Below are positions 1 to 47,097 of a stretch of 47,097 nucleotides of DNA, piece after piece. The notes under the pieces are model-generated. The model was not told where the DNA came from. It saw only the letters and a program-made list of their open reading frames with translations, and ran no database searches. Source of the stretch: Actinomycetota bacterium (lineage in GTDB: Bacteria; Planctomycetota; Phycisphaerae; JAACET01); assembly GCA_011682385.1 (NCBI GenBank), contig JAACET010000004.1, forward strand, positions 1-47,097, written 5' to 3'. The stretch's first letter is position 1. The number at the start of each line of letters is the position of its first letter. A program made the translations under genes and the position numbers.

Positions 1-650
1 GCCAAGATAGGCTGGTGGGAATAGTAACCGTTGACGACGTCGTGGACGCTATGGACGAGGAATTCAGCGAGGATGTGCAGAGGATGGTCGGCGTAAGCGG
101 CCTGGAAACTGTGACCACGCCATGGGCGAGTTCGCTGCGTTCACGGATGCCCTGGTTATTAGTGAATCTGCTGACGGCAACGCTGGCAGCGACAGTAGTA
201 GCTGTCTTTCGAGGTCAAATTGAAAAACTGGTAGCTCTGGCGGTACTGATGCCTATCATAGCCAACCAGGGCGGAAATACCGGTCAACAGGCCTTGGCAG
301 TAACCATCCGGGCGCTGGCCATGGGGGAGATCCAACGGCACAAGGCCTGGCCGGTGATATTGAGGGAATTGCTGCTGGGGATAACGCATGGGCTTCTCAT
401 CGGTTGTATATGCGCGGTGATTGCCGGCCTGTGGTGGGGTAATCCCGGGCTGGGATTTGTGGTTGGCCTGGCTATGTTGTGCAATTTGATTGTAGCCAGC
501 ACCGTAGGGGCAGCCATACCATTGACGCTGCGGAAGTTCGGGATCGACCCGGCTCAGTCCAGCACAATATTTCTGACCATGATTACCGACACTGTGGGCT
601 TCGCCACCTTTCTGGGATTGGCCAAGATTTTCTGGAGCCTGCTGGCATGA
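1..650 (+). CDS. mgtE: Magnesium transporter MgtE, 3' part (5'-truncated by window edge)
   Basis: Homodimeric inner-membrane Mg2+ channel gated by cytoplasmic CBS domains. The frame is open from base 3, so the gene starts outside the window; the GTG at 15 is internal. Seen here are the end of the second CBS domain (GIVTVDDVVDAMDEEF), the connecting helix, and five hydrophobic segments typical of the MgtE channel domain. These include LMPIIANQGGNTGQQ and the last segment with FLTMITDTVGF; its Asp matches the conserved pore Asp of the family. About 216 residues are visible and the stop is TGA at 648-650. The next gene is on the other strand, so this gene ends its transcription unit. Identity is firm; regulation cannot be judged without the 5' end. 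Confidence 0.95.
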   Translation, partial: QDRLVGIVTVDDVVDAMDEEFSEDVQRMVGVSGLETVTTPWASSLRSRMPWLLVNLLTATLAATVVAVFRGQIEKLVALAVLMPIIANQGGNTGQQALAVTIRALAMGEIQRHKAWPVILRELLLGITHGLLIGCICAVIAGLWWGNPGLGFVVGLAMLCNLIVASTVGAAIPLTLRKFGIDPAQSSTIFLTMITDTVGFATFLGLAKIFWSLLA

Positions 651-654
651 AAAA

Positions 655-742
655 GGCTTGAGGCCTGAGGCTTGGGGCTTGAGGAAGAAACGGAAAGAGT
701 TCACCACGAAGGGCACGAAGGTAAAGAAAGGCACATAGGCAC
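655..742. repeat. Dispersed-type repeat tract (GGCTTGAGG and CACGAAG motifs)
   Basis: Bases 655-685 are a run of imperfect copies of GAGGCTTG/GAGGCCTG. Bases 700-740 carry TTCACCACGAAGGGCACGAAG followed by AAGGCACATAGGCACAAAG. The latter matches a short-repeat style (ACCACGAAG, GGCACAGAG) that recurs between genes in many planctomycete and related environmental genomes. That comparison is from memory. No coding function is apparent. Confidence 0.5.
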
Positions 743-788
743 AAAGTGAAAGCCTCCGGCCTGCGTGCCGGGGTTGCTGGGATAAGTG

Positions 789-863
789 TTAACTTTTCCG
801 CCTACGCCTAAACATGGCCAAACCGCCCAATAGCACGAGGCCCAGTGTGGCTGCCTCTCACGG
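789..863 (-). pseudogene. Decayed PEP-CTERM-like C-terminal anchor
   Basis: Read on the minus strand, this stretch encodes P-stop-E-AATLGLVLLGGLAMF-RRRRKS followed by a TAA stop. It has the three parts of a PEP-CTERM/exosortase sorting tail in order: a P-E-x-A-T-like box, a glycine-rich hydrophobic helix, and a terminal Arg cluster. An in-frame TGA at 858-860 splits the box and no intact open frame leads into it, so it looks like the tail of a dead gene. No exosortase is in the window. A chance hydrophobic/Arg stretch is possible but unlikely given the order of elements. Confidence 0.55.
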
Positions 864-1038
864 TAAAACTCGCATGGCCAAGCCCTGGGAACGCTTGGGC
901 AATCCTGACACAGCCGCCAGAGACTTCTACACACACGCCCCCACGCTGAGCAATTACTGATTGATGCGCGTTCGTCGCACAGCCTAGCTGTTTTTCGCTG
1001 TCGACGCACGGTTAACCGGCTTGATTATTATGTTTGGC

Positions 1039-1746
1039 TTATAATGGCCCAAGTTTTGGAAATGTAAGTACATTGAATAACCTGTAATGCCATTCAAGCA
1101 ATCCTTTTATATTGCTGGCAATTAAAGCGTGCTTCATAAATACATAATTGATTTTTCCAGATGCATATTCTTTCCAAAAACGCGCAGAGAATTGGTGATC
1201 AGAATGCTGCAATATCCCATTGTATATATAGGCAAATTCACACTGCTTTATTAGTGATTTGATCGCCTTATAGCGTTCATCAAGTGATTGTGCAAATTCG
1301 CGAGTTACATCTCTTTCGTCCCCCTGAGTTACCATTATAGACAGACCCTTTTGCTTGTCATTATTTAGTAGTTTTTCCCTGCAAAATTTATGAAGTTTTT
1401 GATAATAAACTGAATCATTCCTGTTTTGAATGATCGAACGATACTCATTCAGAACATACCTAGCCTCAGGGGAATTGCCAAAAGAGTATGTTCCGTTCTT
1501 TTCTCTAATATCTGCACGTTCGAACGTCGGCAAGCAATGATACTTCGTGACGAAGCAAACAGATTGGGCTTGTTCATATTTGGTCAGCAAAGGCATTGGG
1601 GCGCTGCTGGTATAAGTAAAGCCGATCGGTCCAGGAATATTGGTTACTAAGTATTGGAAGGCAATATTGACGACATGGCCCACTTCGTCGTGCATCTCAT
1701 CAAACTTCTCTTGGATAACTGCCGGCAATTGTTGAGGCTTGTCCAT
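1039..1746 (-). CDS. Hypothetical protein, 235 aa, unknown family
   Basis: I do not recognise this protein. It starts with ATG (MDKPQQLPAVIQEKF), is soluble-looking with no signal peptide or membrane segment, and is rich in Tyr, Phe, Lys and Asn. The ribosome-binding site is weak. It lies 69 bases downstream of the lipoprotein gene on the same strand, so the two could be co-transcribed. The DNA is visibly AT-richer than the surrounding metabolic genes, with many AAA, ATT and TTT codons, which suggests recent acquisition. Length and uninterrupted frame support a real gene; function is open. Confidence 0.6.
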   Translation of the reverse strand: MDKPQQLPAVIQEKFDEMHDEVGHVVNIAFQYLVTNIPGPIGFTYTSSAPMPLLTKYEQAQSVCFVTKYHCLPTFERADIREKNGTYSFGNSPEARYVLNEYRSIIQNRNDSVYYQKLHKFCREKLLNNDKQKGLSIMVTQGDERDVTREFAQSLDERYKAIKSLIKQCEFAYIYNGILQHSDHQFSARFWKEYASGKINYVFMKHALIASNIKGLLEWHYRLFNVLTFPKLGPL

Positions 1747-1815
1747 TTTCTACTAGCTCTTGTACTGATTTTTTGACGAGTGACGAAAATGTCTTTTTGC
1801 AGCCGTCCGCCCATT

Positions 1816-2427
1816 TCATTCGATTTTGCCGGCCTTGGTGGCCCCTATAATTGTCCTTTCAATTGCGTCTGCCTCAGCCAAGTCGCTTTTTAGCTCCTTG
1901 GCGGTTGCCACATTGTTGGACAATATGCCCTGGCGTATCCCAAACTCCGTCAGTAGCTTGATGTTTTCTTTCGTGGTTTCCAGGTCTTGTTCCCCAGACC
2001 GTAGCTTGCTTAGCTCCGATTGCCGGCCTTGGTAGTTGGCTAGTTGGGCGGCATCCCGCTCCATCTTCTTTTGTCGAAGCCTTATGTCTTGGATTCTGGC
2101 GTTATTCTCAAGGGCAAAATCACGCCAGAACTCCTCCCTCCTTCGAGGAGAAACGGTCTTAATCCTATCATCAGTCCTACGGCATATCGCGTTCAAGTCT
2201 TTGATATAATCGACGGTTAACTGGCTGAATGGCTTTTTTCCCTCTTTCGTTATGCCCCACCTTTCATTCATTATGCCCCAGCTCCTTGCTCTGGCGTCAT
2301 CTTCCGCTTGATACTTATAGGGGTCTATGTAGTATACTGGAGTTGTCGTTCGCGTTGTATGACTTACGTTCGTACAGCCTAACAGCGCAACGCACAGCCC
2401 CACAGTAGCTAGCTTTTTCATTTTCAC
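1816..2427 (-). CDS. Predicted lipoprotein with coiled-coil region, 203 aa
   Basis: Starts MKMKKLATVGLCVALLGC, a type II signal peptide with lipobox ALLGC, so the mature protein should be lipid-anchored at Cys18. The mature part is hydrophilic and largely helical. An Arg/Lys/Glu/Gln-rich stretch at about residues 85-200 (KKMERDAAQLANYQGRQSELS and on) looks like a coiled coil. A Shine-Dalgarno sequence (AAGGGGTG on the coding strand) sits just before the ATG. No family is recognised. It precedes the 235-aa hypothetical gene and is separated from the glycosyltransferase gene by a 287-base gap. Confidence 0.7.
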   Translation of the reverse strand: MKMKKLATVGLCVALLGCTNVSHTTRTTTPVYYIDPYKYQAEDDARARSWGIMNERWGITKEGKKPFSQLTVDYIKDLNAICRRTDDRIKTVSPRRREEFWRDFALENNARIQDIRLRQKKMERDAAQLANYQGRQSELSKLRSGEQDLETTKENIKLLTEFGIRQGILSNNVATAKELKSDLAEADAIERTIIGATKAGKIE

Positions 2428-2642
2428 CCCTTTCTAACGTAACCCATAACCTGATAAAGGCCCACATACCCCTGCCTTATATTCCAATTATCCTGCGCGA
2501 CAGGCATGGCTTGCCCCCGAACGAATTGGGCTTATTTGCGAATGGTACGAAATCCGCCCCGGTCCCCACTCGCACCGGGATGAACCTAACAGAACACAAA
2601 CGGCTTGTCAAGTGGTTTTTTGTGAAAAAATAGGAATTCTGG

Positions 2643-2663
2643 ATTCCGGGTCAAGCCCGGAAT
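2643..2663. repeat. Inverted repeat ATTCCGGG-tcaag-CCCGGAAT
   Basis: A perfect 8-bp stem (2643-2650 with 2656-2663) around a 5-base loop, set in the context GGAATTCTGG...GACAAAATGG. This resembles the dispersed ATTCCGGGTCAAGCCCGGAATGAC-type palindromic repeat found between genes in many unrelated bacteria (from memory). It lies in the 287-base gap downstream of the glycosyltransferase gene. It could also act as a weak hairpin for transcripts arriving from that gene, but no T-run follows. Confidence 0.6.
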
Positions 2664-2712
2664 GACAAAATGGAAGTGTTTGTTGCAGACAGCTACGCGC
2701 TGGCCAGGGATT

Positions 2713-2750
2713 GCTCACGCCGGAAAGCTCGGCTCACGCCGGAAAGCTCG
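2713..2750. repeat. 19-bp perfect tandem duplication across the end of the glycosyltransferase gene
   Basis: GCTCACGCCGGAAAGCTCG occurs at 2713-2731 and again at 2732-2750 with no mismatch. It covers the last codons of the minus-strand gene. Because 19 is not a multiple of three, the second copy is read in another frame and supplies the present stop codon. Confidence 0.9.
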
Positions 2751-4496
2751 GTCCAATGCGGGCAAAACATAGGAACTGACGACCTCTTCCCAACTCATCT
2801 TACTGGCCAGTTTATAGCCGCTGTCTATGAGCTCTGATATTTCCTCTTGAGAGCCAGGCAGCCGCTTGAGTATTTCTGCGGCTACTCTGGCAGCTACTTG
2901 TTCCTCGATGACTTCTCTTTTGGCTCGATCTATAGCTAAGAGGTCCTTCAGGTCTGCCCGGCCGGTACCAATGTCTGTATAATCGGCAATGATGACGTTT
3001 GGTACTCCTTGCTTGCCGTTGACTGCCCTGGTAAAGCCGACACAACCGCAAACCTCCGACACAACGCAAAGCGTGCCGAAGCTCAAAGGCTCCAGTTGTG
3101 AGATTCCGAATGGCTCATATGTGGATTGGCCGAACTCCACGTCCGAGCCGCGACGAATATCAACGAAGCTCATATCTTCGGGCATACGTCGGCCACAGGT
3201 CTGGCGGCTCCAGCCGAATTGGTTAACGAAAACCACCTTGGCCGCTCTGTTCTGGGTATTGATTTCCTGGACGCCGGAATAGAACAAGGCTTCGCCGGAC
3301 GTCAGGTCGCCGTGGCCTTCGCGATGAACCACCGGCCAATGCCACCACTGCTCCATATTATAGACATCTTTGGGGTCGCGGTAAGGCACTTCGCAACTCA
3401 ATACAAAGAGCACGGCCGTCTTTCCCTGTTTGAGCAATTCAGCGTCAAGATTCTTCATTACCCGCAGATCACGCCATAGTCCTTTACTGGTTACCAGGCG
3501 GGTAACATGAGTAAAGACATAGTCCGGCCGATAGCCCAGCAGCATCTCGGCGTAGTCCTGGAGTCTTTTCTTGGAGGCGAGCTTTTCTTCCAGGCTGATC
3601 TGCCAGGCGGGCAGGCCATTATAGACTATGTCGATATCCACATTATTAAACTCCGGCGAGAGAAACCGCAACTCCTGGGCTACATAGTCTCCCACGGCCA
3701 AAATGTTATCGCAATATTGACTGGCCTTTACCAGCGGGTACTTGAAGAAGCCGGACATGTCTCCAAAGATATCGTGCAGATAATGCTCATGATCCCTAGC
3801 GTGAGCCAACACGTTGTAGAACATGGTGTCGTGGCCGGGGGATTCCTCCACGATTTTTCTTATGGGCGCGGTTTCGTGGGCGTAGAACACTGTTCTGAAC
3901 GCGTTGGCTGACTGTAGCATGGCGGCCAAGGCTGTGGGCATTCCCATATACTCATGGGCAATCACCAGGCACTGTGTATCGGGACGGCACACCCCCAAGG
4001 CTTGTACTGCTGCCAAGGCTGGCTGAGCCAGACGCACGTACTGCTCGTAGTCCCAGGACTGCTCATAGCGGTCTGAGCGGATGCCGAATTTGTCGTACAA
4101 CAGGCCTTTGAATTGGTTCAGCTTCTGTTGGTTACACCTGGTGATATCGATCAATAGCACTTCCGCCGAACTTCTCAGACGCGACCAGGGGCATCGCAGT
4201 GTTCGCCGACCGTACACAATGTTGACCTTATATTCCCGCTCAACCTTTGCCAGGCTGGCGGCATATTGATTCTTTACTAAACCGTCGAGCGACGAGTAAA
4301 GAACATCACCATCGGGTCCCAGCCTTTCATCGGCTCCGCCTTCGGTGGTAAACAGTGGGGCTACCAGGATACTCCGGCTGATGGCTTCACGATAAGGACC
4401 GGATGTAAGCATACCGTCTAAGACTGCCCCGATACCTCCAACCTTCCTGGCTGCTTCGTGGGTTACGTGTATGAGTGTTCTGCTGGGTTGGGCCAC
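2715..4496 (-). CDS. Glycogen-synthase-like glycosyltransferase (GT-B fold)
   Basis: About 593 aa. The N-terminus has the HVTHEAARKVGGIGAVLDG signature; KVGGIG corresponds to the K-x-G-G-L/I-G nucleotide-sugar motif of glycogen/starch synthases. Near the C-terminus, STYEPFGISQLEPLSFG carries the E-x7-E pair of retaining GT-B enzymes. It probably transfers glucose from a nucleotide sugar to a glucan; exact donor and acceptor cannot be read. I start at GTG 4496 because GGAGGT (4502-4507) lies five bases upstream; an upstream start at 4553 has no such site. The gene is divergent from pfk, consistent with a glycogen/glycolysis link. The C-terminus ...RAFRREPSFPA is an artefact of a 19-bp duplication; without it the frame would read RAFRREQSLASA. 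Confidence 0.85.
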   Translation of the reverse strand: MAQPSRTLIHVTHEAARKVGGIGAVLDGMLTSGPYREAISRSILVAPLFTTEGGADERLGPDGDVLYSSLDGLVKNQYAASLAKVEREYKVNIVYGRRTLRCPWSRLRSSAEVLLIDITRCNQQKLNQFKGLLYDKFGIRSDRYEQSWDYEQYVRLAQPALAAVQALGVCRPDTQCLVIAHEYMGMPTALAAMLQSANAFRTVFYAHETAPIRKIVEESPGHDTMFYNVLAHARDHEHYLHDIFGDMSGFFKYPLVKASQYCDNILAVGDYVAQELRFLSPEFNNVDIDIVYNGLPAWQISLEEKLASKKRLQDYAEMLLGYRPDYVFTHVTRLVTSKGLWRDLRVMKNLDAELLKQGKTAVLFVLSCEVPYRDPKDVYNMEQWWHWPVVHREGHGDLTSGEALFYSGVQEINTQNRAAKVVFVNQFGWSRQTCGRRMPEDMSFVDIRRGSDVEFGQSTYEPFGISQLEPLSFGTLCVVSEVCGCVGFTRAVNGKQGVPNVIIADYTDIGTGRADLKDLLAIDRAKREVIEEQVAARVAAEILKRLPGSQEEISELIDSGYKLASKMSWEEVVSSYVLPALDRAFRREPSFPA

Positions 4497-4675
4497 GAAA
4501 GACCTCCATGAGTAATTTATTTGCAGATAAGCGATTATATCTAAATCGACCAATCTTGGGCAGTTCTTTAGTCCCTCTTTTTGTGTGCTTGACTCAGCGC
4601 TGCAGCAGTAGTAATCTGCCCGTAGGAATTATATCAGCTCGCTTTCGGATTTGTTGCTAAAACGGAGTTTGATCT

Positions 4676-5779
4676 ATGGCCAAGACCAAGCCAGCCATAA
4701 GTGCCATCGGGGTATTAACCAATGGCGGTGATTGTCCAGGGCTCAATGCCGTGATACGGGCGGTCAGCAAAACAGCTATTATGCAGTATGGATTGACGGT
4801 CTTCGGGATTGAGGATGGGTATCTGGGACTCATCCAGAATCGTATGCGACTCCTGGATACGGCCGATGTGTCCAACATACTCACTCAAGGGGGAACGATT
4901 ATAGGTACATCCAACACGGCCAATCCATTCGGCTTTCAACTGACCGTGAACGGTAAGGACAGCATAGTTGATGTGTCAGACATGGCTATCCGTAATCTCA
5001 AAAAGCGCGGGATAGACGCCCTGGTCTGTATCGGCGGTGACGGCAGCCAGAGTATCGCTTCAAAGTTGGCCAAAAAAGGCCTGCGGATCATAGGTGTGCC
5101 CAAAACCATCGACAACGATCTGTTCGGCACCGATAGGACCTTCGGCTTTGACACCGCCGTGTTCATTGCTACTGAAGCCATCGACCGGGTCCATACCACC
5201 GCATCCAGTCATCATCGGGTAATGATTGTAGAGGTCATGGGCCGAAATGCCGGCTGGATCGCCCTTCATGCCGGCACCGCCAGTGGTGCTGATGTCATTT
5301 TGATACCGGAAATCCCTTATGACCTGAAAACGGTCTGCAAATATATCCTCAGGCGTTCGCGGTACGGCAAGCGGTTCAGTATTGTCGTTGTCTCCGAGGG
5401 TGCCCGTCCGCGTGGTGGCAAGCAGATAAGTCATTATGACAAGAACGACCCTAATTTTCCCATGCGACTCGGCGGGATCGGGCAACAACTGGCAGCTGAT
5501 ATTTCTCAAAAAACTCAACTTGAGTGCCGGGCCATAATTCTCGGCCATGTCCAGCGCGGGGGCACACCGACGCCTTTTGACCGTGCCCTGGCTACGCGGT
5601 TCGGTTATGAGGCTGTCCGCCTGCTGATGAACGGATGCACGGGATGTATGGTCGCTTTGCGAGGCGACAAGATAAGTTCGGTCAGTCTGGAATCCGTGGC
5701 CGGCAAGCAGAAGACTATTCGATCATCCAACCATCTCATGGCGGCGGCCAAGGCAGTCGGGACTAGTTTTGGTGTCTGA
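4676..5779 (+). CDS. pfkA: 6-phosphofructokinase
   Basis: 367 aa. Phosphorylates fructose 6-phosphate to fructose 1,6-bisphosphate in the cytoplasm. Seen in order: GVLTNGGDCPGLNAVIR (residues 12-28), GGDGS (120-124), PKTIDND (142-148, holding the catalytic Asp), MGRNAGWIAL (188-197) and HVQRGGTPTPFDR towards the C-terminus. The two donor-determining positions are mixed: Gly in GGDGS, as in ATP enzymes, but Lys in PKTIDND, as in PPi enzymes. Such G/K combinations occur in the group III PFKs, which include both ATP- and PPi-users, so the phosphoryl donor cannot be assigned. An ACGGAG site precedes the ATG. The stop codon overlaps the polX ribosome-binding site, so the two are likely co-transcribed. 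Confidence 0.93.
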   Translation: MAKTKPAISAIGVLTNGGDCPGLNAVIRAVSKTAIMQYGLTVFGIEDGYLGLIQNRMRLLDTADVSNILTQGGTIIGTSNTANPFGFQLTVNGKDSIVDVSDMAIRNLKKRGIDALVCIGGDGSQSIASKLAKKGLRIIGVPKTIDNDLFGTDRTFGFDTAVFIATEAIDRVHTTASSHHRVMIVEVMGRNAGWIALHAGTASGADVILIPEIPYDLKTVCKYILRRSRYGKRFSIVVVSEGARPRGGKQISHYDKNDPNFPMRLGGIGQQLAADISQKTQLECRAIILGHVQRGGTPTPFDRALATRFGYEAVRLLMNGCTGCMVALRGDKISSVSLESVAGKQKTIRSSNHLMAAAKAVGTSFGV

Positions 5780-5788
5780 GGTCAGGTG

Positions 5789-7516
5789 ATGAAAAACAGA
5801 GAGCTGGCCAGCATTTTTGAACAAATGGCCGACCTGCTTGAGATTCTTGGCCAGGATCCCTTTCGTATAAATTCCTATCGTAAAGTCGCCCGGATTGTCG
5901 GCGATTTGACAGAGGACATCGAAGGTTTATGGAAGCAAGGCCGTGTGGGGGAACTACCCGGAGTCGGCAAGAATACAGCCGGCCGTATCGACGAGTATTG
6001 TAAAACCGGCCGAATCACTGCCCATCAGGAATTGCTAAAGCAAGTGCCCGCAGGTCTTCCGGAGCTATTGGATATTTCCGGCCTGGGGCCAAAGACCATT
6101 GCCAAGGTCTGGCGACAACTAGAGGTGACATCTCTGGATGAGTTACAGCAAGTTATTGATGATGGTCGATTGGCAGAACTCCCCGGCCTGGGGCAGAAAA
6201 AAGCTAAGCAAATAGCACGTGGTATTGTCTTTCGTCAGAAAACCGCCGGCCGAACACCGTTGGGCATTGCCTTACCGATTGCAGAAGACCTGGCTGAGCA
6301 ACTCAGCAGAATCGCTGGGGTCAGTCGTGTGGAGATTGCCGGCTCAGCCCGAAGACGCTGTGAAACCATAGGCGACGTGGACCTGCTGGTCCAGGCTGGG
6401 CAAGGCAAAAAAGTGATTGAGGCCTTCACCAAATTCGACGGTATCAGCGAGGTATTGGCGGCCGGTACTACCAAGGCCTCTGTGCTTCTTAAAGAGGGCT
6501 TTCAGGTGGATGTCCGTGTGGTTTCAAAGAAGTCTTTTGGCGCGGCGTTGGCTTATTTTACGGGTTCTAAGGCCCACAATGTGGCCGTACGGGGCATCGC
6601 TGTAGATAAAAAACTCAAGCTTAATGAGTATGGACTCTTCAAGGGTGAGCGAAGGATAGCCGGTGCCGACGAGAGCGGCATTTACAGCAAACTGGGCTTG
6701 GACTTCGTCGTGCCGGAGATACGAGAGGATCGAGGAGAAATCCAAGCTGCTCAGAATGGCACATTGCCCAACTTGTTAGAGATTTCCGATATCCGGGGCG
6801 ATTTGCACATGCACACGACGGCCTCGGATGGTACCACCACCATCGAGGAACTGGCCCAGGCAGCCAAGGACATGGGTTATGAGTATATTGCCGTGACCGA
6901 ACATTCAGGAAGTTCAGCCATTGCTCATGGTCTGAATGCAGAAAGACTGTTGGAGCAGATCGAGAAAGTACGACAGGCTGACATAAGAATAAAGGGCATA
7001 AAGATTTTGGCCAGCGCCGAGGTGGATATCCTGGCAGACGGCTCACTCGATTATCCACCCAAGGTCTTGGACAAACTGGACCTGGTGACAGCTTCGATCC
7101 ATTCCGGTTTGGCTGGCTCAGCTCAAAAGGTTACTTTTCGGCTGCTCAAGGCCATGGAGAGTCCATACGTTGATATCATCGGTCATCCCACCGGACGATT
7201 GCTCGGCCAGCGAGAAGCTATGGACCTGGATATGGCGCAGATCATTGCTACAGCAGCCGAGAGGCAGATTGCCCTGGAGTTAAACAGCCACTGGGTCAGG
7301 CTGGACCTGAAGGATGTGCACCTGCGAATGGCGAAAGAACACGGCGTTAAGATTGCCCTCTGTACGGACGCCCATAGCGTCGAGGACCTTCAGAACATTC
7401 GTTACGGCATCTGGACTGCCCGGAGGGGATGGCTGCAAGCTTCTGATGTACTCAACGCTAAAACTGCCGAGGAGTTAGTCGAATGGGTGAATGCCCGTCG
7501 CGAAGCGCGTAAGTGA
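5789..7516 (+). CDS. polX: PolX-family DNA polymerase with PHP domain
   Basis: 575 aa from ATG 5789, with GAGG overlapping the pfk stop; a GTG at 5786 is a possible alternative. Residue numbers are from ATG 5789. Domain order is that of bacterial PolX: helix-hairpin-helix/8-kDa region (about 1-150), nucleotidyltransferase palm with GSARR...TIGDVDL (Asp196 and Asp198) and VDVRVV (Asp241), then a PHP domain from about 337 with DLHMHTTASDG, AVTEHS, GHPTG and CTDAHS metal-binding motifs. Family role: gap-filling repair synthesis with PHP-dependent 3'-5' exonuclease activity. All three catalytic aspartates are present, so it should be active. Its TGA ends at 7516 and the convergent phosphate transporter's stop begins at 7517. 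Confidence 0.95.
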   Translation: MKNRELASIFEQMADLLEILGQDPFRINSYRKVARIVGDLTEDIEGLWKQGRVGELPGVGKNTAGRIDEYCKTGRITAHQELLKQVPAGLPELLDISGLGPKTIAKVWRQLEVTSLDELQQVIDDGRLAELPGLGQKKAKQIARGIVFRQKTAGRTPLGIALPIAEDLAEQLSRIAGVSRVEIAGSARRRCETIGDVDLLVQAGQGKKVIEAFTKFDGISEVLAAGTTKASVLLKEGFQVDVRVVSKKSFGAALAYFTGSKAHNVAVRGIAVDKKLKLNEYGLFKGERRIAGADESGIYSKLGLDFVVPEIREDRGEIQAAQNGTLPNLLEISDIRGDLHMHTTASDGTTTIEELAQAAKDMGYEYIAVTEHSGSSAIAHGLNAERLLEQIEKVRQADIRIKGIKILASAEVDILADGSLDYPPKVLDKLDLVTASIHSGLAGSAQKVTFRLLKAMESPYVDIIGHPTGRLLGQREAMDLDMAQIIATAAERQIALELNSHWVRLDLKDVHLRMAKEHGVKIALCTDAHSVEDLQNIRYGIWTARRGWLQASDVLNAKTAEELVEWVNARREARK

Positions 7517-8446
7517 TTACAGGAATATCTTGCCCGCAATCCAGCACACCAAACCGGCAATCAAAGGTGTGTTGAGCCAGCCGAATAAAATCCTCACCAC
7601 CGTGCGTTGGTTAATGGTCTTGACCCCCTTGAGTAGGCCTATACCTAAGACTGCGCCAACAATGGCCTGAGATGTACTCACCGGTACACCGAACTGAGCA
7701 TAGAAGTGTACGGTTGCAGCCATGGCTATGACGGCTACAAGGGCAGAAAAGGAACTCAACTGCACCAGGCGGCTGCCTACAGTCAGCATCACGTTCTTGC
7801 TGTAGGTCAAAACGCCCAAGGCAATGCTGGCCCCCCCGATGAGAGTAAGCCAAAACAAACTGCTAGAGAGGTTCTTATAATAAATACCGGTGATGTTGGC
7901 TACGTTATTGGCTCCCAAGGCGTAGGCACCATAGCACCCGCTGATAACCAAGGCTGTTTTCAGGAATATGGCCCGACCAATCAAATTAAGGTGCAGCATT
8001 AGCAGAAGCCGGGCCAGAAGCGGATAGAGCAATAAGGCTAGCAGGGCTGCCCCTATCGGAGTGCCCACCCAACAGGCCAACATCCCCAGCACCTCAGACC
8101 AGTGAATTGCATCGGCATCGGTGATCAATCCCATACCTATCAGAGCGCCTAGAAATGCCTGAGAGGCCGACACCGGTAATTTCAAGCTGGTCATTATGGT
8201 CACTGTAATGCCGGCAGCCAGGACAGTAATAAAAGCGGTTCTTCCAGTTTGAGTAGTCAATTCCCCTATGCGTTTTACCCCCTCTTGTCCTTCTACGATA
8301 GCTCCCAGCAGGATAAAGATGGCCGCCAGTATCACTGCGGTGCGGTACTTTAAGATTCTGGAGGCAACGGCTGTGCCGAAGACGTTGGCTGCATCGTTGG
8401 AGCCTAAAGCCCAGCCAAAAAATATTCCACCCGAGATGAACCACAT
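7517..8446 (-). CDS. pit: PiT-family inorganic phosphate transporter
   Basis: 309 aa integral membrane protein with about ten hydrophobic segments. Both copies of the PiT signature are present: GSNDAANVFGTAV near the N-terminus and GANNVANITG in the second half, each expected to bind Pi and cation. The family imports phosphate with H+ or Na+ at low affinity. It is shorter than E. coli PitA, like many short bacterial and archaeal PiT proteins. The start is ATG 8446; no in-frame ATG, GTG or TTG lies between it and an upstream stop, and the Shine-Dalgarno match is poor. The DUF47 gene lies 74 bases upstream on the same strand, the usual partner arrangement. Confidence 0.93.
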   Translation of the reverse strand: MWFISGGIFFGWALGSNDAANVFGTAVASRILKYRTAVILAAIFILLGAIVEGQEGVKRIGELTTQTGRTAFITVLAAGITVTIMTSLKLPVSASQAFLGALIGMGLITDADAIHWSEVLGMLACWVGTPIGAALLALLLYPLLARLLLMLHLNLIGRAIFLKTALVISGCYGAYALGANNVANITGIYYKNLSSSLFWLTLIGGASIALGVLTYSKNVMLTVGSRLVQLSSFSALVAVIAMAATVHFYAQFGVPVSTSQAIVGAVLGIGLLKGVKTINQRTVVRILFGWLNTPLIAGLVCWIAGKIFL

Positions 8447-8520
8447 AATATAACAATAATCTCTGTAAGGAATTCAGTGTGTGTCGGGCCAATGATAAAG
8501 AACGGCCGCGGTTACCCGGA

Positions 8521-9165
8521 CTAAGCCTTTCGTTTGACGGTGACGATCCGCACACGGTCGGCAGCATTTTCAGAGCGATCGGAAATGGCCCCTATCTCCA
8601 GGATAACCTCCTTGAGGAGGATTTTGTCCGCCTTGTCTCCGGGAGAACTGAATATGTCTTTGATCAACATTCGTTCCATTCTATCCGATTCGCTCTCTTT
8701 TTCGCCGACCATGTCTATGGTAGGCACGGCCTGTTCAATATCGGTGAAAAGATACCTGATTGCCTTACACAGTAGGGTGAAGGACTCTCTGTTTACCTGG
8801 GCCAAGTTCTTCAGTTTGTCGGCATATTCCTGCGGAATGGACATGTTCTGATACCATATCTGATACAGAACCGACTCGCATTTATTGGGCACAAGGTCGA
8901 TGGCCTCGAGCATTCCCAGAATGTCACCTCTGGATTCCGGTATGAGTGCCCGGTTGTACATGGCGTACTCGATCTCACGGCGTTTATCGTCGGCCTTGGA
9001 CTCATGCCCGTGTGTCTTCTCTATCCGTTGTTCAAAATTGCTACTACGGCCCTCGGCAAAATATACATCCAGGGCCTCGATAAAGGCAGACAGGCAGTTT
9101 TCTGTTTCGGCCAGATAGTCCTGGACAGCTTGTTCAATTTCCTTCTGTTTCTTCCAGAGCATCAT
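8521..9165 (-). CDS. DUF47/PhoU-like phosphate transport regulator (Pit accessory protein)
   Basis: 214 aa, almost entirely helical and hydrophilic, with the conserved DUF47 layout: an N-terminal helix (AVQDYLAETENCLSAFIEAL), a central HGHESKADDKRREIEY metal-site-like segment rich in Glu/Asp/His, and SDRSENAADRVRIVTVKRK at the C-terminus. Proteins of this family are encoded with PiT transporters and modulate phosphate flux. Here the gene is directly upstream of pit. GAGGT lies seven bases before the ATG. Identity is confident from the family motifs; the regulatory effect on this transporter is inferred from context. Confidence 0.9.
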   Translation of the reverse strand: MMLWKKQKEIEQAVQDYLAETENCLSAFIEALDVYFAEGRSSNFEQRIEKTHGHESKADDKRREIEYAMYNRALIPESRGDILGMLEAIDLVPNKCESVLYQIWYQNMSIPQEYADKLKNLAQVNRESFTLLCKAIRYLFTDIEQAVPTIDMVGEKESESDRMERMLIKDIFSSPGDKADKILLKEVILEIGAISDRSENAADRVRIVTVKRKA

Positions 9166-9254
9166 GGCGGCACCTCGTTATTGGCAAAAATGATAAAGCA
9201 AGGATTTCTGAGCACTCGTAATCAATCTTAGCCGGCTAAAGGAATGCTCAGCAA

Positions 9255-10013
9255 CTACGGAATATCTATGATCTGCCCCTGGGTCAGGTACTTAATCGGT
9301 GAAGCAGCGGTATCATAAGAATCCGGATGGTGAGTCAAGTACATTTTTCCTTGTGTCTCTGCATCCAGGGTCTTTAGTTGATCCAGTCCGGTGTGCGGAT
9401 AATCACCCACTTCGTGGAAAATGCAATCGGCCGATGAAACAAACTCGACAACATGCTCATCAAAGGGGGTGTCGGAGGAGTAGGCCAGCGACCGGCCTGC
9501 AAAGGTTATTTTTAACGCGTACGTGGGTACCATATGTTTGGTGCGATGTATCTCTATCTCATAGTTGGTGAGTTTGTTGGATTGGCCGGGCTGTAGCACC
9601 TGGCCGGTGAAGTAGTCTTCAAAAGTGGCCAGTCTGATTCGGCCCAGATCGTTGTCCAGGATGGCATCCATTCCAGCGGCCATAAAGTCGGGCCAGATAC
9701 GCTGCATAATCTCCGGACCGCCAGCTATATGGGCGGGACGGCCCACCTCGAACTTGTTGTAGAGTCCGATAATGGGCACTCCCGAACAATGGTCGGCATG
9801 CAGGTGGGTTATAATCGTGGCGGAGATGTCCTGAAGATCGAGCTTCAGGTCATGACCTGCACAGGCTTCTCTAAGCACTTTGCGCGGCGGGAAAGGCGCC
9901 TCGATCAGTGTCCAGATTGTCCCAGTCTGTACGGCAAAGCCGACGGTGTAATTGCTCTCACTGAAGGCCCAGCCGGTACCCAGCACCAATACGCGGAACG
10001 TATCTTGAGCCAT
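9255..10013 (-). CDS. MBL-fold metallo-hydrolase (ribonuclease Z/phosphonate-hydrolase-like)
   Basis: 252 aa from the ATG of MAQDTFRVLVLGTGWA. The THLHADHCSG motif is the canonical zinc-binding HxHxDH of metallo-beta-lactamase-fold hydrolases. A later Asp (AYSSDTPFDEHVVEF) and His residues (IFHEVGDYPHTG, YLTHHPDSY) fit the remaining metal ligands. The overall layout resembles RNase Z/PhnP-type members, but the substrate cannot be inferred. The start is chosen for an AAAGGA site about eight bases upstream; longer in-frame starts at 10037 and 10106 lack one. The gene is divergent from pdxJ across a short intergenic region. Confidence 0.83.
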   Translation of the reverse strand: MAQDTFRVLVLGTGWAFSESNYTVGFAVQTGTIWTLIEAPFPPRKVLREACAGHDLKLDLQDISATIITHLHADHCSGVPIIGLYNKFEVGRPAHIAGGPEIMQRIWPDFMAAGMDAILDNDLGRIRLATFEDYFTGQVLQPGQSNKLTNYEIEIHRTKHMVPTYALKITFAGRSLAYSSDTPFDEHVVEFVSSADCIFHEVGDYPHTGLDQLKTLDAETQGKMYLTHHPDSYDTAASPIKYLTQGQIIDIP

Positions 10014-10180
10014 TGGGCGTGTCCTTTCTTTAGGCATTTGGCTGGACTGAATTATCGCCGTTTTTGAGCTGCAAAGCAAGTGCAAATGCAGATAGAATCT
10101 TGACATGAACCACTCAATCCGCGACCATTTACGTGTTACTTAAGGGGTTATGTCGGACTGTAATTAACGGAGATAACACC

Positions 10181-10909
10181 ATGCTTAGACTTGGCGTGAA
10201 CATCGATCATGTTGCTACGGTACGGCAGGCTAGGATGACTGTTGAGCCCGACCCGATATGGGCTGCCGCGGAGGCTGAACTGGGCGGCGCCGACGGTATC
10301 ACTTTCCATCTGCGCGAGGATCGCCGTCATATCCAGGACCGGGATGCCGTCCTGCTGGCCGAGACGGTGAATGCTAAGTTGAATATGGAGATGGCCCTGG
10401 CTGCACCTATTGCGAAGATCGCCCTGGAACTCAAGCCCGATCAAGTTTGCCTGGTTCCGGAAAAACGTCAGGAAGTTACCACCGAGGGCGGACTGGATGT
10501 GCTCAAACACCGCAAGGCTGCTGTACAGATCATCAAGAAAATGCACACGGCCGGCATCGAAGTTTCCATGTTTATCGATCCGGTTATCGACCAGGTGAAA
10601 GTCAGTGCCGAAATCGGGGCCGATTCCGTGGAACTACATACAGGCAAGTATGCCAACGCCCGCACGCAGCGACAGACATCGGGAGCTTTGCGTGCTCTGG
10701 AGAAGGGATTAATTACCGGTCTGGAGCTTGATCTGGATGTGCACGCCGGCCATGGCATTACCTATCATAACGTTGGACCGTTGGCTTCGATGCCGGGATT
10801 CAGCGAATTCAATATCGGGCATTCCATTATCGCCAGGGCGGTGTTCGTCGGCCTGCGCGATGCCGTCAGAGAGATGAAAGAGCTGTTAGATAAGTTCTGT
10901 CCAATATAG
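10181..10909 (+). CDS. pdxJ: Pyridoxine 5'-phosphate synthase PdxJ
   Basis: 242 aa. Condenses 1-deoxy-D-xylulose 5-phosphate with 3-amino-2-oxopropyl phosphate to pyridoxine 5'-phosphate in the DXP-dependent vitamin B6 pathway. Seen: NIDHVATVRQAR at the N-terminus, GADGITFHLREDRRHIQD, LVPEKRQEVTTEGGLDV, ELHTGKYA, HAGHGITYHN and FNIGHSIIARA, which together are diagnostic of the TIM-barrel PdxJ family and include the catalytic His and Glu regions. The start is ATG 10181, preceded by ACGGAGA; the open frame upstream to 10133 has no homologous sequence. The NSS transporter gene follows after 10 bases, so they may be co-transcribed, though no functional link is obvious. Confidence 0.96.
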   Translation: MLRLGVNIDHVATVRQARMTVEPDPIWAAAEAELGGADGITFHLREDRRHIQDRDAVLLAETVNAKLNMEMALAAPIAKIALELKPDQVCLVPEKRQEVTTEGGLDVLKHRKAAVQIIKKMHTAGIEVSMFIDPVIDQVKVSAEIGADSVELHTGKYANARTQRQTSGALRALEKGLITGLELDLDVHAGHGITYHNVGPLASMPGFSEFNIGHSIIARAVFVGLRDAVREMKELLDKFCPI

Positions 10910-10919
10910 TAGAGGCAGT

Positions 10920-13325
10920 ATGCGCGAAGAACAACGAGAAAGTTGGGGCTCTCGACCAGCATTCGTACTGGCGGCCGTCGGATCGGCTGTCGGTCTGGGC
11001 AATCTCTGGGGTTTCCCTTACAAACTCTATAGTCATGGCGGGGGAGCGTTTTTGATTCCCTATGTTATTGCCATGCTCTTAGTCGGCCTGCCTCTGCTGA
11101 TAGCCGAATTCTCCCTGGGACACCTGACCCAAAGGGCAACGCCGGAGGCCTTCGGTCGAGTCAATCGGCGATTCGCTTTTGTCGGATGGTGGCAAATCAT
11201 ACTGAGCTTCGTGATCATCACCTATTATGCAGTTATTCTGGCTTGGTGTCTGAGTTTTCTGTACTACTCGGTTGTCGGCATTTTCCAGGGAGCACTACCT
11301 TGGGCCGGCCACGGTCTGGATGGTGTAGAAAAAGCTAAGAGCTTTTTTGAGGTGGATTACCTTGGCAAGACCGAGGGTTTTACTCTAGGGAATATGCGGT
11401 GGCATATCGTGGGGGCTCTGGTGATCACTTGGCTGGCCATGTATTTTTGTATCTTCCGAGGGGTCAGGATGGTCAGCAAGGTGGTTATGTGGACAGTACC
11501 TTTGCCCTTTCTGATGCTGCTAATCCTGACGATTCGGGGGCTTACGCTCAATGGGGCAATGCAGGGGTTGGAGTATTATTTGGAACCCGATTGGGGCAGG
11601 TTGACTAATCCGGCGACCTGGCGTTGGGCATTCGGCCAAATGTTCTTCTCCATGAGTTTGGCCTTTGGAGTAATGATAACCTATGCCAGCTTTTTGCACC
11701 GTAAGAGCGATTTGAACAACAATGCAGCCGTTATCGGCCTGGCCGACATCGCTACGAGCTTCCTGGCCGGCCTGGCGGTCTTCGCCACACTTGGCGGCAT
11801 GGCCTATGCAAGCGCCAGGGCCGGCTCGCCTGTGCCCGTCGAGGCTGTGGCAGTGTCCGGCCCGGGATTGGCTTTCGTGGCTTTTCCGTATGCCTTAGCC
11901 CAGTTACCTCATGCTGCCTGGTTCAGTCTGATATTCTTTGCCAGTCTCTTGCTGCTGGGAATAGACTCGGCCTTCAGTATTACCGAGAGTGTTTTGGCCA
12001 GCATTGTGGATAAGACCGGATGGAGTCGAGGCAAGACCCTGGTCACGATGAGTGTGGTTGGTCTGTTGGTCGGGCTGGTCTTTTGCACTCAGGGGGGGCT
12101 GAGTTGGCTGGGAACGTTTGACGATTTTATTAATGGCACCTGGGGAATCACCTTAACGGCGTTGTTGGAATGTTTAGTCCTGGGGTGGCTTTTCCGGCTG
12201 CGGCGTCTGCGTGAACATGCCAATGAACATAGCGACTGGCGAATCGGCCGCTGGTGGGATTGGAGTATTCGCGTGGTTATTCCCATGGTACTTGCGGCAC
12301 TATTCGCCTGGAGCTTATTTGATAGCCTGGCCAATCCCAAAGGGTATGTCTTCGACTACAAGGCTGAAGGAGTGGCTGTCCAGATACCGGCCAATCGAAG
12401 GCTGCCCCAACAAGCGATGCTGGAGTTACAGTTTACGGCAACTTTTAGTGGCAAAGCTGAACACACCTTCGTACTAGATACGAGCGATCCTACGGAAACT
12501 TCCTCCGGATGGAAAACGGGAACCGACCAAAGTGCCAAAGCTCTGCCGGAGGATTTCAAGCGGACTGACGTACAGGGTAAAGCTCTTCTGTTCAGTACGG
12601 ATTCTTTGACGCCGCAGACTGCTTTTCAGATTCAATACCGCTGGAGTGAACGGTCGGCATCATCCCTGGATCAGCCCCAGTGGATTCAACTGGGCAGAAT
12701 TACTACCAACAGCAGCCGTCAAGGGGTGAACGTAGGCAATGCTGCCGGTTTGTGTCTAATGGCTGTGGCGCCGATTTTGGCTATTATCATTACTTCGGTA
12801 CGGATGCGCGGCCAAGGGCAGGACGAAATCGATCCGGAGACCGATCAGCCCATCCAGGGCACAGCCAGCGGAATTCTGGCTATCCTCTTAGGCTTGGCCG
12901 GCATAGTCCTGCTCATAGTGGCCTTTGTGCAGATGCTTGGCTGCTCGGCTGAGCTTAGGGGCGGGATGAATATAGATGGAGTTCCCGTTGTTGGGTATTT
13001 GATTGTGGCAGGCATTTCGGGGCTGTTGGCTTTACTAATCGGTGGACTCAGGGTGCTTGGATGTGAGAGGTCCAACGGCAGATGCAGCTTAACTGTACGC
13101 TTAGGTTCAGCGATGGGTATCATGTGCCTGGGTGTTTGTGGCGGGTTGGCCTTGGCCTTTGCCATGTTATCCAAGAGTTTCCCGGCCAAGGCCATTGAGT
13201 ATGACAATCAATTGTCCGGGGTCAGCTATGTAATCCTGGGCTGCATGTTGGGTATAATAGTAGTAGGACTGGGCCTGTGTTTTTATTGGGCGATTAAAGG
13301 TCCCCAAACCAATCAAAGTATATGA
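10920..13325 (+). CDS. NSS-family sodium-dependent symporter with large C-terminal extension
   Basis: 801 aa. The N-terminal 460 or so residues are a neurotransmitter:sodium symporter (SLC6/LeuT-type) core. TM1 carries AAVGSAVGLGNLWGFPY, the unwound Na+/substrate-binding helix, followed by further TMs. The likely cargo is an amino acid or amine, not determinable here. Bacterial members are usually 450-550 aa. This one continues with a non-membrane, beta-rich segment (about residues 470-605, starting near NPKGYVFDYKAEG) and then five more hydrophobic segments (about 608-628, 650-672, 692-715, 728-750, 770-793). The last four bases overlap the next gene's start (ATGA), implying translational coupling. 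Confidence 0.88.
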   Translation: MREEQRESWGSRPAFVLAAVGSAVGLGNLWGFPYKLYSHGGGAFLIPYVIAMLLVGLPLLIAEFSLGHLTQRATPEAFGRVNRRFAFVGWWQIILSFVIITYYAVILAWCLSFLYYSVVGIFQGALPWAGHGLDGVEKAKSFFEVDYLGKTEGFTLGNMRWHIVGALVITWLAMYFCIFRGVRMVSKVVMWTVPLPFLMLLILTIRGLTLNGAMQGLEYYLEPDWGRLTNPATWRWAFGQMFFSMSLAFGVMITYASFLHRKSDLNNNAAVIGLADIATSFLAGLAVFATLGGMAYASARAGSPVPVEAVAVSGPGLAFVAFPYALAQLPHAAWFSLIFFASLLLLGIDSAFSITESVLASIVDKTGWSRGKTLVTMSVVGLLVGLVFCTQGGLSWLGTFDDFINGTWGITLTALLECLVLGWLFRLRRLREHANEHSDWRIGRWWDWSIRVVIPMVLAALFAWSLFDSLANPKGYVFDYKAEGVAVQIPANRRLPQQAMLELQFTATFSGKAEHTFVLDTSDPTETSSGWKTGTDQSAKALPEDFKRTDVQGKALLFSTDSLTPQTAFQIQYRWSERSASSLDQPQWIQLGRITTNSSRQGVNVGNAAGLCLMAVAPILAIIITSVRMRGQGQDEIDPETDQPIQGTASGILAILLGLAGIVLLIVAFVQMLGCSAELRGGMNIDGVPVVGYLIVAGISGLLALLIGGLRVLGCERSNGRCSLTVRLGSAMGIMCLGVCGGLALAFAMLSKSFPAKAIEYDNQLSGVSYVILGCMLGIIVVGLGLCFYWAIKGPQTNQSI

Positions 13326-13888
13326 TCGAGCAAACCCGACCATTGACGTCTCGCAGTGTTCAAGAGCAAGCTCTATATTTGTTGGTGATGCCCTGCGGCA
13401 AGTGCCAAGCCGGACCCCTGGTTGAGATCTCTCGTCGACAATCCGACGGTGCTGCCGGTGAGTCCGATGTGGTAGAGACTCGCTGCTGCTCCTGTGGTCA
13501 AGAGACCGCTCTACACTTTCTGCGACAGACCAAAGTACGTGCCACAGCTCGGAGCACATTGATCGACGTGACCGAGTGGCTGGGTCTTTGTCACCATTTT
13601 CTGGATCTTGGACAAACCGAATCCGACGAAGAGCAGACCCAACAGCAAATTAAACTGGCTCGGTACTGTCTGGGCGAAGCCCTGAAGTTTTACCCCGAAG
13701 ATAGTGATTTGCCGGAGGCGTCGGCTTTCTTTGGACGCTTGGGCAATCAGCGACTTAAGGAGCACCCGGCTACGTTTCTAAAGACCAGACTGCTCGAGCT
13801 TCGTCGTCAACTGCCAGCCCTGGCACTAGAGCCGTCCAAGGCTGAGCCGACAGAAGCGAGGAAAAAACGTAAGTGGTGGCGAGTATAA
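13322..13888 (+). CDS. Small zinc-ribbon-like protein coupled to the NSS transporter
   Basis: 188 aa, family not recognised. The N-terminal third has a C-x2-C pair (MPCGKCQAG) and a second Cys group (RCCSCGQET) about 35 residues later, a spacing that fits a zinc ribbon. The rest is helical, with an acidic-amphipathic middle part (LGQTESDEEQTQQQIKLARYC) and a basic C-terminus (ARKKRKWWRV). Its ATG overlaps the transporter's TGA (ATGA at 13322-13325), so synthesis is probably coupled to it. This suggests an accessory or regulatory role, but that is inference. It is convergent with the Mob gene, five bases away. Confidence 0.7.
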   Translation: MIEQTRPLTSRSVQEQALYLLVMPCGKCQAGPLVEISRRQSDGAAGESDVVETRCCSCGQETALHFLRQTKVRATARSTLIDVTEWLGLCHHFLDLGQTESDEEQTQQQIKLARYCLGEALKFYPEDSDLPEASAFFGRLGNQRLKEHPATFLKTRLLELRRQLPALALEPSKAEPTEARKKRKWWRV

Positions 13889-13893
13889 AAGCT

Positions 13894-14853
13894 TTATTTC
13901 ACATCCGGACCGGTTGTATCCAGATAGCTTTGTAGCTGCTGGGGTGTGTTGATGTTCAACCAGGCAGGGCTTAATTCTGCCGGAGGTGCGGTCGATAGAA
14001 CCTTCGAGCCGGCGGCGAGGAGATTTAACGAGAACTTTCGCTGCCGGGCCAATTCTTCCAACAGCGTCCGCGAGCGGAAATCGTAATGGGCCAGCAGTGG
14101 CTCAGCGTTTACCTTGTTCTGTAGCTTCGGCAATGTGGCCCAGATACCCGGTCTGCGGGTCGTCAACAGCCAACGCAATGCCTCCACGGATAGTCCGGGA
14201 AGATCACAGGCGGTTACAAGCCATGATGCCCGCCGAGCCCAGCGCATCGCTGACAGAACTCCCGCCATTGGGCCATCAATCTTGGGGGCGTCGTACAGGC
14301 GAACGCAGTCTCTGAGCTTTTCCGGGAGCATACCAACCCCTGCAATCACCGTGCGGTCGGTGACTTGCCGGAGTAATTCTACAGTGTGCTCCAGCCAGGT
14401 CTTCCCGTTTCTTTCGAGCAGATGCTTTGGTTTGCCCAGGCGAGTGCTTTTACCTCCGATAAGCACGCATCCAAAGACAGGTGTCTTGAGCCATTGGCAG
14501 GACAGCCATTCTTCGAGTATAGCCAGGAGAGTATTGACTCGATCCGATTCTCGCGACAGTGCAGCCAGAGCTATTCTCCCCTGGTTCGAATCCTCCTGCT
14601 GGTCGTCGTTGAGCAGCCAAACCTGCGGTAAGGGCGTGCTTCGGCAACCCTCGACCAACATAAGGTCATTTTGTTGGGACAGAGAACTAAGCAGTGAACA
14701 TAGCTTTTCTGTGCCGGTGTTTTTTGGATCGTGTGCTGCAACAGCGACGTCCAGTCCTTGGGCACGCAGGCGGGGGAGAATTGCCTTGATAAGGGTAGTC
14801 CGTCCGGAGCCAGGCTTGCCGCATATCCCAAAGGCTGGAAGGTTGTCAAGCAT
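13894..14853 (-). CDS. MobB-MobA fusion (molybdopterin-guanine dinucleotide synthesis)
   Basis: 319 aa from ATG 14853; a GTG at 14898 would add 15 residues. The N-terminal half is a MobB-like P-loop adapter. Its Walker A reads GKPGSGRTT, with Arg in place of the usual Lys, followed by LMLVEGCRSTPLPQVW as in MobB. The C-terminal half is MobA: CVLIGGKSTRLGKPKHLL (the L-A-G-G-x-S-x-R-M-G GTP-binding motif), DGPMAGVLSAMRWA, LVTACDLPGLS and WLNINTPQQL. MobA links GMP to molybdopterin to make the MGD cofactor; MobB is an accessory GTPase. No other molybdenum gene is nearby. The gene is convergent with the zinc-ribbon gene and its start faces the flavoprotein gene. Confidence 0.88.
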   Translation of the reverse strand: MLDNLPAFGICGKPGSGRTTLIKAILPRLRAQGLDVAVAAHDPKNTGTEKLCSLLSSLSQQNDLMLVEGCRSTPLPQVWLLNDDQQEDSNQGRIALAALSRESDRVNTLLAILEEWLSCQWLKTPVFGCVLIGGKSTRLGKPKHLLERNGKTWLEHTVELLRQVTDRTVIAGVGMLPEKLRDCVRLYDAPKIDGPMAGVLSAMRWARRASWLVTACDLPGLSVEALRWLLTTRRPGIWATLPKLQNKVNAEPLLAHYDFRSRTLLEELARQRKFSLNLLAAGSKVLSTAPPAELSPAWLNINTPQQLQSYLDTTGPDVK

Positions 14854-15001
14854 AGAGTCTTTTCCGTGTCCTGCTTTCTGTAGAGAAAAACGCAGCACAA
14901 AACTGCAACGGAATGCTAGTGCAAAAAACCATTGATTGCAACAGGACGTGCATGTTGGGATATTGCTCGTATCTACGCGGGGACTGTGCTAGATTGCCAC
15001 C

Positions 15002-16261
15002 ATGTGTTCGCCTGCTACAGAAGCATCTTTCGATGTCGTGGTTGTCGGCGCTGGGGCAGCGGGCCAGATGGCCGCGATCGCCGCTGCCCAGGAGAACCGC
15101 AAGGTCTTACTGTTGGAGCAGATGGATCAGCCGGGCCTGAAGATCCTGGCCAGCGGCGGCGGACGGTGCAATCTGAGTAACCTGGCGGGGCCGGAGGCAT
15201 TTTGCGCGGCTTTTGGCAAGCAGGGCCGATTCGCGACGGCAGCTCTAGCGGTGATGAGCCCAGAGGAACTGCGACGATTTCTGGATCGCATAGGTGTAGT
15301 AACTATCGTAGATGATGATGTGCGGGTTTACCCGGCCAGCCAACGTTCCGCCGATGTGCAGACTGCCTTGCAAAGACAGATCAAGCGGCTTGGCGTGGAA
15401 CTTCGCTTGGGATGTGCCGTCCGTAGACTATGGATAGACTCCGGCCAACTAATGGGCGTAGAGGTTCGTGCGGGCTACCGTATTGCTGCCGCTCGGGTCG
15501 TGTTGGCCTGTGGCGGAAAGAGCTGGCCGAAACTCGGCGGAACAGGCCGCGGATATGCCTTGGCCCAACAGGCAGGCTTGGAGATCACAGAACTTTTGCC
15601 GGCGCTGGTTCCGCTGCTCATCCAGCAGCGTTGGACCGCCCGCTTAGCTGGCGTAAGTCTGCGGCGAGTTCGCCTTTGGATCGATTTACCTGGACAGGAC
15701 AAGACCGGCCTGACCGGCGACTTATTGTTTACGCATCGCGGTCTTTCCGGACCGGTTACGCTGGATATCTCCGGCCGAGTCTCGGAACTTCTGCGCCTGG
15801 GGCCAGTGCCTTTGCGAATCGAACTTGTAGCAGGTATGGACGCAACCCAGTGGACCCAGCGTCTGGAGGACTGGCGCAGCTCAGTTGGTGGCCGTAAGGT
15901 GGCCAATCTTCTACAAGATTATCTGCCCCGGTCGTTCTGCGCAGTGCTTTGCGAACTGGTCGGTATGAGAGAGCAAACCAGCGTGGCACATCTGACAGCG
16001 GATAATCGCGACTCGCTGGCCAAGTTGCTCAGTGGTCTGGAACTGACTGTGACGTCCACAGAAGGCTTCGAAGTGGCCTTTGTGACCAGAGGCGGAGTGA
16101 AATTGCAGAGGGTCGATCCCAACACGCTTCAGAGCCGTTCGCTGACGGGATTGTATCTAGCAGGTGAAATGTTGGATATGGATGGACCGTCCTGCGGATT
16201 CAATCTGCAGTGGGCCTTTGCCAGCGGTTGGCTGGCCGGCAAATCTGCTGCTCAACGATGA
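15002..16261 (+). CDS. BaiN/HI0933-family FAD-dependent oxidoreductase
   Basis: 419 aa. A dinucleotide-binding Rossmann motif (DVVVVGAGAAGQMAAIAAA) is followed by the family-specific GLKILASGGGRCNLSN. The C-terminal signature AGEMLDMDGPSCGFNLQWAFASG closes the FAD site. Family members bind FAD and some reduce steroid or aromatic double bonds, but most are uncharacterised, so the substrate is unknown. Length matches the family's usual 390-420 residues. It starts at ATG 15002, next to the divergent MobB-MobA gene. No partner gene follows; the next feature is the tRNA on the same strand. Confidence 0.9.
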   Translation: MCSPATEASFDVVVVGAGAAGQMAAIAAAQENRKVLLLEQMDQPGLKILASGGGRCNLSNLAGPEAFCAAFGKQGRFATAALAVMSPEELRRFLDRIGVVTIVDDDVRVYPASQRSADVQTALQRQIKRLGVELRLGCAVRRLWIDSGQLMGVEVRAGYRIAAARVVLACGGKSWPKLGGTGRGYALAQQAGLEITELLPALVPLLIQQRWTARLAGVSLRRVRLWIDLPGQDKTGLTGDLLFTHRGLSGPVTLDISGRVSELLRLGPVPLRIELVAGMDATQWTQRLEDWRSSVGGRKVANLLQDYLPRSFCAVLCELVGMREQTSVAHLTADNRDSLAKLLSGLELTVTSTEGFEVAFVTRGGVKLQRVDPNTLQSRSLTGLYLAGEMLDMDGPSCGFNLQWAFASGWLAGKSAAQR

Positions 16262-16395
16262 CTCCGCAACCTGTAGTTCCTCCTGGGAATGTTGACTTAG
16301 CCAAAGGAAGTTGCTAATTTGGCTTGGTCGGTTGTCATTAGAGGCCTGTTGATGGCAACAGGTCGTGAGCATAACGTGTGGCCATGTTTTGTATT

Positions 16396-16470
16396 GCGCT
16401 CGTAGCTCAGGCTGGATAGAGCGGCGGTTTCCTAAACCGCAGGTCGCAGGTTCGAGTCCTGCCGGGCGCA
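16396..16470 (+). tRNA. tRNA-Arg (anticodon CCT)
   Basis: A full cloverleaf can be folded by eye. Acceptor stem GCGCTCG/CGGGCGC (one G-U pair), D stem GCTC/GAGC, anticodon stem GCGGT/ACCGC with loop TTCCTAA (anticodon CCT, reading AGG), variable loop AGGTC, T stem GCAGG/CCTGC with loop TTCGAGT, and discriminator A. Total length is 75 nt. The 3' CCA is not encoded and must be added after transcription. Confidence 0.97.
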
Positions 16471-16485
16471 TTCTTACAAGCTCCT

Positions 16486-17542
16486 TCATGGTCGCTCCAG
16501 GTTGAAAGATTTCTTGAAGAAATCTGCTGTCTTGCGTCCGCTCCACTGATGCCCGCCTTCGAACAGGTCTAATTCCAATTTGTCCCGAACACCCGCGGCA
16601 GTGTAGATTCGCTCGACTTCATGGAAGCAATTCGTGGCAGAATCAACCAAGAAACAATCGTCATATATGCCGATTTCGACAAGCAGTGGCCTGGGGGCAA
16701 TCAGACCCTGTAGGTCCGGAACGTCGCAACGCTCATACAGCCCCGGAGTAATCTGACTACCACAGAAATTGATATCCCTCATACCAAAGTCCGCAAAACG
16801 ACCACTGTAACAAATGATGTCGGTGGCCTTGATACGCTGGTCACAAATACCAACCCAGGTGGCCATCGTTCCGCCAAAGCTCAAGCCCATAACCCCTATA
16901 CGCTCGGCGTCGATAAAATCCTGGCTGCAAAGGTAATCCAGAGCACAGCCGGCATCATGCAGGTCCATGCCCAAAACCGTCATACCCAGTATATTGGCTC
17001 TGAGGTAATGGAGATTACATATGTCGCGCCCGCTGGTATTATTATTAAAGTGAGGTTTGCGACGATCGTCACGTTCGCCAAAGCCCCGCCAATCTATGGC
17101 AATGACAGCGTAGCCGGCTTTAGCCATCTGTAGGCCGTAATCGTAGTTATGCTGTTTGATATTGGCCCGAAGCTCTGCCGAGCCGTGATTGCCCATGACC
17201 GGTTCCTTGCCGAACGGCCCGTGCCCGTGACAGGCCAGAATACCGGGCAGCCTGCCCTTTGCCTTAGCCAGTCGAAAAAGATAGGCCGTGGCTGAAAGGC
17301 CTGCTTCTACATCAAAAACTATCTTCTGTTTTAATCAGATATTCTTCCTGCCACTCAGTCAGAATCTCAGGATTCAGGGGTACTTTCTCGGGCACACGCC
17401 CCAATGTAGCCTTGATCGCAGGAAGCAGCTCTTTTTGCCATTTCTGCCAATCCTGCCTGCTAGAGCCGGAGAATCGATACTGGGGATTATGGCCCGCTGC
17501 CAGTTTACGAAAATATGCGTTTACAGAAAGGTTTCGTTTCAT
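16486..17542 (-). pseudogene. Alpha/beta hydrolase (acetyl-esterase-like), frameshifted
   Basis: One gene of about 351 codons split by a single-base frameshift. The 5' part starts MKRNLSVNAYFRKLA (GGAG upstream) and ends prematurely at TEDSF-stop at 17312. The 3' part continues one frame over as FDVEAGLSATAYLFRLAKA and includes LACHGHGPFGKE. The break is at a run of five T on the coding strand (AAAAA, 17314-17318); with four T the frame joins as TEDSFDVEAGLS. Catalytic parts are present: nucleophile GLSFGGTMA, Asp region IGIYDDCFLVDSA, and His in EGGHQWSG. The family acts on ester-linked carbohydrate or dienelactone-type substrates. It could be a real mutation or a homopolymer sequencing error. 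The intact 3' frame alone would give 236 aa from 17196. Confidence 0.85.
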
Positions 17543-17621
17543 TTGGGATTTCTCCATGCAGTTTTGCTTTAGTCCTGCAAAGTTATGGGTTTGCTCGTGT
17601 CGCAGGATGCTGTCCCGATGC

Positions 17622-17800
17622 TCACATCTCGTGGCGCAGCGCAGCCATCTGGTGACAGATGAATTTCTCAACCGGAAAAGAGACGCCCCCGCTTTTCACT
17701 GTGAAGGGTACCTCTTTTTCCCGAGGATCCAGTGTAATCCTGGACACGCCCCCAGGCAAGCGCAACTTGACATGTACCGCCCGGCGATTTATCCGCAAAT
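17622..17800 (-). pseudogene. C-terminal fragment of a larger protein (beta-sandwich tail like those of glycoside hydrolases)
   Basis: On the minus strand, the last 50-60 codons before the stop at 17622 read as well-formed protein: RRAVHVKLRLPGGVSR, ITLDPREKEVPFTVKSGG and VSFPVEKFICHQMAALRHE. Alternating strands ending in an H-Q-M-like motif resemble the C-terminal beta-sandwich of several carbohydrate-active enzymes. The sequence upstream loses this character and runs into the start of the ABC gene on the other strand, so only a tail survives. It lies directly upstream of the hydrolase gene on the same strand, suggesting a former operon. The family assignment is tentative. Nothing else is seen in 17543-17981. 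Confidence 0.4.
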
Positions 17801-17981
17801 ACGGACTTGTCAAGGCCCTCGAAATACAGCATAATGTAGGACAGTCGCCTGCGATGGATGATCGTGGGCAGAAAGTGATATGGTGAATCCCGGTTCGCAC
17901 AGATTGGTATAAAGAATGGGCTCAGATCACTGGGACGAGCCAACAAGGTGAATCCATCTTGACACAATTAAAGGTGTATTT

Positions 17982-20645
17982 GTGGTCAGAAACTTTTCAA
18001 TCCCCATAGCGGCCCTGGTATTGCTTGTTTCATGGACGAATTGTACAAAGGCTCAGGACGAATCGGACAAACAAACAATTAAACTTAGAGCCTGGGGGGT
18101 GCCCACCAGTTCCAGCGGAGTTAGTAGTCTGGCAAACTTGCGAGTCCTGGAGGAATTCCAGAAAAAATTTCCCTATATTAAGCCAGTTTCCTCCACGGGC
18201 ATCCGCATGCCCGGTGGGTCCAGGACCATGAACATGGTTCCCCTGATGCAGATTGCCGGGGATATTCCAGCCCACGTTATGTATGTGAATTTCCGGCAGT
18301 CCGATACCTACATCCGGAACAAGTTTCTTTATCCGCTCGACAAATATATTGAGAAAACTCTCGGTCTGGACATCACGAATGGTCAGAACATGGAGCTGGA
18401 CGAGTATCTGGCTGAATTGGCGAAATCTCCCGAGTACGAAACAGAAATCGAGCCGCGGATTCCACATCAGTGCTGGGAAGTTATGCGCCGCGAATGCCCT
18501 TATAAAGAGAAATGCCTGTTTGCAAAGGTGAACGGCGGGCAATGGGAGTTTGATCCGACAGAAAAACACTACCACGTGTGGGCCTTTCCGCAGGGGCCGC
18601 TGGTCACGGCGCTGCTGTATCGCAAGGATCTGTTCCACGAAGCAGGGCTTCCGGATCGGGTGCCGCGAACGAACGAAGAATTCTTTGAGTTTGCCAAGAA
18701 GCTGACTAATCCGGCGGAAAATCGCTTCGGCGTGAATATGCCCCTGGATGAAGTGCTGTCCTACAGAACACTTAGCTTCCTATACTCAGCTGGCGGCCGA
18801 CTGGTTGATCGTGACGAAAACGGTGAATGGCGGTGCCTGTTTGATAGTCCCGAGGCGGTGGAGGCCTACTTCTTCGTAGCCCGTCTGGTTCATGAGCCAT
18901 TTAAAGGGCCTGATGGAAAGACGATGTCGTCGGTAGTCTATTCCGGCGAAACTCGCGGCGGACAGGTCTACGTTGCAATGCAGTTTGCCAACATCGACCA
19001 AAGGGTCTTTCGAAACCAAGACCCCAATGTTATGGGTTTTGGGCCGGTGCCCCTAGGGCCAACGGGAAAGAGGGGCAGTGAGTTCAACTCTAGAATGACC
19101 GGTATTTTCGCCGGGCTGGAAGGTAAAGATAAAGAAGACATACGCGACGCGGCCTGGGAATACATCCGCTTTTATGACGGTCCGGAGGCCAGAAAGATCC
19201 GCACCAAAGTGTATGTCGAACACGGCCTGGGACGGTTCGTTCAGCCTGATCTTCTCAGAGCTGCCGGCTACGAAGAATATATTCGTCAAATCCCTAAAGG
19301 CTGGCCCGAAGCATATCAGGAGGCCCTAAAGACCGGTGTGCCTGAGCCTTATGGTAAGAACTGCCAGAATGTGTATAGCTATGCCTCCAAGGGCATCAAC
19401 CAGATCCAGACCGATAAGGAGGTAAAAGAGGCGATTGTAGCTCGCAAAGAGGCCCTGGACGCCGGCGATGCGGCGCTGGCTGCAAAGTGGGAAGGGCGAG
19501 CCAAGGAACGGATCAGGGATATCCTCAAGGTGCAGGTTCGAATAAGCAATGACAAGATGCTGGATATCCTTGAGCCGACAGAGCGCAAAAAACGTAATAC
19601 CGTTGCGACCATCGTGGCTGTATCGATCCTGGTAATCTTCGTTCTGTTGTTCCGCAAGGTTTTCAAGGTATTCGACGCGGCACAACTGCGCGACCCCGGC
19701 GCACCCAAAGGCAAATGGCAGTTCACTCGCTACAAATGGGCCTACCTGTTGCTTGTTGTGCCGGTAGGCTCGGTCATACTTTGGCAGTACTACCCCTTGG
19801 CCAGAGGCACCGTGATAAGCTTCCAGAACTATAACATTCGCGGCTTCTACGAATGGGTGGGGATGGCCAACTTTGCCTCGGCCCTGTATGATGTGGAATT
19901 CTGGTACTCCCTGTGGGTCACACTGAAATATGCCTTATTGTTCATGCTATTCGGGTTTACGGCTCCTATCGTGCTGGCCTTTTTGCTGACCGAAGTGCCC
20001 AAGGGCAAAATACTCTACCGGACCATTTACTATCTGCCGGCGGTACTGACAGGGCTGATTGTGATCTACCTGTGGAAGAGTTTCTACGGCCAATATGGCA
20101 TGATAAATCAGGCGGTTAACTTCTTTGTACACATACTGAACTGGCTCCCTGGTGTTCAGCTCGCGGAACTGCACAAGAATTGGCTGAGAGATCCACAACT
20201 GGCTCTGATCTGCATCCTCCTGCCTGCTATCTGGGCGGGCATGGGACCAGGCTGCCTGATATACCTGGCAGCGCTAAAGACAGTGCCAGAGGAGATCTAC
20301 GAGGCTGCCGATATCGACGGGGCGGGGATACTGCACAAGGTCTTTTACGTGGCCATTCCCAACATCAAGGCCCTGATCATGATTAACTTCATCGGGGTCA
20401 TGGTGGCGACAATGAAAGGCAGCGGCAACATGGCTTTGGCCATGACCGGTGGTGGGCCATACACGCCGTACGGCCAAACTGAGTTTGTGGGACTAAAGAT
20501 TTTCTTTCAGGCCTTCGGTTACTTGCGTTTCGGGGTGGCTACAGCAATGGCCTGGATATTGGGGTCAATGCTGGTCGGGTTCACGGTTATACAGTTGCAG
20601 AAACTGAGCAAGATGGAGTTCAAAACCGCAGCCGGGATTAAGTAG
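17982..20645 (+). CDS. ABC transporter: solute-binding protein fused to MalF-type permease
   Basis: 887 aa. Residues 1-24 look like a signal peptide. About 30-535 resemble an extracellular family-1 sugar-binding protein, including LLYRKDLFHEAGLPDRVPRTNEE and GRLVDRDENGEWRCLFDSPEA. A TM helix at about 540-558 links to a permease domain (583-880) with six hydrophobic segments and the EAA loop EEIYEAADIDGAGILHKVFY, which docks the ATPase. It probably imports an oligosaccharide or uronide. Starting at GTG 17982 with AAAGGTG upstream, it is followed after 10 bases by the MalG-type gene. No ATP-binding subunit lies in the window, so a shared ATPase must be supplied from elsewhere. A separate SBP gene is the usual arrangement, so the fusion is notable. 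Confidence 0.88.
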   Translation: MVRNFSIPIAALVLLVSWTNCTKAQDESDKQTIKLRAWGVPTSSSGVSSLANLRVLEEFQKKFPYIKPVSSTGIRMPGGSRTMNMVPLMQIAGDIPAHVMYVNFRQSDTYIRNKFLYPLDKYIEKTLGLDITNGQNMELDEYLAELAKSPEYETEIEPRIPHQCWEVMRRECPYKEKCLFAKVNGGQWEFDPTEKHYHVWAFPQGPLVTALLYRKDLFHEAGLPDRVPRTNEEFFEFAKKLTNPAENRFGVNMPLDEVLSYRTLSFLYSAGGRLVDRDENGEWRCLFDSPEAVEAYFFVARLVHEPFKGPDGKTMSSVVYSGETRGGQVYVAMQFANIDQRVFRNQDPNVMGFGPVPLGPTGKRGSEFNSRMTGIFAGLEGKDKEDIRDAAWEYIRFYDGPEARKIRTKVYVEHGLGRFVQPDLLRAAGYEEYIRQIPKGWPEAYQEALKTGVPEPYGKNCQNVYSYASKGINQIQTDKEVKEAIVARKEALDAGDAALAAKWEGRAKERIRDILKVQVRISNDKMLDILEPTERKKRNTVATIVAVSILVIFVLLFRKVFKVFDAAQLRDPGAPKGKWQFTRYKWAYLLLVVPVGSVILWQYYPLARGTVISFQNYNIRGFYEWVGMANFASALYDVEFWYSLWVTLKYALLFMLFGFTAPIVLAFLLTEVPKGKILYRTIYYLPAVLTGLIVIYLWKSFYGQYGMINQAVNFFVHILNWLPGVQLAELHKNWLRDPQLALICILLPAIWAGMGPGCLIYLAALKTVPEEIYEAADIDGAGILHKVFYVAIPNIKALIMINFIGVMVATMKGSGNMALAMTGGGPYTPYGQTEFVGLKIFFQAFGYLRFGVATAMAWILGSMLVGFTVIQLQKLSKMEFKTAAGIK

Positions 20646-20655
20646 ACAAGTAAAA

Positions 20656-22665
20656 ATGCCTATTATCAGCGAAATAGGAAGTCGCAGCCTCAAGGTCCGC
20701 CTGGTTTACGGGACAATATTCCTTGTCCTGAGCATCGGTGCGGTGACCATGATTTATCCACTGATGCTGATGCTTTCGGGTTCAGTCAAGAGTCAGACCG
20801 ACATCATGAAGATCTCGCCCTGGCCCAGATACTGGTTCGACGAGTTGGCCCTCTTTCAGAAATATACCGAATCCAAATACAACGTCTCCCTGCCCGAAAT
20901 TGAGAAGGCCTGGCATCGGACGGTGCGTATTTACGACAAAATTGAAGAACCCGTACCCTGCGATCCGCAGCTTCTGGAAAGTTTCCTCGCCTGGCGCCAA
21001 CAGTGGCCCTGGTGGACATTGGGTCATGCCCAGGGCGGTAGTATGTTGCCCGAAAATGGGCGAGAGTTCCGCAAATTGATGTCCGAACGCTTTGGTGGCG
21101 GCCCAATCGGGCTCAAGGCTTTCAACACCGAAATGGGTATGCCGCTCAAGTCCTGGTCTGATGTACAGCCTCCGGTGCAGGGAGTGTTCCGTTACCCACG
21201 CCCGAGGCAGGGCCTTGTGGCGGCCTTCCTGGACTTCGCTGAGAAACAGCCCGTCCGCGATCGAATTATTCCCAACCTGGATGGTGAGTTCTGGAAATTG
21301 TATCTGGTTCCCAAATATACCAACGATATCGAGCAGTATAACCAAAAGCACGGGACGAATTACGCCGGCTACGATGATGTAATGCTGAGCGAACGCGTTC
21401 CCAATGGCGAGCTACAACGGGCCGACTGGGAAAAATTCGTCAGAGAACTGCTGGATTTCCAGTTCATTCGGCTCTCGCCTGAATTGACCGAATCGTATCG
21501 TAGGTTTCTGGCCAGTGAAAGTAAGTATGCCAGCGGCATAGCGGAATACAACCGCAAATTCAACAAGACATACGCATCCTTTGATGAGATTCCATTTCCT
21601 ACGACACTTCCCGCAGACCGCATGGAGCAGGTGGACTGGGGTGAGTTCATAAAAAATCGCCAGTTCTGCCCAGCCGAGGGTATTGAAGTGTATGGACCTC
21701 GGCAAGCCTTCGAAGAGTACGTGGCCAAGCAACGAGGCGTTCCCGTAGAACAGGTCAGACCCCTACGGCCACCGATTGCTGCGGCCGACTGGAACGATTG
21801 CATGGCCAACAAGAGTCATTACCGCTGGGAATTCACCACCAGGAACTATAAACAAGTCTTTGATTATATCCTGCTTCACGGAAGGGGAATTCGCAATACC
21901 CTCATCTACTGCTCGCTGGCAGTCGGCCTGGCCCTTCTGGTCAATCCACTGGCAGCCTACGCCTTGAGCCGATACAAACCGCCCAGCCAGTACAAGATAC
22001 TGCTGATCTGCATGGCTACTATGGCCTTTCCGGCTGCGGTGACCATGATTCCTGCCTTTCTCCTACTCAAGCGGTTTCCACTATGGTCGCTGCTGGGTGG
22101 CGGTGTGGGATTCGCTGTGGCCATCTGGCTGATCAGTAAGTTTTTCAAGAACCTCAAAGAGTCGATTCGGCTGGTCTTGTCCCTTGGTGTTGGGATACTG
22201 GTCGGGGTGTGGTTGATGCCGGCGGTAACAGGCAAACCGTATGTCAGTCTTCTAAATACTTTTGCAGCCTTAGTGTTGCCCGGTATGGTCAACGGCTATA
22301 GCATCTTTCTGTTGAAGGGGTTTTTCGATAGTCTGCCACGCGAGTTGTATGAAGCCGCCGATTTGGACGGGGCCAGTGAATGGACCAAATTCTGGTCGTT
22401 CACCATGAATCTTTCCAAGCCCATCCTGGCCGTGATAGCCTTGGGGGCCTTTACAGCCGCCTACAGTCAGTTCATGATGGCCCTGATAATCATTCCCGAT
22501 CGGAACATGTGGACGCTTATGGTCTGGATATTTCAGTTACAGAGCACTGCCCATCAGGCGGTCGTTTACGCCTCGCTGGTGATTGGGGCTATCCCGACGT
22601 TCCTGATCTTCGTGTTCTGCCAGGGAATCATCATGAGAGGTATTGTCGTGCCAACAGAGAAATAG
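20656..22665 (+). CDS. MalG-type ABC permease with large repeat-bearing extracytoplasmic insertion
   Basis: 669 aa, more than twice the usual 270-300. TM1 is at about 16-40. The loop between TM1 and TM2 is expanded to roughly residues 50-405. Within it are two diverged copies of a unit with about 70-residue spacing: YTNDIEQYNQKHGTNYAGYD (221-240) to DWEKFV, and YASGIAEYNRKFNKTYASFD (291-310) to DWGEFI. The core permease resumes at about 410, with EAA loop RELYEAADLDGASEWTKFW (562-580). A second insertion of about 57 residues (about 474-531) between two core TMs adds a probable membrane hairpin. It forms the second half of the heterodimeric channel with the preceding fusion protein. The enlarged loop could contact the fused binding domain (inference). 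Confidence 0.87.
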   Translation: MPIISEIGSRSLKVRLVYGTIFLVLSIGAVTMIYPLMLMLSGSVKSQTDIMKISPWPRYWFDELALFQKYTESKYNVSLPEIEKAWHRTVRIYDKIEEPVPCDPQLLESFLAWRQQWPWWTLGHAQGGSMLPENGREFRKLMSERFGGGPIGLKAFNTEMGMPLKSWSDVQPPVQGVFRYPRPRQGLVAAFLDFAEKQPVRDRIIPNLDGEFWKLYLVPKYTNDIEQYNQKHGTNYAGYDDVMLSERVPNGELQRADWEKFVRELLDFQFIRLSPELTESYRRFLASESKYASGIAEYNRKFNKTYASFDEIPFPTTLPADRMEQVDWGEFIKNRQFCPAEGIEVYGPRQAFEEYVAKQRGVPVEQVRPLRPPIAAADWNDCMANKSHYRWEFTTRNYKQVFDYILLHGRGIRNTLIYCSLAVGLALLVNPLAAYALSRYKPPSQYKILLICMATMAFPAAVTMIPAFLLLKRFPLWSLLGGGVGFAVAIWLISKFFKNLKESIRLVLSLGVGILVGVWLMPAVTGKPYVSLLNTFAALVLPGMVNGYSIFLLKGFFDSLPRELYEAADLDGASEWTKFWSFTMNLSKPILAVIALGAFTAAYSQFMMALIIIPDRNMWTLMVWIFQLQSTAHQAVVYASLVIGAIPTFLIFVFCQGIIMRGIVVPTEK

Positions 22666-22684
22666 AGAAAGAGATATCCCTGTC

Positions 22685-23926
22685 TTACATAAAAACTGGT
22701 TTTATATGCCTTTCATAAATATTTTCCGTGACATTCTCAGCAATGGTTTCATCGTATTTGTCTAAGACCTTCAAATAATCGTCACCCATTTCAGCGGCGA
22801 TTTTATAACCAACATGCAGTAGTTGGCGGAAATGCAAATTATACTGTGGGTATCTTTGATTATGCCGCAGTGTATTAGCGTATTCTTGGCCGGTCCAGCC
22901 TTCAACAACCTCCGGCGGAGGAAGCAGTTTCTTGTCAATATCAATAACTGTACTATAGGGGCCGCAAAGTTCTTCGAATCGGCCCAGAGCATTGTGGTAA
23001 ATATTTTTTGCAATTTTCAATCCTTCACCGCCGGCCATAGCCAGACCAATGAGCTCCTCCAGCCATGTCGTACCAGCCGTCTTAATGTGCAGGCCAGCGC
23101 CGGTTTTTTTCAAGGCTTTGTTAATCGGTCCATAAATGGAAAACTTGTCGCTCCCGGAATGAATACTTAATTTTAGATTCTCAGGCAACCCAAATTCGAC
23201 GACGGCAGTTTTTATAACAGCCAAATCTGCTTCAAACTCCCTGGCAAATTGCTCAACTCGTCCAATGTAATCCACTCCTTTATTGAATCTTCCGGTGAAC
23301 TTAGGCGCAATTGTCTGTGCCGCAATACCCTCCTCAGCGATAGCTGCGAGAATAAAGAACATTTCAACCGCTGTTTGAGGTTCATCTGCTTCGTCCATTG
23401 ATACTTCAGCTATGAAATTACTCTGGCCTTTAATTGCTTTGATGTGCTGGTAGATTTTACCTGCTTCTTTTACGGCCAGTAGATATTTTCGCGTGATGAT
23501 CTCAATTTGCTCTCTGGAAATATCAGAACTTCCTTCAATCTCTGTGGCGAGCAGGTGGCTATATTTTTCATATTTGCTGACGAATGCCTTTATGTCATCT
23601 TCGTCGGCAGGTCGGCCAATAGAATCCGCTACATCAATAGTGTAGAAATCACTCGAAGGAACAAACAAATCGACATTCTTCAGGCCGATGTGGTCGGCGT
23701 CGACATGATACGTGCCCTTCCAGCCTAAAGACTTGACGGCCTCGTCTGCCTCAATGCGTACATCAGCCGGCAACGTTTTGATAATGGTATGTTCCCGGTG
23801 CGATTTGTTCCATACCGGCACAATGTCAACACCTTGTTCTTGGGCCTTGATTATCGACCGCAACTGTGCTTTGCCCTGTCGGCCAAACCTGTCGCCAACG
23901 CCAAATGAATATTTTCCCAGCTCCAT
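22685..23926 (-). CDS. uxaE: Tagaturonate epimerase family protein (UxaE-like)
   Basis: 413 aa from the ATG of MELGKYSFGVGDRFGRQGKA, chosen because TGAGGTG lies seven bases upstream; the frame extends 18 codons further without one. UxaE enzymes interconvert D-tagaturonate and D-fructuronate in galacturonate breakdown. Conserved-looking segments include VPVWNKSHREHTII, YHVDADHIGLKNVDLFV (possible metal ligands Asp/His), KLSIHSGSDKFSIYGPI and LHIKTAGTTWLEELIGLA. Assignment is by recalled family resemblance and is good rather than certain. It is convergent with the ABC permease genes, 19 bases apart. The DNA is visibly AT-richer than its neighbours and an IS3-like remnant lies just upstream, suggesting transfer. 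Confidence 0.75.
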   Translation of the reverse strand: MELGKYSFGVGDRFGRQGKAQLRSIIKAQEQGVDIVPVWNKSHREHTIIKTLPADVRIEADEAVKSLGWKGTYHVDADHIGLKNVDLFVPSSDFYTIDVADSIGRPADEDDIKAFVSKYEKYSHLLATEIEGSSDISREQIEIITRKYLLAVKEAGKIYQHIKAIKGQSNFIAEVSMDEADEPQTAVEMFFILAAIAEEGIAAQTIAPKFTGRFNKGVDYIGRVEQFAREFEADLAVIKTAVVEFGLPENLKLSIHSGSDKFSIYGPINKALKKTGAGLHIKTAGTTWLEELIGLAMAGGEGLKIAKNIYHNALGRFEELCGPYSTVIDIDKKLLPPPEVVEGWTGQEYANTLRHNQRYPQYNLHFRQLLHVGYKIAAEMGDDYLKVLDKYDETIAENVTENIYERHIKPVFM

Positions 23927-23967
23927 TGTTGAACACCTCATGAATAGGTTGTCACTTTCATCAGTGA

Positions 23968-24174
23968 TCATTGTAGCCAATATGCTGTATCATCGCCAGC
24001 TTCTTGACGCAGCAACACACTGATCCGACGATATCCATATCTGGGCCAGCGAAGAGCCCGCCGACCGTGAAGATACTCCACGGTTCGCCGCCAGCGGCAG
24101 TAGCTCTGCGGGCTGAGTTCAATTTTCCGGCAGACTTCTTTTCTGATAGGTGTTGATTTGTTGCCCCATAGATG
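23968..24174 (-). mobile_element. IS3-family transposase (OrfB) remnant
   Basis: In the 431-base gap before typA, a minus-strand frame open from 24174 to a TGA at 23968-23970 reads STPIRKEVCRKIELSPQSYC, then RWRR and later RWPRYGYRRISVLLRQEAG. This matches the N-terminal part of IS3-type OrfB, where a helix-turn-helix segment is followed by the YGYRRI-x-x-LLRREG motif. The catalytic DDE core is missing and no terminal inverted repeats are seen, so it is a dead fragment. The rest of the gap (24175-24357) holds no gene that I can support. Confidence 0.6.
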
Positions 24175-24357
24175 CTAGAAGTACTTTCTTATGCGTTTGC
24201 ATCGCGACACCCTTCCGGTTTGATTAAAAGTAAATCACAATCTGAACCGTCGCCTTGAACTGTTCTATGACGATATAAATGTAGGAAATCTGTCCTTCGA
24301 AAGTTCGGATCAGGCCTGAACTCCTGAACTAAAAAGTTATATTCACGCGAGAATTGA

Positions 24358-26205
24358 ATGAGCAGACAGAATATACGCAGTATAGCCATTATCGCACATG
24401 TCGACCATGGCAAGACAACACTTGTCGATCAGCTACTCAGACAGAGCGGTCTTTTCCGCCAGGGCGAGCTTGTCGGTGACTGCATACTCGACTCCAATCC
24501 CCTGGAGCGCGAACGCGGCATCACCATCCTCTCGAAAAACTGCGCGATCGACTACATCAACCGCCACGGCAGCCAGTTTCACATAAACATAGTCGATACG
24601 CCGGGCCATGCCGATTTCAGTGGCGAGGTCGAACGCGTGCTGATGATGGCCGACGGCGTTTTGCTGCTGGTCGACGCCTTTGAAGGTGTGATGCCGCAGA
24701 CACGCTATGTGCTTTCCAAAGCACTGGCCAGGGGACTGAAGCCTGTGGTGGTTATTAATAAGATGGACCGTGCCGATGCTCGGCCCAAAGAGGTACTCAA
24801 CGAGGTTTTCGATCTTCTGGTCGATCTGGGGGCTGAGGATCACGCTTTGGATTTTCCAGTGGTCTACGCCTCTGCTCGCGACGGCTGGGCGTTGCTGGAT
24901 GCAGACAATTGCCCCGTCGACGGTCGGGGCGATATTCATGATTTGTTTGATGTGATTATTGAGCACGTGCCCGCGCCCCAGTTGGACGCCTCGGCCCCGC
25001 TCCAGGCTCTGATAACCACCCTGGATTACAGCGATTATGTCGGCCGAATCGGCATCGGTCGCGTCTTTGCCGGCCAACTAAAAACAAAACAGAAAGTCGT
25101 GGTAATTGACCGGCACGGAAAGCACACAACTCAGCAGATCAGCCAACTCTTTCGCTTCGATGGACTGGGCCGAAAGGAAACAGACCTCATAGATGTAGGT
25201 GATCTTTGCGCAGTGGTCGGCCTGGACAACATCGACATCGGTGATACGCTTGCCGATCCGCAGAACCCTGTGGCTCTTCCAGCCCTCAAAGTAGACGAGC
25301 CGACATTACACATGAGCTTCCGCATCAATGATGGGCCGTTCTCCAAACAGGAGGGCGAGTACGTAACCAACAGCCAGATTCGCCAGCGACTGAACAAGGA
25401 ACTCCAAACCAATGTCGCTATGCAACTGCAAGACTGCGGCGATCAATTCGTTGTCTCTGGCCGGGGGCTATTGCACCTGGGCATACTGTTGGAAAACATG
25501 CGGCGAGAGGGCTACGAGCTGACCGTCGGTAAACCGGATGTTATCTACCATTACCAGCAAGGCAAACGACTAGAGCCCATCGAGCGTCTGGTAATCGATG
25601 TGCCGTCTGAGAGTGTTGGCTCAGTCATGCAACTTCTGGGTGATCGCCGGGCGGACATGATCGGTATGGAAGCCCTGGGCAGTCGTACCAGAATGGAGTT
25701 TATCATACCTGCCCGCGGCCTGATCGGTTTGCGAAATCGCCTGCTGACCGCTACACAGGGTGAAGTGATTATGCATCACCGTTTCTACGAGTATGGGCCT
25801 TTTTGTGGCCCGATCCCCGGTCGAGTCAATGGGGTTATGATCGCTACGGAAATCGGACAAGTCACCGCCTATGCCATCGAACAGCTCGCTGACAGGGGAG
25901 CCATATTCGTCGAACCGGGCCAGCGGGTCTATGAGGGACAAATCGTCGGCGAGCACTGCAAGGAAGGTGACATACCGGTAAATATCGTACGCCAAAAAAA
26001 GCTCACCAACGTCCGCTCCGCGACCAAGGAAGCTACCGTAACTCTCAAGGTCTCGCGCCGCATCACACTGGAGTGGGCTCTGGAATATATAGCCGACGAT
26101 GAGTTGGTGGAACTAACGCCACAATCGATTCGACTTCGAAAACGCTGGCTCAAAGAAACCGACCGCCGTAGAAATGCGCGAAAGCTGCACAGCTCCAAGG
26201 ATTAA
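24358..26205 (+). CDS. typA: Ribosome-associated GTPase TypA/BipA
   Basis: 615 aa, the usual family length. Translation-factor-like GTPase involved in ribosome assembly and stress or cold adaptation. G1 is AHVDHGKTT (residues 13-21), the switch I region is ERGITI, G3 is DTPGHADF, G4 is NKMD, and G5 is YASARDG. Downstream are the EF-G-like domains III and V and the TypA-specific C-terminal domain, with [19 protein letters not shown] and a basic tail ([17 protein letters not shown]). The start at ATG 24358 fits the family N-terminus ([18 protein letters not shown]). No obvious operon partner; the RRM gene is convergent. Confidence 0.96.
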
Positions 26206-26335
26206 CAAGGATGAAACCAAAGCCGTGCTTCACGCAAAACCGGCCCCGCCACGCCCGTTTGTCATATTTGTAGATATTGAAAAAAACGGCCTAATGGCCA
26301 TCTTCTAACGCAGAAATGTAATTTCCGGGACCGAC

Positions 26336-26365
26336 GGGCATCTGTCTTTTGTTGGACAGATGCCC
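26336..26365. terminator. Strong hairpin between typA and the RRM gene
   Basis: GGGCATCTGTC (26336-26346) and GACAGATGCCC (26355-26365) form a perfect 11-bp stem around an 8-base loop. It sits between the 3' ends of two convergent genes, 22 bases from the RRM stop codon. No T-run follows on either strand, so it is not a textbook intrinsic terminator. It may work as a bidirectional transcript end or a stability element. Confidence 0.5.
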
Positions 26366-26386
26366 CTCTGTCGCTTGGTCTGATGA

Positions 26387-26680
26387 CTACCAGCGTCTGT
26401 CGCCACCGCCACCGCCACCGCTTCTATTGCGGTCTACTTTCGGCTTGGCCAAATTGACGGTAAGGCTCCGGCCACCCATATCGGAGCCGTTTAGGCCCTC
26501 AATGGCTGCCTTGCCTTCGTCGTCGTTGGCCATCTCCACAAACCCAAAGCCGCGCGAGCGACCGGTCATCCGATCGGTAACTAAGCTGGCTTTGTCGACG
26601 GTTCCGAAAGCTGCAAAGGCTTCCCGCAACTGAGCTTCCGTGACGTCGAAAGAGAGATTCCCTACATAAATATTAGTCAT
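26387..26680 (-). CDS. RRM-domain RNA-binding protein with Gly-rich tail
   Basis: 97 aa. A single RNA recognition motif fills residues 1-80: RNP2 is IYVGNLSF and RNP1 is RGFGFVEM, both with the aromatic residues that stack on RNA bases. A short basic, glycine-rich tail follows (NRSGGGGGGDRRW). Small RRM proteins of this type occur in cyanobacteria, planctomycetes and other groups and are often cold-induced RNA chaperones. GGAGTC precedes the ATG. A good sigma-70 promoter lies about 90 bases upstream, giving a leader of roughly 80 nt that could be a site of post-transcriptional control (inference). Confidence 0.93.
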   Translation of the reverse strand: MTNIYVGNLSFDVTEAQLREAFAAFGTVDKASLVTDRMTGRSRGFGFVEMANDDEGKAAIEGLNGSDMGGRSLTVNLAKPKVDRNRSGGGGGGDRRW

Positions 26681-26767
26681 AACTTGACTCCAAATGGCGA
26701 CCGATCAGATTGTGATTTTACAGGTATCAGAACCAGAGAGGACCGCAGTGTGAAATAAACTAAAACT

Positions 26768-26796
26768 CTTATAGCACTCATCGTCTGGTCAGTCAA
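26768..26796 (-). promoter_or_regulatory. Sigma-70-type promoter of the RRM gene
   Basis: On the minus strand, -35 TTGACT (26791-26796) and -10 TATAAG (26768-26773) are separated by exactly 17 bases. Each matches the consensus at five of six positions. It points towards the RRM gene and predicts a transcript start near 26761, giving an untranslated leader of about 80 nt. Confidence 0.65.
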
Positions 26797-26958
26797 TGTC
26801 CTTTAAAGAATTTTTTTCGCCCGGATTCCCACCCCTGGAGGCAAAACAAGTAAAGGTGGTCTAGGGGGATTGACCGGTGCGGGTGGCTCGTTCTGGTACA
26901 GTCTAGCCCAAAATGGACTGAAAAACTGATTTCCTTGCCTAAAAACCCACAGCACTGA

Positions 26959-28533
26959 TCATTGACTCTGTCTGAGGTGCTCCAGTGCCTTCTGCCGTTT
27001 TTGCCAGAACTTGTCTCTCTTAAACTCTAAGTTCCATCTCCTCAGTGTGATCCAACCGCCAAAACGAACCAGGTAGTTACGCCAGGAGCGATACCATCTT
27101 TTCCATCCCAATCGGATATTATGCAGAAAGAAAATCAAAGCTGGGAATGAGCAAATATTCAGGGCCACGAGGAACATGTACTTGAACTGATAGAACCGGC
27201 CCATGATCTTTTTTGCGAAGACGTGTATTTCTTCGGAAGTCAGCGGCTCATCCGGCTCGAACAAAGGGAAATTGCCGTCATAATACTCCCAGCCGATATC
27301 TTGAAGAGGATAAATCCGGTTCTGTCTTTCCAATCTGCGCCTTAATTCCGTGCCGGGTAGAGGAACCGCCAGCAATATCTGCACCGTATCAATTTTGGCC
27401 TTCTTGATAAAATGTCTATAACGGTTAGCCCGTTCCTTTACGGATATTTCCAGACCAGTATTCTCCTTCAGCGGGTAGCAGAAGATAAACATGCCATGTA
27501 CCAAAAACCCGAATTTGTGGAATGTCTTGGCAAGCGATATCATATCGGCTGAGCTTATACGCTTATTCATAGCCTTGAGCTCATCATCGATGGGCGATTC
27601 AAACCCGATGGCCACCGTCTGAATACCTGCTTGTCGCATAGCAGAAAGCAACTCAGGGTCCCGGGCTTTGTCCAGTCTTATTTGAGCGGTTATATCCAGT
27701 TTTCGGCCTATTCGTTTTTCGTAATCCGCAAGCATATGGCAAAGTCGTATCGTCTCATCTCGTTGCTGGCCGAAAAGATCATCAACTATAAAAAAATGTT
27801 TGGCATTTCTGGCCTCTACCAGAAAGCTGATGTGCTCAAATAACCGTTCCGGTGTGGCTGGCCTTGGTCTGCCCTTAACGGTGCAGAACTCACAATTCAT
27901 GCTACAACCCCGTATTCTTTCGACAGGATAAATCTTAATCTTGGCGTAGCGGACCAAAGAAAAATCCGGCAGAGGCAACTTATCAAAATCCGTCAGCGAG
28001 TACCGTTTCGCGGTTAGAACAGGTTCGCTATTTTCCAGGTAAGCAAGACCCTTGATTCCGGCCAGGTCACCATCGATTTCCATAGTCCGCAAGAGTTCCT
28101 TGATGGTTTCTTCAGCTTCGCCAATAACGACATAGTCGATACCCGAAAAGAGGGCCTCCGCTATATTCGCTTCGATAAAATGCTGTCCCCCAGCGATCGT
28201 GAGGATACCTTGTTTCTTGTAGAACTCTGCTATTTGATAGAGTCTGGGTATGGTACTGGTCAGCCCACCATAAAGTCCAACTACATCAGCAGGTCTCTGG
28301 CGTTGTAAGAATTCGTGGTCGGCTCCACCAGCCTCAGCCCTGGGCCCGAACCGGCCAAGGTTGTTTTCGTCAATGACCTCAACATCCCATTTCTCCATCT
28401 TATTCACTGCGGTAGCCACACAGACGGGGCCCAAAGCGGTGGTCTTGTTGGCTATGTGAGAATAAATATTGAAGGCCGGATAAGCTGGGATCACGACCCT
28501 AAACCTGTATCTGTTTTTAGATATGTCAAGCAT
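26959..28533 (-). CDS. B12-binding-domain radical SAM protein
   Basis: About 524 aa from ATG 28533 (MLDISKNRYRF); an ATG at 28557 would add eight residues and neither has a clear ribosome-binding site. The N-terminal half looks like a cobalamin-binding Rossmann domain (GLYGGLTSTIPRL, IAGGQHFIEANIAEAL, VVIGEAEETIKELL). The radical SAM core has the 4Fe-4S motif CSMNCEFC, then FIVDDLFGQQ and IGFESPIDDELKAMNK. The C-terminal 90 residues include a hydrophobic stretch (MFLVALNICSFPALIFFLH) that may attach it to the membrane. Class B enzymes methylate or rearrange unactivated carbons, but the substrate is unknown. It lies downstream of the metal gene group on the same strand. Confidence 0.85.
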   Translation of the reverse strand: MLDISKNRYRFRVVIPAYPAFNIYSHIANKTTALGPVCVATAVNKMEKWDVEVIDENNLGRFGPRAEAGGADHEFLQRQRPADVVGLYGGLTSTIPRLYQIAEFYKKQGILTIAGGQHFIEANIAEALFSGIDYVVIGEAEETIKELLRTMEIDGDLAGIKGLAYLENSEPVLTAKRYSLTDFDKLPLPDFSLVRYAKIKIYPVERIRGCSMNCEFCTVKGRPRPATPERLFEHISFLVEARNAKHFFIVDDLFGQQRDETIRLCHMLADYEKRIGRKLDITAQIRLDKARDPELLSAMRQAGIQTVAIGFESPIDDELKAMNKRISSADMISLAKTFHKFGFLVHGMFIFCYPLKENTGLEISVKERANRYRHFIKKAKIDTVQILLAVPLPGTELRRRLERQNRIYPLQDIGWEYYDGNFPLFEPDEPLTSEEIHVFAKKIMGRFYQFKYMFLVALNICSFPALIFFLHNIRLGWKRWYRSWRNYLVRFGGWITLRRWNLEFKRDKFWQKRQKALEHLRQSQ

Positions 28534-28611
28534 AGGACAAACCCGTAAAGGTCCCATGAGTTGCGCACAGGTTTGCTCTTACAGCATCCAGATCAATAGG
28601 CAAAAAGACTA

Positions 28612-28878
28612 CTACGGCGCATCCTCAAGGATTATGCCTTGATCGGCCATCTTCTTCATGAACTTTTCAGGATCGTCCTTGAAGGTTTTTGGGCAGCCGT
28701 TGCAGCAGAAGTACACGCGCTTGCCCTTGTAATCCTCATATATATTCTTGTTGATCTTGCGCCCCATAACCGGGCAGGTTGTCTGGGTTGAAGTATCTTC
28801 TCCAGAACCACAACCGGCAAGAACAAATCCCACAGACACAGCCAAACACAAACATCCGGCCAATATTGCCATTTTCAT
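28612..28878 (-). CDS. YHS-domain lipoprotein
   Basis: 88 aa. A type II signal peptide ends in the lipobox VLAGC (residues 19-23). The rest is a single YHS domain: TCPVMGRKI...YEDYKGKRVYFCCNGCPKTF...DPEKF. The Cys pairs (CPVMG, CCNGC) are the putative metal-binding residues. YHS domains accompany copper and heavy-metal transporters and sensors. The gene follows a TolC-type gene on the same strand after 64 bases, in a group headed by nikR, so it probably binds metal in the envelope (inference). Confidence 0.87.
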   Translation of the reverse strand: MKMAILAGCLCLAVSVGFVLAGCGSGEDTSTQTTCPVMGRKINKNIYEDYKGKRVYFCCNGCPKTFKDDPEKFMKKMADQGIILEDAP

Positions 28879-28942
28879 AATGGCCTCCTTTCCGCAGCCG
28901 GCTTGCCCAGCTGCTAATTGAGTAACTCTTTATTGTACGGGC

Positions 28943-30355
28943 TTATTTTGCCTCCGATTCACCTTTTAGCCGCTGGTCTTGGCCCAATTGACGTGGTAAT
29001 TCTCGACCAATGAGCATCTCCAGTTGGGCTAATCGTTGAGCATGGTTGGCCAGCGATCGCTCGTACAACAATTGGAACTCCAGGAGCATTCGCTGGGCGT
29101 CAATCAGGTCCAGAAAACTCGCTTTGTCGGTCATGAACGCAGCCTGAGTGACTTTTAGAGATTGCTCGGCTTTGGGGATCAGGCTGTTCCGATAGAGATT
29201 GATCTTACGCTGAGCGTCACGGAACTCATAAAGGGCCAGGTGGACTTCAGCAAGGAGAGTATTCTCAGCACCAAGCCTTTCCTTGAGTGCCGCCAGATAG
29301 CGGGCCCGGGCCCGACGCTGGTTGGCTCGATATTTGTCATGCCAGATAGGTAGATTGATTGAGGCCATCACAACTACGGGGTCTTTGCCGCTGTCCGACG
29401 GGCTGGCCGCTATTGCCCCAGCAGTATCGATGTAGTCCACACCAACTGTGATATCAGGAAAGTAATCCTTGCCGGCTAACTCGATGGCCCGTTTTTCCGC
29501 GGCGATTCTATGATCCAGGGCCTTCAACTGAGGATTCACCTGACGCAACCACGTTAGAATCTGCTCATCGCTGGGCTCGATTCTTTCTTCCTGGGGTATT
29601 TCCGTGGGCCAGGGAAGCTCGGCCCCGGCCGGACGGTTCAAAGCAGCATTGAGTTTGGCCATGATGGGCCTACGCAGGTCCTGGAGCGATCGAAGTTGAT
29701 CTTCCAGCTTGCCCTGCTCAACCTGAGCGCGAATTACATCCTGATGGCCAGCAGCCGCGACCTTGTATTTTGTGCGGGCCACCTGCTCTAAATATCGTAC
29801 GAGTTCGATATTTTCCTTGGTTACGGCAATGGCCTGAGCCAAATAGTAATACTCATAGTCGGCATGTTTGACCTGGTAAAAGAGCTTTAATCTGGCAGTC
29901 TCGAAGGCCTGGCCGCTCGCCTTGGCTTTTTCCAAAGCAATATCGCTGCGTGCTTGAAGTTTGCCGAACCACGGAAAAGTCTGGGCCAAGCCGAAACTCT
30001 GTTCCTGAGGACCTACACGGGTCTCAACCTCCCGGATGAAATATCGATAGGTGAACCTTGGGTCCGATAATGTGCGGGCGGGGACTACCGCTTCCAGGGC
30101 AGCCTTATACCGACTAAAAGCTGCCTGCAGCTTGGGATTATGTGCAGCCGCATAAGCGAGATAGTTCCTCAAACTCGGCTCGGCTGGCAGCTCCCCCCCA
30201 GGACGTTGCTGGGTGTCAGTCTCGATGGGGCCCTGATAAACTTCCTGCCGGCGGTTCTGGAGTTCTTCAAAGGCCTGGCGTTCTCGGCTGGATGCACAAC
30301 CACCAAGCGAGACTGCCAACGCCAGCAGTAAACTCAGTATCGTTCGTCCGACCAT
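28943..30355 (-). CDS. TolC-family outer membrane efflux lipoprotein
   Basis: 470 aa. Lipoprotein signal with lipobox SLGGC, then two OEP repeats rich in long amphipathic helices (LRNYLAYAAAHNPKLQAAFSR and KFLDLIDAQ-type region SFLDLIDAQRMLLEFQLLYERSL). Such proteins form the trimeric exit duct of RND or other efflux systems; CusC/CzcC-like members are lipidated. AAGGGG precedes the ATG. No inner-membrane pump or adaptor is adjacent. Its neighbours, NikR upstream and a YHS lipoprotein downstream, point to metal efflux, but the pump must be encoded elsewhere. Confidence 0.9.
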   Translation of the reverse strand: MVGRTILSLLLALAVSLGGCASSRERQAFEELQNRRQEVYQGPIETDTQQRPGGELPAEPSLRNYLAYAAAHNPKLQAAFSRYKAALEAVVPARTLSDPRFTYRYFIREVETRVGPQEQSFGLAQTFPWFGKLQARSDIALEKAKASGQAFETARLKLFYQVKHADYEYYYLAQAIAVTKENIELVRYLEQVARTKYKVAAAGHQDVIRAQVEQGKLEDQLRSLQDLRRPIMAKLNAALNRPAGAELPWPTEIPQEERIEPSDEQILTWLRQVNPQLKALDHRIAAEKRAIELAGKDYFPDITVGVDYIDTAGAIAASPSDSGKDPVVVMASINLPIWHDKYRANQRRARARYLAALKERLGAENTLLAEVHLALYEFRDAQRKINLYRNSLIPKAEQSLKVTQAAFMTDKASFLDLIDAQRMLLEFQLLYERSLANHAQRLAQLEMLIGRELPRQLGQDQRLKGESEAK

Positions 30356-30500
30356 CGAGCTACCCCTTAGAATAATTGTCCAGAGTGAGAATCTTGTGCT
30401 ACTTACTATATAACGACATAGATATCTTGAGTAAATGTCTATTTTGGCCTACTATCGGCTCTGCCAAACGAGAATAGGTAGCAGCCCTAGCGGTCGTGAA

Positions 30501-30911
30501 TCATACGCTCGTACTCATCAAAGTCAGCTTGCCGGCTCTGACGCCGCGGGTAGCGATAATCGCCTCGCCCAGTCGGCGGAGCTGTCCAGCCTTGCCCTGC
30601 ATTACGATGACTTCCGCACATCTATGGCGATCCAAATGCACATGCTGGCTGCACAGAATACAGTGATGTGCCTCGTGCTGGATGTGCACCAGAGCTTGCG
30701 AGAGGGTATGCTTACCATGATCAAAGACGATACTCAGAACAGCCAAAACCTCCGCACCCGGGCTGGCCCACTCCTGCTCGACCAAGGTGTTACGCATAAG
30801 GTCGCGAACGGCCTCGGATCGGCTGGCATAAGAATGCTTGGCCATCCAGGCGTCAAACTTTTCCAGTAAGTCCCGTTCAATTGCCAAGGTTGTACGAGCC
30901 AATGCACTCAT
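30501..30911 (-). CDS. nikR: Nickel-responsive regulator NikR
   Basis: 136 aa from the ATG of MSALARTTLAIERDLLEKFD, with GGGAG upstream. The N-terminus is a ribbon-helix-helix DNA-binding domain (YASRSEAVRDLMRN). The C-terminal ACT-like domain holds the metal site: HEAHH, HVHLDRHRCAEVIV and the terminal RGVRAGKL. The H-x-H and following Cys correspond to the square-planar Ni(II) ligands of E. coli NikR (His87, His89, Cys95), and a His in HEAHH supplies the fourth. An inverted repeat that fits a NikR-type operator lies 19 bases upstream of the start. It is the first of a minus-strand set with the TolC and YHS genes. Confidence 0.92.
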   Translation of the reverse strand: MSALARTTLAIERDLLEKFDAWMAKHSYASRSEAVRDLMRNTLVEQEWASPGAEVLAVLSIVFDHGKHTLSQALVHIQHEAHHCILCSQHVHLDRHRCAEVIVMQGKAGQLRRLGEAIIATRGVRAGKLTLMSTSV

Positions 30912-30929
30912 GAGATAACTCTCCCGTTG

Positions 30930-30954
30930 GTATTGCTTGCTGTCCAACCAATAC
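30930..30954 (-). promoter_or_regulatory. Putative NikR operator upstream of nikR
   Basis: GTATTG (30930-30935) and CAATAC (30949-30954) are perfect inverted half-sites separated by 13 bases. Known NikR sites are GTATGA-N16-TCATAC in E. coli and GTGTTAC-N13/14-GTAACAC in Desulfovibrio-type species. The half-site style and spacing here are close to the latter. The position, 19 bases before the start codon, suits autoregulation. This is prediction only. Confidence 0.45.
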
Positions 30955-31006
30955 AGGCAAGACCTGCGGGATAGATTATATCACTGAGCGGCCTGAGATA
31001 CTATGT

Positions 31007-31216
31007 CTAGATTGCGGGGCCGACGGGATTAGGGGTATGGGCTGCGCACCTGACGCAATTGCGACCGTCGCTCTTGGCGCGATAAAGGGCTGCCTCGGCG
31101 ACGCCGAAACTGGAGGTGGTTCGCAGCGTATCTGGGCCCAGATCAAGGGTGATAGCCTCTATGGCCAAGGTGTCAGGGCTATCGTCAATAATCAAGACCT
31201 TCAGCAGATCGATCAT
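31007..31216 (-). pseudogene. Relic of a response regulator-GGDEF gene with internal deletion
   Basis: 69 codons. The first 17 are the start of a receiver domain (LKVLIIDDSPDTL). The second half is the extreme C-terminus of a GGDEF domain (FGVAEAALYRAKSDGRNCVR; compare ADEALYRAKANGRNRVE in the protein at 41011). Everything between, including the phospho-acceptor and GG(D/E)EF loop, is missing. The start ATG overlaps the hybrid kinase stop (ATGA, 31213-31216), so the original gene was the last member of the che operon. No diguanylate cyclase activity is possible. Confidence 0.75.
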
Positions 31217-33081
31217 CCGTTCTCAAGGATTCCTTCGACAGCTCGGCCAGCCACGATGCCTCGGCAGTGCTCAGCCAGCGGGGATAAGGCCAAACCGGAA
31301 GCTTCAGAGTCCCGAGCCTGGGCGGCATTTTCCAGGGTCTTGGCCAAATCCGTAAGCTGAGGATATCCGTAGCCGCCGCCAGCACCCTTGAGCTGATGGG
31401 CCAGCCTTTGAAGCGTTTGGAAATCACAGTTGGCCATCGCCTCTTGCATGTTCTGCGTTTTCTCCGGCAGGCCAGATACGAATTGATCAATCAGGTCCGA
31501 TAAATCACTGTCATCGCCAAACTCGGACTCGATGGTGGTGGGCACGTCCTGGACCGGATGGACTTTGTCACAATGACGAACAATGGTGCGGATAAGCTCA
31601 AGGCGATTGACGGGCTTAGCGAGATAATCATCACAACCGGCCGCCAAACACCTTTGACGATCCTCGTTCATAGCGTGGGCGGTCAGGGCTACTATAGGAC
31701 TATCAAAGCCGGATTTGCGCAAAAGACGCGTGGCCTGATGGCCGTCCATCTCAGGCATCTGCACATCCATGAGGATAAGATCGAAATGTTCAGCCTGGGC
31801 TTTTTGAACGGCGAGTTTTCCGTTATCAGCAATTTCAACGTCGGCGCCAGCCTTGCGGAGTATGTGCCTGAGAAGCTGTTGGTTGTCAATGCCATCCTCA
31901 GCCAGCAGCAGGCGAAGGCCCTTTAGATCCTGACGGGACGGGCTGTGACTACAACTGTCCCTTTGCTGCTGGATGACCTCGGCTACATCAGAGAGCATGG
32001 TGACGCCATCAAGGTTGCCGGTGGGAACAGTCAAAGTAAAGGTACTACCTTCAGCCGGAGCGCTCTGAACGGTCAGCTCGCCTTGAAGCATCTCGCAGAT
32101 GTGCCGGGCAATAGCCAAACCCAGCCCGCTGCCTCCGTACTTGCGAGAAGTGGAACTGTCGGCCTGGATGAAGGGCTCGAACAGATGGGCGAGTTTGCTC
32201 GGCTCTATGCCGATGCCGGTATCGATGACTCGAATCCGTATGGCAGGCACATCCTGACGCCAGGCGGGCAGAAAAGCTACCGCGATGCGAACACGGCCGT
32301 TTTCGGTAAACTTTACGGCGTTGCCGACAAGGTTGACCAAGGCCTGGCGGAGACGGGCTTGATCACTGAAAACCGTCTCGGGTATCTGAGTCGTATATTC
32401 GACCTCCAGAGAGGTGTGACGCTGCTCAGCACGAATACGCATCATGCTGGCTACCTCGGCGACCACAGAAATAACACTGCAAGACTGAATATCCACGGTC
32501 ATCTTTCCAGCCTCAACCCTCGATAAATCAAGGATATCATTAATCAGGGTTAAAAGCTGTTCGCCGTTGCGACGAACAACAGCGAGGTAATTGTCACGAT
32601 CACTTGGACTAAGGTTAGGCGTTATCAACAGATCAGCGTAGCCAAGAATGGCTGTCATCGGCGTGCGAATCTCGTGACTCATATTGGCCAAAAACTCACT
32701 CTTGGCCACATTGGCCACCTCGGCATTAACGGCCATCAGATTGGCTCGCTCAACGGCCTGTTCCAACTGCCGGTTGGTCTGCTCAAGCTCCCGGCTGGTG
32801 GCGGTGGCCTCAGAAGCTCTGCGGGCGGCCTGCTGCCGGTGCCTCTGTAACTCCGATATTAGTAACCAACTCAAAAAGACAATAAGCACGCCCAACAGCC
32901 ATAGGACGGACAAGCCCGAATAAAATTGACTCTCAGGACTAGGTTGCAGATTCGTGTGGTACACCAACCAGCCCAGGAATATGGCACAGGTAAGAGTCCA
33001 ACTGAAAAGTATAAACCAAGAGTGCTTGCGCCATTGAAGGCGAGCATTCTTAACCGGTTTAATAGAATTAATGTTCTTCAT
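31213..33081 (-). CDS. Hybrid histidine kinase with receiver and HPt domains
   Basis: 622 aa from the ATG of [10 protein letters not shown], with GGAG upstream; the frame continues into cheB without a start site. Two TM helices (about 22-42 and 57-77) enclose a short periplasmic loop. They are followed by a coiled coil, HisKA with [11 protein letters not shown] (phospho-His136), HATPase (NAVKF, DTGIGI, GGSGLGL), a receiver (phospho-Asp439 in [11 protein letters not shown], Lys489) and a C-terminal HPt ([11 protein letters not shown], His562). This is a complete phosphorelay in one protein. It lies 13 bases after cheB and overlaps the GGDEF relic, so it was probably built to signal to that now-broken regulator or to the REC-GGDEF protein upstream (inference). 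Confidence 0.93.
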
Positions 33082-33094
33082 GAACTGCTCCGGC

Positions 33095-34156
33095 TCAGGA
33101 TGCCTGGTGCACAAGGTAGTTCGCTCCTCGGCAGACGACATGGAGTATCTGCTGAGACATACGGGCCAAAGACACCACCTTTTGGGCTGCACCAAGGCGA
33201 ATGGCTTCTTTGGGCATGCCGAATACGACCGAGCTGGCCTGGTCCTGGGCAATGGTATGAGCACCAGCCTTACGCATGGCCAACATTCCGCCGGAACCGT
33301 CGGCGCCCATACCGGTGAGGATGACTCCCACGGCGTCCGGACCGACCTGTCGGGCCACCGAATGGAAAAGAACATCCACACTGGGACGCTGATGGAAGAC
33401 CGGCGGTCCGGATTTGATCTCGATGCGATAATTGTCCGCGCTGCGTCGCAAAGTCATGTGATAATTGCCCGGAGCAATCAGAGCTATACCAGGTTGAACC
33501 AGATCACCATTCTTGGCCTCGCGGACCTCAATCAGACAGATCTCATTGACTCGCTGGGCAAATGTGGCCGTCAGCCCGGCAGGCATGTGCTGAACAATAA
33601 CCAGGCCAGGAACATTAACCGGCAGGGCGGAGAGCACATTGCGGATGGCCTCGGTTCCGCCGGTGGAAGCCCCTATGGCGATGACCTTATTGGCAGCGTT
33701 CGGAGAAGACATGGCGGGCGGTTTTGTCACCTGGCGGGTCTGACGATGGGAAAAAAGCGGCTGCGGACTCGAACAGGCGGCGGCCCGGATTTTGTCCACC
33801 AGGGATTCGACGATCCGAGCTACCGAATCTCCGCTGCCGGGCTTGGCCACCACGTCGACAGCTCCAAGCTCCAGGGCCCGCAGAGCAACCTCACTGCCCT
33901 TAGGGCTCAAGGCACTGACCACAATTACCGGTAGGGGGTAGTATTTCATCAACTTAGTGAGAAAGGTCAGTCCGTCCATGCGCGGCATATCAAGGTCCAG
34001 AGTGACCACATCAGGGCGAAGCCTGACTATCTTATCCCGGGCGGCATAGGCATCGACAGCAGTGGCCACCACCTCGATGTCCCGAGCTTTACATAGTCCC
34101 CTGGAAAGAACCTGTCTGACCACCGCAGAATCATCAACAACTAAAACACGAATCAT
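33095..34156 (-). CDS. cheB: Chemotaxis response regulator / receptor methylesterase-deamidase CheB
   Basis: 353 aa from the ATG of [15 protein letters not shown] (AAGGTG five bases upstream). The N-terminal receiver has [10 protein letters not shown] (phospho-Asp54) and a Lys in VAKPGSGD. After a linker, the methylesterase domain shows the Ser-His-Asp triad regions [21 protein letters not shown] and TGMGADGS. CheB removes methyl groups from the chemoreceptors when phosphorylated by CheA, opposing CheR. It sits between cheX and the hybrid kinase gene with gaps of 16 and 13 bases. Confidence 0.96.
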
Positions 34157-34172
34157 CTGGCACCTTACTTGT

Positions 34173-34646
34173 TTAAACCACGGAATTTTCTTTGATGTAG
34201 AGTTCCACCTGCAGCAGGCCTTGATCCAAAAACAGCTCAGCTCGGCCGGCAGGGGGGCGACTCTGCCGATCATCAGGACCCGAATCGGTGGCAAGCATCG
34301 AAGGGGTGCCGACATGAAATATGACTTCCGGGCCACCCACAATGGGCAAAATGTTGCCGCAAATGACGTTGGTCAGTTCATTAAGGGCATCGGTCTGCTG
34401 AGCGATTGAGCATTGGTCGGGATCTTCCTCGCCGAGCATGTTTGCAGCCAGCTCCGGAAGCAGGCTCTCGGAAATCGAAACGGCCAATGAACCACCGCAA
34501 GGGCCGGTGAAGTCAACATGGGCGGTCTTACTGGGTTGAGGGTCCTGCAGGGACTCCTCCGGGGGAACAAGAAACATCAGGGCCAAGACCTCGATGGTCT
34601 CGGCAGCGGCTCGGAAAATGTCTTCGTCAAACGGTTCATTCTTCAT
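34173..34646 (-). CDS. cheX: CheX-like chemotaxis phosphatase
   Basis: 157 aa from the ATG of MKNEPFDEDIFRAAAETIEV. The mid-region ALNELTNVICGNILP matches the CheC/CheX/FliY-type E-x2-N signature, whose Glu and Asn catalyse dephosphorylation of CheY-P. The rest fits a CheX fold with an N-terminal helix, a beta-rich body, and a C-terminal strand. Its start overlaps the end of cheY by 11 bases, which fits a phosphatase made together with its substrate. CheX rather than CheC is preferred because only one E-x2-N motif is seen. Confidence 0.8.
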   Translation of the reverse strand: MKNEPFDEDIFRAAAETIEVLALMFLVPPEESLQDPQPSKTAHVDFTGPCGGSLAVSISESLLPELAANMLGEEDPDQCSIAQQTDALNELTNVICGNILPIVGGPEVIFHVGTPSMLATDSGPDDRQSRPPAGRAELFLDQGLLQVELYIKENSVV

Positions 34647-35022
34647 GACAAAGCTCCAGCAGGTTATCAACTACCCTACAGATCTGTTCCGGCGAAAAAG
34701 GTTTGTGCACAAAACGCACGCCCTGGCTCTGGAGCCTTTCTATGCGCGTCCGGCTGCCCTCGGTGGACACCACAATGATCGGGACATCGGCCCATTCAGG
34801 ATTGCTGCGAATCTTCTCGATCATGACCTCGCCATCCATCACGGGCATGTTCAAATCCGCAAAGACCAGATCGATCCATTGGCGGTCCATAATATCCAAG
34901 GCTTCCTGGCCGTTACCGGCTTCACAAACCTCACCCAATGGCAAAGCGGACAGCCCCAAGGTCTTTATAATCATTTTTCGAATAACCGCGCTGTCATCGA
35001 CAATGAGTATGTTCAAAGACAT
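34636..35022 (-). CDS. cheY: Single-domain response regulator CheY
   Basis: 128 aa, one receiver domain and no output domain. Acidic pocket VDDS (Asp9, Asp10), phospho-Asp56 in FADLNMPVMDG, Thr/Ser in VVSTEGS, Lys107 in VHKPFS. A strong AGGAGG lies before the ATG. In the operon it should carry the CheA phosphoryl signal to the flagellar motor switch or another effector. It overlaps cheX and follows cheD after 20 bases. Confidence 0.92.
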   Translation of the reverse strand: MSLNILIVDDSAVIRKMIIKTLGLSALPLGEVCEAGNGQEALDIMDRQWIDLVFADLNMPVMDGEVMIEKIRSNPEWADVPIIVVSTEGSRTRIERLQSQGVRFVHKPFSPEQICRVVDNLLELCHEE

Positions 35023-35042
35023 TTTATTGCCTCCTAATAACG

Positions 35043-35525
35043 TTAGAGGTACCGTTCACGACCATCAGCCTTGAGCCAGACCTGTCCGGTTCCGACGTCA
35101 AGATACATGGTGCGGGCACTACTTCCGCCAACGTCCTCGGCATTAATCAAAACCCCTCTCTTCCAGAGGACTTTTCTGAGGGCGACGTAGTTCTTTTTCC
35201 CGATCTGGAAATGGTCGCATAAATCATTGGTAACCTTAGCTCCTCCGGAAACCTTGACTACCCATCTTTTCTTCTGAGCGCCGGCGGCTTGTAACTCGTC
35301 AAAAAACCTGGGAACAGCGGTATCAACAAACATATAAGGATTGCTCTGAGCCTTAACGGGGTTCACGGCGGAACTGGGCATCATGACATGCAAAAGTCCG
35401 CCGATCTTGCCGACGGGATCGTAAACGGCCAAACCCACACAGCTTCCCAGGCCATGGGTGACAATCACCTCCTGGGGATTACGGGAAAGTCTCATATCAG
35501 CGACTGGAACGATGTTTCTTACCAT
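35043..35525 (-). CDS. cheD: Chemoreceptor glutamine deamidase CheD
   Basis: 160 aa. The family signature is complete: VTHGLGSCVGLAVYD with the catalytic Cys, LLHVMMPSS with the catalytic His, and a downstream KVSGGAKV segment. CheD deamidates receptor glutamines and in many systems is controlled by CheC/CheX-type phosphatases and CheY-P; a CheX-like gene is present two positions downstream. Spacing to cheR and cheY is 20 bases on each side. Confidence 0.94.
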   Translation of the reverse strand: MVRNIVPVADMRLSRNPQEVIVTHGLGSCVGLAVYDPVGKIGGLLHVMMPSSAVNPVKAQSNPYMFVDTAVPRFFDELQAAGAQKKRWVVKVSGGAKVTNDLCDHFQIGKKNYVALRKVLWKRGVLINAEDVGGSSARTMYLDVGTGQVWLKADGRERYL

Positions 35526-35545
35526 GGTACTCTTTTATACTTATA

Positions 35546-36400
35546 CTATGGACGTTGATATATCGTCGGCCGAACGTACCGAAAGTTGTGCCGAATGCCC
35601 GTGAGACTCTCGGAATGGCCCGTAAATAAGGTGCCTCCGGGACGTAATAGACGCCAAAAACGATGGATCAGATCGGCCTGAGTGGCCTTGTCGAAATAAA
35701 TCATGACGTTGCGGCAAAAGATGACGTCGAATTCACCACGCATGGGCCAGGAATCCATGAGATTGAGCCGGGCAAAATGCATCATGCTACGCAGGTCGTT
35801 CTTAGCACGATAGCGGTGACCGAGATCCGATTTGGTGACGTCAAAGTATTTGGCTCTCAAGTAGGGCGGGACCGTCTTTAGACACTTACCCTCATAGACC
35901 CCCTTTTGGGCAATCCGAATGGCGTCGCTGGATAGGTCCGTGGCTAAAATGCCCACGTCCCAGAGAGCGGCGTTGGGTAGGTGCTCAGCCACGGTAATAG
36001 CCATCGAATAGGCTTCCTCCCCCGAAGCACAGCCGGCACTCCAGAAACGTATCTTGCCATCGGCGAGGTCTCGTCTGGCGGCCAACTCAGGCAAAACCTG
36101 GTTCTCTAGATGATCAAAGTGCTGCTCTTCACGGAAAAAATGTGTTAGCGTGGTGCACAGAGCGTCAAGCATGTTGGTCAGTTCATCACCACTGGGGTCA
36201 CTGCGGACATATTCAATATAGTCATCGAAATCATCCAGGCCGAGCCTGCGCAGCCGTTTGGTCAAACGAGCCTTGACCAGCTCCTTTTTGCCCGGGTGAA
36301 GATTGATTCCGCAGAGCCTGTGGACCACAGTACTGATGGTCTGGAACTGCTCGTCACTCAGAAGAGCTTGCTGTAGTTGTAAAGCATTTCCCATCGACAT
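35546..36400 (-). CDS. cheR: Chemoreceptor methyltransferase CheR
   Basis: 284 aa from ATG 36400, preceded by AAGGA; an adjacent GTG at 36403 is equally possible. Helical N-terminal domain, then the SAM-binding domain with RFWSAGCASGEEAYSMAI, ILATDLSSDAI, VIFCRNVMIYFD and GHSESLTG, all typical of CheR. It methylates receptor glutamates using S-adenosylmethionine, counteracting CheB. It follows the mcp gene by 53 bases, matching a receptor-adaptation module. Confidence 0.96.
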   Translation of the reverse strand: MSMGNALQLQQALLSDEQFQTISTVVHRLCGINLHPGKKELVKARLTKRLRRLGLDDFDDYIEYVRSDPSGDELTNMLDALCTTLTHFFREEQHFDHLENQVLPELAARRDLADGKIRFWSAGCASGEEAYSMAITVAEHLPNAALWDVGILATDLSSDAIRIAQKGVYEGKCLKTVPPYLRAKYFDVTKSDLGHRYRAKNDLRSMMHFARLNLMDSWPMRGEFDVIFCRNVMIYFDKATQADLIHRFWRLLRPGGTLFTGHSESLTGIRHNFRYVRPTIYQRP

Positions 36401-36453
36401 CACAGTTGATCCTTTTAGCCAACTAGCCCATTTCTACACACCGGCAGTCGTTC

Positions 36454-38172
36454 CTAGAAATCTTGCATAGGCTTTCCAGCGACCAAGGGAATGACTGTCT
36501 CTGGCTTCGGGTGGCGCTGGGCTCCTGCATTAGGGTCGTCGGGCTTATTCTGCAATCCACCGCCGAACTCCAGGTGCGGCCAATATACGTTAGATTTACC
36601 GGCAGCAGTGTGCTCGGAAGACCTGGCCGACTTATTTGGCCCAGGCGTGTTTGTTCCCGCTGAAGGGAACTGGTGCTTAATACCGGGGCGTCTGAAGTGA
36701 TTTGAAAATTGATTACTTTTATTCGAGCCTTCAATCAAAGCGACGAGCTCACGGACCATCTCATTCATGGTCTCGGACTGGGAGCTCAACTCCTCAGCCG
36801 CAGCGGATGACTCCTCAGCATTGGCGGCATTGGATTGAGTTACCTGGTCCACCTGGCTAACGGCTGTATTGATCTGCTCAATGCCTCGGGCCTGCTCGTT
36901 ACTGGCTGCGGCAATCTCCGCGACCAGATCATTGACCTTGCGGTTGCCCAAGGTGATATTCTCCAGGGCCTGGCTGACTTCCTGACTTATCTGCACGCCA
37001 TTGTCGGAGTTCTTGACGGCTTCTTCAATCATCGTGGCCGTGTTCTTGGCAGCCTCGGCAGATCGCCGGGCAAGATTCCTGACTTCCTCAGCGACTACAG
37101 CAAAACCTTTGCCGGCCTCGCCGGCCCGGGCGGCCTCAACGGCAGCATTCAAAGACAACAAGTTGGTCTGGAAAGCAATCTCATCTATGGTCTTCATGAC
37201 GGTGGCTGTCTCATCAGAAGAAGCCTTGATCTTATCAATGGCCTGGGCCATTCGGCTCATGGCAGCCAATCCATTATCACTGGCAGTCTGAGCCTCGCCG
37301 GCAAGCTGTTTGGCCTGCTCGGCATTGTCGGCATTCTGCTTAATCATAGAAGTTATCTCTTCCAGACTGCTGGTGGTCTCCTCAACCGCGGCAGCCTGTT
37401 CGCTGGCCCCCTGGGCTAACGATTGCGATCCACTAGATACCTGGCTTGCAGCAGAAGATGTCTGTTCTGCCCCGACAGAGAGGTTCTCGATGATTCGGCC
37501 TATTGGTCTGGTTATGGATCGGATAATAAGCACAGCCACAAGAATGCCCACGCATAGAGCGCCTACGCCGGCCAGAAGCGAACCAGTCAAGAGAGCGCCG
37601 GCAGAAGCACAAATCGAGGCCATATCCTGATTCAGCTCTTCCGTCTCAGAGCTAATAAACGGATCCAACATAGCCAGAAGCTCCGCGGCATTTTTATCAA
37701 ACTTGGACATGTATGGGTTGCCTTCGGCTGGGCCACCGCGGATGTATGCTTCGGCCATCTGCTTACCCATCCGATAATAGGCGGAGAAAGCCCGAGCAAT
37801 CTTCTCGGTGTCTTGCAGAGCATCGTAGTCGCCTTCACGGGAGAGCATTTCCTGAAATCTGTTCAGGTTGGCTGTAAACTCCTGGGCTTGTTGCTCGGCA
37901 GAATTAAAGCCGTCGTCGCGCCCCCCCTGAGCACGCGTGGCAGAAATGTCACTGAGGAATCGCTGCACTTGAATAACATTAATCTTCATGTCCTTGGCGA
38001 CGACCGCAAATACGGCGCTTTCCGTCTGAGCATGCAGGGCCCGCTCTTTGACTTGGCTGGTGGCGAAGAAAATACCCACGGTAACGCCGGCTAAGATCAG
38101 AATCAACACACCGAAACCCAAGGCGAGTTTGGTAGCCAAAGCTATTCTTCTGTTGGATTTGATAGTAACCAC
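36454..38172 (-). CDS. Methyl-accepting chemotaxis protein
   Basis: 572 aa, GTG start with AGGAGG seven bases upstream. TM1 (about 13-36), a helical periplasmic sensor (about 37-190), TM2 (about 193-217), a HAMP-like segment, and a long coiled-coil signalling domain with the conserved hairpin tip [20 protein letters not shown] and [15 protein letters not shown]. Heptads rich in Glu, Gln and Ala flank the tip and offer methylation sites for CheR, CheB and CheD. The C-terminal 90 residues are low in complexity and end [13 protein letters not shown]. No classical NWETF docking pentapeptide is seen. The ligand is unknown. Confidence 0.95.
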
Positions 38173-38197
38173 TTTTAGCCTCCTAAGAATATGAGAG

Positions 38198-38695
38198 TTA
38201 CTGAAGCAATGACCGGTCTGTAGATAAGCCCACAGCTGCGATCATGCCGTCCAGCTCGAGCAAAATCGTAACCTGGCCATCCGTCTTAGCCAGGCCGAGG
38301 ATATAACTATTATCAATCCCCTTACCAAAAGAGGGCGGATCTTCAACATCGCTGCCGGAAACTTCCAGCACATCCGATACGGCATCGACCAAAACACCCG
38401 TTTCCGTATCCTCCGTGCCGGTTATGATGATAGCGGTCGAGCGAGTGTGTTCATGCTCGGGCAGGCCCATCTTCAACCGCAGGTCCAGAACAGGAATCAC
38501 CCGGCCGCGAAGATTAATGACTCCTTTGACGTAGTCAGGAGTGCAAGGAACGGTAGTAATATCCTGCATCCCAATAATCTCGCGAACCTTGAGGGCTTGG
38601 ACGGCATACTCTTGGCCGGCCAGAGAAAAAGACAAATACTTCCCGGTGAGCTGTTGGGCTCGGGGCGAGATCGTTTGCGTCTGCTGTTCTGTCAT
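38198..38695 (-). CDS. cheW: Chemotaxis coupling protein CheW
   Basis: 165 aa. The CheW/SH3-like domain spans about residues 18-160: [39 protein letters not shown] and [14 protein letters not shown]. It bridges receptors and the CheA kinase in the signalling array. It lies 21 bases after cheA and 25 bases before the mcp gene. Confidence 0.95.
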
Positions 38696-38716
38696 AATTA
38701 GACTCCCTGTGGACCA

Positions 38717-40885
38717 CTAAGCACTGACTGTTGTGACGGGATGTGCCTGGCTCTGCTGCAAAGCGAGATTCATCAGACCATCAGCATCTAGAATCAGAGC
38801 CACGCGGCCGTCTCCTAATATGGCTCCGCCAGAGGCCCCCGAGACACTCTCAGAGACTTTATCAAGGGATTTAATGACCACCTGGCGGTGATCCAAAAGC
38901 TCGTCGATCATAAGGGCACATCGTTTACCCCCGCCGCAAAAGACAACCATCAAAGCACAAAGTGGATCAGTGACGGTCCCGTCGATATCGAATAAACGAT
39001 GCAGCCGGACAATCGGCAGCAGCTCGCCGCGGAACATAACCATCTCCGGGCCCTGGGCGATATGAGAAATGCTGCCGGGCTGAGCACAAAAACTTCGCTC
39101 GATAGCCATAGTGGGTAAAAGAAAACGCTCCGACCCAACGCGGACAAGTATGGCGTCGGCAATGGCTGTGGTTAGTGGCAAATACAAACGAAAGGTAGTG
39201 CCCCGGCCAGGCTCTGAGACGACCTGCACCCGGCCGTGCAAATTGGCAATATTCTGACGCACCACGTCCAGGCCCACTCCCCGTCCGGAAACTTCAGTAA
39301 CCTTCTCAGCAGTAGAAAAACCAGGCTGGAAGATCAAAGAATGAATCTGCTCATTGGCAGGCTCAGAGGAAGACTCAAGCTTGCCGGAGGCGATGGCCTT
39401 GTCGAGAATGCGATGGGTATCAAGTCCCCGGCCGTCATCCTGAATCTCTATCACCACATTGCCTACGGAATGATAGGCTCGCAGAGAAACAGTGCCCTCG
39501 GCGGGCTTGCCCCGCTCAATGCGCTGAGCCTGGGACTCGAGGCCATGATCGACGGCGTTGCGAATCATATGCACCAGCGGATCCGTGAGTATCTCGACCA
39601 TATTGCGGTCGATCTCGGTGGCCTCGCCGGAAGTGACAAAACGTACAGATTTGCCCGACTTACGGGCCAAGTCTCTGGCTAGACGGTTCATTTTGGCAAA
39701 CATGCCCTTCAAAGGAACCATACGCAGACTCATAGCCAAATCCTGCAGATCGCGGACAATCTTTCCGGCATGGGAAAGGCTGCGGAGAAACTCACGGCTC
39801 ATGCCTTGTTGAACCTCCGGGCTCTGAGTGATCATAGACTGGGCGATGACCAACTCGCCGACCAAATCCACAAGGTCGTCCAAACGCTTGGTGGCTACAC
39901 GAACCGTGTGATCCTCATGCGGCCCGGAAGGATGACCGGAAGCAAATGAAGCGGCTTTTTCACGCTGCTCAGGAGGCTCAGGCTGTCCGGGCTGGTCATT
40001 GGCGGGTGGATAATCTGTCGAAGCGGCATCGTCCGGGCAAACAGCAGCTATAAGCTGAGCTGAGAAAGCCTGTGGGTCAGATAACTGCCTGAGCAGCTCA
40101 TCAAAACCATCCGGGGGCCGGCTAAGCGACGCGTCCTGGGGATGGCGAAGCTCGGATATCATCCTCTTGAGATGGTCGCAGGATTTCAGAGCTAAGTCGG
40201 CACATGGGCCGGTCATCTGAATCTCGCCATCACGGGCTCGAGCCAACAGGTTTTCTGACAAGTGAGCCAGCTTCTGGATCAAGTCCAAATTCAAAAAAGA
40301 CGAGGCCCCCTTAATGGTGTGGAAGGCCCGCAAAACCGTGTTGATCTGCTCAAGGTCGTCCGGGTTCTCTTCCAGCAACAAAAGAGAACTCTCGGCAGCG
40401 CTGACGTGGTCCAGGGCCTCGGCGACAAAGTCCCGGATCAATTCCTGATCACCGTCGATCTGGGATGCATCGGTTGGGCAACCGCTGAGCTGCTGACTCT
40501 GAGGCAAAACTCTCTGCGGCAAAGCATCGCTCGGGGCGGTAGCCTCAGCAGGTTGTAGCTTCTGCAGTGAGTCAATGGCTGTCTCGAGCGCAGCTGCACC
40601 GCCGTCGTCCTCCTGCTGGAGGTGACGGGTAATACTGCTCAGAGCCTGGGCCAAATGAGCTAAAGCAGCGGCTGGCTCGGCAATGTCGTCGTCAATTATA
40701 TGTTGCAGGATTTGCTGGGCCAACGTGGCCAGCATCATTTGAGGTGAGTCGGGCTCCAACAGTCTCAGGGCTTCAGCGAAACTGACAGCGATTTGGGCTA
40801 AGGCATCTCGATCCGAGACGTCTACAGCGAGTAATTCGGCACTGAGCCCTTCAAACGTGTTGACGGCACCTAAAGGAGATATCAC
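38717..40885 (-). CDS. cheA: Chemotaxis histidine kinase CheA
   Basis: 722 aa, GTG start. An unusual N-terminal segment of about 145 residues, helical and Ala/Leu/Gln-rich, precedes the HPt domain (phospho-His189 in RAFHTIKGASSF). A Pro/Ala-rich linker (about 285-325) stands where a P2 domain would be. Then come the dimerisation helices (LDDLVDLVGELVIAQS), the HATPase (IRNAVDHGLES, DDGRGLD, GRGVGLDVV) and a CheW-like regulatory domain ending in GGAILGDGRVALILD. It autophosphorylates under receptor control and passes phosphate to CheY and CheB. A sigma-28-type promoter lies 76-102 bases upstream, so cheA heads the transcription unit. Confidence 0.95.
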   Translation of the reverse strand: MISPLGAVNTFEGLSAELLAVDVSDRDALAQIAVSFAEALRLLEPDSPQMMLATLAQQILQHIIDDDIAEPAAALAHLAQALSSITRHLQQEDDGGAAALETAIDSLQKLQPAEATAPSDALPQRVLPQSQQLSGCPTDASQIDGDQELIRDFVAEALDHVSAAESSLLLLEENPDDLEQINTVLRAFHTIKGASSFLNLDLIQKLAHLSENLLARARDGEIQMTGPCADLALKSCDHLKRMISELRHPQDASLSRPPDGFDELLRQLSDPQAFSAQLIAAVCPDDAASTDYPPANDQPGQPEPPEQREKAASFASGHPSGPHEDHTVRVATKRLDDLVDLVGELVIAQSMITQSPEVQQGMSREFLRSLSHAGKIVRDLQDLAMSLRMVPLKGMFAKMNRLARDLARKSGKSVRFVTSGEATEIDRNMVEILTDPLVHMIRNAVDHGLESQAQRIERGKPAEGTVSLRAYHSVGNVVIEIQDDGRGLDTHRILDKAIASGKLESSSEPANEQIHSLIFQPGFSTAEKVTEVSGRGVGLDVVRQNIANLHGRVQVVSEPGRGTTFRLYLPLTTAIADAILVRVGSERFLLPTMAIERSFCAQPGSISHIAQGPEMVMFRGELLPIVRLHRLFDIDGTVTDPLCALMVVFCGGGKRCALMIDELLDHRQVVIKSLDKVSESVSGASGGAILGDGRVALILDADGLMNLALQQSQAHPVTTVSA

Positions 40886-40960
40886 ATCAGCTTTCCCGAA
40901 CCCCCCAGGCTACTGAGAAAACAACTATCGTGTTCGGCAAAATCTAGTTAGGTGTATGGT

Positions 40961-40987
40961 TTATCGGTAATTGAAGACAGGAGTTTA
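40961..40987 (-). promoter_or_regulatory. Sigma-28 (FliA-type) promoter of the che operon
   Basis: On the minus strand, TAAA (40984-40987) is followed after exactly 15 bases by ACCGATAA (40961-40968). The enteric sigma-28 consensus is TAAA-N15-GCCGATAA, so the -35 is perfect and the -10 matches seven of eight bases. It lies in the 125-base gap between the REC-GGDEF gene and cheA and points at cheA, predicting co-expression with late flagellar genes. Confidence 0.65.
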
Positions 40988-41010
40988 GGTACTTCCCAGG
41001 ACTTTGAGCG

Positions 41011-41931
41011 TTACACAGAGGCGGCAGAGAACGATTCGGCCAGCCTGCTCTGGAATTCAACGCGATTACGACCGTTGGCTTTGGCCCGATAAAGGGCCTC
41101 ATCGGCTGCACGAACGAGAATATCCGGAGTGATCTGCTGCGAGGGACTCACCGCCACTGCTCCAAAACTCATGGTTATCGGAATAGTCTGCCGTTCGATC
41201 TGGAAAGATGTCTGGGTAACGACCTGTCGTAAACGCTCGGCCACAACCTGGGTGTCGGCGGCCAACGGCTGCGGTAGTACGATTAAAAATTCCTCACCAC
41301 CGTAGCGCCCAACGGTATCGTACTTTCTGAGTTCCCTAACCAGCCGTTGAGATAGTTGCGTCAACAGGGCATCACCACCCCTGTGGCCGTAGGTATCGTT
41401 GATGTGCTTGAAATGATCGATATCAGCCATCACCACACCAAGGAAGGTACCCTGGCGAGCGGCTCGGGCAAACTCGCGATCAAGCGTTTCCAGAATAGCA
41501 GAGCGATTCCAGAGCTTTGTGAGCGAGTCCCGCGTGGCCAGGACCCATAGGGCTTGCTCCAATTCCACGATGCGCTTGCCGGCTCGAAGACGTACTTCCA
41601 ACTCGCGGATATCAAATGACTTGGTGACAAAATCATCAGCGCCGACATTGACGGCCGCGACCAAATCGGCAGTGCTGCAATTGGAGGTGAACATAATGAT
41701 ATACGTCGAAGGGCTCCGCTGCTGGAGGCGAACCTTCTTGCAGAGCTCCAGGCCGTCTATGCAGGGCAACATCCAATTCAAGAGCACCAGCCTGGGTGCG
41801 TCCTGGGACTGAAGTATATCCCAGGCCTGATGGCCGGTCTCGGCAAAGACTATCTCGTAACCCCACTGCGTTATATGATGAGCCAAGAAACGGCGGGAAA
41901 AACCATCATCCTCGGCAATAAGAACACGCAT
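41011..41931 (-). CDS. Receiver-GGDEF protein (probable diguanylate cyclase) with degenerate receiver
   Basis: 306 aa. The N-terminal receiver keeps the acidic pocket (AEDD) and Lys (TKSFD), but the phospho-acceptor Asp is replaced by Asn52 in LLNWMLPCIDG (codon AAT). The GGDEF domain (about 130-295) has the substrate-binding DIDHFKHINDTYGH, the active-site GGEEF and an upstream R-x-x-D (RKYD) that matches the inhibitory c-di-GMP I-site. It should make c-di-GMP but cannot be switched on by ordinary Asp phosphorylation. It precedes cheA, and the sigma-28 promoter lies after its stop, so it may be transcribed separately. Confidence 0.93.
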   Translation of the reverse strand: MRVLIAEDDGFSRRFLAHHITQWGYEIVFAETGHQAWDILQSQDAPRLVLLNWMLPCIDGLELCKKVRLQQRSPSTYIIMFTSNCSTADLVAAVNVGADDFVTKSFDIRELEVRLRAGKRIVELEQALWVLATRDSLTKLWNRSAILETLDREFARAARQGTFLGVVMADIDHFKHINDTYGHRGGDALLTQLSQRLVRELRKYDTVGRYGGEEFLIVLPQPLAADTQVVAERLRQVVTQTSFQIERQTIPITMSFGAVAVSPSQQITPDILVRAADEALYRAKANGRNRVEFQSRLAESFSAASV

Positions 41932-42499
41932 AACACACGATCCTACACTGAGCTACCAAAGGCAATCCGGTCCTCGTCCCCGTCAGGGAACTACATAGAG
42001 AACCGAATATAGACTCGGAGATTGCCCGCTCAGCCTTTAGTTATTTGCCACAATGAGCTTTTACAGTATGAAAAACACCAAATCGACGTAACTCTTTTAT
42101 CTCGGAAGTTTTGTGTGTTTTTAGCCGAGAAGACCATACATCGCTTTATGGATGCGGCTTGGCCAGGAATTTAGGTGAATTTCCTTTTTTTGTTATTGGG
42201 ACGCTCAGAATTGCCGATAATCTCATAGCTAATGCTAATATAGGTTATTATAACAGTACAGATATTGTTTTTATAGGGCCAGACGCCAGCGCGGATCACA
42301 AGATGAGGAACCCCCCTTAGCAGCCGACCCCGAGAGTCCCCTTGAAACAGATGAAATTGACGCACAGGGATGTTATCCGTCGGTCGGAGTCGATAGTAAG
42401 GGCCTGTAGCAGCCGGTCTTCAAATAAAGGGCTCAATATTGAAAGCAAACACCCCCGGTAAAACCAGGGGATAAATATACGTAAGTAGGAGAGCTGACT
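41932..42499. other. 568-base intergenic region, divergent
   Basis: Lies between the starts of the REC-GGDEF gene (leftwards) and the lipoprotein gene (rightwards) and should hold promoters for both. It is AT-rich in the middle (about 42,160-42,280). On the plus strand a perfect sigma-28 -10 octamer, GCCGATAA, is at 42213-42220 with a poor -35 (TATT) at the right distance. A hairpin CCCCGGT-aaa-ACC(A)GGGG lies at 42453-42470, 30 bases before the lipoprotein start. No credible coding sequence or recognised riboswitch is seen. Confidence 0.5.
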
Positions 42500-43240
42500 A
42501 TGAGAATAGCTAAAGTTGCCGTTCTGATTCTAATGCCGAGTTTCCTGTGTCCTCTTTGGACGGCAGGGTGTTCCAACAGGCAGACTCAGATGGGCTCCGG
42601 CGCAAGCCTGAACGAACAGAGCAGTTGGGCGGCCGGCAAAAGAGCTTGGCAAAACATCGCGGTGGGCAAGTCCAGTTACAATGATGTGGCGGCTGTCTTC
42701 GAAACGACCGTCAGCGACAAAGATCGCTACGCCTACGCCCTGGACGAGGATAACAAAAGAGAGAACACCTTTTTGATGATGGTCAATCTGGACGAAGACG
42801 GCATCGTAGCGGGAAAATACTACTGGGAACGCGTGACTACATCGGCGCTTCTGGCTAAAACCGAAAACTGGGAAATAGCTATGGATACGCGAATACCAGC
42901 AGCGGTCCTACAAGAATACACCTCCGGCGTCGGGCCGCGGGAAGAGGCTATCCTGGCCTACTTCGCGACAAAACTCTACGGGATAGCAGAGAAGTACGAA
43001 CATCTCAACGAGGTGTTCGGAGCAACCGGAGCCATGAAACGCATCTTTACGCTGGCAGCCAGCGAGTACAATATGCGAGCCGACAAACAAGCACTACGGA
43101 GTCCGGAGGGATTTGTCTTCGACGGCGATATATACGGCGACAAATGCACAATGAGCCTGGTGCCCATCGATGAGCGAGCAGGCTGGTATTTCCTGGTACT
43201 CAAAGGTAAGCGAAGCCGAAATTTCTTCACCGGATGGTAG
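42500..43240 (+). CDS. Predicted lipoprotein, unknown function, 246 aa
   Basis: N-terminal signal peptide ending in a lipobox (WTAGC, Cys24), so the protein should be lipid-anchored. The mature part is soluble with mixed alpha/beta character (DRYAYALDEDNKRENTFLMM, AGWYFLVLKGKRSRNFF). No family is recognised. AGGAG lies eight bases before the ATG. The gene is convergent with the SDR gene, 19 bases apart. A sigma-28-like -10 element 280 bases upstream could link it to motility, but that is weak. Confidence 0.75.
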   Translation: MRIAKVAVLILMPSFLCPLWTAGCSNRQTQMGSGASLNEQSSWAAGKRAWQNIAVGKSSYNDVAAVFETTVSDKDRYAYALDEDNKRENTFLMMVNLDEDGIVAGKYYWERVTTSALLAKTENWEIAMDTRIPAAVLQEYTSGVGPREEAILAYFATKLYGIAEKYEHLNEVFGATGAMKRIFTLAASEYNMRADKQALRSPEGFVFDGDIYGDKCTMSLVPIDERAGWYFLVLKGKRSRNFFTGW

Positions 43241-43259
43241 AATAAGCCCGGTCAATAAC

Positions 43260-44069
43260 CTAGATGTTGTCGCAAAGATAGGCGCCATCAATGGGTAAGA
43301 TGACACCAGAGACGAACCCGGCGCCGTCGGCGGCTAAGAAAACAGCGGCGGCAATCAAATCATCCGGATCACCAAACCTACCCATAGGAGTGCGCTCCAA
43401 AACGTCTTTGCCCCTCTGAGTCGCAGAGCCGTCCTCGTTAAGCAAAAGCTTGCGGTTCTGGTCGGCGACAAAAAATCCGGGGGCCAGGGCGTTGACCCGT
43501 ATGCCATAGGAGGCAAATTCCTTGGCCTGGGCCCGGGTCTGGTTAATCACGGCAGCCTTGGCGGCTGAATAGGCCCAGACACCCGAAAGCGGATTGAAAC
43601 CAGCCATAGAAGCAATGTTGATAATGACGCCCTTTAGCCCAGCGTCTATCCAATACCTGGCGACATGCTTGATGGGCAGGACGCAACCGGCCAGCAGATT
43701 AAGCTTGAGCACAAAATCGAAATCCTTCTCCTGAACGTCCACCAGGGGCGATTTGCCACGGTTGCCGCCGGCACCATTGAGGAGAATGTCAACCTGGCCG
43801 AACTTGGCCGTGGATTCGGCCAGAGCCTGCTTGATAGAGGCCTCATTCATCAGATCGACGGTGACACTGGATATACGAGCAGGATCGCCACAGGCCTGGC
43901 CGATGTTCCGGACCTTGGACTCGAGAGCCTCCGGACGAATGTCCCAAAGGATCACATTGGCGCCGACTTTGGCAAACCCCTCAGCAATTACACTGCACAA
44001 AGTACCACCACCACCGGTGAGGACGGCTGTCTTGCCCTGTAAACCGAACTTTTCCTGCAAATACGACAT
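43260..44069 (-). CDS. SDR oxidoreductase, D-mannonate oxidoreductase (fructuronate reductase) type
   Basis: 269 aa from the ATG of MSYLQEKFGLQGKTAVLTGG, with AGGAG seven bases upstream; the longer frame to 44213 has no homologous look. Cofactor motif TGGGGTLCSVIAEGF with Cys at the third Gly position, as I recall for the mannonate-oxidoreductase-like SDRs, then NGAGGN, and the Ser and YSAAK (Tyr-x3-Lys) catalytic set. The stretch APGFFVADQNRKLLLNEDGS through TPMGRFGDPDDLIAA is typical of that subfamily. The reaction would be NAD(P)H-dependent reduction of D-fructuronate to D-mannonate. This complements the UxaE-like gene 20 kb away. Substrate is inferred; SDR identity is certain. Confidence 0.8.
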   Translation of the reverse strand: MSYLQEKFGLQGKTAVLTGGGGTLCSVIAEGFAKVGANVILWDIRPEALESKVRNIGQACGDPARISSVTVDLMNEASIKQALAESTAKFGQVDILLNGAGGNRGKSPLVDVQEKDFDFVLKLNLLAGCVLPIKHVARYWIDAGLKGVIINIASMAGFNPLSGVWAYSAAKAAVINQTRAQAKEFASYGIRVNALAPGFFVADQNRKLLLNEDGSATQRGKDVLERTPMGRFGDPDDLIAAAVFLAADGAGFVSGVILPIDGAYLCDNI

Positions 44070-44251
44070 CAGCATTCTCCTGTCTGTAAAATGAAAACTC
44101 CACGGGGCAACCAACAGAGGATAATCGCCCAAGACCGATTTTGCAAGTAAGACTAACCATATGAGGCAAGAAGCTTGACAGAAAACGGAACAGCAAATAG
44201 TATGACCGTACACCTGTATATGGGCCGTGGTGCTAACTCAGAGGGGAACAG

Positions 44252-47097
44252 ATGAAGATTGGGACGCGGCTGGCAAACTTCTCCGTGAAACATCCGTGGA
44301 TCGTGGTTGCGGTAATGGTCGGTGCAACCGTGCTGCTGGGGCTGGGGGCGGGTCTGCCGAGTCTTTGGCCGGCAACGTTCAAGGCCCTCAATCCGCTAAA
44401 GGTAGATACCGATCCGGAAAACATGCTGCCGGCCAACGAGCCAGTGCGGGTGTACCACAACCAGATGAGACGCGAGTTGGCTCTCTATGACATGGTCGTA
44501 GTGGGCATTGTCAATGAGAGCCATCCCGACGGGGTATTTAACGTCGATTCGCTGCGGAGAATTTACGAACTGACAGAATTTGCCAAAACGCTGCGCTGGG
44601 ATGACCCGGAAAATCCAGACCAGCAGATCGGAGTGGTAACGTCCGATATGATTGGGCTGTCCACAGTTGATAATATAGAGCCGGGGGGATTGGGAATAGT
44701 AAAATTCGAATGGCTCATGCCCAAGCCGCCCCAGACGGCTGAAGAGGCCAGAGCAATTCGCGACAAGGCCCTGCGGATTCCCTTCCTGAGGAACACGGTA
44801 GTATCCGAAGACGGCAAGGCAGTGTGTCTGTATTTGCCGTTGACCAGCAAAGACCTGAGCCATCGGGTCTATACCGAGCTGCGAAAAGAAATCGCCAAGT
44901 CCAAGTACAAGGGGGATGATCAATACCACATAGCGGGATTGCCGGTGGCGGAAGACACCTTCGGGGTGGAGATGTTCAAACAGATGGCTATCTCGGCCCC
45001 GATAGCTATGCTGGTCATATTCCTGCTGCTGCTGGTGTTCTTCCGTAAGCTGGCCTTGATTATCTCGCCCCTAATCGTGGCCATGGTATCAGTAATCTGG
45101 ACCATGAGCCTTCTGGTGATATCCGGCTACACCGTGCATATAATGAGCTCGATGATCCCAATCTTCATCATGCCTATCGCGGTGCTGGACTCGGTACATA
45201 TTCTGTCGGAATTCTTCGACCGCTACCGGAAAACAAAAGATCGGCGGGCGACGATCACAGGAGTAATGGAGACCCTGTTTACGCCGATGCTGTACACGTC
45301 GCTAACGACCATAGCCGGGTTTGCCTCGCTGGCCCTGACGCCCATACCGCCAGTGCAGGTGTTCGGTCTATTCGTGGGGCTGGGGGTGGCAGTGGCCTGG
45401 GTGTGGACAGTAATGTTCATCCCGGCCTATGTGATGCTGATCAGCAATAAATCGCTGGAGAACTTCGGGGCTGAACACGAAACAACAGAATCCGAGTACA
45501 AGCGGGGTGTGCTACCCTGGATCGGCCGTCTGACGGTCAAACAAGCAAAACCGGTGATGGCGGTGACGGGCGTGGTGATAATCATCGCGGCCTGGGGTAT
45601 TACCCAAATAAATATTAACGATAATCCGACCAAGTGGTTCAAAAAATCACACCCTATACGCGTGGCCGACACGGTAATAAACAAGCATCTGGGCGGAACC
45701 TATATGGCCTACCTGGGCCTGGAAGCACAGGAAGTCAAACAAAGTGCAGCCGAATACGCCAAAGGACTAACCAAACGGCTTCAGGACTGGGTTGGGCAAC
45801 AGAAAGAATCCAATCCGGCAATACCGGGCATGGCCAAGACCCTGCAAAATGAGATCGACAAGCTGGCTCAGACTGCCAACTCGGGGCAAGCTCTGCTTGA
45901 AAAACTGAAATCCAGCGTCCAAACGCAGCTAGAGAACGCGTCCGACGAAGCGTACTGGAGCTGGGAGGCAGTTTCGACTTTCGTCTATAGTCAGGAATTG
46001 CGCAGTCAAGTTTTCAAGCAACCCGAAGCACTGCGGTACATCGAAGCACTACAAAAAGAATTACAGAAGATTGCTGTGGTGGGCAAATCCAACTCGCTGG
46101 CAGATATAGTCAAAACAGTACATCGGGAGTTCATGGAGGGCGATCCAAGCAAAGAAGTGATCCCGGCTACGGCCAAAGGCGTGGGCGAAATGCTCATCCA
46201 ATACCAGTCGAGCCATCGGCCCGGCGATCTGTGGCACTTCGTCACGCCGGATTACAAAAAAAGTATCATCTGGGTACAACTCAAAAGCGGCGACAACCAA
46301 GATATGCAAAAAGTAGTAGCGGCGGTCAATGATTATATGCAAGTGAATCGGCCGCCGATGAATATCAAACACAACTGGTTCGGCCTGACCTACATAAACG
46401 TAATCTGGCAGGAAAAGATGGTCAGTGGCATGTTGCAGTCGTTTCTGGGCAGCTTCCTGGTGGTGCTACTGATGATGACCTTCCTGTTCCGCTCGGCCCT
46501 GTGGGGACTGCTGTCGATGATACCGCTGATAGTGACCATCGGACTGATCTACGGGCTGATCGGGATTGTCGGAAAAGATTACGATATGCCGGTAGCAGTG
46601 CTGTCGTCACTGAGCCTGGGGCTGGCGGTGGACTATGCCATCCATTTTTTGGCCCGCGGACGCCAACTACACGATAAGTACGGCTCGTGGCAGAAAGCGG
46701 TTGGGCCGGTGTTCGCTGAGCCAGCCAGAGCTATAAGTCGGAACGTCGTAGTGGTGGGTGTGGGATTCCTGCCCCTTATAGCGGCATCGCTGGTACCGTA
46801 CAAAACAGTAGGGATATTTATCGCGGGCATCCTGGTAACAGCAGGTGTGGCTACGCTGGTGATTCTACCGGCTATGATCAGCCTACTGGAACGCTGGCTG
46901 TTCCCGGCGACAAAGGCACGGGCCTTTACCTGCAAATGCGGGACGTGTGTTATCTCGGCAGTAGTGCTGGTAGCTGTGGTGGTAATTAACGTGCATCAGT
47001 TTATGGACGTCGGCTGGACCAAGCTGACCTGGTTCAGCATAGTGGCTATACCGATCTTGGCCGGTGTATGTGCGTTGGCCTCACGGCGAGGAAGCTG
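44252..47097 (+). CDS. MMPL/RND-family transporter, 3'-truncated by window edge
   Basis: The frame is open from ATG 44252 (GAGGGGA upstream) to the end of the window, about 948 codons, without a stop. Two-fold RND architecture: TM1 at the N-terminus (WIVVAVMVGATVLLGLGAG), a large periplasmic domain with LKVDTDPENMLPANEP, then a TM bundle including IMPIAVLDSVHILSEFFDRY. The second half repeats the plan, with ININDNPTKWFKKSHPIR and SLGLAVDYAIHFLARGRQL. That layout is of the MMPL/HpnN-like lipid or hydrophobe exporters. A four-Cys-poor insert FTCKCGTC near 46,930 is unusual. The cargo is unknown. Confidence 0.9.
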   Translation, partial: MKIGTRLANFSVKHPWIVVAVMVGATVLLGLGAGLPSLWPATFKALNPLKVDTDPENMLPANEPVRVYHNQMRRELALYDMVVVGIVNESHPDGVFNVDSLRRIYELTEFAKTLRWDDPENPDQQIGVVTSDMIGLSTVDNIEPGGLGIVKFEWLMPKPPQTAEEARAIRDKALRIPFLRNTVVSEDGKAVCLYLPLTSKDLSHRVYTELRKEIAKSKYKGDDQYHIAGLPVAEDTFGVEMFKQMAISAPIAMLVIFLLLLVFFRKLALIISPLIVAMVSVIWTMSLLVISGYTVHIMSSMIPIFIMPIAVLDSVHILSEFFDRYRKTKDRRATITGVMETLFTPMLYTSLTTIAGFASLALTPIPPVQVFGLFVGLGVAVAWVWTVMFIPAYVMLISNKSLENFGAEHETTESEYKRGVLPWIGRLTVKQAKPVMAVTGVVIIIAAWGITQININDNPTKWFKKSHPIRVADTVINKHLGGTYMAYLGLEAQEVKQSAAEYAKGLTKRLQDWVGQQKESNPAIPGMAKTLQNEIDKLAQTANSGQALLEKLKSSVQTQLENASDEAYWSWEAVSTFVYSQELRSQVFKQPEALRYIEALQKELQKIAVVGKSNSLADIVKTVHREFMEGDPSKEVIPATAKGVGEMLIQYQSSHRPGDLWHFVTPDYKKSIIWVQLKSGDNQDMQKVVAAVNDYMQVNRPPMNIKHNWFGLTYINVIWQEKMVSGMLQSFLGSFLVVLLMMTFLFRSALWGLLSMIPLIVTIGLIYGLIGIVGKDYDMPVAVLSSLSLGLAVDYAIHFLARGRQLHDKYGSWQKAVGPVFAEPARAISRNVVVVGVGFLPLIAASLVPYKTVGIFIAGILVTAGVATLVILPAMISLLERWLFPATKARAFTCKCGTCVISAVVLVAVVVINVHQFMDVGWTKLTWFSIVAIPILAGVCALASRRGS

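Follow-up and report, generated by a model that had tools for sequence, protein, structure and literature searches.

In descriptions of type I importers, a permease is combined with a binding protein that is either diffusible or singly tethered. The MalFGK2-MalE system of Escherichia coli shares with the locus described here the heterodimer of MalF and MalG cores, the EAA motif and a solute-binding protein (SBP) of the SBP_bac_1 type. On the other hand, it has a free MalE, a P2 domain on MalF, a MalG P1 loop of about 50 residues with no repeats, and a dedicated MalK. The permeases of OpuA and GlnPQ from Lactococcus are homodimeric and come from other families. These two systems resemble the present one in that the substrate-binding domain is covalently joined to the permease (PMC11065425, PMC8025302), and differ from it in that no repeat array is carried by a second subunit, whereas in the present system one of two unlike subunits carries the SBP at its N terminus. 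According to Daus et al. 2007, as cited in PMC3150292, MalE interacts with both the P2 domain of MalF and the P1 loop of MalG. No published account of a MalG repeat array combined with an SBP-MalF fusion was found in the open-access literature, subscription papers being mostly outside the search, and the architecture is apparently undescribed, a variant of the MalFG-type importer.

The window, meaning the whole stretch of DNA that was analysed, comprises 47,097 nucleotides of contig JAACET010000004.1, from a genome deposited as Actinomycetota bacterium and placed by GTDB in the Phycisphaerae (Planctomycetota). Features are on its forward strand unless stated otherwise. The MalG-type permease with inserted repeats occupies 20656-22665 including the stop codon (coding 20656-22662, 669 aa; verified open reading frame, Pfam and MalG alignment) and starts 10 bases 3' of the stop codon of the SBP-MalF fusion. 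Residues 448-659 pass the threshold of PF00528 (BPD_transp_1; 33.3 bits, cut-off 26.4) and the protein is of the MalG/UgpE type, while the maltose MalG equivalog NF008231 is not satisfied (58.6 bits versus a cut-off of 261). Segments 7-40, 96-147 and 156-290 of E. coli MalG (2r6g_G) align with residues 10-45, 422-474 and 533-664, which leaves a net insertion of about 321 residues in the P1 loop, between TM1 and TM2, and another of about 50 residues between TM3 and TM4. This bears out the initial annotation, which had described a MalG-type permease with some 350 residues inserted after TM1.

Outside both insertions the MalG core is normal and the EAA motif is intact. This coupling motif, the ATPase contact site, lies at 22342-22422 (residues ~563-589) and is recognized by its invariant residues, E563, E566, D571, G572, A573 and P589 being unchanged throughout the family alignment. 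TM1 maps to 20689-20775 (residues 12-40, one helix in the predicted model; mean hydropathy 2.18 over residues 20-40). It is followed by the expanded P1 loop at 20776-21879 (residues 41-408), delimited by hydropathy and the MalG alignment and extracytoplasmic by topology. No hydrophobic helix was found inside the first insertion, where no 19-mer exceeds a hydropathy of 0.39, and MalG topology places this insertion on the outer side of the cytoplasmic membrane.

The P1 loop holds an array of tandem units of about 65-75 residues each. The motifs from which diverged copies had been proposed were found, and their pairs are exactly 70 residues apart (Y221/Y291 in Yx3Ix2YNxK, Y236/Y306 and DW257/DW327). 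Comparison of the single sequence with itself gave z = 16 for R3-R4 and z = 5.8 for R1-R4, each unequalled in 1000 shuffles, and the remaining unit pairs were not significant, R2-R5 being marginal. Since the single sequence supports these two pairs only, profiles were needed. With family profiles from a 15-member alignment (hhalign), all six pairs among R1-R4 are significant (E 7.5e-8 to 3e-17), with true scores well above those of the column-shuffled profiles used as a null. Isolated high scores in this null were dismissed as an artefact with one aligned column.

The units are R1 at 20833-21039 (residues 60-128; E 5e-8 to 7.5e-8 against R2-R4), R2 at 21040-21270 (129-205; E 1.3e-8 against R3 and 9e-11 against R4), R3 at 21271-21474 (206-273; E 3e-17 against R4), R4 at 21475-21684 (274-343; hhalign and self-alignment, with a weak Pfam GH42 match at 274-333) and a shortened R5 at 21685-21840 (344-395; weaker, E 5e-5 to 3.5e-3). 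The fifth unit is more distinct in loci L016, L018 and L054. An all-unit profile detected between 3 and 7 units in the majority of 51 family proteins, many of which lay outside the training set; of 1020 shuffled inserts, none scored above 6.2 bits. Judged by these profiles, the window array is composed of five units, R1-R4 mutually supported and R5 more weakly. The internal repeat claimed by the initial annotation is hence significant, and its count of at least two copies rises to five. An apparent MalG loop of 702 residues in L062 was taken as an open-frame artefact and left uncounted.

AlphaFold2 predicts an alpha-helical repeat domain for the insert alone (pLDDT 92.6, pTM 0.88), and for full-length MalG a mean pLDDT of 80, with values of about 80-96 across the insert. 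The typical predicted unit consists of two helices, a short turn, a third helix and a short strand. A Foldseek search of the whole insert domain against the PDB returned nothing at E <= 0.001; enzymes of GH42, GH14, GH50 and GH167 were among the weak local matches, the best of which covered 57 columns at 2.7 Å. The R3+R4 profile, compared with the PDB, matched GH42 beta-galactosidases (9ta3, E 5.6e-9; 1kwg, E 1e-6, at its residues 155-217) and, more weakly, GH14, GH167 and GH50 enzymes. Pfam GH42 matches 10 of the 15 family inserts, with a best E-value of 1.5e-11. In the window MalG the match to PF02449 (GH42) is below the cut-off (17.6 bits versus 21) and covers positions 147-210 of the 376 in the profile; no Pfam or NCBIfam family is above threshold in this insert.

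The matched segment amounts to about a sixth of the GH42 profile and presumably sits after barrel strand 4 of the fold. Other GH42 parts, including the rest of the (beta/alpha)8 barrel with the catalytic acid/base and nucleophile glutamates, were not found in the insert. Because only this small part of the profile is matched, the array is not an enzyme. Profile similarity indicates homology between each unit and a single helical segment, about 60 residues long, of GH42 beta-galactosidases (PF02449; 1kwg, 9ta3), the catalytic parts not being included. Compared with the enzyme, the array has no barrel and no catalytic residues, occurs as five tandem copies and is membrane-anchored. In the search for relatives, tandem unit matches were confined to these MalGs, and the single matches that were tested were mostly GH42-like enzymes.

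This ancestry is the starting point for one explanation of the array as a carbohydrate-capture module, whose glycosidase-derived units would bind a polymer or long oligosaccharide and pass its end on to the SBP. Such a role agrees with a complete GH42 beta-galactosidase gene that shares a locus with one copy of the importer (L129, 14589-16718), and the variable number of units would fit avidity for polymers. However, the segment retained from GH42 is a helical scaffold whose remaining barrel is missing, and conservation within the insert is highest at P, N, W, L and F residues, some nearly invariant, which have the look of structural positions and not of a binding platform at the surface. Carbohydrate capture is possible, though we hold it to be rather unlikely.

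The partner gene encodes an SBP-MalF fusion of 887 aa with a GTG start at 17982-20645, including the stop codon. Its Pfam domains are SBP_bac_1 at residues 193-404 (54.4 bits, cut-off 26) and BPD_transp_1 at 679-853 (35.8 bits, cut-off 26.4). A probable signal peptide, read from the sequence (residues 1-25, 17982-18056), precedes the solute-binding domain (residues ~30-540, 18069-19601; Pfam and family profile). An extra transmembrane helix that would tether the SBP follows (~545-567, 19614-19682); it corresponds to a hydrophobic stretch, and the topology requires one. The MalF/UgpA-type permease core extends over residues 583-874 (19728-20603), where the NCBIfam UgpA model aligns from position 9 to 287 with no long gap, so that a P2-type insertion is absent from this core.

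The initial annotation had asked whether the insert always accompanies such a fusion. In loci with enough upstream sequence, a same-family SBP-MalF fusion nearly always adjoins the insert-bearing MalG. Among the exceptions is L134 (2703-5603), where a single TAG, with ATG ATG shortly after, interrupts the common frame of SBP and MalF; located at the junction past the tether helix, this TAG amounts to a natural fission of the fused gene. The frame changes in L130, L232 looks decayed and the partner of L019 is on a different contig. The MalG is alone in 11 Armatimonadota genomes, with no MalF nearby, and each of these genomes has one family SBP-MalF elsewhere (E 1e-68 to 1e-80, next best ~1e-35); of the unlinked Armatimonadota fusion loci, four were read and none has its own MalG. 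Unlinked genes of this kind are found in L256 (5662-7104), L269 (5304-6833) and L275 (3706-5202), and in several genomes the lone MalG adjoins a flagellin-like gene on the opposite strand.

Among 20 genomes scored as insert-free, a fusion was present in G457 only, where an insert-bearing MalG missed by the threshold directly adjoins it. Before this correction, the Fisher value for co-occurrence was 1.4e-7, a figure that ignores the relatedness of the genomes. The insert-bearing MalG strictly co-occurs with the SBP-MalF of one family, usually as its neighbour and even where the genes are unlinked, and the insertion did not turn up in many unrelated MalGs with separate binding proteins.

The converse does not hold. 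Other SBP-MalF fusions from the same bacterial class (for example L188, L191, L196 and L203) likewise have SBP_bac_1 and MalF in one chain, and some of their partners also have long P1-loop inserts, whereas these MalGs are ordinary or have an unrelated insert and belong to a different permease clade. About 11 other-family fusions go with MalGs of ordinary or modest loops, and seven with MalGs bearing unrelated P1 inserts of about 250 to 800 residues. No comparable loop was seen among about 20 unfused MalF pairs, TM1 being unresolved in several. An association of fusion and insert that is obligate in both directions was rejected on account of these ordinary MalGs beside other fusions. The distinct class with extracytoplasmic domains on both subunits stands as first described, while the SBP-MalF fusion is not peculiar to it.

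A different, non-repeat P1 insert of about 250 residues is present in L188 (3221-5065), L190 (2272-4104), L191 (3174-4955), L192 (3314-5254), L193 (5412-7088) and L200 (5070-6749), each beside another SBP-MalF fusion; the sequence looks beta-sandwich-like, and the three inserts that were scanned had no Pfam match. The MalG of L066 (8776-12951) has about 800 residues between TM1 and TM2, with an insert lacking a Pfam match, and adjoins another SBP-MalF fusion (13190-15889). These unrelated inserts in the P1 loop, and the varying number of units, would suit an array that is largely a passive spacer or a neutral expansion in a tolerant loop. Its retention across several phyla in a monophyletic family, its nearly invariant residues and its confident predicted fold make this reading improbable. 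Two further fusions were observed: L199 (3584-5755) has a 724-aa open frame holding MalF-type and MalG-type cores, a possible MalF-MalG fusion, and L056 (5805-10295) encodes a 1497-aa MalF relative with weak SBP matches at 49-403 and 768-853 and about 365 residues between them.

The second insertion of the window MalG is a transmembrane hairpin at 22081-22230 (helices 476-496 and 502-525; family alignment, model and hydropathy). Both hydrophobic helices agree with what had been noted from the sequence; the hairpin as a class feature does not survive. The window's clade has it, and so do L017, L141, L143 and L146. It does not occur in L014 and L127, which belong to the window's clade, nor in most of the family. 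The hairpin is optional, coming and going along the permease tree, and it was rejected as a defining trait of the class because most of the family lacks it.

In the permease tree the insert-bearing cores form a single clade against other MalGs. Besides Phycisphaerae, relatives were found in other Planctomycetota, in Armatimonadota, in Verrucomicrobiota and in one genome of Omnitrophota. A match was recorded in 22 of 392 sampled genomes of the window's phylum, in 93 of 201 of the phylum to which L019 (an Armatimonadetes record) belongs and in 67 of 241 of that of L018 (a Verrucomicrobiia record), all upper estimates since the weakest partial matches may be GH42 enzymes. On the evidence of the alignments, the family is monophyletic, belongs chiefly to Armatimonadota, Verrucomicrobiota and Planctomycetota, and has about 3-7 units. 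The window's genome has a second family pair, L010 (3345-6274) and L009 (3-1886), which seems to run off the end of contig C28 and resume at the start of C57; these contig ends do not overlap cleanly.

No ATPase gene lies beside the MalG/SBP-MalF pair in the window. A single OB_MalK ATPase is encoded in the window's genome, at C139, where neither a permease gene nor an SBP gene is evident next to it, and multitask or shared ATPases of the MalK type are documented (PMC7658222). Directly downstream of MalG, a UxaE-type tagaturonate epimerase is encoded on the opposite strand (22685-23980), with no clear substrate link.

Neighbouring genes also bear on whether the array could serve as a platform not for the SBP but for some other component of the periplasm or envelope, such as peptidoglycan, an outer-membrane receptor or a glycoside hydrolase. 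Tandem alpha-helical repeats often serve as protein-binding scaffolds, and in GH42 enzymes a loop neighbouring the matched segment helps to form the subunit interface. Against such a platform, no recurring third gene was noticed beside the pair in an unsystematic view of the neighbours, and some Armatimonadota with a lone MalG gene still keep an SBP-MalF. We consider this explanation unlikely.

We favour, and infer, a docking-scaffold role for the array, with glycan capture as its main rival. The window pair would form a type I ABC importer, heterodimeric and taking up a carbohydrate or a related solute, with the SBP joined to the N terminus of MalF through the extra transmembrane helix. The five-unit alpha-helical array on MalG P1 would keep the tethered SBP at the permease mouth through the transport cycle, enlarging the known MalE contact at this loop and replacing the P2 domain absent from MalF. 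ATP hydrolysis would be provided by a shared MalK/MsmX-type ATPase encoded elsewhere. In favour of docking are the strict partnership of insert-bearing MalG with SBP-MalF, the confident predicted fold of the array, the place of the insert in P1, a loop contacted by MalE in the account quoted above, the absence of P2 from MalF and the covariation of SBP and insert; the lone OB_MalK ATPase speaks for a shared ATPase. Conditioned on both membrane domains, the SBP and insert distances have a partial correlation of 0.63 raw and 0.56 rank-based (p 0.001), the latter falling to 0.28 (p 0.023) without long branches; the SBP and MalF core, though covalently joined, show no such correlation. This covariation can also stem from shared rate effects of two fast-evolving domains. 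Two observations count against docking: the number of units ranges from about 3 to 7 while the SBP shows no obvious change to match, which is unexpected for a snug cradle, and tethering alone needs no array, given that ordinary MalGs serve other SBP-MalF fusions. We give the whole explanation, a type I importer with the SBP tethered to MalF, a GH42-derived MalG array as docking scaffold and a shared ATPase, an even chance of being correct.

In this importer both subunits have permanent external modules, the second being a repeat domain from a glycosidase fragment, and the array would be a rare case of a catalytic-domain fragment turned into a tandem repeat. With slightly less confidence than an even chance, we regard the family as a widespread importer class in which obligate external modules on both subunits would act as one docking unit, P1 in several SBP-fused systems being an entry point for independent scaffold domains. 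Given that the genes co-occur even when unlinked and that the array is a separable domain, its role is directly testable. Given also the large share of sampled Armatimonadota and Verrucomicrobiota genomes with a match, this importer may be a main uptake route in these poorly cultured groups.
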